Below, in pieces: positions 1-37,653 of a DNA stretch of 37,653 nt. The notes under the pieces were generated by a model, which saw nothing but the letters and a program-made list of their open reading frames with translations, was not told where the DNA came from and searched no databases. Source of the stretch: Roseibacillus ishigakijimensis (GTDB lineage Bacteria > Verrucomicrobiota > Verrucomicrobiia > Verrucomicrobiales > Akkermansiaceae); assembly GCF_016595415.1 (NCBI RefSeq), contig NZ_JAENIO010000041.1:1-37653 (forward strand). The letters run 5' to 3'. Numbering within the stretch: position 1 is the first letter of the stretch; each line of letters begins with the position of its first letter. Position numbers and translations under genes: made by a program.

Positions 1-180
1 GGGGGGGGTGGAGGCCCGCAGCAGGTCGAGGCGCTCGGCCACCGAAAAGGTGTAGCTCTTGGAGGGATTGGTCCCGATGGCCACGATGAGCCGATCGAAG
101 AGGGCCAGCCCCTGCTCAATCATCCAGAGATGGCCATTGGTGGGCGGGTCGAAGGAGCCAGCGTAGACTGCGGTTCTCAT
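1..180 (-). CDS. coaD: Phosphopantetheine adenylyltransferase CoaD (3' end beyond window)
   Basis: CoaD transfers AMP from ATP to 4'-phosphopantetheine to make dephospho-CoA, the fourth step of coenzyme A synthesis, in the cytoplasm. The visible 60 codons start at the ATG at 178-180 and read [20 protein letters not shown], which contains the nucleotidyltransferase signature [10 protein letters not shown] (the T/HxGH ATP-binding motif). It continues with [19 protein letters not shown], the usual substrate-pocket and helix region of CoaD. The family is about 160 residues long, so roughly 100 residues lie left of the window. It is the last visible gene of the minus-strand run that includes pheS, with about 200 bp between them. 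The identification is firm from the N-terminal motif alone. Confidence 0.93.
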
Positions 181-386
181 AGGGTCATATGCTCACGATT
201 GCCGGAGGGAAAACAGCTTTTCTTTCGGTTGCATTCCCGGGAAAGAGGGCGAGGGTTTGCCATCATGCTTTGACTCATCAACCAAGCTTGCAAGACCCGG
301 TCGGGTCGCTTCGTTGTCATCCTTATCGCCGCTCTCGCCCTGGCGGGCCTCATTCTCTGGAAGAATTCGGGCTAAAACCTCTTCCC

Positions 387-1403
387 TCAGGCAAACTGTT
401 TGAGGAAGCGGGTGTCGTTCTCAATCAGGAGGCGGATGTCCTTGATGCCCCACTTGATCATCGCCAGGCGGTCCAGCCCCATGCCAAAGGCAAAGCCGGT
501 GACCTTCGCGGGTGAGAAGGCTTCGTCGCCCCGGGATTGGCAGATGGCCTCAAAAACGGCCGGGTCGACGATGCCACAGCCCGCAACTTCGATCCACTTG
601 GGCTCGCGGCCTTTGACGTGCAGCTTGATGTCGATCTCGAAGGAAGGCTCGGTGAAAGGGAAGAAGTGCGGGCGGAACTGGAGCTCGGTATCGGCGCCAA
701 AGAGCTCTTGGAAGAAGTAGACCAGTGTGCCTTTGAGGTCGGCCAAAGAGACGTCCTCCGCCACGTAGAGGCCTTCCAATTGGTTGAAGACGGAGAGGTG
801 GGTGGCGTCTATCTCGTCGCGGCGGTAAGCAGAGCCCGGGGCCATGATGCGCACGGGCGGGGTCTGGCTCTCCATGGTGCGCACTTGCACCGAGGAGGTG
901 TGGGTGCGCAAGAGCTTGCCGGAGTCGAAGTAGAAAGTGTCTTTCTCGTTGCGCGCGGGGTGGTCACCGGGGGTGTTGAGGGCATCAAAGCAGTGGAATT
1001 CGTCCTCAATCTCGGGGCCTTCCGCGAGGGCGAAACCCATGCGGCGGAGGATCTGGATGGCGTCGTCCTTGATGCGGGTGAGGGGGTGGAGCCCTCCGGT
1101 GTGAATGCCCCGCGCGGGCAAGGTGAGGTCGATGCCAGCGATCGCCTCCCGGTCGGCGGCGTCCTGTAGAAGAGCCTGCTTTTCTTCCAGAGCGGCCGTG
1201 ATGGCTCCCCGCACGGTGTTCAGGCCTTGACCAAAGGCGGGTTTTTCCTCCTTGGGCAGGGACTTCATCAAGGCTGAGGCTGCTGAGAGCCGTCCTTTTT
1301 TGCCCAAAAAGTCGATCTTGGCTTGTTCGAGGCTGGGGCCATCGGAGGCAGACTCGATGGCGGCGAGGGCGGCGGACTGGATTTCGGCGAGATCGGAATT
1401 CAT
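387..1403 (-). CDS. pheS: Phenylalanyl-tRNA synthetase alpha subunit
   Basis: PheS is the catalytic subunit of the alpha2-beta2 phenylalanyl-tRNA synthetase and charges tRNA-Phe. The protein is about 338 residues, the normal length. It starts with the N-terminal coiled-coil arm (MNSDLAEIQSAALAAIESAS, then DFLGKKGRL). The class II core contains THTSSVQVRTM (motif 2 region) and, near the end, GFAFGMGLDRLAMIKWGI (motif 3). I chose the ATG at 1403 because it aligns with known PheS N-termini; the frame stays open to a TTG at 1451, which would add 16 unlike residues. pheT is not adjacent: the upstream neighbour is the PLD-like gene, 108 bp away. No strong Shine-Dalgarno sequence is visible. Confidence 0.95.
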   Translation of the reverse strand: MNSDLAEIQSAALAAIESASDGPSLEQAKIDFLGKKGRLSAASALMKSLPKEEKPAFGQGLNTVRGAITAALEEKQALLQDAADREAIAGIDLTLPARGIHTGGLHPLTRIKDDAIQILRRMGFALAEGPEIEDEFHCFDALNTPGDHPARNEKDTFYFDSGKLLRTHTSSVQVRTMESQTPPVRIMAPGSAYRRDEIDATHLSVFNQLEGLYVAEDVSLADLKGTLVYFFQELFGADTELQFRPHFFPFTEPSFEIDIKLHVKGREPKWIEVAGCGIVDPAVFEAICQSRGDEAFSPAKVTGFAFGMGLDRLAMIKWGIKDIRLLIENDTRFLKQFA

Positions 1404-1511
1404 CGGACGGGCCGAGGGATGGCGTAAGTCGCGAAAAGAATCAAGCGGCAAGGCGTCATTCTTCCCGTCGGTCGTTTCGTCCCCGTGGCCATCAGTGGCG
1501 TCGCGTTGGAA

Positions 1512-2033
1512 TCAGGCTATGGGGTCGGGGCAAACTTCCCGCCGTCCGCACTGCAGGCAGGGCTCGCCGAGATAGAGTTCGTCAATCCAGGCCAGTAAGG
1601 GGTCGAGGTGGGCGGGTTCGTCCGTGAGGAAGCCAGCCTCAAAATTGCGGCGCGTGGGACTCTTGGCCCCTAGGCCGGCTCCGGTGAGGTTGGCGGAGCC
1701 CAGAAAGGCGAGTTTGCCATCAATGACGATGGCTTTGGTGTGGATGCGGGGGCAGAGAATGCGCTCGAAGCCTTCTTGCTCCAGTAGCGCGGGATAGCGG
1801 TCGAAGTCTTCGCGGAATCGCGGCCCGGGTTCTTTGGCATGAAAGAGGCGCACCGCCACCCCGGCTTCCACCAGGTCAGCGAGCAGGGAGAGAAAGGGCA
1901 CGTAGTGCGGCCCCCGTTTGATGTGGAGATCCTTGAGGTCGGCGGTGACGATCCACAGGAAGCGCCGCGCGGTGGGGATGAGCTCCTCCACCACCCGATG
2001 GTAGATTTGTTCGTTGAGGAGGAGTTCGGTCAC
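1512..2033 (-). CDS. Single-HKD phospholipase D-like protein with C-terminal Cys cluster
   Basis: This is a 173-residue protein with one PLD-type HKD motif: H98-T-K100 followed by D105 and the GSANLTGAG stretch (113-120). Single-HKD proteins of this family act as homodimeric phosphodiesterases or nucleases (Nuc/bfil type) or as cardiolipin-synthase-like enzymes; the substrate here is unknown. No signal peptide or membrane segment is visible, so it is probably cytoplasmic. The C-terminus carries C159-x2-C162-x5-C168, which could be a small metal site and is not typical of PLD enzymes. The start is GTG at 2033, 8 bp after the stop of the aldo/keto reductase gene, so the two are probably co-transcribed. 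The fold assignment is good; the biological role is not known. Confidence 0.82.
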   Translation of the reverse strand: MTELLLNEQIYHRVVEELIPTARRFLWIVTADLKDLHIKRGPHYVPFLSLLADLVEAGVAVRLFHAKEPGPRFREDFDRYPALLEQEGFERILCPRIHTKAIVIDGKLAFLGSANLTGAGLGAKSPTRRNFEAGFLTDEPAHLDPLLAWIDELYLGEPCLQCGRREVCPDPIA

Positions 2034-2041
2034 GGGCGGGG

Positions 2042-3046
2042 TCAGCCTTTGTAATATTCCAAGGTGCGCCCGGCGTAGGGCTTGGTCTTGGCAATGAGAG
2101 CATCCCGTTCCTCCGCCGCCATGCCCCGGAAGTTCTTCAGATAGCCAATGTTTTCCTTCACTTGGGCGGGCTGTTCACAGCCGGAAATGAGGGAGACAAT
2201 GGGCAGGGAATAGGCGTAGTGGTGCATGTCTTTCACCGTCAGCCCGAGGTCTTCCGTCAGGGAGGGGAGATCGGGATTGTCCGCCTTCTGCCGATTCCAG
2301 AAGGGGTGGGTGCCGACCATGGTGCCGCAGCCCAGCGTCTTCATGGCAAAGATGGCGTAATCGTCTTTGATGAGCTCGGGCAGCACGTTCACGATAAAGG
2401 AATCGTAGTGCGGATCAACTAAATTCATAGGCATGAGGCAGGTGTCCAGTTTGACCTCGCGTTCGCGCAGTCGCTTGAGCATGTGCAGGTGGGCCTTGAA
2501 GGAGGTGTGCCCGGTGAAGCCCAGATAGCGGGTTTTTCCTTCCTCCCGGGCTTTGAGGAATTCGTCCAGCACGCCGTTCTTCAGGCGGTTGTCGACATCT
2601 TCCGGGGAGTGAATGGAATGGATCTGCCAGAGGTCCACGTGGTCGGTCTTCATTGCCCGCAGGGATTGTTCCAGCTGTTTGCGGACATCGGCTGCCGTCT
2701 TGCTGGTGGACTTGGTGGTCAGGAAAATGTGCTCTCGATATTTAGGGGTGAGGAATTTGCCGTAGAGTTCTTCCGATTCTCCATTGCCGTAGCTGCGGGC
2801 GTTGTCGAAGCTCCGCACGCCCACCTCGATGGCGGTCTCGATGATGCGCTGGGCCTCCGTGCCCGAGGCCGCCTTCTGGCAATGGGAGCCACCCAAGGTG
2901 AAGGCGGTAATGTGCTCCCCGGCTCTTCCCAGCTTGCGCGTGGGCAGCAGTGCTCCCAATGGATCGGAGCTGCTTTCCCCCCGGGCGAGGGAACCAGCGG
3001 CGGCGGAGGCGGCCAGCGTGCGCAAGAAAGAACGGCGATCGGTCAT
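2042..3046 (-). CDS. Tat-exported aldo/keto reductase
   Basis: This is a 334-residue NADPH-dependent aldo/keto reductase family protein. The N-terminus is a twin-arginine signal, MTDRRSFLRTLAASAAAGSLA, which predicts folded export across the inner membrane. The catalytic tetrad can be read: D81 and Y86 in FDNARSYG, K112 in TTKST, and H143 in WQIHSIHS. Tat-exported AKR-fold proteins are common in Verrucomicrobiota and Planctomycetota; their substrates are mostly undefined. It lies 60 bp downstream of glnD and 8 bp upstream of the PLD-like gene on the same strand. The ATG at 3046 is supported by the intact RR motif right after it. No glutamine-metabolism role should be inferred from position alone. 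Confidence 0.88.
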   Translation of the reverse strand: MTDRRSFLRTLAASAAAGSLARGESSSDPLGALLPTRKLGRAGEHITAFTLGGSHCQKAASGTEAQRIIETAIEVGVRSFDNARSYGNGESEELYGKFLTPKYREHIFLTTKSTSKTAADVRKQLEQSLRAMKTDHVDLWQIHSIHSPEDVDNRLKNGVLDEFLKAREEGKTRYLGFTGHTSFKAHLHMLKRLREREVKLDTCLMPMNLVDPHYDSFIVNVLPELIKDDYAIFAMKTLGCGTMVGTHPFWNRQKADNPDLPSLTEDLGLTVKDMHHYAYSLPIVSLISGCEQPAQVKENIGYLKNFRGMAAEERDALIAKTKPYAGRTLEYYKG

Positions 3047-3105
3047 GATCGGAAACTAGCACAAGAGCGGGGGGAGGGGGAGCGCTTTTCTCGCGCCGGG
3101 ATGGG

Positions 3106-5823
3106 CTAGCTTTTTCGCAAAATCGGATCCAATTCCTGTTCCAGAGCGAGGGCGGCCTCCTCGCTGAGAGGAGTTCCCTTCTCGGTCAGGATGTAGAAGG
3201 CATCCAGGGCCACTCCTTTCTCGGTGCAAATGCGTGCGTGAGTGATGGCAAACTGATGCTTCTCCAGGCAGAAAAGGATGTCGTGCAACAGGGCCAGGCG
3301 GTCCACGGCCTGCACCTCCAGAACCGTGTAAACGGGGTCGATGTCGTTGCGGACCAGAGCGCGGGTGGGGACGGAGAATTCCGTAATGGGCCCCTCCTCA
3401 AGATAGTTCTTGGGCTTTTCCAGATACTTGGAAGGATCGTATCCCCCGGGGCCGGAGATCTCGTAGAGAGTAGTGACGAAGGAGAGCTGGTGGATCTTGT
3501 CGGCAACGGCTTCGTCGTCCTCGGTGGTCACCCGAAAGAGGTCGAGCACCAGCCCGTCCTCGCGCGTGTAGACATCGGCGGATAGAATGCTGATGCGGTG
3601 GGCGGCGAGGGCACAGGCAATGCGCCGCAGCAGGCCGGGCTGGTTCTCCCCCACCACAATGAGCTCCGTATAGCCATCCTTGGGATGCTCCAGCCAGCGC
3701 ACCGCGCACTCGAAGTGGGTGTCTGGGCGGCGTTCCCGCCGATCCCAATACTGGCCGATGGCCCGCAGATGGTGGCGGATGGAGCGGGCATTGCGAAAGC
3801 GGAAGTAGCGCTTCGGCATCTGCTCAAAGTGCCCCTCGATGAGGTGCGCGTAGCGCGCGGCGAGCCGCTTGGCCACCTTCTCCCGCATCTCCACCAGCTC
3901 CCGGCGGGCGGCGGCATCATACTCGGCCTCGCCCTGGATGAGGAAGGAACGCGTCGCCCGGTAGAGTTGTAGCATGAGGGTTTCCTTCCAGCTCGACCAC
4001 GCTTCCTCATTGGTGCCATTGGCATCGGCAAAGGTGAAGAGCAAGAGCGTGTCCAGATTGTGCTTGGTCTTCATCTGGGCCGCAAAGTCGGCAATCACCT
4101 CCGGGTCGGAAAGGTCCTTGCGGGTGGCGGTGGTGAAGAGGGCCAGGTGCTGATCGACGAGAAAGATGATTAGCTTGCGTCGTTCGCCCTTGATGACCAT
4201 CCGGCGGCAGACCCGGTCGGTGAGGATGGCCGACCCATCGATGTGCTCCTCCACCCCCATGGCCCGTCCGGAGTCGTGCATCAGTATCGCCAGATAGAGC
4301 GCGTAGGGGTCCTGATGATTGATGAAGATATCGCGGTAGAGGACGTGGGCGGGGTCGTCCGAGTCAATGAGCGCATCGAGCTGGTCCACGCAACGGAGGG
4401 TGTGCTCGTCGGCGGTGTAGCGGTGGAAGAACTCGTGTTGGACGAGAAATTCCATTTTGCCGAATTCAGGCAAAAACAGGCCCAGCACTCCCACTCGGTG
4501 CATCAGGCGCAGGGTCGTTCCCACCTTTCCCTTCTGCTGGAGAATGGTCCGGAAGGTGGCCCGGTTGGTCTTGGCCAGGCGGAAGGGATGATCGATGAGG
4601 TGCCGGTGGGCCTTGATGAGCTTGCGCAAATCCGGAGAGGGCGTCAGGTCGAATTTCTGACACAGCCGGAAGAGGGAGAGCAGATTGCTGGCGTCTTCCA
4701 GAAAGACCGTGGGAGACTTGGCAAAGAGCCGCCCTTCCTGCGCATAGAAATGATCGAAGGTGCGGTCGGGCTTGCTGGCGGAGGGTTTGCCGAAAATGTT
4801 CTTGGGATGAATCTTGGCCTCCAGCTCGGCAATCTCAAAAATAGTCTCGGTGTGCTGGCGGATGCGCCGGGCATGCCGGTAGTAATCCCGCATGAGTGCC
4901 TCGATTCGCTTGAGCTGGTTGCGGCTGGTGTAGCCCAGGAAGTCCGAGACCGGCCCTTGGCGGCGCAGGGTCAGCACATCGGCATTGGGCCCCTCGCGAT
5001 AGTGCAGGTCGTTGCGCACCCGGATGAGAAATTCGAAGCCCTCGATCATCTCCTCACTCGCGTTCTGCGAGAGAATGCCCCGCTTCCGCAAATCGTCGAG
5101 GTCCCGCGTCTTGTAGAGGGCGTCGGAGATCCAGAGCAGATTGTGGTAGTCCCGCAGCGCACCGGGCGACTCCTTGACGTTGGGCTCCTGGAGAAAAACC
5201 GTATCCGAATAGTTCTGGTAGCGCTCGATGAGGTCCGCCCGCCGATCGGCGAGGAAGGCCGTAAGCCGCTTCTCGATGACTTCCTTGCGAAAGCGCTGAC
5301 GGAAGGTCTGGAAAAGCGCACCATCCCCGGCAATGAAGCGGGAATCGAAGAGCGTGGTCCGGGTGTGGGAATCATTTTCTCCTTCACTGATGCACTCGCG
5401 CACCGAGCGACAAGCTTGCCCGACCTTGAAGCCCAGATCCCAAAGAGGGTAGAGCACGGCATCGATAAAGTCCTTCTCATTGCGATTCAGCTTGGGAGCG
5501 GCCTTGGGGAGGAGGAAGAGGATGTCCAGATCAGAGCCGGGATTGAGATAGCCGCGTCCATAGCCCCCATTGGCCACCAGAGCCACCTTGCTCTTGGGGT
5601 GCTTCTCATCCGCCATTGCGAAGAGCCGCTTCATCAACTGGTCAATCACAGCCACCCGGGCCGCCGCATTGGCCAAGCCGGATTGCCCTCCCTGATGCTC
5701 CTCCTCCAACATTTTCTCCGCGTCGGCGAGATAGGCTTTCAGGGTCTTCAGCCTTTCCAGCGGGGACGCCTGGTTGAGTTCGCTGGCGGAGGGCAGGGCG
5801 GGAGGCAGGGAAGTGGTAGTCAC
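3106..5823 (-). CDS. glnD: Bifunctional PII uridylyltransferase / uridylyl-removing enzyme
   Basis: GlnD senses glutamine and adds UMP to, or removes it from, the PII signal protein, controlling nitrogen assimilation. The protein is 905 residues, a normal length. The domain order is canonical: a nucleotidyltransferase domain with NGGYGRGYLNPGSDLDILFL (residues 85-103; catalytic D98 and D100), a GlnD linker domain, an HD hydrolase domain near 470-600 (DEHTLRCVDQL, then LMHDSGRAMGVEEH), and two C-terminal ACT domains near 720-780 (GENQPGLLRRIACAL) and 835-890 (AVDRLALLHDILFCL) that bind glutamine. The HD core reads HDSGR where E. coli has Lys, a conservative change. The start is GTG at 5823, 12 bp after the stop of the outer-membrane barrel gene, suggesting co-transcription. 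Confidence 0.95.
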   Translation of the reverse strand: MTTTSLPPALPSASELNQASPLERLKTLKAYLADAEKMLEEEHQGGQSGLANAAARVAVIDQLMKRLFAMADEKHPKSKVALVANGGYGRGYLNPGSDLDILFLLPKAAPKLNRNEKDFIDAVLYPLWDLGFKVGQACRSVRECISEGENDSHTRTTLFDSRFIAGDGALFQTFRQRFRKEVIEKRLTAFLADRRADLIERYQNYSDTVFLQEPNVKESPGALRDYHNLLWISDALYKTRDLDDLRKRGILSQNASEEMIEGFEFLIRVRNDLHYREGPNADVLTLRRQGPVSDFLGYTSRNQLKRIEALMRDYYRHARRIRQHTETIFEIAELEAKIHPKNIFGKPSASKPDRTFDHFYAQEGRLFAKSPTVFLEDASNLLSLFRLCQKFDLTPSPDLRKLIKAHRHLIDHPFRLAKTNRATFRTILQQKGKVGTTLRLMHRVGVLGLFLPEFGKMEFLVQHEFFHRYTADEHTLRCVDQLDALIDSDDPAHVLYRDIFINHQDPYALYLAILMHDSGRAMGVEEHIDGSAILTDRVCRRMVIKGERRKLIIFLVDQHLALFTTATRKDLSDPEVIADFAAQMKTKHNLDTLLLFTFADANGTNEEAWSSWKETLMLQLYRATRSFLIQGEAEYDAAARRELVEMREKVAKRLAARYAHLIEGHFEQMPKRYFRFRNARSIRHHLRAIGQYWDRRERRPDTHFECAVRWLEHPKDGYTELIVVGENQPGLLRRIACALAAHRISILSADVYTREDGLVLDLFRVTTEDDEAVADKIHQLSFVTTLYEISGPGGYDPSKYLEKPKNYLEEGPITEFSVPTRALVRNDIDPVYTVLEVQAVDRLALLHDILFCLEKHQFAITHARICTEKGVALDAFYILTEKGTPLSEEAALALEQELDPILRKS

Positions 5824-5835
5824 GAATCAGAATTG

Positions 5836-6576
5836 TTAGAAGGTCACAGCAAGCCAGACGCCAGCGAAGACGTCGTCGGCCACCCCCTCTTGCAAGCCCA
5901 GGGAGGTGCCCACGAAGGGAGTGATGGAAAGATAGGAATTGAGATTGTAGGTCAGGGAAAGACGGGTGTGCAGGTCATTGAGTCCGTCGCGCTCGTAGTA
6001 GCTGGAAACCGCGCTGATTCCCCCGTGGGCCGAGAGAAAGAGCTCGTCGCCAAAGGGATGGGACCAAGCCAGCGAGAAGGCATGATAGCTGCCCTCCGCG
6101 CCGAAGTCGTAATGACTCTCCCAAGCCAAGTCCCAATCCTCGGCAAAGAACCATTGCGCCTGCAGCCCGGCATCGAGCCCGTCCTCAAAGAGGCTCCCGG
6201 AGTAGGCCCGGTAGTCCAGAGAGGCCGACAGGCTGACCTCCTCCCAGTCGCGTCGCAGGCTCAGGCCAAAGGCGGACTCGGAAAAGTTGTCACTGGACTC
6301 CGCTAGATGCCACGCCGCCAGGCCGAGGGAGAATTGGTCACTGAGCGTCACCTCCGTTTCGAGTTGCCCCTCCAGCGTGACCTCGGCGAGCTCGAAGCCC
6401 CGGTAGAGGTAAGAACTGCGGAGGCCGGTGAGAGACTCTACCCCCAGAGGCAGATGTGGATTCCTGGCCGCGAGCAGAGGCGCGAGGCCGAGAGGCAGGA
6501 GCAAAAAAGCGCGGGCAAACACAGGCAAGAGCATGGGAAGAATCGGTCTTCGGGTCAATGGTTCCCTGTGTGTCAT
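5836..6576 (-). CDS. Putative outer-membrane beta-barrel protein (TorF-like porin)
   Basis: This is a 246-residue predicted exported barrel protein. The ATG at 6576 is preceded by a purine-rich GGGGAGGGAGGGA, one of the few clear ribosome-binding sites in the window. A signal peptide follows (LTRRPILPMLLPVFARAFLLLPLGLAPLLAA). The mature part alternates aromatic and hydrophilic residues in short amphipathic strands and ends in LAVTF; a C-terminal Phe is typical of outer-membrane barrels. The segment SSYLYRGFELAEVTLEGQLE resembles the start of TorF-family putative porins (from memory, no search run). It sits 12 bp upstream of glnD, so it may be co-expressed with nitrogen signalling. An upstream extension of the frame to 6771 lacks signal-peptide logic and was not used. 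Confidence 0.7.
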   Translation of the reverse strand: MTHREPLTRRPILPMLLPVFARAFLLLPLGLAPLLAARNPHLPLGVESLTGLRSSYLYRGFELAEVTLEGQLETEVTLSDQFSLGLAAWHLAESSDNFSESAFGLSLRRDWEEVSLSASLDYRAYSGSLFEDGLDAGLQAQWFFAEDWDLAWESHYDFGAEGSYHAFSLAWSHPFGDELFLSAHGGISAVSSYYERDGLNDLHTRLSLTYNLNSYLSITPFVGTSLGLQEGVADDVFAGVWLAVTF

Positions 6577-6928
6577 TCCCTCCCTCCCCAGGCTGGCCAG
6601 GGCCACAGCAGCCAATGGCAAGGGGGGCTGCCCAGCGCAGGCAAGCATCCCCTCCACCTGCTCGCCCAGAGAGCAGAAAAGAACTTCGGAGCGGGCAGTG
6701 AGGAGCAGGGGGGATGACGCCCTCGCGGGCCGGGTCCATCCGCAAGAGCCCGGGGAAGAGAAGGTAGCCACAAGAGCGAAAGAGTTCTCGCCTTCCTGTT
6801 GTCATGACAGCTGGTTTCGCTGCTGATTCAGGGGGAGAGGTCCGAAGTGATAGCGGGGAGGCGCAGGGGAAGGGGGGATTTCTTATTTTTTGGAAGACCC
6901 CATGGCTAGGGGGCGTTAGGGTGCGGCC
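6577..6928. other. 352-bp gap between divergent genes; GC-rich, many short hairpins
   Basis: This gap holds the start regions of two divergent genes: the barrel protein/glnD unit (minus) and the DUF4230-like gene (plus). The sequence is rich in short inverted repeats, for example CTGCTC...GAGCAG near 6658-6675 and GCCC-GCGA-GGGC near 6720-6731. I compared it by eye with the cobalamin, SAM, ZTP, glutamine and c-di-GMP riboswitch cores and saw no convincing match. ORFs across it have no recognisable product. A long structured 5' leader for the barrel gene is possible but unproven. Confidence 0.4.
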
Positions 6929-7621
6929 ATGAGGAAATCCGACAGTTCTTCCGCGCCGTCTTCGTCCCGGCGGTATTTCGGTCTTTTTGCGGGCTTGGCC
7001 TTGTTGCTTCTGGTGACGGGCGCGGTGTGGTATTTCGTGGTGGTGCGTCCGGCGGAGGCGGCAGCCCAGTCTACCCTGAGCCGGGTGGAGAATTTCTTGG
7101 GGGGGCTCTTGGGAGGGGGAGCGAAGGTGACTCGCTTGGATTCGTCTTCGCTGCTAGCTGTCAATGAAGTGGGGGAACTCGCGCTCATGGAATTCGACCT
7201 GAAGGTGAACAAGGAGATCGAGAGTGAAGCGGTGGTCTTGGGGCCGGTGACCAGTACCAAACGCCTCCGGATGGAAGGGCGCTTCAAGGTCAAGATAGGC
7301 TACGACATCGAGGAGGGAATCACGGTGGGCTACGATGAGGAGGGGCGGGCTGTGATTGCGGGAATCGGGGAGCCCCAGGTGTTGTCGGCAGAGATGATTT
7401 CGGTGAATACCATTGAGGACAAGAGTGGGATCTGGAACAAGGTCGACGAGCGGGATCGGGATGGCCTCGTCAACCAGCTGCGTCTGCAGGCCATCCGGGA
7501 TGTGCAGGAAAGTGGGATGCTGGAGCAGCTCAATAGCCTGATGGCGCAGAATATGAAGGCCCTGCTCGGAGTTGATGATTTGGTGGTGGCGGACGAATTG
7601 CTTTCCCCTGTTGTTCCTTAG
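6929..7621 (+). CDS. DUF4230-like membrane-anchored protein
   Basis: This is a 230-residue protein with a basic/Ser-rich N-tail, one membrane segment at about 16-38 (FGLFAGLALLLLVTGAVWYF) and a C-terminal domain outside the membrane. The domain layout (LALMEFDLKVNKEIE, then a beta-rich section, then NKVDERDRDGLVNQLRLQAIRDVQESGMLEQ) resembles the DUF4230 family. That family has no established biochemical function. The match is from memory of the family pattern, so moderate. Only 3-6 bp separate it from the TRIC-like channel gene downstream, so the two are very likely co-transcribed and probably both act at the cytoplasmic membrane. Confidence 0.65.
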   Translation: MRKSDSSSAPSSSRRYFGLFAGLALLLLVTGAVWYFVVVRPAEAAAQSTLSRVENFLGGLLGGGAKVTRLDSSSLLAVNEVGELALMEFDLKVNKEIESEAVVLGPVTSTKRLRMEGRFKVKIGYDIEEGITVGYDEEGRAVIAGIGEPQVLSAEMISVNTIEDKSGIWNKVDERDRDGLVNQLRLQAIRDVQESGMLEQLNSLMAQNMKALLGVDDLVVADELLSPVVP

Positions 7622-7627
7622 TTTGTG

Positions 7628-8281
7628 ATGCAGCCCATTGATTTTATCGAGCTGTTGGCGGTGGTTTCCTCGGCTTGCTTTGGCATTTTGCTGGCGGCCC
7701 GCAGTGGGATGGATTTGACGGGAATCTTCGCGGTGGCCTTTGCGGCGGCCTTTGGAGGAGGCACTCTCCGCGATCTTTTCCTGGCCCGGCAGCCCCTCTT
7801 TTGGATGGAGTCGCCCCATTATCCGGTCATCGTTTTTTTCCTTTGTTTGCTATCGGTGATCTTGCCGCGGGTGGTGATTCGGCTGGAACCTCATCTGGTC
7901 GTGCCCGATTCCATTGGTGCGGGTTCCTTCACCATGGCGGGAGCGGCCATTGCCATCGATAGTGGGACCACCCTTTTTCTGTCCGCGCTCTTTGGGGTGA
8001 TGACGGGGACCTTCGGTGCAGTCATTGCGGAGATCATTTGCAATCGTTTGCCTGCGACCTTTCGCCCGGGCAGCCCGCTCAATATCACCTGCTGCTTTGT
8101 GGGGGCGTGGATATTTCTCCTCGCTTACCAGTGGGGTATGCCGCGCCCGGGCGCGATGGTGGTGGGCTTTCTGGTGGTGACTGTTTTCCGCTTCTTGGCC
8201 GTGCGCAACTACTGGACCTTGGGGCCGCTCAACCGCTTTTCCCAAGAGTTCATTATTGAGAGCAACGATGAGGACCGCTGA
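7628..8281 (+). CDS. TRIC-family (UPF0126) cation channel protein
   Basis: This is a 217-residue integral membrane protein with about seven hydrophobic segments, made of two UPF0126 repeats. The repeat signature FGGGTLRDLFLARQPLFWME is clear near residues 40-60, and a second half begins near GAGSFTMAGAAIAIDSG, where the second repeat is expected. Prokaryotic TRIC proteins are trimeric monovalent cation (K+/Na+) channels; YicG of E. coli is a member. The start may be the ATG at 7628 or the GTG at 7625 just before it. It follows the DUF4230-like gene almost without a gap and converges with oppC, whose stop lies 5 bp away, with no terminator hairpin visible between them. Confidence 0.88.
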   Translation: MQPIDFIELLAVVSSACFGILLAARSGMDLTGIFAVAFAAAFGGGTLRDLFLARQPLFWMESPHYPVIVFFLCLLSVILPRVVIRLEPHLVVPDSIGAGSFTMAGAAIAIDSGTTLFLSALFGVMTGTFGAVIAEIICNRLPATFRPGSPLNITCCFVGAWIFLLAYQWGMPRPGAMVVGFLVVTVFRFLAVRNYWTLGPLNRFSQEFIIESNDEDR

Positions 8282-8286
8282 GGGGC

Positions 8287-9267
8287 CTAATCTTTGGATG
8301 ACTTGGGGTCGAGGGCGTCGCGGAGGCCGTCGCCCAGGAAGTTGAAGGCGAAAAGGGTCAGGGAAAAGATGATGGCCGGAATGGCCAGCACGACGGGGTA
8401 GGTTTCCAGGAAGTTGGCTCCTTCTTTAATGAGAATGCCCCAAGAGGAGTTGGGGGGCTCGATGCCGAGTCCGATGAAGGAGAGGGTGGCTTCGTAAAGA
8501 ATGAAGCTTGGGATGGTGAGGGTCGCGTAGATGATGACCGGGCCGAGCATATTGGGCAAAATATGGCGGAAAAGAATGCGGCGGTGGGGAAGTCCGAGGG
8601 AGCGGGCGGCCTCGACAAATTCCTGGCGCCGGAGGGAGGCGGCGGCTGTGCGCACAATGCGGCCCATGGTCAACCAGCCAAAGGCGGCGATTGCGAGGAT
8701 GAGAGGCACGAGATTGGCGAAGCGGAGCACGAGCTCGGGGCTGAGCCGCCAATTCACCACCAGCCATTCGGCAATGAGATCGGTGCGGGCCGAGATGAGT
8801 TCGCGGAAAAGAATGACGATGATGAGGAAGGGCATGGCGAGGAGCCCGTCCACAATACGCATCATGATGGCCTCGGTGCGGCCACCGACGTAGCCGGCGA
8901 TGCCTCCGTAAATAATGCCGAGAGTGACCGTCAAAAGGGTGGAAAGAATGGCGACGAGAAGGGAAATCTGGCCGCCTTCCAGCACGCGCATGAGCATGCT
9001 GCGCCCGAGCTGGTCGGTACCGAGGAGGCTGCCGGCTGAACCGGGAGCTGCAAAGCGGTTGGCGAGGTTCTGCTCGTTGGCATCATGGCCGAAAGCGCCC
9101 AGAATGGGAGTGACGATGAAGCAGGCGGTAAGGATAAGGATGACCACGATGCCCCCGAGCATGGCCAGTTTGTTTTTCTTCAGTCGGATGAAGGCGTCGG
9201 ACCAGAGGCTGCTGCCTTTTTCGACCACTGGCGGCACGGTGGGATTGGCGGAAAGAGAAGCTGACAT
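8287..9267 (-). CDS. oppC: Oligopeptide/dipeptide ABC transporter permease (OppC/DppC type)
   Basis: This is a 326-residue inner-membrane permease of the peptide/nickel importer family. It has the OppC N-terminal domain (DAFIRLKKNKLAMLGGIVVILIL), a periplasmic loop with LLGTDQLGRSMLMRVLEGG, which is diagnostic of this subfamily, and six membrane segments. The cytoplasmic coupling loop carries the EAA motif, EAARSLGLPHRRILFRHILP. It pairs with the OppB-type permease 21 bp upstream. The two ATPases and the substrate-binding protein are not in the window, so the substrate (oligopeptide, dipeptide or other) cannot be set. The start is the ATG at 9267. Confidence 0.92.
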   Translation of the reverse strand: MSASLSANPTVPPVVEKGSSLWSDAFIRLKKNKLAMLGGIVVILILTACFIVTPILGAFGHDANEQNLANRFAAPGSAGSLLGTDQLGRSMLMRVLEGGQISLLVAILSTLLTVTLGIIYGGIAGYVGGRTEAIMMRIVDGLLAMPFLIIVILFRELISARTDLIAEWLVVNWRLSPELVLRFANLVPLILAIAAFGWLTMGRIVRTAAASLRRQEFVEAARSLGLPHRRILFRHILPNMLGPVIIYATLTIPSFILYEATLSFIGLGIEPPNSSWGILIKEGANFLETYPVVLAIPAIIFSLTLFAFNFLGDGLRDALDPKSSKD

Positions 9268-9288
9268 GAGAGAGTGGGCGCGAGCGGT

Positions 9289-10209
9289 TTAAGCACTGCG
9301 AAGTTTGGGGTCCATGAAGATGAGGGCAAGGTCGGAGAGCAAATTGGCGATGCCCATCAGGATGCCGTAGAAAAGCACGAGTGCGAGAACGAGATTGTAA
9401 TCCTTGGCGGTGATCCCGGTGACAAAGTGTTGGCCCATGCCGGGAACGAGGAAAATGTTTTCCACCACGAAGGAGCCCGTGATGATGGCTGCAAAGGCGG
9501 GGCCCAGAAAGGTCACCGCTGGCATGAGCGCCGGACGGAGGGCGTGCTTGAGGATGATTTGCAGGGCGGGCACTCCTTTGGCTCGGGCGGTGCGGATGTA
9601 ATCCTGGGAAAGGACGTCGAGCATTCCCCCGCGGGTGAGGCGGGCGAGATAGGCGGCAATGCCGGTGGAGAGGGTGATGGCTGGTAGGATGATGTCGGAC
9701 GGCCGCGACCATCCCGCCACATTGAGCCAGTCCAGCGGCTTGGCCAAATTGATTTGGAAGATGGGCCCCAGCACAAAGGCGACCACGCAGATGCCGGCCA
9801 TGGCGAGAAACATGGCCAGATAGTCGAGCGATTTATTGTGATTGAGAGCGGCGATGATGCCCAGTGGGACGCCGGCGCAAATCCCCAAGAGGAGAGAAAC
9901 CGTGCCGAGAAGAACGGAGACAGGAAATGATTGGGCGATCATCTCCGAGACCTTGCGGCCCTTCATGGAGAGGGAGTCGCCGAAGTCCCCGCGAGTGAGA
10001 ATATTTCCCCAGTAGCGGAGGTATTGCACCGGGAGGGGCTTATCGAGGCCGTAGTATGCTTCCAAGGCGGCTTGTTCTTCCGGCGAGGTCGCTTTTTCGC
10101 TGGCGAAGGGATTGCCTGGAATGGCCCGCACGGCAAAGAAGGTGAAGGTCACGAGCAGAAAAACGACCACCACGGTCTGGGTCAGGCGAGAGAGAATGGT
10201 CTTGAGCAT
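9289..10209 (-). CDS. oppB: Oligopeptide/dipeptide ABC transporter permease (OppB/DppB type)
   Basis: This is a 306-residue permease that forms the transport channel with OppC. The first membrane helix is followed by FAVRAIPGNPF and the periplasmic helix EEQAALEAYYGLDKPLPVQY, both hallmarks of OppB/DppB. The EAA coupling loop is TARAKGVPALQIILKHALRP. The C-terminus (GMGQHFVTGITAKDYNLVLA, then DLALIFMDPKLR) is canonical. It is the first gene of a two-gene minus-strand unit. The 288 bp upstream (10210-10497) contain no recognisable gene and presumably hold its promoter; I could not assign -35/-10 elements there. Confidence 0.93.
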   Translation of the reverse strand: MLKTILSRLTQTVVVVFLLVTFTFFAVRAIPGNPFASEKATSPEEQAALEAYYGLDKPLPVQYLRYWGNILTRGDFGDSLSMKGRKVSEMIAQSFPVSVLLGTVSLLLGICAGVPLGIIAALNHNKSLDYLAMFLAMAGICVVAFVLGPIFQINLAKPLDWLNVAGWSRPSDIILPAITLSTGIAAYLARLTRGGMLDVLSQDYIRTARAKGVPALQIILKHALRPALMPAVTFLGPAFAAIITGSFVVENIFLVPGMGQHFVTGITAKDYNLVLALVLFYGILMGIANLLSDLALIFMDPKLRSA

Positions 10210-10497
10210 AGCCGGCAGGGAAGGGAGTCTGAAGGGGTCGGAGAAGGAAAATGATGTCCCGTCATCACGGAACTGCTGGTGTTTTCACCAAGGCTACGGG
10301 CAAAGTCAAGGCGGGCGGCCGCCATCAGGAAATTCTTCTACTTTCCACGCTGGGGCCGGGGGGCAATGATCGCCGCAGACCGGGCTCGCCCCGTGATTTG
10401 CCTCTAAAAAGACCGTGAGGCGCACAAAGGGAAATTCTCCTTTAGCGGCCTCATCGTGGGCAATCCATCGTCTGGGCTGATTCCCTCCGGAATAAGC

Positions 10498-11196
10498 TTA
10501 ACGCTCAAAGGGGAGCGGGGGGAGGGGCGGCACGTCACCATCGAGATCGAAATTCTGCTCGATGCGCATAGGCTCTTTGTCTTCTCCGCCCTCCGGATCG
10601 GCGGGGACTGCCGGGTTGCCGACTCCATCATTTTTGCGGAAGGGGTTGTCGCTGGGGAAGCTCGATTCGATGTCTTCCGGTTTCTTGAATTGCTCTTCGG
10701 CGTAGGCTCCTTTGCGCCAGACGAAGGAGAAAGCTTTGGTCACTTTGCCGTCGGAGTCGTAGAACCAATACATGCGGCGGATGGGCACCTCCTTGCCGGT
10801 CTTGGGATCGATTTGGGGAACGCGCGCGTCATAGGTGTTCTCGGCCATCAGCTCGCCAGTCTCGCGGTGGTAGCCGTAACCGACTTTGTAAAGTAGGTTC
10901 TCTTTGCCGTCGAAGATTTTGCAGGACAGGGGATTGCCGCGTTTGTCCATGCGGTAAATGGTGGTGGTGAGAACCGCTTCTTTCCCGCCGCGGATGTTGG
11001 AATAGCGGCGCTTGACGAGAGTCTTTTCGTCATTGGAGCGACGATATTCGGTATTGGTGTTGTCGGGGTGGCGCATCACGCGCACATTGTGGCTCACTTC
11101 TTCCCAGACTTCTTCCGTCTCCGCGCCCCAGCAGCAACAGCTGGCCAACAATTGGAAGAGAGCGATGAGGGTGAGAAAAAGAAATGGTCTCGACAT
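10498..11196 (-). CDS. Putative lipoprotein, unknown function
   Basis: This is a 232-residue protein I do not recognise. From the ATG at 11196 it starts with a hydrophobic signal and a lipobox-like LLASC (MSRPFLFLTLIALFQLLASC), followed by two more cysteines, so lipid anchoring after export is likely. The mature part has repeated YxY/K-rich beta-type stretches (IYRMDKRGNPLSCKIFDGKE, YKVGYGYHRETGELMAENTY) that resemble the toxin-antitoxin-like MORN/YwqK repeats of some exported proteins, though not closely enough to name. The tail is acidic and Pro-rich. The frame is open to a TTG at 11232, but that would bury the signal peptide. It is divergent from folP with about 26 bp between the start codons. 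Confidence 0.6.
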   Translation of the reverse strand: MSRPFLFLTLIALFQLLASCCCWGAETEEVWEEVSHNVRVMRHPDNTNTEYRRSNDEKTLVKRRYSNIRGGKEAVLTTTIYRMDKRGNPLSCKIFDGKENLLYKVGYGYHRETGELMAENTYDARVPQIDPKTGKEVPIRRMYWFYDSDGKVTKAFSFVWRKGAYAEEQFKKPEDIESSFPSDNPFRKNDGVGNPAVPADPEGGEDKEPMRIEQNFDLDGDVPPLPPLPFER

Positions 11197-11222
11197 GGGG
11201 AGCACGCTAGAGACTCTTCCGC

Positions 11223-12077
11223 GTGAGGTCAAAACAGAAATACGGAGACCCTTGGCAGGCCGGGCGGCATCGCTTTGATTTCCGGAAGGGGGCGCTGGTG
11301 ATGGGTATTCTCAACGTGACCCCGGATTCTTTTTCGGATGGGGGCAAGTGGAGTCGCCGCGACTCGGCGGTGGTCCGGGCGCGTGCCCTGGTGGCCGAGG
11401 GGGCCGATCTGATCGATGTGGGTGGGGAATCGACCCGACCGGGGTCGGATGCGGTCGCTTTGGAAGAAGAGTTGGAGCGGGTGGTGCCGGTGATTGAGGC
11501 CTTGGCCCGGGAGGAGGAGGTGCCCCTCTCTGTCGATACCTGCAAGCCTGAGGTGGCCCGGCAGGCCCTGGCTGCCGGAGCCAGTGTGGTGAATGATATT
11601 TCCGGTCTCCGGGACCCGGAAATGGTCCGGCTGTGTGCGCAGAGCGACTGTGGCGTCGTAGTCATGCACATGAAGGGGGTGCCCAAGACCATGCAGGCGG
11701 CTCCGTTTTATGAAGACGTGGTGGCCGAGGTGCGGGATTATTTTGTGGAGAGACTGCGCACGCTGGAGGCGGCTGGCATTGCCCGGGAGCGTCTCTGCTG
11801 GGACCCGGGGATCGGCTTTGGCAAGCGTTTGCAGGATAATTTGGCCCTGCTGCACGCGACGGGCGAATTTACGATCGGAGGCTGCCCGGTGATGATGGGG
11901 CTGTCGCGGAAGAGCTTTTTGGGGGAATTGTTGGGGGAAAAAGAGCTTTCGGCGCGCGATTGGGCGACTGTGGGTTTGACCGCTTGGACGCGCGAACGCG
12001 GTGCCCTCATTCACCGGGTGCATGAGGTGCGGCCCAATCGGGAGGCCCTGCGCTTCACAGAGGCACTCCTTGATTAG
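11223..12077 (+). CDS. folP: Dihydropteroate synthase
   Basis: FolP joins p-aminobenzoate to 6-hydroxymethyl-dihydropterin pyrophosphate in folate synthesis and is the target of sulfonamides. The 284-residue TIM barrel shows all signatures: MGILNVTPDSFSDGG, DVGGESTRPG, LSVDTCKPEVARQAL, VVVMHMKG, DPGIGFGKRLQDN and GLSRKSFLGELLG. The start is GTG at 11223, giving a 26-residue N-terminal stretch before the first strand, a normal length for the family. It is divergent from the lipoprotein gene and convergent with proC (21 bp between stops). The other folate genes are not in the window. Confidence 0.95.
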   Translation: MRSKQKYGDPWQAGRHRFDFRKGALVMGILNVTPDSFSDGGKWSRRDSAVVRARALVAEGADLIDVGGESTRPGSDAVALEEELERVVPVIEALAREEEVPLSVDTCKPEVARQALAAGASVVNDISGLRDPEMVRLCAQSDCGVVVMHMKGVPKTMQAAPFYEDVVAEVRDYFVERLRTLEAAGIARERLCWDPGIGFGKRLQDNLALLHATGEFTIGGCPVMMGLSRKSFLGELLGEKELSARDWATVGLTAWTRERGALIHRVHEVRPNREALRFTEALLD

Positions 12078-12098
12078 GCCGGGTGGGGGAGGGTGCTG

Positions 12099-12914
12099 CT
12101 AGTCCTGCGAGCGACCCAATTCGATGGAGCGATTGGTGGCGGCGCGCACGGCCTCAATGACCGCGCTTCGGAAGCCGTTTTTCTCCAGCACGGTGATGCC
12201 GGTGATGGTGGTGCCGCCCGGGGACGTCACCATATCCTTGAGCATGCCGGGGTGGAGCCCGCTTTCTTGCACCATGGCTGCCGCGCCCAAGAGGGATTGC
12301 GAAGCCAACTCCAGGGCCTTGTCGCGGGGCAGGCCGCTGGCGACGGCTCCATCGGCCAGGGCTTCGATCATGAGGTAGGCGAAGCCGGGGCCTGAGCCCG
12401 AGAGCCCGGTGACCGCGTCCATCAGTTTCTCCGGCACTTCCACCACTTTGCCCACCGAGCCGAAGAGCTTGGTCACAAAGTCGATGTCCGCTTGGGTGGC
12501 ATTCGAGCCGGGGGAGAAGGCGGCCGCGCCCTTTCCGACTAGGGCGGGCGTGTTGGGCATGGCGCGGATCACCCGGGCATGGCTGAAAATAAAGTTCTCG
12601 ATGGAGGAGATGGTGACCCCGGCGGCCACCGAAATGAGAAGGATGCGGTTGGGATCGGTGCCGAAGGTAGCAATTTCGCGCAGCACTTCTGGAACATCGG
12701 CGGGCTTGGTGCACAAGAGGATGGTGTCGCAGGTGGTCACCACCTCGCGCAGGGTCGAGGCTCCCGAGACCCCGTGGTCTTGAACCAGTTTGTCGACTGC
12801 GGCAGATTCGATATCATAAGCGACCACGTCTTCGGCATTGACCGCCTTTGCTTCCATTGCGCCAATAACGAGAGCGCGTCCCATTCGTCCACTTCCAATA
12901 AGTCCTAATTTCAT
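12099..12914 (-). CDS. proC: Pyrroline-5-carboxylate reductase
   Basis: ProC reduces 1-pyrroline-5-carboxylate to proline with NAD(P)H, the last step of proline synthesis. The 271-residue protein begins with the Rossmann motif MKLGLIGSGRMGRAL; the C-terminal dimerisation domain has AVTGLSGSGPGFAYLMIEAL and VTSPGGTTITGI, both diagnostic. The ATG at 12914 places the first strand at the N-terminus as expected; the frame extends 47 codons upstream with no homology. The middle contains RAMPNTPALVGKGAAAF, the conserved substrate/cofactor region. It lies alone between folP and the ribosomal operon, which is divergent. Confidence 0.95.
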   Translation of the reverse strand: MKLGLIGSGRMGRALVIGAMEAKAVNAEDVVAYDIESAAVDKLVQDHGVSGASTLREVVTTCDTILLCTKPADVPEVLREIATFGTDPNRILLISVAAGVTISSIENFIFSHARVIRAMPNTPALVGKGAAAFSPGSNATQADIDFVTKLFGSVGKVVEVPEKLMDAVTGLSGSGPGFAYLMIEALADGAVASGLPRDKALELASQSLLGAAAMVQESGLHPGMLKDMVTSPGGTTITGITVLEKNGFRSAVIEAVRAATNRSIELGRSQD

Positions 12915-13062
12915 ATCTCTTGGAGGATGAATTCGGATGGGCCGGACTGTCGAGGGGTTTTGGGGGTCATTTGAAAATTTTTTTCTGTCGGGCCTCGTCA
13001 AGGGAATGAGCCCGCAAAAGACGATTTTTTTCGACATATTCGCAAAAAGGGTCATTTCCGGC

Positions 13063-13090
13063 TTGCCACTGGGTCAGACTCTGGTATTCA
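13063..13090 (+). promoter_or_regulatory. Putative promoter of the rpsM operon
   Basis: A -35-like TTGCCA (13063-13068) and a -10-like TATTCA (13085-13090) are separated by 16 bp. Transcription would start near 13097, leaving a leader of about 49 nt before rpsM that contains the hairpin described next. This is a pattern match only. Confidence 0.4.
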
Positions 13091-13101
13091 CCTCCGCCCC
13101 T

Positions 13102-13133
13102 CGCACGGCAAAACGCGGTGCGTTAGCTTTTTT
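13102..13133 (+). promoter_or_regulatory. Hairpin plus T-run in rpsM leader (attenuator-like)
   Basis: CGCAC (13102-13106) pairs with GTGCG (13118-13122). Two further inner GC pairs enclose an AAAAC loop, and six Ts follow at 13128-13133, only 12 bp before the rpsM ATG. It could act as an attenuator or as the binding site of an autoregulating ribosomal protein. In E. coli the rpsM operon leader is bound by S4, which is also encoded in this operon. Structure is seen; function is inferred. Confidence 0.45.
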
Positions 13134-13145
13134 AGTCACCACGAT

Positions 13146-13514
13146 ATGGCACGTATTTTTGGCATTGAAATTCCCAATGAGAAGCGGATCGAAGCTTCTC
13201 TTCCGTATATTTACGGCATTGGGCGGAACACAGCTTCGAAGATTCTCGAGCAGGCGGGTGTGGATCCTGATTTGCGCACTGGGGAGCTTTCGGAGGAGCA
13301 GCTTGTGCGTATCGCGCAGGTGATTCAGACGGAAAGCATCGTCATTGAGGGTGATTTGCGTCGTGAGAAGCAAGCCGCACTCAAGCGTCTCTCTTCCATC
13401 AATTGTAATCGTGGACTCCGTCACCGTCGCGGCATGCCTGTTCGTGGTCAGCGGACCAAGACCAATGCCCGCACCCGCAAAGGGAAGAAGAGAACCGTTG
13501 GTGCCAAGAAGTAA
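13146..13514 (+). CDS. rpsM: 30S ribosomal protein S13
   Basis: S13 sits in the head of the small ribosomal subunit and contacts the 50S subunit and P-site tRNA. The protein is 122 residues, the standard length, with the helix-two-turn-helix region LPYIYGIGRNTASKILEQAG and the basic tail RGLRHRRGMPVRGQRTKTNA followed by RTRKGKKRTVGAKK. It is the first gene of an rpsM-rpsK-rpsD operon. The sequence in front of the ATG (CACCACGAT) has no Shine-Dalgarno motif, as for most genes in this window. Codon use is typical of highly expressed genes. Confidence 0.97.
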   Translation: MARIFGIEIPNEKRIEASLPYIYGIGRNTASKILEQAGVDPDLRTGELSEEQLVRIAQVIQTESIVIEGDLRREKQAALKRLSSINCNRGLRHRRGMPVRGQRTKTNARTRKGKKRTVGAKK

Positions 13515-13536
13515 GAACTTGATAAGAAATTAGGAG

Positions 13537-14145
13537 ATGTCAGACGAAGATAACAAGCCCGCTGAAGAGGAGAAGGTAGACGCCCCCGTCGCTGCGGAAG
13601 AAAAGGCGCCCGAATCGGCCGAAAAAGAAGCGGCTCCTGCTGCTAGCAACGAAGAAGCTCCCAAAGAGGAAGTCAAGGCGGAGGGTTCCGCCGAGGAAGC
13701 TGAAAGCAAGCCTGCTCCCAAGAAGGATATCTTCGCTGAGATCATGGGCGAGGACCCGGCCGAAGCGCTGAAGGTCCACAAAGCCAAGAAGAACAAGAAT
13801 ATTTCCAAGGGGATCGTCCACGTAAAGGCGACCTTCAACAACACTGTGGTGACTGTGACCGACGAGGTGGGCAACACCATCGGCTGGTCCAGCGCGGGTA
13901 AAATGGGCTTCAAAGGCTCCCGGAAAAGCACCGCCTATGCCGCTCAGGTTGTTTCCCAGGACGCTTGCCGTCAGGCTATGTCCCACGGCTTGAAATCCGC
14001 CGAAGTGCGCGTGAAGGGCCCTGGTGCCGGTCGCGAATCTGCGGTTCGTGCCATCCAAACCCTCGGCATTGACGTGGGCACCATTGAGGACGTGACTCCC
14101 ATTCCGCACAACGGTTGCCGTCCCAAGAAAGCCCGTCGCGTATAA
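13537..14145 (+). CDS. rpsK: 30S ribosomal protein S11 with long acidic N-terminal extension
   Basis: S11 lines the platform of the 30S subunit near the mRNA exit region. The conserved protein begins about residue 82 ([20 protein letters not shown]) and runs to the standard end [12 protein letters not shown]. Before it lies a segment of roughly 75-80 residues rich in Glu, Ala, Lys and Pro with no predicted fold. Normal S11 is about 129 residues; this one is 202. The ATG at 13537 is preceded directly by AGGAG, one of the few clear Shine-Dalgarno sites here, and no equally good internal start occurs before the core, so the extension looks genuine. It lies 22 bp after rpsM. Confidence 0.95.
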
Positions 14146-14171
14146 CCTCCAAACGAAGAAAATTTTAGAAC

Positions 14172-14783
14172 ATGGCTCGTTACACAGGACCTAGAGAAAG
14201 AATCAGCCGCCGTTTCGGAGTGGCACTTTTTGGCCCCTCCAAGGCGCTTGAGCGCCGCAACTACCCTCCCGGTCAGCACGGTGCCCGTGCCGGTCGCCGC
14301 AAAAAGTCCGACTACTCCATCGCTCTCGGTGAGAAGCAGAAGTTGAAGTATATGTATGGTCTGCTGGAGAAGCAGTTCCGTGCTTACTACGAAAAAGCGG
14401 CTGCCCAGCGTGGTATTACCGGTGACTTGATTCTTCAGCAGCTTGAGTCCCGCCTCGACAACGTCGTTTTCCGCCTTGGTTTCGGCAACAGCCGTCAGGC
14501 CGCCCGCCAGATGGTCAATCACGGCCACATTCTGGTCAATGGTCAGCGAGTGGACGTTCCCAGCTATCAGGTGCGCCCCGGTGACCAGATCAAGGTCGGC
14601 CCCAAGGCTGCTTCCCAGCAGTTGGCGATGCGTAGCCTCGACCTCACCCAGTCCATTCCGTTGAAAGACTGGTTGACCATCGACCGCGAGAAGCTGGAAG
14701 CCACTGTGGCCCGCCTTCCCGAGCCCGCCGACATCGACTCCATCGTCGAAGTGCAGCGCGTGGTGGAACTTTACTCCCGCTAA
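14172..14783 (+). CDS. rpsD: 30S ribosomal protein S4
   Basis: S4 is a primary 16S rRNA-binding protein that starts 30S assembly and, in many bacteria, represses its own operon. The 203-residue protein has the usual N-terminus MARYTGPRERISRRFGVALF, the PPGQHGARAGRRKKSDY segment, and the S4 RNA-binding domain (SRLDNVVFRLGFGNSRQAAR, then GHILVNGQRVDVPSYQVRPG). It follows rpsK by 26 bp and is followed 29 bp later by a terminator, so rpoA and rplQ, usually next in this operon, are not attached here. Confidence 0.97.
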   Translation: MARYTGPRERISRRFGVALFGPSKALERRNYPPGQHGARAGRRKKSDYSIALGEKQKLKYMYGLLEKQFRAYYEKAAAQRGITGDLILQQLESRLDNVVFRLGFGNSRQAARQMVNHGHILVNGQRVDVPSYQVRPGDQIKVGPKAASQQLAMRSLDLTQSIPLKDWLTIDREKLEATVARLPEPADIDSIVEVQRVVELYSR

Positions 14784-14811
14784 AGCTCGACCGCCTATTC
14801 CTTTTCAAAGA

Positions 14812-14842
14812 AACCGACTGGAGTTTGCCCGGTCGGTTTTTT
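14812..14842 (+). terminator. Rho-independent terminator after rpsD
   Basis: AACCGAC (14812-14818) pairs with GTCGGTT (14832-14838), and a run of six Ts follows (14837-14842). It closes the rpsM-rpsK-rpsD operon 29 bp after the rpsD stop. Confidence 0.85.
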
Positions 14843-14870
14843 GTGCCCTGGGACTGTCGGATGAGGACGA

Positions 14871-14911
14871 GAAAAAGCCCGTCTTTCCCTTTAAAGGGAA
14901 GAAGACGGGCT
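14871..14911 (-). terminator. Rho-independent terminator of the LamG PEP-CTERM gene
   Basis: AGCCCGTCTT (14876-14885) pairs perfectly with AAGACGGGCT (14902-14911), with a further CCCTTT/AAAGGG pairing inside. Read on the minus strand, five Ts follow (As at 14871-14875 on plus). It lies 37 bp beyond the stop of the gene at 14948. Confidence 0.85.
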
Positions 14912-14947
14912 GGCGGGTTAAAGGTTTTTTTGGGGGGAGAAAAGAGG

Positions 14948-15712
14948 TCAGGACTGGCGGCGGCGGGAATTCGCCAGAAGCAGACCGAGAGCGACTAGAC
15001 CCAGGGAGCTGGGCTCGGGGACTCCGTTGAGACGGAGGGTTTCCACTTGTGCGCTGCTCAAAAAGGAGTCGTAAATGAAGACCTCATCCATATCGCCGAC
15101 GAAGTATTCCCCGAAACTGGGATTGCCTCCGAGCAAGGTCGTGGTCCCGCTATCGTTGGTGAAGCTGGTTGCCAAGGTGAAGACTTGATCTCCCACGTGG
15201 AGGCGCATGAGGTTGTTGCCTTGATCATAGGCGGCGGCCACGAAGGTCCACTCTCCGGGCGTGACGGCGACACCACTGTTGTGGACCCCGTGCGAGCTTC
15301 CTCCGTAGGCTCCGTAGGAAGTGGTGGTGGTTCCGCTTAGCCCCAGGCGATTGTCGATGACAAGGCTGCGATCGTAACCACCGTTATCGTGGGAGAGGAT
15401 GGTTTGGATGGGAGTGCTGCTTGAGGGGCGCACCCAAGCTCCCCAGGTCAATTGCGGAAAATCGCCGGGAGCGAGGGAAACCGGCATCTGCAAGGAGGAG
15501 CCGGAAGAAAAAGTGGCTCCACTGCCGGAGGTGCCCTCCGCGAGCGAAGTGACCCCTGCGCTGACCACGGCCGCGCCGGGATGGGAACCTTCGCTCTCTC
15601 CCAAATTACCGGGATTCTCGAAGTCGAAATAATAAATCAAGGCGCCAGGAGCGGAGCTGATCAAAGCCAGAAAAGTGCTAACAGGAAGGAGGGTGCGGGT
15701 GAGAGGGGACAT
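14948..15712 (-). CDS. Secreted LamG/concanavalin-like PEP-CTERM protein
   Basis: This is a 254-residue exported protein. It has a signal peptide (MSPLTRTLLPVSTFLALISS, then APGA), one LamG/concanavalin-like beta-sandwich domain (LTWGAWVRPSSS, GEWTFVAAAYDQGNNLMRLH, VGDMDEVFIYDSFLSSAQVE are typical strands) and a C-terminal sorting signal: VPEPSS, a hydrophobic helix, then RRRQS. PEP-CTERM proteins are processed by exosortase and released or anchored at the cell surface, usually in exopolysaccharide-producing bacteria. LamG domains bind sugars or calcium. No exosortase gene is in the window. The gene stands alone, with its own terminator and a possible promoter. Confidence 0.88.
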   Translation of the reverse strand: MSPLTRTLLPVSTFLALISSAPGALIYYFDFENPGNLGESEGSHPGAAVVSAGVTSLAEGTSGSGATFSSGSSLQMPVSLAPGDFPQLTWGAWVRPSSSTPIQTILSHDNGGYDRSLVIDNRLGLSGTTTTSYGAYGGSSHGVHNSGVAVTPGEWTFVAAAYDQGNNLMRLHVGDQVFTLATSFTNDSGTTTLLGGNPSFGEYFVGDMDEVFIYDSFLSSAQVETLRLNGVPEPSSLGLVALGLLLANSRRRQS

Positions 15713-15738
15713 CTTGTGCGAGAATTTGGACTCCCGCT

Positions 15739-15767
15739 GCTATTGCTAAAAATAGCTACAAAGTCAA
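15739..15767 (-). promoter_or_regulatory. Possible promoter of the LamG PEP-CTERM gene
   Basis: On the minus strand TTGACT (15767-15762) is followed after 17 bp by AATAGC (15744-15739), a weak -10. Just upstream is a perfect 7-bp inverted repeat, TTGAATT/AATTCAA (15782-15788 and 15795-15801), which could be an operator. Pattern match only. Confidence 0.3.
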
Positions 15768-15816
15768 CTTTAGATGTCTATTTGAATTCCTATAAATTCA
15801 AGGTTCGGAATTCTCC

Positions 15817-18360
15817 TCAATGCGAGGCAATGACCTCGATCAAAGTGAGATAGGTCGATCCTTCCTCGCTGCGGTAGTGGAACCGCGCGAGGGCCACCGG
15901 TTCGCCTTCTGCGTCGAGAAGGGATTGCTCCCAGTGCGGGCCATCGCGGCGGAGATGTTTCTTGTTGCGCGCTTCCGGGTCGAGCCGCAGGTGGGCGTGA
16001 TGAGCAAAGAAATCGTCGAAGGCGAGGTCGAGGGATTCGCGCGTCCATTCGCGATCGTCGCCATCGCGGGCCTCGATGGCTTGGAGGGCATCGTCCATGC
16101 GATTGTCCGAGACCGCCTTGAGAAAAGTCCAGATGCACTGGTGGGCCGAGGGGGGGCGGGGCTTATCGCTGGGGGCGGGAAGTTCCTTTTTCTCGGCGGT
16201 CACCTGTGGGCCGTCCTTGAGGGCCTGCCATTCGTCCAGCAGGGAAGAGTCGGTCTGGCGGACGAGTTGCTCGAGATAGTCTTCAGCCTCCTGAAGGTCG
16301 TCGTTTTTGAAGGAGGGGGGCACGGTCTGGGAGAGAACCTTGTAGACCTCGGAGAGATGGCGGAGAAGGATGGCTTCGGATTTTTCTAGCTTGTAGGTCT
16401 TGATGTAGTCCTCGAAGCTGCTGTAGGTCTCGTAGATTTCCCGCACCACCGATTTGGGCCGGATGTTTTCCGCCGCCAGATAGGGATGGCCAGCCGCGTA
16501 ATCATTGAAAGTCTGGTAGATGAAATCCGCGCCAGGCTTGGGGTATTCAATTTTCTCCAGCTCCTCCATGCGTTGGTCGAAGTTGAGTCCATCCTCCTTC
16601 ATCTCGGCCATGGCTTCGTCCTTGGCTCGCCGGATCTGGGCTTTGAGCACTTGGTCGGGATTTTCCAGAATGGCCTCGACCATGGAAATGACATTGAGGG
16701 CATACTTCGGATCCTCAACGTCGAGCTTGGGCAGGGTGTCGAGGAGGTAGAGGCCGAGGGCCTGGTTGAGAGAGAAGTCCTGCTGCAGGTCGATATTGAG
16801 CCGCACCTTGGCCGGGCCCTGGCGTTCTTCCGGAGGGATGATCTCGAGAATTTTTCCCCGCACGAGATTGAAGAAGAGCTTGCGGGCGGTGATGCGGTGC
16901 TTCTTTTTGCGAGCCTCGCTTTCGTGGCTGCGGTCGATGAGCGCGCGGAGAGCGGCGCAGCCGTCTTCATCGCGCCGGGAGAGGACGTGGAGAATGAGGG
17001 AAAGGGTGACTTTGAAGGAGGATTGCAGAGGTTCGGGCTGGGAATTCTGCAACTTGAGGTAAGTGTTTTCGTCCCAGTGCACGTAGCCCCGTTCAGGCGG
17101 CGTCTTTTTGACGACCTTCTTTTTTTTCTTGGGATTTTCCGCTGCCTTGGCCTCCAGCTTGAGGTTCTCGATGATGTGTTCGGGCGCCTGCGCGATGACG
17201 TAGCCGATGTCGTCAAAGCCCCGTCGTCCCGCCCGGCCGGCGATTTGCTTGAAGTCGCGCACGGGGAGGATGCCGGTGCCCTTGCCGTCATATTTGCAGA
17301 GTTGGGTGAAGACCACGGTCCGGATGGGCACGTTCACACCCACGCCCAGGGTGTCGGTGCCGCAGATGACCTTGAGCAATCCCCGCTGGGTGAGCTTTTC
17401 CACCAGCAGGCGGTATTTGGGCAGCAATCCGGCGTGGTGGAGGCCGACGCCGTGGCGGAGGAAGCGGGCCATCTCCTTGCCATAGGGCGAGCGAAAGTCC
17501 CCGTCGATGAGCACTTCCGCGATTTCCTTCTTCTCCTCTTTACTACAGAAATTCTGGGAAAGCAGGTTTTGGGCGGTGCGGGCGGCGGCCAGCTGGGTGA
17601 AGTGGACCAGATAGATGGGCGCGCGGCGGGCTTCCACCAGTTCCGCGATTTTTTCCTCCAGAATGGTGGTGGAGTATTCGAATTCCAGGGGAACGGGCCG
17701 TTGCTCGGACTGAATGAGGGCGGTGGGAGCTCCAGTGAGGGTTTCCAGTTCTTCAATGAAAAACTCCGGATCGCCAATGGTGGCCGACATGAGGAGGAAG
17801 CGGCATTGGGGGAGGGAAAGGAGGGGAATCTGCCAGGCCCAGCCGCGCGAGTGGTCGGAGTAGTAGTGGAACTCGTCAATGATGACATCGTCCACCGGGG
17901 CGCGGGCCCCGTCGCGGAGAGCGAGATTGGCGAGGATCTCGGCGGTGCAGCAGATGATGGGGGCGTCGGGATTAACAGTGGCGTCACCAGTCACCAGACC
18001 GACGTTTTCGGGGCCGAAGTCCTTGCAGAGAGAAAGAAACTTCTCGTTGGCGAGGGCCTTGATGGGGACGGTGTAGTAGCTGGTCCGGCCCAGGCAGAGA
18101 CCGCGGTAGTGGAGGGCGGCGGCGACGAGCGATTTTCCCGAGCCGGTGGGGGTGTTGAGGATGACATTCTTGCCCTCGAAGAGCTCCAGGATGGCGTTTT
18201 CCTGGTGGTCGTAGGGCTCGATGCCGGCCTCGATGAGATAGGCGAGAAAGTTCTCGAGCGCTTCTTCGGAGCTGAGGGGCGAGTCGGGTTTGGTGAGTGT
18301 GGGCACGGGAAAGGGTCGGGTTTGCTTAGAGTTCTTCCTCCTCGCCTTCCCATTCGCCAT
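15817..18360 (-). CDS. Ski2-like DEAD/DEAH-box RNA helicase with DUF3516-type C-terminus
   Basis: This is an ATP-dependent superfamily 2 helicase of about 847 residues. Visible motifs are motif I TPTGSGKS, motif Ia [11 protein letters not shown], motif [10 protein letters not shown] (DEFH, an unusual variant of DEVH), motif [11 protein letters not shown], and motif [14 protein letters not shown], which with [13 protein letters not shown] places it in the Ski2/Mtr4-like branch. A Lys-rich linker (KKKKKVVKK) and a long helical C-terminal region of the DUF3516 type follow. These proteins are thought to unwind structured RNA; the bacterial role is not settled. The start is uncertain: the ATG at 18360 overlaps the YbjN-like gene by 35 bp, and a GTG at 18306 avoids the overlap. 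It is the last gene of the trpC cluster. Confidence 0.88.
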
Positions 18361-18859
18361 CATCGCCCGGGATGGGGGGCAGGAGGTCTTCGCGCAGCAG
18401 AAGCATCTCGATGGAGAGGTCGGGGAGGACATCGGTTTTGGTCCTCAGGAGAACGTTGGCCAGAGGCACCAAGCGGTCGAGTTCGGCAATGGTGGCGTGG
18501 ACCATGGAGGCAATGATGTCGGCGTCGTATTTTTCCTTTTCGAAAATATTGGTGATGCGGAAGACGAGCAACTGGCGGTCGAAATCGTATTCGAAGCCGC
18601 CTAGGGTGAGCTGCTTGTTGGCCCGCATAACGAGTTCCAGAAAGGCCGCCAAGTGAGTGTCTTCCGGCCGGAGGGGCGTTTCCCCTACGATGGCGAGGGC
18701 ATTGATGTTGGTGAAGCTCTGGGCCAGCAGGTGCACGCGGGTGTGGTGGGCCTCGAACTGGGTTTGGAGGACTTCGCGGCCTTCGATGACTTCGTGTTGC
18801 CAACCGTTTTGGCCGAAGGCCTCCACGACGGACTGGAACTGGATGGACGGAGCGGGCAT
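18326..18859 (-). CDS. YbjN-domain protein
   Basis: This is a 177-residue cytoplasmic protein resembling the YbjN family, which has a type III secretion chaperone-like fold and no fixed function (E. coli YbjN affects stress and motility phenotypes). Supporting features are the central segments [20 protein letters not shown] and [20 protein letters not shown], the helix [20 protein letters not shown], and an acidic end ([13 protein letters not shown]). The ATG at 18859 was chosen because the open frame upstream to 18991 is Arg/Pro-rich and lacks homology. It overlaps the 5' end of the helicase gene, so translational coupling is likely. Confidence 0.7.
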
Positions 18860-18899
18860 GGGGGAGAAAGAAACCGGAGGCGACCGCTTCGCGCAAGGG

Positions 18900-19415
18900 T
18901 TATTCCGGCGCGGTCGTGTCGTCCGCGCTCGTGGTCTCTGCTCCGGACTCCTTCCCTTCTTCTCCAAAGCGCTCGGCCATCCGGCCCTCAATGGCCCGGG
19001 TGAGGAGAAGGCGCGATTCGGCCGTCAGGGGCCCGAGGGAGATGACGGCTCCGGCGGTCTTTTTCTCGTCAAAATGCAGGGTCAGGGTCTTGTCCTTGAT
19101 CTCGGCACGATGAAATTCGGCCCAAGACCAGAGCCGGTAATTTTTGGTGGGGCGAATGAAGGGAAAGAACTCAATGCCCACCGGGCTGAGGATGAGGAAG
19201 GCGTGTTTGGCGCAGTGCCGGGAGAGCCAGAAGAAACCGCCCCCTACCGCCAGCAGAGGGAGGGTCCAGAGCCCATGCACGGGCGAGCGGTGGCCATAGA
19301 GGTGGGGCGCCACGAAGGTGAAGGCCACCGCCAGCGCGATCGCACCCAGGAGGGCAAAGGAGCGGGCCTGTCCGGTGCGGGTGAAGCGAATCTCTTTTTC
19401 CGGCTCGGCGACCAT
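18900..19415 (-). CDS. Two-helix membrane protein with PH-like domain, unknown function
   Basis: This 171-residue protein has two membrane segments near 19-40 (SFALLGAIALAVAFTFVA) and 48-63 (LWTLPLLAVGGGFFWL). They are followed by a cytoplasmic beta-rich part (FLILSPVGIEFFPFIRPTKN, LWSWAEFHRAEIKDKTLTLH) that looks like the bacterial PH-like domain of small membrane proteins, then an acidic disordered tail. I do not recognise a specific family. The ATG lies 1 bp after the stop codon of trpC, so it is certainly in the same transcript and possibly coupled; the YbjN-like gene starts 40 bp further on. Confidence 0.65.
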   Translation of the reverse strand: MVAEPEKEIRFTRTGQARSFALLGAIALAVAFTFVAPHLYGHRSPVHGLWTLPLLAVGGGFFWLSRHCAKHAFLILSPVGIEFFPFIRPTKNYRLWSWAEFHRAEIKDKTLTLHFDEKKTAGAVISLGPLTAESRLLLTRAIEGRMAERFGEEGKESGAETTSADDTTAPE

Positions 19416-19416
19416 C

Positions 19417-20229
19417 TTACTCGGTTGTTTCTTCGGCGGGTTCTTCCAAGGTCAGGGCAAGGAATTCCTGGATGGTGTCGGCGGGGATGTGGGAGCGCAT
19501 CAGGGTCTCGCCCACCAGAATGGCATTGGCCCCGTATTGGAGCACCTCGAAGGCGTCCTGAGGATTGCGAATGCCGGACTCCGAAACGAGGATGACGTTG
19601 TCGGGCGCTTCTTCCGCCAGGCGCTCGGTGGTTTTTAGATCGGTTTCGAAGGTCTTGAGATTGCGGTTGTTGATACCGAGAAGGTCGATACCATCGAGGT
19701 CGAGGGCGCGCTCCATCTCGGGGAGGTTGTGCACTTCCACCAGCACGTCCAGCTGCAGGGAGCGCGCGGTGTCGTAGAGCCGGACCAAGTCGTCTTGCTC
19801 CAGGGCCGCGACGATGAGGAGGATGGCGTCCGCCCCTGCGATGATGGCTTCGTGAATTTGCAACTCGTGGATCGTGAAATCCTTGCGCAGCAGGGGACAA
19901 CTGGGCTTTTCGGAAATTTTACTCAAGTAGGAGAGTGAGCCCTGGAAATACTTTTCGTCGGTCAGGATGGACATGCAGGAGGCTCCGCCGTCGAGGTAGC
20001 GTTCGGCCTGCCGGATGGGATCGAAGTCGGGATCGATGATTCCGGCGGAAGGAGAGGCCTTTTTGACCTCCGCGATGACTCCCAGCTGATGGGGGCCCCG
20101 GTCGAGCGCGGTGCGGAATCCCCGGAAATCGTTTCGTTGCAGGGCAGCCGCTTTCAGGATGTCAGCTTTGGGGAGGAGAGCCTCCACTTCGGTTCGTTTG
20201 TGGGCGATGATTTCGGCGAGTTTGTCCAT
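19417..20229 (-). CDS. trpC: Indole-3-glycerol phosphate synthase
   Basis: TrpC closes the indole ring of indole-3-glycerol phosphate from CdRP, in tryptophan synthesis. The 270-residue TIM barrel shows GVIAEVKKASPSAGII (catalytic Lys), CPLLRKDFTIHELQIHEA, LLGINNRNLKTFETDL and ILVSESGI followed by AILVGETLMR, the phosphate-binding end. No TrpF domain is fused. It leads a minus-strand cluster with unrelated genes (membrane protein, YbjN-like, helicase) and no other trp genes nearby. The start is the ATG at 20229. No attenuator with tandem Trp codons is visible upstream; the tRNA-Gly gene lies divergent. Confidence 0.96.
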   Translation of the reverse strand: MDKLAEIIAHKRTEVEALLPKADILKAAALQRNDFRGFRTALDRGPHQLGVIAEVKKASPSAGIIDPDFDPIRQAERYLDGGASCMSILTDEKYFQGSLSYLSKISEKPSCPLLRKDFTIHELQIHEAIIAGADAILLIVAALEQDDLVRLYDTARSLQLDVLVEVHNLPEMERALDLDGIDLLGINNRNLKTFETDLKTTERLAEEAPDNVILVSESGIRNPQDAFEVLQYGANAILVGETLMRSHIPADTIQEFLALTLEEPAEETTE

Positions 20230-20308
20230 GATGGGGCGTGGAGAGGGTTCTGGGACAAAGTGAGCGTCAGGTCGAGCGACTTTTTGTCATGAAAAGAGTA
20301 ATTTTCTC

Positions 20309-20336
20309 TTGCGGCCCGGAGGCGGTTTTGTATGCT
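20309..20336 (+). promoter_or_regulatory. Putative promoter of tRNA-Gly
   Basis: TTGCGG (20309-20314) and TATGCT (20331-20336) are separated by 16 bp and end 20 bp before the mature tRNA start, a normal arrangement for a single tRNA gene. Pattern match only. Confidence 0.5.
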
Positions 20337-20356
20337 GCGCGCCCCCGAGGGGAAAA

Positions 20357-20431
20357 GCGGGTGTAGCTCAGTGGTAGAGCGCAACCTTGCCAAGGTTGAT
20401 GTCGTGAGTTCGAATCTCATCACCCGCTCCA
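20357..20431 (+). tRNA. tRNA-Gly (anticodon GCC), CCA encoded
   Basis: The cloverleaf folds by eye: acceptor GCGGGTG/CACCCGC (20357-20363 and 20421-20427), D arm GCTC-AGTGGTA-GAGC, anticodon stem CAACC/GGTTG with loop TTGCCAA, so the anticodon is GCC (glycine), and T arm GTGAG-TTCGAAT-CTCAT. The discriminator base is T, and CCA is encoded at 20429-20431. It stands alone with its own promoter-like sequence and terminator. Confidence 0.97.
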
Positions 20432-20466
20432 CTTTTCCCCTCATTCTGACAGGTAACCCGAACGCA

Positions 20467-20503
20467 CCCCTTCCTGTCTGAGAGCGAGAAGGGGCTTTTT
20501 TTT
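20467..20503 (+). terminator. Rho-independent terminator after tRNA-Gly
   Basis: CCCCTTC (20467-20473) pairs with GAAGGGG (20488-20494), followed by C and eight Ts (20496-20503). It ends the tRNA transcript 36 bp after the CCA. Confidence 0.85.
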
Positions 20504-20611
20504 GCCGATAAGCCCGGCGTGCGGGGGGCGGGGGTTGTGCGCCAGATAATTGCCGCTCTGTTTGCCGCTCTCCTGTTTCTTGCCATTTGGCCGCATTTGG
20601 GCGCAGGAATG

Positions 20612-20647
20612 AAAAAACCCGCCGGACCACTGGCCAGACGGGTTTTT
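20612..20647 (-). terminator. Terminator downstream of pyruvate dehydrogenase E2 gene
   Basis: AAAAACCCG (20613-20621) pairs with CGGGTTTTT (20639-20647). Because it is flanked by As and Ts it can work in both directions; on the minus strand it lies 25 bp after the stop of the E2 gene, and the hairpin is followed by a T-run. Confidence 0.75.
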
Positions 20648-20671
20648 GAAGAAAAGAAGGACGGATTTTCC

Positions 20672-21961
20672 TTAGACCAGCATCAGTGCCGGGCTTTCGA
20701 TGAGCTTTTTCACCTCGGCGAGGAAGCGGGCTCCCACTGCTCCGTCAACCACGCGGTGGTCGCAGGAGAGACCGAGGTTGAGGCGGAGGCCGGGCTTGAT
20801 TTCGTCACCCACCACCACGGGTTTTTTGACGATGTTGCCTACCGAGAGAATGGCTGCTTGCGGGGGATTGACGATGGCATCGAAGGAGTCAATTCCGTAA
20901 GAACCGAGGTTGGAGATGGTGATGGTGCCGCCATCGAATTCATCGGGACGCAATTTCTTGTCCCGTGAGCGCGCAGCCAGGTCTTTGATTTCGCGGGAAA
21001 TTTGCAAGAGGCTCTTGCTTTCCGCCTTTTTGACCACCGGGGTGACGAGGCCGTCCTCTACGGCAACCGCTACGGCGATGCCCACCGAGGAGTATTGGAT
21101 GATGTGATCACCGGCAAAGGAGGCGTTCACTTCCGGCACGGCCATCGAGGCATTGATAAGCGCCTTCACGATGAAGTCGTTGATGGTGTATTTATTACCG
21201 GTTGTCTCTGCAGATTGCTCGTTGATTTGCTTGCGCAGGGCCATGAGGGGAGCGGCGTCCACTTCCACATGAAGGTAGAAGTGGGGGATGGTCTGCTTGG
21301 AGGTGAGGAGGCGGTCGGCAATGATGCGACGCAGCGAGCTCAACTCAATGCGTTGATCTTCGCCAGAGGCGACGGGATTGATCGCTTGCGGTGTGGGCGC
21401 GGGAGTGGCTGCCGGGCTGGCGGACTGGGTAGGGGCCGCGGAACCTCCTCCGCTGGCGGCGGCTTCCACGTCCTTCTTGATGATGCGGCCACCGGGGCCG
21501 GAGCCTTTGAGTCCACTCAAATCCACTCCTTCGCTTTCCGCGATTTTGCGCGCCAGCGGGGAGACCCGCAGGCGTTCCCCATCGGCGTTTGTCGGCGCGG
21601 CCGGGGTTTGGGAGCTGCTTGCCGGAGCAGGGGCTTCTTCCTTCTTCTCCTCAGCGGGAGCTTCTTCTTCTTTCTTCTCGGCACTGGCTTCTTCGCTGGA
21701 GCCGCTGTCGGACGAGCTCTCGCCATCTCCGCCCAGAATGCCAATGACCGCTCCCACGGCGGCTTTTTCGCCTTCTTGCACGAGAATTTTCGTCAGGACT
21801 CCTTCGTCGAAGACTTCCATGGCCATGGTGGCTTTATCGGTTTCGATTTCTGCGATTTCGTCGCCGATTTCGACCGATTCTCCTTCTTTTTTGAGCCAGC
21901 GCAGGATGGTGCCCTCCGTCATGGTGTCGGAGAGTTTGGGCATTTCGAGTTCAGAAGCCAT
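20672..21961 (-). CDS. pdhC: Pyruvate dehydrogenase E2, dihydrolipoamide acetyltransferase
   Basis: E2 forms the core of the pyruvate dehydrogenase complex and transfers the acetyl group from lipoamide to CoA. The 429-residue protein has one lipoyl domain (residues 1-76) with the lipoylated K43 in [13 protein letters not shown], an acidic/Ala-Pro linker, the E3-binding domain ([20 protein letters not shown] followed by [13 protein letters not shown]) and the catalytic domain ending in [20 protein letters not shown], with H402 and D406. The single lipoyl domain and overall pattern fit the alpha/beta-E1 type of complex, so pyruvate rather than 2-oxoglutarate is preferred. E1 and E3 genes are not in the window. 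The start is the ATG at 21961, without a Shine-Dalgarno motif. Confidence 0.9.
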
Positions 21962-22057
21962 TTTGTTTGTGGGATATTGTGGTTAAAAAGCGATTTGGTG
22001 AACGAGAAGTAGCACCGACCTGCCCGAGAGTCCAGAATCCTCGGGTGAGAATCCAGA

Positions 22058-22798
22058 CTAGAATTTGCGAAATTCTGCCAGCGCAGCCGCGATGGCGGCG
22101 AGATGGGCTGCGATGCGGGTTTCCAAGGTGACGGCATGGGTGGGGGTTTCGAAGGTCAGGGAGAGCGGGCAACCACGCTCGCCGAGGTGAAGGGCCTCGG
22201 GAAAGCCTCCTGCCTCGCGGGCGAATTCTTCTTTATCCGGCATTTCCTCCAGAAAGAACCAGCCCGGGCCCGAGCTTTCCCGTTCGTCGATGATGGGGCC
22301 GGGCTCGAGGGGGAGGAGCGTCTTGATTTCGGTGAAGACGGCATCGCGCACACTGGGATTTCCCGCCAGCTGGATTTCGTAGAAATAGAAGCCGGTGGCG
22401 TCGTAGTCCTCGTGGAGACTGATGAAGAGGTCGGGCACCGGTTGGCGGCTGAGCCATTCCCGTTGCGCTGCCACTTCCGCTGATTGGCCGTGGAGGTAGT
22501 CACGGTTCAGGTCGAGGCCATCGCGGTTTTCCCGGCTGCCCCGGGCCAAGCCGCTGGGATTCATCAGGGGTGTGAGGAGCCAGTGAAGGTCGGCGGCGGG
22601 TCCATTCTCAAGAAATTCCAAGGCGGCCAGGGGGCTGGCGGGCTCGTCGCCATGAATCCCCGCCGAGAGATGGACCACCGGTCCGGGGGCCAGCCGGGTG
22701 AAGGCAGGGAGGTCGGGCAGGAGCGCCTCGAATTCGAAGTCTTGTCGGGCGGCCGCGCTGCGAAAGCGGGCGAGGAGGTCCTGGGGATCGAGTGGCAT
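22058..22798 (-). CDS. M14-family zinc carboxypeptidase-like protein
   Basis: This is a 246-residue member of the M14 peptidase / succinylglutamate desuccinylase superfamily. Zinc ligands are readable as H49-G-D-E52 in SAGIHGDEP and H129 in FISLHEDYDATG; the substrate-binding Asn-Arg pair is in GLDLNRDY, and the catalytic Glu is probably in SLTFETPTH near 218. No signal peptide is visible from the ATG at 22798, so it is probably cytoplasmic, like MpaA, which trims murein peptides. The substrate (peptide or acyl-amino acid) cannot be decided. The frame extends 20 Arg-rich codons upstream, which were not used. It lies between pdhC and the ankyrin gene on the same strand. Confidence 0.82.
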   Translation of the reverse strand: MPLDPQDLLARFRSAAARQDFEFEALLPDLPAFTRLAPGPVVHLSAGIHGDEPASPLAALEFLENGPAADLHWLLTPLMNPSGLARGSRENRDGLDLNRDYLHGQSAEVAAQREWLSRQPVPDLFISLHEDYDATGFYFYEIQLAGNPSVRDAVFTEIKTLLPLEPGPIIDERESSGPGWFFLEEMPDKEEFAREAGGFPEALHLGERGCPLSLTFETPTHAVTLETRIAAHLAAIAAALAEFRKF

Positions 22799-22924
22799 GA
22801 GCGGGCGGGAGAGTAGTTCTCTTCTCCGCCTTGGGCAAGGTCGTCGCACCTCTTTCAAGAAGAGGGCTGTCGCTGCCGATGTTTGCAGCGGAGAAGGAAG
22901 CGGGCCAGCAGAATGGGAGTCATC

Positions 22925-23458
22925 TCAGTTCGAGGCTGCTGCTTTTCTCCGTTTGGCCCACGCGATGAGTGGTTCCAGCAATTTTCCCACCACCCGCAGT
23001 TGTTTGCCGCGCAGGCCGAACTTGTTTCGACTGTCTTGATTGGCTCCTTTTTCCACCAGGAGGGCGGCAAGGTCGTGTCGTCCGAACATGCTGGCAAAGT
23101 GATAGGGAGTCTGGCCTCCGCCCTGATCGGCATCGACTTCGGCTCCGTGAGCGAGGAGAGCCGCCGCGATCTCGCGGTAGCCCTTGAAGGCGACTCCTCC
23201 CAAGGGGGTTTGCCCGCGGTCGTTCCGGCGGTCAACCTCCGCGCCACGGTCCAGCAGGGCCCGGGTGGTTTCCAAGTGGCCATTGTAGGCCGCCAGCATG
23301 AGGAGAGAGTTGCCCTTTTCGTCTGCGAGATTGAGGGGCAAGCCGACCGCCAGCATGGAGATCAGTTCGTCCGTTTGCCCGGTGCGGGCCAAGTCGAGGG
23401 CATGTTGCTGCAATTCTGCGTAACGCGCTTCTTCAGCGGGAGAGATTGATTCAGTCAT
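22925..23458 (-). CDS. Ankyrin-repeat protein downstream of catalase
   Basis: This 177-residue protein has three to four ankyrin repeats: KGNSLLMLAAYNGHLETTRA, RGQTPLGGVAFKGYREIAAA and GGQTPYHFASMFGRHDLAAL are the clear units, each ending in a LLxxGAxxD turn. The start is the ATG at 23458 (MTESISPAEEARYAELQQHA); an extension to 23560 would run back through the terminator and was rejected. Ankyrin proteins encoded next to catalase are known in Pseudomonas (AnkB with KatB) and Campylobacter (a haem-trafficking partner of KatA), so a role in making catalase active is likely. No signal peptide is visible, arguing for the cytoplasm. Confidence 0.88.
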   Translation of the reverse strand: MTESISPAEEARYAELQQHALDLARTGQTDELISMLAVGLPLNLADEKGNSLLMLAAYNGHLETTRALLDRGAEVDRRNDRGQTPLGGVAFKGYREIAAALLAHGAEVDADQGGGQTPYHFASMFGRHDLAALLVEKGANQDSRNKFGLRGKQLRVVGKLLEPLIAWAKRRKAAASN

Positions 23459-23481
23459 CGGTATCTGAGGGATGGGTGGGG

Positions 23482-23521
23482 AAAAAAGGGCCCCGTGTCG
23501 CGGTGGGGCTTCACGGGGCCC
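23482..23521 (-). terminator. Strong hairpin terminator between katA and the ankyrin gene
   Basis: GGGCCCCGTG (23488-23497) pairs perfectly with CACGGGGCCC (23512-23521). On the minus strand six Ts follow (As at 23482-23487). It lies 16 bp after the katA stop and only 24 bp before the ankyrin start, so the ankyrin gene must rely on read-through. Confidence 0.85.
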
Positions 23522-23537
23522 GGGGAAAGAAGGGGAC

Positions 23538-25028
23538 TCAGGCCCCCATTTGGTCGGCATCGTCGGCTCCGGGTTCGGTGCCGGTCATCTGGTTCTGGCC
23601 GGCCAGAGCGGCGCGCACCCCGGCTCCATAGGCAGGGTCGGCCCGGTCGAAGTGGACCAGCTGGCGGTCGATGATTTCCTGGGGCACTCCGGCCATCGCT
23701 TCTGCGATATTTTGGAAGAGGCGCTCTTGCTCGCCGGCACTCATCAGGCGGAAGAGGTTGCCCGGTTGCGTGTAGTCGTCATTGCCCTCGCGGTGGTCGT
23801 AGCGGTCGGCATCGCCGGAAATCTGCAAGGGGGGCTCTGCGAAACGGCTGTCCTCGACCGGTCCTCCCATGGTGTTGGGCTCGTAGTAAGCATCGGAACC
23901 GTGGGGAGGCAGGAAGTTCATCTGGCCGTCGGCATGGTAGGTATTGACGGGCGACTTCGGGCGATTGACCGGGAGGGCTTCATACCAAGTGCCCACCCGG
24001 TAGCGATGGGCGTCGGCATAGGAAAAGATGCGGGCCTGCAGCATTTTGTCGGGCGAGAAGCTGATGCCGGGCACGATGTTGGAGGGACTGAAGGCGCTTT
24101 GCTCGATTTCCTGAAAGTAGTTCTCGGGATTGCGATTGAGCTCCAGCACACCCACGTCAATGAGCGGGTAGTCGCCATGGGGCCAGACTTTGGTGACGTC
24201 GAAGGGGTTGTAAGGCACCTTCTCGGCGTCTTTTTCAGGCATGACCTGGATTTTGAAATCCCAGAGCGGGTAGTTTCCCTTCTCAATGTTTTCGTAAAGG
24301 TCGCGCTGGGAGGACTCGCGGTCCTTGGCGATGATGGCCTCTCCTTCGCTGTTGGTGAGGCATTCGATGCCTTGGCGGGTCTTGAAGTGGAACTTGACCC
24401 AAAAGCGCTCGCCCTTGGCATTGATGAAGGAGTAGGTGTGCGAACCATAACCATTGGTGTGGCGGTAGCTTTTCGGCAGCCCTCGGTCCGACATCAGGAT
24501 GGTGACCTGGTGCAGGGATTCCGGGCTCAAGCTCCAGAAGTCCCACATCGCGGTAGCCGAGCGCATGTGGGTGCGCGGGTGGCGCTTCTGGGTGTGGATG
24601 AAGTCCGGAAACTTCATCGGATCGCGCACAAAAAAGACCGGAGTGTTGTTGCCGACCATGTCCCAGTTGCCCTCGTTGGTGTAGAACTTCAGGGCCCAGC
24701 CCCGCACATCGCGCTCGGCATCGGCCGCGCCGCGTTCGCCGGCCACAGTGGAGAAGCGCAGGAGGCAGTCCGTCTCTTTTCCGATTTCGCTGAAAATGTC
24801 GGCCTTGCTGTATTGGGTGATGTCGTGGGTGATGGTCAGCTTGCCAAAGGCACCCGAGCCCTTGGCGTGGACAGTGCGCTCGGGAATGCGCTCGCGGTTC
24901 TGATGGGCCAGCTTTTCAATCAACTGGTAATCCTGCATCAAGAGCGGGCCGCGAGGTCCTGCGGTCATGGAATTCTGGTTGTCGGCAATGGGATTGCCGC
25001 CGGTGGTCGTCATTTGCTTGTCTGCCAT
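23538..25028 (-). CDS. katA: Haem catalase (small-subunit type)
   Basis: This enzyme breaks hydrogen peroxide down to water and oxygen. The 496-residue protein is a small-subunit (clade 3-like) monofunctional catalase. Visible active-site elements are H54 in [12 protein letters not shown], the distal Asn in [12 protein letters not shown] (127-128), and the haem-ligand Tyr in [14 protein letters not shown]. The NADPH-binding region HRYR and the RRxxH-type segment are present. No signal peptide is seen. It is divergent from the OxyR-type regulator across 94 bp that contain an OxyR-like site, so peroxide induction is likely. The ankyrin gene follows across a strong terminator. Confidence 0.96.
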
Positions 25029-25102
25029 AATTGCTTGATAGGGTCACCGGGCAGACTAGCGAAAAAAGCCCTTCAGAAAAGTTTATTGCGTAAATACAAG
25101 CC

Positions 25103-25117
25103 ATAGCTTTATCCTAT
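25103..25117. promoter_or_regulatory. OxyR-like binding half-site ATAG-N7-CTAT
   Basis: ATAG (25103-25106) and CTAT (25114-25117) are spaced by exactly 7 bp, matching half of the OxyR consensus ATAG-N7-CTAT-N7-ATAG-N7-CTAT, and the site also fits the LysR T-N11-A rule. The second half is degenerate. It sits 5 bp before the regulator's ATG and about 75 bp upstream of the katA start, so it could serve both autoregulation and katA activation. Confidence 0.6.
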
Positions 25118-25122
25118 TTCTC

Positions 25123-26028
25123 ATGGAATTCCGGCAGCTGGAGTATTTTGCCCATATCGTCGAGCAAGGCAGCTTCACCGCCGCCGCCCGCAAGTGCTCT
25201 TTGGCCCAACCTTCCCTCAGTGCTCAGATCCAGAAGTTGGAGGAGGAATTGGGTGAGCCCCTCCTGCTTCGCCGTGCTCGTGGTATTGCGCTGACCACCA
25301 GTGGGCAAGCGGTCTATGAACAAGCGAAGGTTCTCCTCGCCGGGCGCAATCGCCTGCTGGCCTCGTTCCAAAACCGGGAGGAAGCCCGCAGGGGGGAGGT
25401 CACCCTGGGCCTCATCCCCACCATCGCGCCCTATTTGCTGGGCCACTTGCTGGGGGCCTTTCGGGAGGAATTCCCCAACATCCGGGTGCAAGTGCGGGAG
25501 GCCCAGACCGCCCAGCTGGTGGAGTGGGTGGTCAATGAAGAGGTCGACTTTGCCGTCATCAGCGATTTGGCGCAAAACGTTCTCAAGCGTCGTGCCCTGC
25601 ACCTGCGGGCCCTCTTTCGCGAGCCCCTCCTTCTTGCCGTGCCGGGCTCCCACCCCCTGGCCAACCGGCGGCAGGCGACGCTCAAGTTGGGCGAGGTGCC
25701 CAAGGACGAGCTGCTCTTGCTGGGAGAGGGGCATTGCTTCCGCGACCAGGCCCTTGCGCTGTGCCAGCTGGAAGACGCTCCCCAGCAACCCATTCGTTGC
25801 GAACAGCTGGTGACGCTGATGTCGCTGGTTTCTTCCGGTCTGGGGGTGGCTTTTGTGCCGCAAATGTTCCGCGAGCACCAGCCCACCCCGGGGGTGAGCT
25901 ACCTGCGCCTCAAGGATCCCGTGCCCCACCGGGCCATCAACATCCTCAAACGCCGGGGCAAAAAGCTCAAACCCAGCGCCGACTGCCTCCACAAGGCCCT
26001 GGGCAGGTGGGAGGAGCGAAGTTTTTGA
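25123..26028 (+). CDS. oxyR: OxyR-type LysR-family peroxide regulator
   Basis: This is a 301-residue LysR-family regulator. The N-terminal helix-turn-helix reads MEFRQLEYFAHIVEQGSFTA followed by CSLAQPSLSAQIQKLEEELG. The effector domain contains GEGHCFRDQALALC, which aligns with the redox-active segment of E. coli OxyR: C205 and C214 have the same nine-residue spacing as C199 and C208. This allows formation of the H2O2-dependent disulfide that activates the protein. Together with the divergent katA and the ATAG-N7-CTAT site, the assignment as OxyR is strong. It is expected to induce katA (and through it perhaps the ankyrin gene) on peroxide stress. Confidence 0.92.
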   Translation: MEFRQLEYFAHIVEQGSFTAAARKCSLAQPSLSAQIQKLEEELGEPLLLRRARGIALTTSGQAVYEQAKVLLAGRNRLLASFQNREEARRGEVTLGLIPTIAPYLLGHLLGAFREEFPNIRVQVREAQTAQLVEWVVNEEVDFAVISDLAQNVLKRRALHLRALFREPLLLAVPGSHPLANRRQATLKLGEVPKDELLLLGEGHCFRDQALALCQLEDAPQQPIRCEQLVTLMSLVSSGLGVAFVPQMFREHQPTPGVSYLRLKDPVPHRAINILKRRGKKLKPSADCLHKALGRWEERSF

Positions 26029-26155
26029 CTTCACTCTCTTCGATTATTACAATTTGACTATATAAAAAGCTATTTCAAATCGTGCAGCGAGCTGTTGTTT
26101 GGCGATTTTGTGGAGTCCTTTTCCCGGGAGCCTTTGTTTCCAGTATGAGGGTGAA

Positions 26156-26902
26156 TTACCTTTTTCTTTTATAAAAAATTCCCGACATGGCGAGTAGCAT
26201 GAGAAGAGAGCTGGTGGGTTCTGGGACGAGAGTAGGGGAAAATTGTAAATTTCGGATCATCGAATCAACCGCTCCGTTAATAGCCGGGGACGGGCTGGAT
26301 GTCATGATTTCGATGGCTCCAATATTAGAGAAATCTGCACCTGTTCCTGCCGTGACTGCGAAGTCCGAAAATGAAGGAGAATAGGTTACGTCAGAGACTG
26401 GCAATGAAAATGGTTGGTAAATGGTGTAAGTTGAGTGATTGGAGGCATCCGAATAAAAAACAATATCCCATTGCACGTTGTCCGCACCGTCGGAAGTGAA
26501 TTCAAATAAAAGGCCAGAGTAGAGGTTAGCGAGATCGACCCCTCCCAAGCCGATGGGGTTCAAGGCTGTGCTCCCATCTTCCCCGTCCCAAGTCCATATC
26601 GCTAGGGTAGCAGAGCCGGAGGCCGCATTAGATTCAAGGCGGAGAGGCTCGGCGTCTGTTCTTGTCCACATGTTGTTGCCTGCGCTGATTCCTCCGGCCA
26701 ATATCTCGATATACATATCTCGTTCCCCGCCCAAGATGTCTGCGGACTGCACAAACAACGAATTGCTTGAACCTGTGGATACGGTCACTTCCGCTGTTTC
26801 GGCAGTATCCCAAATGGCATTCTGGCTATGAGCCATTGTGCTTAGGCTGCATAATAGGAGGAGCGGGTTTCCTGAGTAAAATGATCGAAGAGAGGTTTTC
26901 AT
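26156..26902 (-). CDS. Exported PEP-CTERM protein in AT-rich island
   Basis: This is a 248-residue protein with a signal peptide (MKTSLRSFYSGNPLLLLCSL, cleaved near AHSQNA), a Ser/Thr/Gly-rich beta-sandwich-like body without a family I can name, and a C-terminal exosortase signal: VPEPTS, a hydrophobic helix, then YKRKR. It is therefore probably secreted or surface-attached through the exosortase pathway. The ATG at 26902 was chosen because it begins the signal peptide; the frame opens 22 codons earlier. The gene and its flanks are clearly more AT-rich than the rest of the window, suggesting recent acquisition. There are no operon partners. Confidence 0.78.
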   Translation of the reverse strand: MKTSLRSFYSGNPLLLLCSLSTMAHSQNAIWDTAETAEVTVSTGSSNSLFVQSADILGGERDMYIEILAGGISAGNNMWTRTDAEPLRLESNAASGSATLAIWTWDGEDGSTALNPIGLGGVDLANLYSGLLFEFTSDGADNVQWDIVFYSDASNHSTYTIYQPFSLPVSDVTYSPSFSDFAVTAGTGADFSNIGAIEIMTSSPSPAINGAVDSMIRNLQFSPTLVPEPTSSLLMLLAMSGIFYKRKR

Positions 26903-27306
26903 TTTTTGTATTAGGGGTATGTTCTCTGGTTGACGGGTCCGTTCAGTGAAACGGAAATCCACATTCATTACCTAGCATGTAACAACGACCGGGAAAACAA
27001 AAATTATGAGTTGTTGCTGCGATTGAGGTCGGGATTCGTTTGATGAGGTTCTTGGTTTTATTTTAATTTATTGGTAGTTAATGGTGTATGTTTTAGTTAG
27101 GGTTTTCTGTGAAGAGTTCTCATTGGACACGCTAGAGGGCTGCGTGTTTAACGCCCACTCTAGATTCTCTCCGGTCGAATGAGGCTGATTGTCTCGGATT
27201 CGGGATTCCAATTCCCGAGTTGTCAGTCAGTTGCGATGTTGGTGTTCCTTGCCTTTCGCTTTGAACTTGAAATCCCCAATCTCGATCAGTCTTCGAAGAG
27301 CAAGGC
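26903..27306. other. AT-rich intergenic region, no gene seen
   Basis: About 400 bp between the PEP-CTERM start and the sulfatase stop. The part 26980-27120 is markedly AT-rich; composition returns to normal after about 27300. A short inverted repeat TCGGGA/TCCCGA (27200-27205 and 27213-27218) has no T-run. I see no RNA gene, terminator or insertion-sequence end that I can support. Confidence 0.5.
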
Positions 27307-29034
27307 TCATTTTCTTAATGTTTTTTGGTCGGGAAAGGGGAGGGGGCGGCCGGTGGCTCGCTCGATCACCGGTTTGGGATTCCAGTCCTCTCCCTCTTGC
27401 CCCAACCAAGCGGAGAGGTCTGCGGCGAGTTCCCGCGCAATGGCGCGGTTCCCGGCGGTGGGCGCGTCAGCGGTAGCGAGGAGATCCTTCTTCTCGCTCA
27501 GGTCTTCGTCGAGATTGAAAAGTTGCCACGGTTGCTCCAGCACGGGGAGGCCCTCTTCGCGATCGACCTTGCTGCGGGGATTTCCCTGATAGAGGAGGTC
27601 ATAGTGATAGAGGAGTTTGTAAGTGGCCCCCCGGGTGCGCTTGATCACGGCGTTCAGGGGGCGGGAGCGGTGGTCGAGATAGCCGGGGAAATGGTAAAAA
27701 ATCGGCTCGCGGGCGCGCGGAGTTTTTGCTGGCCCGCTGAGATGACGGGCCAAGGAGATGCCGTCAAAGGTGAGGTCTTCCTTGAGCTTGGCCCCCGCCA
27801 GCTCAAGGAGAGTGGGATAAAAGTCCACCGCATGCACGAGGGTGTCGCTCTGCTCCCCGGAGGGAATGGTGCCGGGCTGACGGATGATGAGAGGCACGCG
27901 AATGCCCCCCTCCCAATGTGATCCTTTCCGGTGGCGAAGGGGCTGGTTGGCAGTGGGGCCGACATGCCCCCCGTTGTCGGAGCAGAAGATGACGACCGTA
28001 TTTTTGGTGAGGGAATCATCCTTCCGTCCATCGCCATTGGGGTCCTCCAAGGCGTCGAGAAGTCGCCCCACGGTTTGGTCCAGTCCTTCCACCAGGGCGG
28101 CGTAGGAGGCGTCCTGATGGGCTCCCGTCAGGGGGAGAGACTGGTATTTCTGCGACAGGTCTCGGCGGGGCTGAATGGGAGTGTGGACGGCATAGAGATG
28201 GAATTGGAGGTAGAAGGGATCGGCCGCTCGTTCACTTTTGCCATGACTTTGCAGAAAGCTCGCCGCAGCATCGGCCATGGCATCGGTGAGGTGTTTGCCC
28301 TTGCCCACCAGAGCACCGGGATCGTTGGCGCGGGCTTGGGGAAAGAGGTCGGGGCGAGCCAAGGCCCGCCGATGGAGGGGGTTCTTCTGCGGTCCCTGGA
28401 GGACCTGCTCCACATAGGACTCGCTATAGGGCTGGGCAAAGGGATTGAGGCCAGGTCCCACGGTCGGGTGAAAGCCGTTTTCCCCGGCGGTGTAGCTGCG
28501 GGGATGGCCGCTCTGGTGGCCGCCGAAGTTGAAGTCAAAGCCCTGCTCCTCCGGCAGGGTGGCCGCTCCGCCCTCGTGACCCCCGATGTGATATTTGCCA
28601 AAATGCGCGGTGACATAGCCAGCCTCGGAAAGTGCTTCCGCCAAGGTGTGGTGACTCGCGGGCACATCCTCGTTCTGCTCCGGTCCCAGCAAGGGAGGCT
28701 GGCCAATACCGCGATTGAGACTTTGCACATTGTAGACCCCGTTCCCGGATCGTGCGGGGTATTGCCCCGAGAAAATGGCCGCCCGCGTGGGGGCACAATT
28801 CGGCTGCACATAGCAGTGGGTGAAGGAAAGACCCTCCTCCGCCAAACGCGCCAGATTTGGCGTTTGATAGGAGGTTGAGCCGTAGTCGACCCCAGCGAGG
28901 ACGTTGGGTCCCTTGCCGCCCGTGCGAAGGTCAGTCCACCCCAGGTCATCCGCTAGAATAAAGACCAGATTGGGACGGGGAGAGGCGGAGAGGGTGACCA
29001 GACCGAGACCGAGCAGGACGAACACGAATTTCAT
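27307..29034 (-). CDS. Secreted type I sulfatase
   Basis: This is a 575-residue formylglycine-dependent sulfatase of the arylsulfatase A-like family. It has a signal peptide (MKFVFVLLGLGLVTLSAS), the metal-binding N-terminus RPNLVFILADDLGWTD and the modification site C80-A-P-T-R in NCAPTRAAIFSG, in which Cys is converted to formylglycine. Further conserved segments are HFGKYHIGGH and VVIFCSDNGGH. Marine Verrucomicrobiota use large sets of these to desulfate algal polysaccharides; the actual substrate is not shown. No formylglycine-generating enzyme is nearby. The ATG at 29034 begins the signal peptide. Its ribosome-binding site is buried in a hairpin. It follows aroA on the same strand by 81 bp. 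Confidence 0.93.
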   Translation of the reverse strand: MKFVFVLLGLGLVTLSASPRPNLVFILADDLGWTDLRTGGKGPNVLAGVDYGSTSYQTPNLARLAEEGLSFTHCYVQPNCAPTRAAIFSGQYPARSGNGVYNVQSLNRGIGQPPLLGPEQNEDVPASHHTLAEALSEAGYVTAHFGKYHIGGHEGGAATLPEEQGFDFNFGGHQSGHPRSYTAGENGFHPTVGPGLNPFAQPYSESYVEQVLQGPQKNPLHRRALARPDLFPQARANDPGALVGKGKHLTDAMADAAASFLQSHGKSERAADPFYLQFHLYAVHTPIQPRRDLSQKYQSLPLTGAHQDASYAALVEGLDQTVGRLLDALEDPNGDGRKDDSLTKNTVVIFCSDNGGHVGPTANQPLRHRKGSHWEGGIRVPLIIRQPGTIPSGEQSDTLVHAVDFYPTLLELAGAKLKEDLTFDGISLARHLSGPAKTPRAREPIFYHFPGYLDHRSRPLNAVIKRTRGATYKLLYHYDLLYQGNPRSKVDREEGLPVLEQPWQLFNLDEDLSEKKDLLATADAPTAGNRAIARELAADLSAWLGQEGEDWNPKPVIERATGRPLPFPDQKTLRK

Positions 29035-29038
29035 GACT

Positions 29039-29061
29039 CCCGGGAGGGAACCACTCCCGGG
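29039..29061 (-). promoter_or_regulatory. Hairpin covering the sulfatase ribosome-binding site
   Basis: CTCCCGGG (29054-29061) and CCCGGGAG (29039-29046) form a perfect 8-bp stem with a 7-nt loop ending 4 bp before the sulfatase ATG. The GGGAG that would act as Shine-Dalgarno sequence is within the stem on the mRNA. It could reduce translation unless opened by a factor or by an upstream ribosome. Confidence 0.5.
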
Positions 29062-29115
29062 CTCGCCTGTCGATTCTGTAGAATGATTCTTTTCTTTTGG
29101 AAATTGGCTTTGCAC

Positions 29116-30405
29116 TCAGTCCTTTTGGAGCGAAGCCAATTTTTCAAAGTAGTCGGGGAAGGTTTTAGCCGTGCAGCCGGGGTCGAGAATGGTCACCGGG
29201 GTGTCGGAGAGAGCCACCAGCGAGAAGCACATCGCAATGCGGTGGTCATCGTAGGTTTCAATCTCGGCATGCCGCAGTTCCCTCCCGGGGGTGATGGTGA
29301 TGAAGTCGGGCCCTTCCTCCACGGTCGCGCCCACTTTGCGCAGCTCGGCGGACATCGCGGCCAAGCGATCGGTTTCTTTCACCCGCCAGTTTTCGATGTT
29401 GCGGATGGTGGTAGTTCCTTCCGCAAAAAGGGCGGTGGTGGCGATGGTCATGGCCGCGTCCGGGATGTGGTTCAGGTCTAGATCAACGGCCTTGAGAGGC
29501 CCCTTGCGGCTCACTGCCACGTGGTCGGGAGCGTAGGTGACTTCCGCACCCATTTCGCCCAAGACATGGGCGAAGGCGGTGTCGCCCTGCAGCGAATTTT
29601 CCCCGATGCCATACACTTTCACCGTGCCGCCCTTGATGGCTGCGGCGGCGAGAAAGTAGGAGGCGGAAGAGGCGTCTCCCTCGACGAGGAAGGTGCCGGG
29701 CGAGCGGTAGTGTTGGCCTCCAGCGATACGAAAAGTCTCGTAATTCTCGTGAGTGACCGTCACCCCGAAGGCCTCGATGAGGGCGAGGGTGATGTCGATG
29801 TAGGGCTTGGAAACCAGCGTTCCTACGATGTCTATCGTGACGTCCCCGTCCATCAGTGGGGCGGCCATGAGGAGGGCGGTGAGGAACTGGGAGGAGACCG
29901 AGCCATCAATGCGGGCGCGGCCTCCGGGTAAGGTTTTCCCGGTGATTTGCAAGGGGGGGTAGCCTTCGTTTTTCAGGCAAGTGACCTCGGCGCCCAGTTC
30001 ACGCAAGCCCTCCAAGAGATGGCCGATCGGGCGTTCCTCCATACGGGGTTCACCGGTGAGGGTGACCGTGACGGGGGAGAGGGCGAGGGCGGCGGTGAGG
30101 GGGCGCATGGCGGTGCCGGCATTCCCCAGAAAGAGTTCCAGTGCTTCCTCTTTTTGGAAAGGGCCCGCCAGACCCTGGAGGTGACAGGTCGTGCCCTCGT
30201 TTTCTTGGTGAAAGTCGACCCCGAGAGCTTCCAAGGCATTGAGCATATGACGGGTGTCGTCACTGCGGAGCAGGTTGGTGAGGGTGGTCTTTCCTTCGGC
30301 AAGGGCTGCGAGGAGGAGGGCTCGGTTCGAGATGCTTTTGGATCCGGGCAGGGTGATTTCCCCCTCGATGCGGGAGATGGGCTGCAGGGTGAGCGGTGGA
30401 GTCAT
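29116..30405 (-). CDS. aroA: 3-phosphoshikimate 1-carboxyvinyltransferase (EPSP synthase)
   Basis: AroA joins phosphoenolpyruvate to shikimate-3-phosphate, the sixth step of the shikimate pathway and the target of glyphosate. The 429-residue protein shows [20 protein letters not shown], the [17 protein letters not shown] loop, [35 protein letters not shown] and [12 protein letters not shown], all typical of the E. coli-like class I enzyme. The ATG at 30405 was chosen because it follows the ispD stop by 10 bp and begins the first strand; the frame opens 9 codons earlier inside ispD. Operon order yqeY-ispD-aroA-sulfatase on the minus strand. Confidence 0.96.
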
Positions 30406-30415
30406 GGTGGAACGT

Positions 30416-31081
30416 TCAGAGGGAGGGGGCAAGGAGCTTGGCGGCCAGCGTGAGGTCGCCCGGATAGGTGATTTTCGGATTCGGCCCGGGATTGGGAATC
30501 AGTTTGACGGCATGGCCGAGATGCTGCAAGGCCGAGACTTCGTCGGTGATGTGGAGGCCGTCGCTACGAACTTGCTCGTAGGCCGCTTGCAAGAGCCGCA
30601 GGCGAAAGCATTGAGGAGTCTCCATGGCCCAGAGGGAGTCCCGGCTCACCGCTTCCTGCACGAAGTCATCTCCATCGGCTCGCTTCAGGGTCTCCGTCAC
30701 TGGATGGGCCAGCGAGGCCGCCCCGTGCACGGCGGCGGCATCGAGCGCGAGAGAGATCGCTTCCGCGCTGATGAGGGGACGGGCGCCATCGTGGATCGCA
30801 ACCAGAGAGCACTCTGCCGGAAGCAGGGCCAGCCCACTGGCGACGGAGTCCTGCCGCTCCGCCCCTCCTTCCGCCCGCACGACGGGTATCGCCGCCGTGG
30901 TCAGATCGAGGGCGGCGAAGCGCTTTTGATCCGTGACCACCACCACGTGGGAGATTTCGGCATGACTGGCAAAGGCAGCCACGGAATGGGCGAGGACGCT
31001 GCTCCCCGCCAACGGAGCCATCAACTTGTCGAAGCCCATGCGACGAGAACTCCCGGAGGCGACGATGATGGCAGCGGTCAT
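30416..31081 (-). CDS. ispD: 2-C-methyl-D-erythritol 4-phosphate cytidylyltransferase
   Basis: IspD makes CDP-methylerythritol in the MEP isoprenoid pathway. The 221-residue protein has the nucleotidyltransferase start [20 protein letters not shown] (family AAGxGxRMG...K), the [13 protein letters not shown] segment, [11 protein letters not shown] and [20 protein letters not shown], which are IspD-specific. The first motif is slightly unusual in having ASGSS instead of AAGxG. No IspF is fused. It lies 22 bp after yqeY and 10 bp before aroA, so the three are probably one operon. Confidence 0.93.
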
Positions 31082-31103
31082 GGCGGGGCAGGGTGAAAAA
31101 AGG

Positions 31104-31559
31104 TCAGGCCAACTTGTTTTGCACCGCTTGCGAAAGCGTTTTGCCGTCCGCCCGGCCTTCGGTCTTCTCCTGCAAGACCTTCATCACCTTGCCCATCTCG
31201 GCCCGGCTGGTGGCACCCGTCTCGGCGATGGCTTCCGCCACCGCTTGGTCGATCTCCTCCTGGGTGAGGGCGGCGGGCAGGTAGCCCTCCAATACCGCGA
31301 TTTCCGATTTCTCCTTTTCGGCCAATTCGGTGCGTCCGGCTTGCTCGAATTGGGTGATGGAGTCCTGGCGCTGCTTGATTTGTTTGCGGATCACGGCGGT
31401 GACCTCGCTGTCGTCGAGGACGGCATCGGCTCCGCCCTTCTCAATGGCGCTGTTTTTAAGGGCCGATTTGAGGGCGCGCAGAGTGCCCAGAGTGACGGTG
31501 TCCTTGGCCCGCATGGCGGACTTGATGTCTTCAGTGATTTGCTCGGAAAGCGTTGCCAT
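31104..31559 (-). CDS. YqeY-family (GatB/YqeY domain) protein
   Basis: This is a 151-residue protein matching the YqeY family, related to the tail domain of GatB, the amidotransferase that makes Gln-tRNA and Asn-tRNA. Typical features are the N-terminal helices MATLSEQITEDIKSAMRAKD and TLRALKSALKN, the middle RKQIKQRQDSITQFEQAGR and LEGYLPAALTQEEID, and the end MGKVMKVLQEKTEGRADGK. The role is unproven; it may bind tRNA. The ATG at 31559 fits family starts. It is the first gene of the ispD-aroA operon and lies just beyond the terminator of the pilT unit. Confidence 0.9.
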   Translation of the reverse strand: MATLSEQITEDIKSAMRAKDTVTLGTLRALKSALKNSAIEKGGADAVLDDSEVTAVIRKQIKQRQDSITQFEQAGRTELAEKEKSEIAVLEGYLPAALTQEEIDQAVAEAIAETGATSRAEMGKVMKVLQEKTEGRADGKTLSQAVQNKLA

Positions 31560-31608
31560 GGCGGCAGTGTGCAGGGATGGAGGCGGGAGAAAAGCCTTTT
31601 TGGCAAAC

Positions 31609-31638
31609 AAAAAAACAGGGACCGGAAAGGCCCCTGTT
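31609..31638 (-). terminator. Rho-independent terminator after pilT
   Basis: AACAGGG (31614-31620) pairs with CCCTGTT (31632-31638), extended by CC/GG inside. On the minus strand a T-run follows (As at 31609-31615). It lies 40 bp after the pilT stop and separates this unit from yqeY. Confidence 0.85.
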
Positions 31639-31677
31639 GGTAAGTGTGCGAGTGCTTGTCGAGCGAGCCAAGCCCGC

Positions 31678-32787
31678 TCAGTGGTCCATCGGGTTCTCCC
31701 CGGTGGCAGCCCCCAGAGCAGCCGATTCGGCAGGGAGGAAGCGCTTGAAGCGAGTCTTGTCGATGGCCTTCATGTAAGCTTCTTCGGGAGCAATCATGCC
31801 CGCCTGCAGCTTTTGCCAGATGGCCTCGTCCATGAACTGCATGCCTTCTTCCTTACCCTGGGTGATCACGTCGTAGAGCTTCTGCGTCTTCCCTTCCCGG
31901 ATAATGGCGGAAACCGCCGAGTTGGAGAACATGATCTCATTCACCGCCGTCCGGCCCGGTTTGTCCACGCGCTTGCAGAGCAGCTGGGCTACGATCCCTT
32001 TGATGGAAGCGGCCAGCATGGTGCGCACCTGCGATTGCTGGTCGGCGGGGAAGACGTCCACGACCCGGTCGATGGTCTTGCGGGCGTTGTTGGTGTGTAG
32101 GGTTCCAAAGACGAGCAGACCGGTTTCCGCAGCCGTCAGGGCCAGCGAGATGGTCTCCAAGTCCCGCATCTCACCCACCAGCACGATGTCGGCATCCTCC
32201 CGCAGGGCCGCGCGCAGACCATCAGCGAAGCTGGGCGTCTGGATGGGCACCTCCCGCTGGGTGATGATGGAGCGCTTGTTGCTGTGAACGAACTCGATGG
32301 GCTCCTCCACGGTGATGATGTGGCGGTTGAAGTTCGTGTTGATGTAGTCGAGGAGAGCCGCCAAGGTGGTGGATTTACCGGAGCCGGTGGGACCGGTGAC
32401 GAGGACCAGGCCCGAGCGCATGTGCCCGAACTCCTTGATCACGGGAGGAAGGTTGAGGTCCTCCAGAGTCGCAATCTCGGTCGGGATGAGCCGGAACACC
32501 GCTGCCAGACCGTGCTGCTGCTGCAGGTAGTTGCAGCGGAAGCGGGAGACTTCGTCCATCTCGTAGGCGAAGTCCAGGTCTCCTTTTTCCAAGTATTCTT
32601 CGAAAGCCTTGGGATCACAGATTTCCGCGAGCATGTTCTTGAAGCTCTCGCCTTCGAGAACGGGTTCCCCCTCAATGGGAGAGACCGCGCCGTGCACCCG
32701 GATCTTGGGTGGCTGTCCTTCGGAAAGGTGGAGATCGGAGCCTTTGGCTTCGACCAGAGCTGTGAAAAGTCGATCAATTTCGGCCAT
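31678..32787 (-). CDS. pilT: Type IV pilus retraction ATPase PilT
   Basis: PilT is a hexameric cytoplasmic ATPase that depolymerises type IV pili for twitching motility. The 369-residue protein has the N-terminal PAS-like domain (GSDLHLSEGQPPKIRVHG), Walker A GPTGSGKST, the Asp box ITVEEPIEFVH, Walker B VLVGEMRDLET, the His box LVFGTLHTNNA and the C-terminal retraction motif region (VSAIIREGKTQKLYDVITQG). All key residues are present. The second PilT-like ATPase gene lies 36 bp upstream, and a terminator follows. No pilin or assembly gene is in the window. Confidence 0.95.
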   Translation of the reverse strand: MAEIDRLFTALVEAKGSDLHLSEGQPPKIRVHGAVSPIEGEPVLEGESFKNMLAEICDPKAFEEYLEKGDLDFAYEMDEVSRFRCNYLQQQHGLAAVFRLIPTEIATLEDLNLPPVIKEFGHMRSGLVLVTGPTGSGKSTTLAALLDYINTNFNRHIITVEEPIEFVHSNKRSIITQREVPIQTPSFADGLRAALREDADIVLVGEMRDLETISLALTAAETGLLVFGTLHTNNARKTIDRVVDVFPADQQSQVRTMLAASIKGIVAQLLCKRVDKPGRTAVNEIMFSNSAVSAIIREGKTQKLYDVITQGKEEGMQFMDEAIWQKLQAGMIAPEEAYMKAIDKTRFKRFLPAESAALGAATGENPMDH

Positions 32788-32823
32788 GGGAAAGTCAGTT
32801 TAAAGAGTGAGGAAAGGTGAGAA

Positions 32824-33906
32824 TTAGGATTTGAAGAAGGCGCGCATCTGGGCCTTGTCTTCGCAGCGGAACAAGGTTTCTTCCTGCGAAATGATGCCCT
32901 GGGTGTAGAGATTGCGCAGGGATTCATCCATCGTGATCATGCCGACATTCTTACCGGTCTGCATGATGCCGGGCAGCATGAAGGTCTTGCCATCGCGGAT
33001 GGTGGCACCCACCGCCGCCGTATTCACGAGGAGCTCGAGCGCGAGGGCCCGGCCCGTGCCGTCCATCTTGGGGACGAGCTGCTGGGAGACAATGCCGCGG
33101 AGAGACTCCGAAACCATCACCCGAATTTGGTCCCGCTGGTCGGTGGGGAAGACGTCCAGCACCCGGTCCAGCGTCCGGGGCGCGTTGCCCGTATGCAGAG
33201 TAGCAAGCACCAGGTGACCGGTCTCCGCTGCCGTGAGGGCGAGCTGAATGGTCTCCAGGTTCCGCATCTCTCCCACCATGATGACGTCCGGGTCCTCCCG
33301 CAGCGCGCCCCGCAGGGCCCGGCCAAAGGACTCGGTGTGACTGTGCACTTCCCGCTGGTTGACGTGGCAGCCGGCCGAGTCAAAAACGTATTCGATGGGG
33401 TCTTCCAGAGTGAGAATATGATCCTCCCGGTCGTGATTGATGAAGTTCACCAGCGAAGCCATCGAGGTCGACTTGCCGGAACCCACCGAGCCCGTCACGA
33501 GGATGAGCCCGTTCTGGTAACGGGTGAGGGGGATGAGGTGCTCCTCTGGCAAACCGCACTCCGCCATCGTCCGGATTTTGGTGGAAATGATGCGGAAAAC
33601 CAGCTCCAGACCCAAGCGCTGGCGAACCACCGATGCCCGGAAACGCCCGAAATCGTTGGCATAGGCAAAGTCGACATCTCCCTTCTCCGCCAGGCGGGCC
33701 TTCTCCTTTTCTCCAAGGAAAGACATCGCCAGGCGCTCGGTATCCTCTGCAGTGAGAGGCGGATGGTCATCCCAAATCGGAGAAAGGGTGCCAAATCGCC
33801 GCCACGCGGGTGGGTAAGCAGTCGGAAGGTGGACATCGGAGCATTCATACTCCATGCCAATCTTGAGGTATTCGTCAACGTGGGCCAGAACCTGGTGTTC
33901 GGACAT
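32824..33906 (-). CDS. PilT/PilU-like retraction ATPase paralogue
   Basis: This is a 360-residue paralogue of the PilT gene next to it. The N-terminal domain has CSDVHLPTAYPPAWRRFG; the ATPase core has Walker A GSVGSGKST (Val where PilT has Thr), the Asp box LTLEDPIEYVF, Walker B IMVGEMRNLET and the His box LVLATLHTGNAPRT. In other bacteria the second copy (PilU) helps PilT retract under load; whether this copy is a true PilU or an independent PilT2 cannot be told from sequence alone. It is the first gene of the pair; the ATG at 33906 is not preceded by a Shine-Dalgarno motif. Confidence 0.9.
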   Translation of the reverse strand: MSEHQVLAHVDEYLKIGMEYECSDVHLPTAYPPAWRRFGTLSPIWDDHPPLTAEDTERLAMSFLGEKEKARLAEKGDVDFAYANDFGRFRASVVRQRLGLELVFRIISTKIRTMAECGLPEEHLIPLTRYQNGLILVTGSVGSGKSTSMASLVNFINHDREDHILTLEDPIEYVFDSAGCHVNQREVHSHTESFGRALRGALREDPDVIMVGEMRNLETIQLALTAAETGHLVLATLHTGNAPRTLDRVLDVFPTDQRDQIRVMVSESLRGIVSQQLVPKMDGTGRALALELLVNTAAVGATIRDGKTFMLPGIMQTGKNVGMITMDESLRNLYTQGIISQEETLFRCEDKAQMRAFFKS

Positions 33907-33997
33907 AAAATAGGATGATTAAGGGTTGGTGTGTGTTCGTTATTGGACACCGGAGAGACGGGGGACGGCAAGAATCTTTGTCGATTTTTCCATGTGT

Positions 33998-34357
33998 TTA
34001 CTTTCGCATCCACTTGCGTGCATGTTCGGTTAACCAAACCCGCACGAGGGGTTGTGCGGTGGAGAGAAAAAAGGCAAAAAGTTGTGCTTTAATTGTGCTT
34101 TCGGCAGGACTGTTTTTTGCTTTTTTTCGCTTTTTCCGAGGTTTGACCAGCAAGACCAACAGGCAGGTGATGCCGCCCGTAATCATGAGAGTGCGGGCTG
34201 GCCGTCCTTGCAGGGATTGAGGAAGTTTCTCAGCCAATTGCAAGAGGTCCTTGGACTTCCCGAGCACCTGCTTGGCATCGGGAACCTTGATTAGATTTCG
34301 GTATCCCGCCAGCTGGCGGACTAGCTCTTGCTTGTGGGATTGTGTTCGTGGATCCAT
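33998..34357 (-). CDS. Small membrane protein, YqjK-like position
   Basis: This 119-residue protein has a helical basic N-terminal half (KQELVRQLAGYRNLIKVPDA), one membrane segment near 57-71 (LMITGGITCLLVLLV) followed by a strongly basic stretch (KPRKKRKKAKN), and a short C-terminal part. I do not recognise the sequence as a family, but it takes the third place in a DUF883-holin-small protein order like E. coli yqjD-yqjE-yqjK. The ATG at 34357 overlaps the end of the holin-like gene by 37 bp, suggesting coupling. Confidence 0.6.
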   Translation of the reverse strand: MDPRTQSHKQELVRQLAGYRNLIKVPDAKQVLGKSKDLLQLAEKLPQSLQGRPARTLMITGGITCLLVLLVKPRKKRKKAKNSPAESTIKAQLFAFFLSTAQPLVRVWLTEHARKWMRK

Positions 34358-34731
34358 TCGCGGTCGCGTTCGAGTTCTGCGCGGGAGTATTCGAAAAGGG
34401 GGCTTTTCGGCTTGCGCGTGATCTTTGCCTTCATGGCTTTAATGATGACAATGTGAAGTCCTGCCGTGCCGAGGGCGATCACCTCCCAGCCGAGAAATTC
34501 ATTTTTGGTGAGCAAAAAAAGCGCCTTTCCCAGAAGCGAGATGACGGCGGCCAGCACCAGCACATAGGCGCTGAGGCCGCAGATCACCACCGCCACCAGC
34601 GGGCCCATCTTGCCCTGCAAATGCACCAGCGCCTCTTGGGTCTCCAAGGAGATCAGCTGCAGGCGCGTCCGCACATATGCCGACAAGCCCTTGGGAAACG
34701 AGATCTCAGGCTCGTTGCCAGATTCGTTCAT
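34321..34731 (-). CDS. Phage holin-family / YqjE-like membrane protein
   Basis: This 136-residue inner-membrane protein has two long membrane helices near 47-70 (LVAVVICGLSAYVLVLAAVI) and 80-100 (WEVIALGTAGLHIVIIKAMK), preceded by the amphipathic helix SAYVRTRLQLISLETQEALV. This layout matches the YqjE/putative actinobacterial-type phage holin family (PF07332), which despite its name is normally chromosomal and not lytic. It sits between the DUF883 gene (15 bp upstream) and the YqjK-like gene (overlapping). A role at the membrane under stationary-phase or osmotic stress is inferred from E. coli yqjDE. Confidence 0.78.
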   Translation of the reverse strand: MNESGNEPEISFPKGLSAYVRTRLQLISLETQEALVHLQGKMGPLVAVVICGLSAYVLVLAAVISLLGKALFLLTKNEFLGWEVIALGTAGLHIVIIKAMKAKITRKPKSPLFEYSRAELERDREWIHEHNPTSKS

Positions 34732-34746
34732 GGGGGAGGAGCAGGA

Positions 34747-35136
34747 TTAGCGACGAATGACCAGACCAGCCAGGAAGCCGACCACGGCAGCGGCAATGAC
34801 AGTCTGCGTCGGGTGCTGGCGAATCAAGTCTTCCGCATCGGCGTGGAATTCCCGCATCTTCAGCCGCGTGTCCTGCAGCTGTTCGGTGGCCGCACTGCGG
34901 ATGTGCTGCACATTCTCGCCCGCATGCTCGCGGAAGTGCTCGGTGCGCTTGCTGGCTGTTTCCCGCAATTCCTTGGCTTTTTCCGCTGCGGATTCCTTCA
35001 GCAGGCGGGCCTTTTCTTCCGCCGTGTGGGCCAGCTCACGGGCGCGCTCGCCACCGGCGGCAGCAGCTGCCCGCAGCTCGTCGGCGGCTTTTTGATTGGG
35101 GGTATGGTCGGGGGTATTGGCAAATGGTTCGCTCAT
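34747..35136 (-). CDS. DUF883 / YqjD-like membrane-anchored protein
   Basis: This 129-residue protein has a long Ala/Glu/Arg-rich amphipathic helix (ADELRAAAAAGGERARELAH and onward) and a C-terminal membrane anchor QTVIAAAVVGFLAGLVIRR, the DUF883 signature. E. coli members YqjD and ElaB bind ribosomes and the inner membrane in stationary phase. The ATG at 35136 (MSEPFANTPDHTP) was chosen over a frame extension to 35193. It begins the three-gene set with the holin-like and YqjK-like genes. The helix is likely to form a coiled coil. Confidence 0.82.
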   Translation of the reverse strand: MSEPFANTPDHTPNQKAADELRAAAAAGGERARELAHTAEEKARLLKESAAEKAKELRETASKRTEHFREHAGENVQHIRSAATEQLQDTRLKMREFHADAEDLIRQHPTQTVIAAAVVGFLAGLVIRR

Positions 35137-35255
35137 AATCGGATTTCTCGTTTCGTTCTCTCTAAAGGTGGCAGCGGCAAGCAAAGGGCGCAAGTCACAA
35201 GTCCGTTTGCAAATTGGGCCCCCGCCTCGGAGTCGTCCTCTCCTTTTCTTCCTTT

Positions 35256-35705
35256 TCAGGCCGGATCTTCCCCGCCGCTGTCCCCATTGCCACTGTTGCT
35301 GCCGGAGGGCTCCGCGTCCCCGTTGTCGCTGTCGCCCCCACTGTTGCCATCGCCGTCGCCCGGCTCCCCGGGGTCGGGAGTGCGGCGGGGCCCGTGCCCC
35401 CGGTCGATGATGCGGGAGGAGGCCAGATAGGCTTCCACAAACTCCGCTCCCTCCACCGTGCCATCGAATTGATAAATCAGATCCTCCAGGCCCGCAAAGA
35501 GAGCCGCTACCTCCCGGGTGCGGCTCTGTAGCTCCGCCGTCAGCACCGATCGGTCCGCGATGGCATCCTGGGGGCGCACGATGTAATTTTCGAAGTCATC
35601 GGCCTCCTTCTCCAGCATCGCTTGCGCCTGGGGTGTGATGCCGTAGGCGTCCGCCTCAGCCGTGGCATCGGGGTCGCTCAAGAGATTGGCGAGGTCGCTA
35701 ATCAC
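35256..35705 (-). CDS. Unknown protein, C-terminal half of a probably split gene
   Basis: This is a 149-residue ORF that starts with GTG at 35705 inside the last codons of the upstream ORF (overlap GTGA, minus-strand 35705-35702). The first 100 residues are helical (DADAYGIT-like segment EADAYGITPQAQAMLEKEAD, then RPQDAIADRSVLTAELQSRT). I recall a family of about 220-residue hypothetical proteins in Bacteroidota and Verrucomicrobiota whose second half reads like this, while its first half resembles the upstream ORF. The tail (last 45 residues) is a low-complexity run of Gly, Asp, Asn, Ser and Glu. Function unknown. It could be translated by coupling or be the remnant of a frameshifted gene. 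Confidence 0.55.
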   Translation of the reverse strand: MISDLANLLSDPDATAEADAYGITPQAQAMLEKEADDFENYIVRPQDAIADRSVLTAELQSRTREVAALFAGLEDLIYQFDGTVEGAEFVEAYLASSRIIDRGHGPRRTPDPGEPGDGDGNSGGDSDNGDAEPSGSNSGNGDSGGEDPA

Positions 35706-36076
35706 AGTAGGCGGGCCCGTTGCAGCAGAGCCTCATCCCGCATCCGCCGCCAACCGCTCAGGGGGAGGTCATAGCGTGCCGCCATCGTCTCATCACTCTT
35801 GTCCTTGCAGAAGAGCACCAGGGCCCGCGCCACGCGGAAGGCCAATTGCTCCAGCTCATCCTTCTCCCGGGCCTTGTCCTTGGTCGTCCCCGTTGTCGGG
35901 GCCGATTGCCGGGCTGCCAACTCGGCCAGACTGCGCGTCGCCTCCCGCGCGGCCGTCACCTTGGTGGCAAAGATTTGCGGCGGCTGGTTCTCCCAAATGG
36001 CGCGATGCCCTTCCTGATCGAGGCATCCTAACCGCGCACGGTAACTGTCGATGTGGTTCGCTATATAGTCATTCAT
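35702..36076 (-). CDS. Unknown protein, N-terminal half of a probably split gene
   Basis: This is a 124-residue helical ORF starting at the ATG at 36076 (MNDYIANHIDSYRARLGCLD). The segment SLAELAARQSAPTTGTTKDK followed by an ALVLFCKDK-type helix matches, in my memory, the first half of a family of hypothetical proteins whose second half is encoded by the overlapping ORF at 35256-35705. The end LLQRARLL joins naturally to ISDLANLL if one base is shifted at the overlap. No transmembrane segment or catalytic motif is seen. It borders the CRISPR array; its promoter must lie in 36077-36182. Confidence 0.55.
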   Translation of the reverse strand: MNDYIANHIDSYRARLGCLDQEGHRAIWENQPPQIFATKVTAAREATRSLAELAARQSAPTTGTTKDKAREKDELEQLAFRVARALVLFCKDKSDETMAARYDLPLSGWRRMRDEALLQRARLL

Positions 36077-36182
36077 TTTTCTGGGGGGGTATGATTAAGG
36101 ATTTAATAAATGACTGAAAATGAGAGTCAGGGGAAGAGAAAAGTGTTCCTTTGGTCTCGGGAGGTGTGGAGGGGGCTTTAGA

Positions 36183-37206
36183 GCTTTGGCCTTGATTCCA
36201 AAACTGAGGCGGCGACACTATCCCCGCTCCAAGCCCAAGAGCGAGCATCGCTTTGCCTTGATTCCAAAACTGAGGCGGCGACACTCCCGCTCACCCCCTA
36301 CAATGTCATTAGCGCGCTTTGCCTTGATTCCAAAACTGAGGCGGCGACACTCGTCACGCCCCTGCCGGCAACAGAGGACGAGCTTTGCCTTGATTCCAAA
36401 ACTGAGGCGGCGACACTGGGTAATTACCGTGTGACCAACAAGACCCGGCTTTGCCTTGATTCCAAAACTGAGGCGGCGACACTTGGCTGGCTCAATCTCT
36501 ACCCGGTGGAGGTGCTTTGCCTTGATTCCAAAACTGAGGCGGCGACACTACGTCCACCTTGCGGCGGCGGATGACGCAGCTTTGCCTTGATTCCAAAACT
36601 GAGGCGGCGACACTAATTGCGATTGGCCGAAGTTGGCGACCGTTGCTTTGCCTTGATTCCAAAACTGAGGCGGCGACACTGGCTACCCTTTACTCTTATC
36701 CCAACTGTCGCTTTGCCTTGATTCCAAAACTGAGGCGGCGACACTTGCAACGGAAAAGGGGCGATTTCCGCATAGCTTTGCCTTGATTCCAAAACTGAGG
36801 CGGCGACACTACAATGGGGGACCCTCCCAGCACCAGCGACGCTTTGCCTTGATTCCAAAACTGAGGCGGCGACACTCTTCCAGTCACCATAGCGAGCCCA
36901 TTTCTTGCTTTGCCTTGATTCCAAAACTGAGGCGGCGACACTTCTACTAGGATCAACGAAAGCGGTTTGAATGCTTTGCCTTGATTCCAAAACTGAGGCG
37001 GCGACACTATCTTATTCACGATACAGTAAACTCTGCCGGCTTTGCCTTGATTCCAAAACTGAGGCGGCGACACTCAAGGCACCAAAAAAGCCCGTGATCC
37101 CAACGCTTTGCCTTGATTCCAAAACTGAGGCGGCGACACTATGTTTTGCAGAGAGATCGAGTGCGGACCGGCTTTGCCTTGATTCCAAAACTGAGGCGGC
37201 GACACT
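36183..37206 (+). CRISPR. CRISPR array, 16 repeats and 15 spacers, type II-C-like
   Basis: The repeat is 36 bp, starts GCTTTGCCTTGATTCC, continues AAAACTGAGG and ends CGGCGACACT. Copies begin at 36183, 36250, 36316, 36382, 36448, 36514, 36579, 36645, 36710, 36775, 36841, 36907, 36973, 37039, 37105 and 37171. Fifteen copies are identical; the first has one extra G (GCTTTGG), making 37 bp. Spacers are 30 bp except spacers 6, 8 and 9 (29 bp), all different. The spacer length, the repeat pattern (GCT start, short hexamer end) and the adjacent type II-like cas2 point to type II-C. The plus strand is the likely crRNA strand because the repeat ends in a -10-like hexamer. Which end is newest is not certain; the variant first copy suggests the left end is the old one. 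Confidence 0.97.
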
Positions 37207-37223
37207 CCGTCGCCGCCTCAGTT
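37189..37223. promoter_or_regulatory. Perfect 15-bp hairpin made by the last repeat and an inverted copy
   Basis: AACTGAGGCGGCGAC inside the last repeat (37189-37203) is followed after 5 bp by its exact reverse complement GTCGCCGCCTCAGTT (37209-37223). On the minus strand the hairpin is followed by TTTT from the repeat, giving a good intrinsic terminator for cas2 transcripts; on the plus strand CTTATT follows, a weaker terminator for array transcripts. Confidence 0.7.
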
Positions 37224-37269
37224 CTTATTCTGAGTGATTTATGGCTTGTGGTGAAAAACGGAGGCCGGA

Positions 37270-37572
37270 TCACCAGAGTTCGATTTGCTCGGGGATCTCT
37301 TCGGGGTCAACTTCTTTGGCAGGTTTTCCATGAATGATGAAAGCCCGTTCCCACTGGGCTTTGGTGATGAACATGGCTCTTACGGAGCCTTCGCAAGGGA
37401 CCATCTGCCGGACGCGTCGGATGTGCGTTTCTTGGCGGGCGAAGGTGACACAAGGTCGGGCGTAAACACTGAATTGGATCATCTGAAAACCGTCGTCTAA
37501 GAGGAATTTACGGAAGTCGGTGGCTCGCTTCCGTTCCTCTTTCGTTTTGACCGGGAGGTCATTCGCGTCAGG
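37270..37572 (-). pseudogene. cas2: Cas2, 5'-truncated, no start codon
   Basis: Cas2 dimers bridge Cas1 during spacer acquisition. The reading frame from 37560 down to the TGA at 37270 is plainly Cas2 of the type II-C kind: DLPVKTKEERKRATDF, then LLDDGFQMIQFSVYARPC, then HIRRVRQMVPCEGSVRAMFI, and the end PEQIELW. The conserved Asp of the first strand remains, but the residues that should precede it (Met ... V-x-F) are replaced by PDAN and an in-frame TAA at 37573-37575. No ATG, GTG or TTG occurs before the internal Met at 37482, which would yield a 70-residue fragment lacking a third of the fold. It lies 63 bp beyond the array and points toward it. Confidence 0.85.
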
Positions 37573-37653
37573 TTAAGAGCCTAACCGATTCGTAGCCAGC
37601 AAATTAGATTGGCAAAAACCACCTTTTTCCCTTGACAAGTCGAGCAGCGCGGC
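37573..37653. other. Sequence upstream of cas2, unidentified
   Basis: Where cas1 would be expected, no Cas1 C-terminus can be read in any minus-strand frame. The cas2 frame upstream of the TAA is open to the window edge (ends ATNRLGS) but is not recognised. An inverted repeat GGTTA-N6-TAACC lies at 37571-37586, next to the cas2 break, and a perfect -35 hexamer TTGACA at 37632-37637 (plus strand) points out of the window. Confidence 0.4.

Follow-up and report, generated by a model that had tools for sequence, protein, structure and literature searches.

The cas2 gene of a type II-C CRISPR-Cas9 system in Roseibacillus ishigakijimensis is probably split by an insertion sequence, and a hairpin spans the leader-repeat junction of the array

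Results

The cas2 gene is cut at the contig end and continues on a second contig

We analysed the whole contig NZ_JAENIO010000041.1 (C128; 37,653 nucleotides, hereafter the window) from the draft genome of R. ishigakijimensis (4.14 Mb, 192 contigs), and found at its right end a cas2 gene that has almost certainly been interrupted by an insertion sequence (IS). A multicopy IS of the IS4-family type would have transposed into cas2 about 19 codons past the start and duplicated 10 bp of the target, and the operon that was hit is that of a type II-C CRISPR-Cas9 system, in the order anti-repeat RNA, cas9, cas1, cas2 and array. The features at this end of the window are as follows:

37270-37559, minus strand: 3′ part of cas2, open to its stop and without a start codon, from frame reading and profile matches
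37550-37559, no strand: 10-bp target-site duplication, identical at 10 of 10 bases to the copy in the left flank on C105
37560-37653, plus strand: IS end of 94 bp with the terminal inverted repeat CATTCGCGTCAGGTTAAG; the contig stops inside it, and it recurs on other contigs
37571-37586, no strand: GGTTA-N6-TAACC motif, internal to the IS end

A sequence-only reading of the window had described a Cas2 frame that is open but has lost its first strand and start codon, and our analysis agreed with it. On the minus strand the frame stays open between the junction and its stop codon at 37270, and it matched Pfam PF09827 (1.4e-14, profile positions 10-73 of 74) and NCBIfam TIGR01573 (1.5e-16, positions 9-89 of 96). 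These matches begin at profile positions 10 and 9, indicating that the first strand is absent. An in-frame TAA lies four codons ahead of DLPVKTK with no start codon between them, and the first ATG within the fragment yields 70 aa, leaving the conserved beginning without a start of its own. The same reading had taken GGTTA-N6-TAACC as the mark of the junction. The motif is indeed present, but it lies inside the repeated element and was rejected as the junction, the true cas2/element boundary being at 37559/37560.

Searching the host genome for cas1 identified three copies, one of which lies near the end of C105, a contig that terminates 114 bases past the cas1 stop codon. C105 carries an open cas9 (1240 aa; TIGR01865, 202 bits against a cut-off of 100) and an open cas1 (316 aa; TIGR03639, 154 bits against a cut-off of 120), followed by the beginning of a cas2 that overlaps the end of cas1 and then runs into the other end of the IS. 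As it stands on C105, this 5′ fragment stops after 26 residues. When the flanks on C105 and C128 were joined minus one copy of the 10 bp, an open cas2 of 111 codons was obtained, with the element positioned after 18.7 codons. cas9, cas1 and cas2 thus belong to one operon adjoining the array, cas2 being split by the insertion, and judging from the rejoined sequence nothing is deleted at cas2. The gene looks start-less in the window because the assembly broke inside the repeated element. In this draft assembly, the link between the two contigs consists of the shared duplication and the complementary halves of one gene. The earlier reading had named as its alternative an insertion element beyond which the remainder of the operon would lie, and had proposed a search to the right of 37653 for cas1, cas9, tracrRNA or an IS. 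That alternative was borne out by IS ends at both edges, the 10-bp duplication and the cas9-cas1-cas2 start on C105, where all the items of the proposed search were located (the tracrRNA as its anti-repeat).

Element ends pair by exact 10-bp duplications

The terminal 94-95 bases of the window are repeated, with 99-100% identity, at the extreme ends of C135, C161, C164, C133 and C122, and the last 92 bases of C105 represent the opposite end of the same multicopy element. Both ends share the terminal inverted repeat CATTCGCGTCAGGTTAAG and diverge beyond it. Ten left-type ends (C105 included) and six right-type ends were catalogued in the genome. All sixteen distinct ends carry CATTCG, and a 12-bp duplication with an element beginning ATTCG was for this reason replaced by the 10-bp duplication.

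We then compared every right flank with every left flank, exactly, over the 10 bases adjoining the element. A left partner identical at 10/10 bases was found for five of the six right ends, C128 included (C128/C105, C161/C163, C164/C127, C133/C136 and C122/C11), and the best non-partner agreed at 7/10. The right end on C135 had no matching left flank among the ten (best 4/10 bases). The five exact pairs indicate that the element makes 10-bp duplications, and that C128 and C105 flank a single insertion. Within the genome the element ends are near-identical (97-100% over about 92 bp), which together with the exact duplication suggests that the insertion into cas2 may be recent.

A related element encodes a DDE_Tnp_1 transposase

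Thirteen stretches (13) of Verrucomicrobiota assemblies contain the end pattern of the element, and in 10 of them it lies within about 200 bases of a stretch end. One stretch from another Verrucomicrobiales assembly (L051) holds both termini (249-1635, 1387 bp; 1 and 0 mismatches in 18), and the element there encodes a 412-aa transposase matching PF01609 (DDE_Tnp_1, 9.9e-21). Y(2)R(3)E(6)K, which we take to be the signature of the IS4 family, is visible by eye in this transposase, a protein of the relative and not of the copy on C128/C105. The last 27-28 residues of an L051-like transposase were detected at 10 element ends in the present genome, C105 included (70-71% identity), and a protein search with the transposase gave two further weak matches inside C133 (37-39% identity). 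PF01609 itself had no match in the host genome, which we take to mean that the middle of the element is unassembled. We file the element as IS4-family type, putatively IS231-like, by features that we presume to be those of the group. No second terminus was found in L044 at up to 3 mismatches, and none of 57 other genomes carried the same element end. Two contigs of one other Verrucomicrobiota assembly (L043 and L050) have the IS terminus twice in tandem, 21 bp apart.

All 29 relatives with retrieved loci have a cas2 match

A Cas9 search in 58 genomes matched three, namely the host, G014 and G027, and the full loci of the latter two have the order cas9-cas1-cas2-array, as in the host. Searching 386 genomes of the order for cas1 gave 36 at E<=1e-70, host included, and loci were retrieved for 30 of the 36 (29 relatives and the host). 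The sequence-only reading had suggested aligning related genomes across the junction, and this comparison yielded a cas2 match in all 29 relatives, 28 of them spanning residues 1-111 and one spanning 1-97. The cas2 frame has 110-112 aa in 28 of the 29, and in L074 it extends to 228 codons. The three other sampled genomes of the genus had no such Cas9 (E<=1e-3) and no such Cas1 (E<=1e-70). Within this sample, the sequences place the cas2 insertion in the host genome specifically. Peptide patterns used to find named Cas9 relatives in genome contigs matched 32 stretches, none of which was confirmed.

The array is intact and predicted to be frozen

36184-37206, plus strand (putative crRNA sense): CRISPR array with 16 repeats (36 nt each) and 15 spacers (29-30 nt)

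The array was claimed earlier to be otherwise intact, and this held: all 16 repeats and 15 spacers are present, with change confined to the first (left) repeat at 36184. One base is inserted close to the 5′ end of this repeat, within the segment that pairs with the anti-repeat; the other repeats are uniform, and the last repeat adjoins cas2. We infer the plus strand as the crRNA sense from the putative anti-repeat upstream of cas9. There, a repeat-like segment reached a score of 16, the next best in the 16-kb stretch scoring 11, and on the strand opposite to cas9 a terminator-like hairpin with seven T comes after it. Its duplex with the repeat was computed at -30.8 kcal/mol, compared with -22.9 on average for 200 shuffles (sd 3.2, minimum -34.8). 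Given that this energy falls within the shuffled range, the identification of the tracrRNA anti-repeat is based on how nearly identical the segment and the repeat are. G014 has a comparable segment upstream of its cas9, and no clear anti-repeat was seen in the 330 bases upstream of cas9 in G027. Rfam at gathering score returned a tRNA as the sole match in the window and no match in L014. Spacer targets were searched for in the host's own genome, where none appeared at E<=1 except the hairpin arm described below, and among phages and plasmids, where the best matches (E 0.3 and E 1) were not significant.

According to the available part of PMC12080349, many type II-C arrays have an altered first (extra) repeat, and new spacers enter at the last repeat. 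The last repeat here is the one adjoining the broken cas2. No functional Cas2 would be made, so that Cas1-Cas2 integration into the C128 array would have ceased, while Cas9, guided by the anti-repeat RNA and the 15 spacers already present, should still be able to cut. The best inference that the sequence offers is thus a system predicted to keep interference and to lack adaptation, and the frozen array of the earlier reading, predicted to be unable to gain spacers, is likewise a reasonable reading.

The genome contains two further cas1-cas2 pairs. One belongs to a second complete II-C locus (L016) on C157, a contig of 6944 bp, with a cas9 of 1129 aa, cas1, a cas2 of 109 aa and at least 26 repeats. 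C157 begins and ends with an identical 63 bp that is common to an end of C156 and C106, its end matching C106 over 98 bp at 99%, and C156 and C106 joined at the shared end give an open frame of 294 codons. From the terminal 63 bp and this open frame, the II-C locus seems to sit at the 3′ end of a gene between direct duplications. The other pair (L015), at about 11820-15125 of C126, forms a third cas1-cas2 locus, whose array has repeats of 37 nt and spacers of about 35-41 nt.

Alternative explanations of the broken cas2

With these two pairs in the genome, we see a small chance that adaptation goes on, the insertion being tolerated and another cas1-cas2 pair serving the C128 array in trans. However, the repeat of the complete II-C locus on C157 differs in sequence from that of the C128 array, and its cas2 is 42% identical to the split one.

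It is quite improbable that the break is an assembly artefact or a minor variant in a strain mixture whose cas2 is mostly intact. Repeats do break assemblers, and this is a draft of 192 contigs. However, an intact-cas2 majority should have let the assembler join C105 and C128, and element ends of the same structure are seen at many further sites. Five insertions, the one in cas2 included, pair by their duplications. A minority of cells might possibly have an uninterrupted cas2.

We consider it highly improbable that the start of cas2 and the operon upstream of it were lost to deletion or rearrangement, with the element end brought there by chance or by inter-copy recombination. The ten left-type and six right-type ends make such recombination possible, and the unpartnered right end on C135 would fit it. 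However, the absent cas2 start and the whole operon were found on C105, where they break off at the same 10 bp, and inter-copy recombination would give non-matching duplications. The earlier account of an operon cut by a recent deletion or insertion therefore stands in its second part only: loss of the operon is ruled out by its presence on C105.

Under the insertion of an IS into cas2, the apparent decay of the gene would be one event that parts memory (array, Cas9 and anti-repeat RNA) from recording (Cas1-Cas2). With one of two II-C systems hit, the strain would offer a naturally arisen candidate for an adaptation mutant, together with an internal control in the same genome.

A hairpin spans the junction of the leader and the last repeat

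37189-37223, plus strand: hairpin in which the 3′ half of the last repeat forms 15 perfect pairs with its inverted copy in the leader, the 5-nt loop lying across the leader-repeat junction

An IS in cas2, cut by the contig end, is a real but ordinary kind of damage, and the hairpin at this junction is the more interesting lead. We surveyed the leader and the first repeat after cas2 at 26 loci (25 of the 29 relatives and the host), omitting L074, L077, L088 and L096, in which no repeat of the expected form was found. In the helix score, G-T pairs were permitted and a single mismatch was penalised. Matched leader-repeat pairs scored 12.4 on average (median 14, range 5-18), compared with 5.4 for 602 mismatched combinations (95th percentile 9, maximum 11), and the highest mean among 300 leader shuffles was 7.5; the loci are related, so these statistics are not a formal probability. 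A score of at least 9 was reached at all 19 loci belonging to families f1 and f2 versus 0 of 7 of f4, and by 18 of 23 distinct repeats, a cut chosen after the scores had been seen and whose lowest passing scores (9 and 10) lie inside the mismatched range. At the f1 and f2 loci, the leader arm tracks the sequence changes of the repeat; L036 and L037 have the hairpin at the same place. By eye, the junction hairpin is absent from the second II-C locus on C157, which has a hairpin within the leader instead.

On the plus strand the junction hairpin is terminator-like, although a scan for such sites found 4 versus 2.3 (sd 1.6) in shuffles, which is weak evidence. We tentatively propose that the junction palindrome could be a conserved element, so far undescribed, of the type II-C systems of this order, the leader holding an inverted copy of the variable half of the repeat and following its changes. 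Template switching perfects quasi-palindromes, and as a neutral cause it might instead have produced the junction hairpin. If the hairpin has a role, it is likely that of a terminator insulating the array from the convergent cas operon, or of a mark of the integration site; both are predicted from the fact that II-C arrays grow at the last repeat. A repeat-following hairpin at the growing end of the array poses a testable question on how II-C arrays are insulated or extended.

Leader-repeat hairpins have been tied, in the part of PMC13187072 at hand, to systems in which extraneous crRNA stems from the leader-side first repeat. That published role, in which the first repeat is kept from yielding an extraneous crRNA, would not account for the junction palindrome. 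The survey of over 650 II-C systems in PMC12080349, in the portion accessible, covered the region upstream of the first repeat and found no leader-repeat hairpin in II-C systems; the array end in question is opposite to the one with the junction hairpin. Neither of these two sources, as far as their available text goes, describes such a hairpin on the last-repeat side of II-C arrays, and we recognised no other literature on it.

Comparison with known systems

The element shares with the IS231-like group of the IS4 family terminal inverted repeats starting with CAT, a 10-bp duplication and, in the relative L051, a DDE_Tnp_1 transposase. It differs in that the transposase of this copy is known only by its last 27 residues, and its place in the IS231-like group is putative.

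With type II-C systems the host locus shares the gene order, a Cas1 of the type II model, an array adjoining cas2 and an altered first repeat. Neither csn2 nor cas4 was noticed among its ORFs. It differs in its interrupted cas2 and in the hairpin at the last repeat, of which the available portion of PMC12080349 makes no mention.

Disrupted cas genes, mostly cas9, have been reported in Mollicutes (PMC6882279, from the part available). We recognised no literature on an IS in the cas2 of a type II-C system, which is no proof of absence. The available text of PMC10309648 describes a comparable case in Flavobacterium psychrophilum CN46, where a type II-C locus is likewise interrupted by IS with target-site duplications. 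In CN46, however, an IS982 lies between the tracrRNA and cas9 and an IS256 inside the array, whereas the element of R. ishigakijimensis lies in cas2. Both parts of the CN46 array and its cas genes are reported there to be transcribed.
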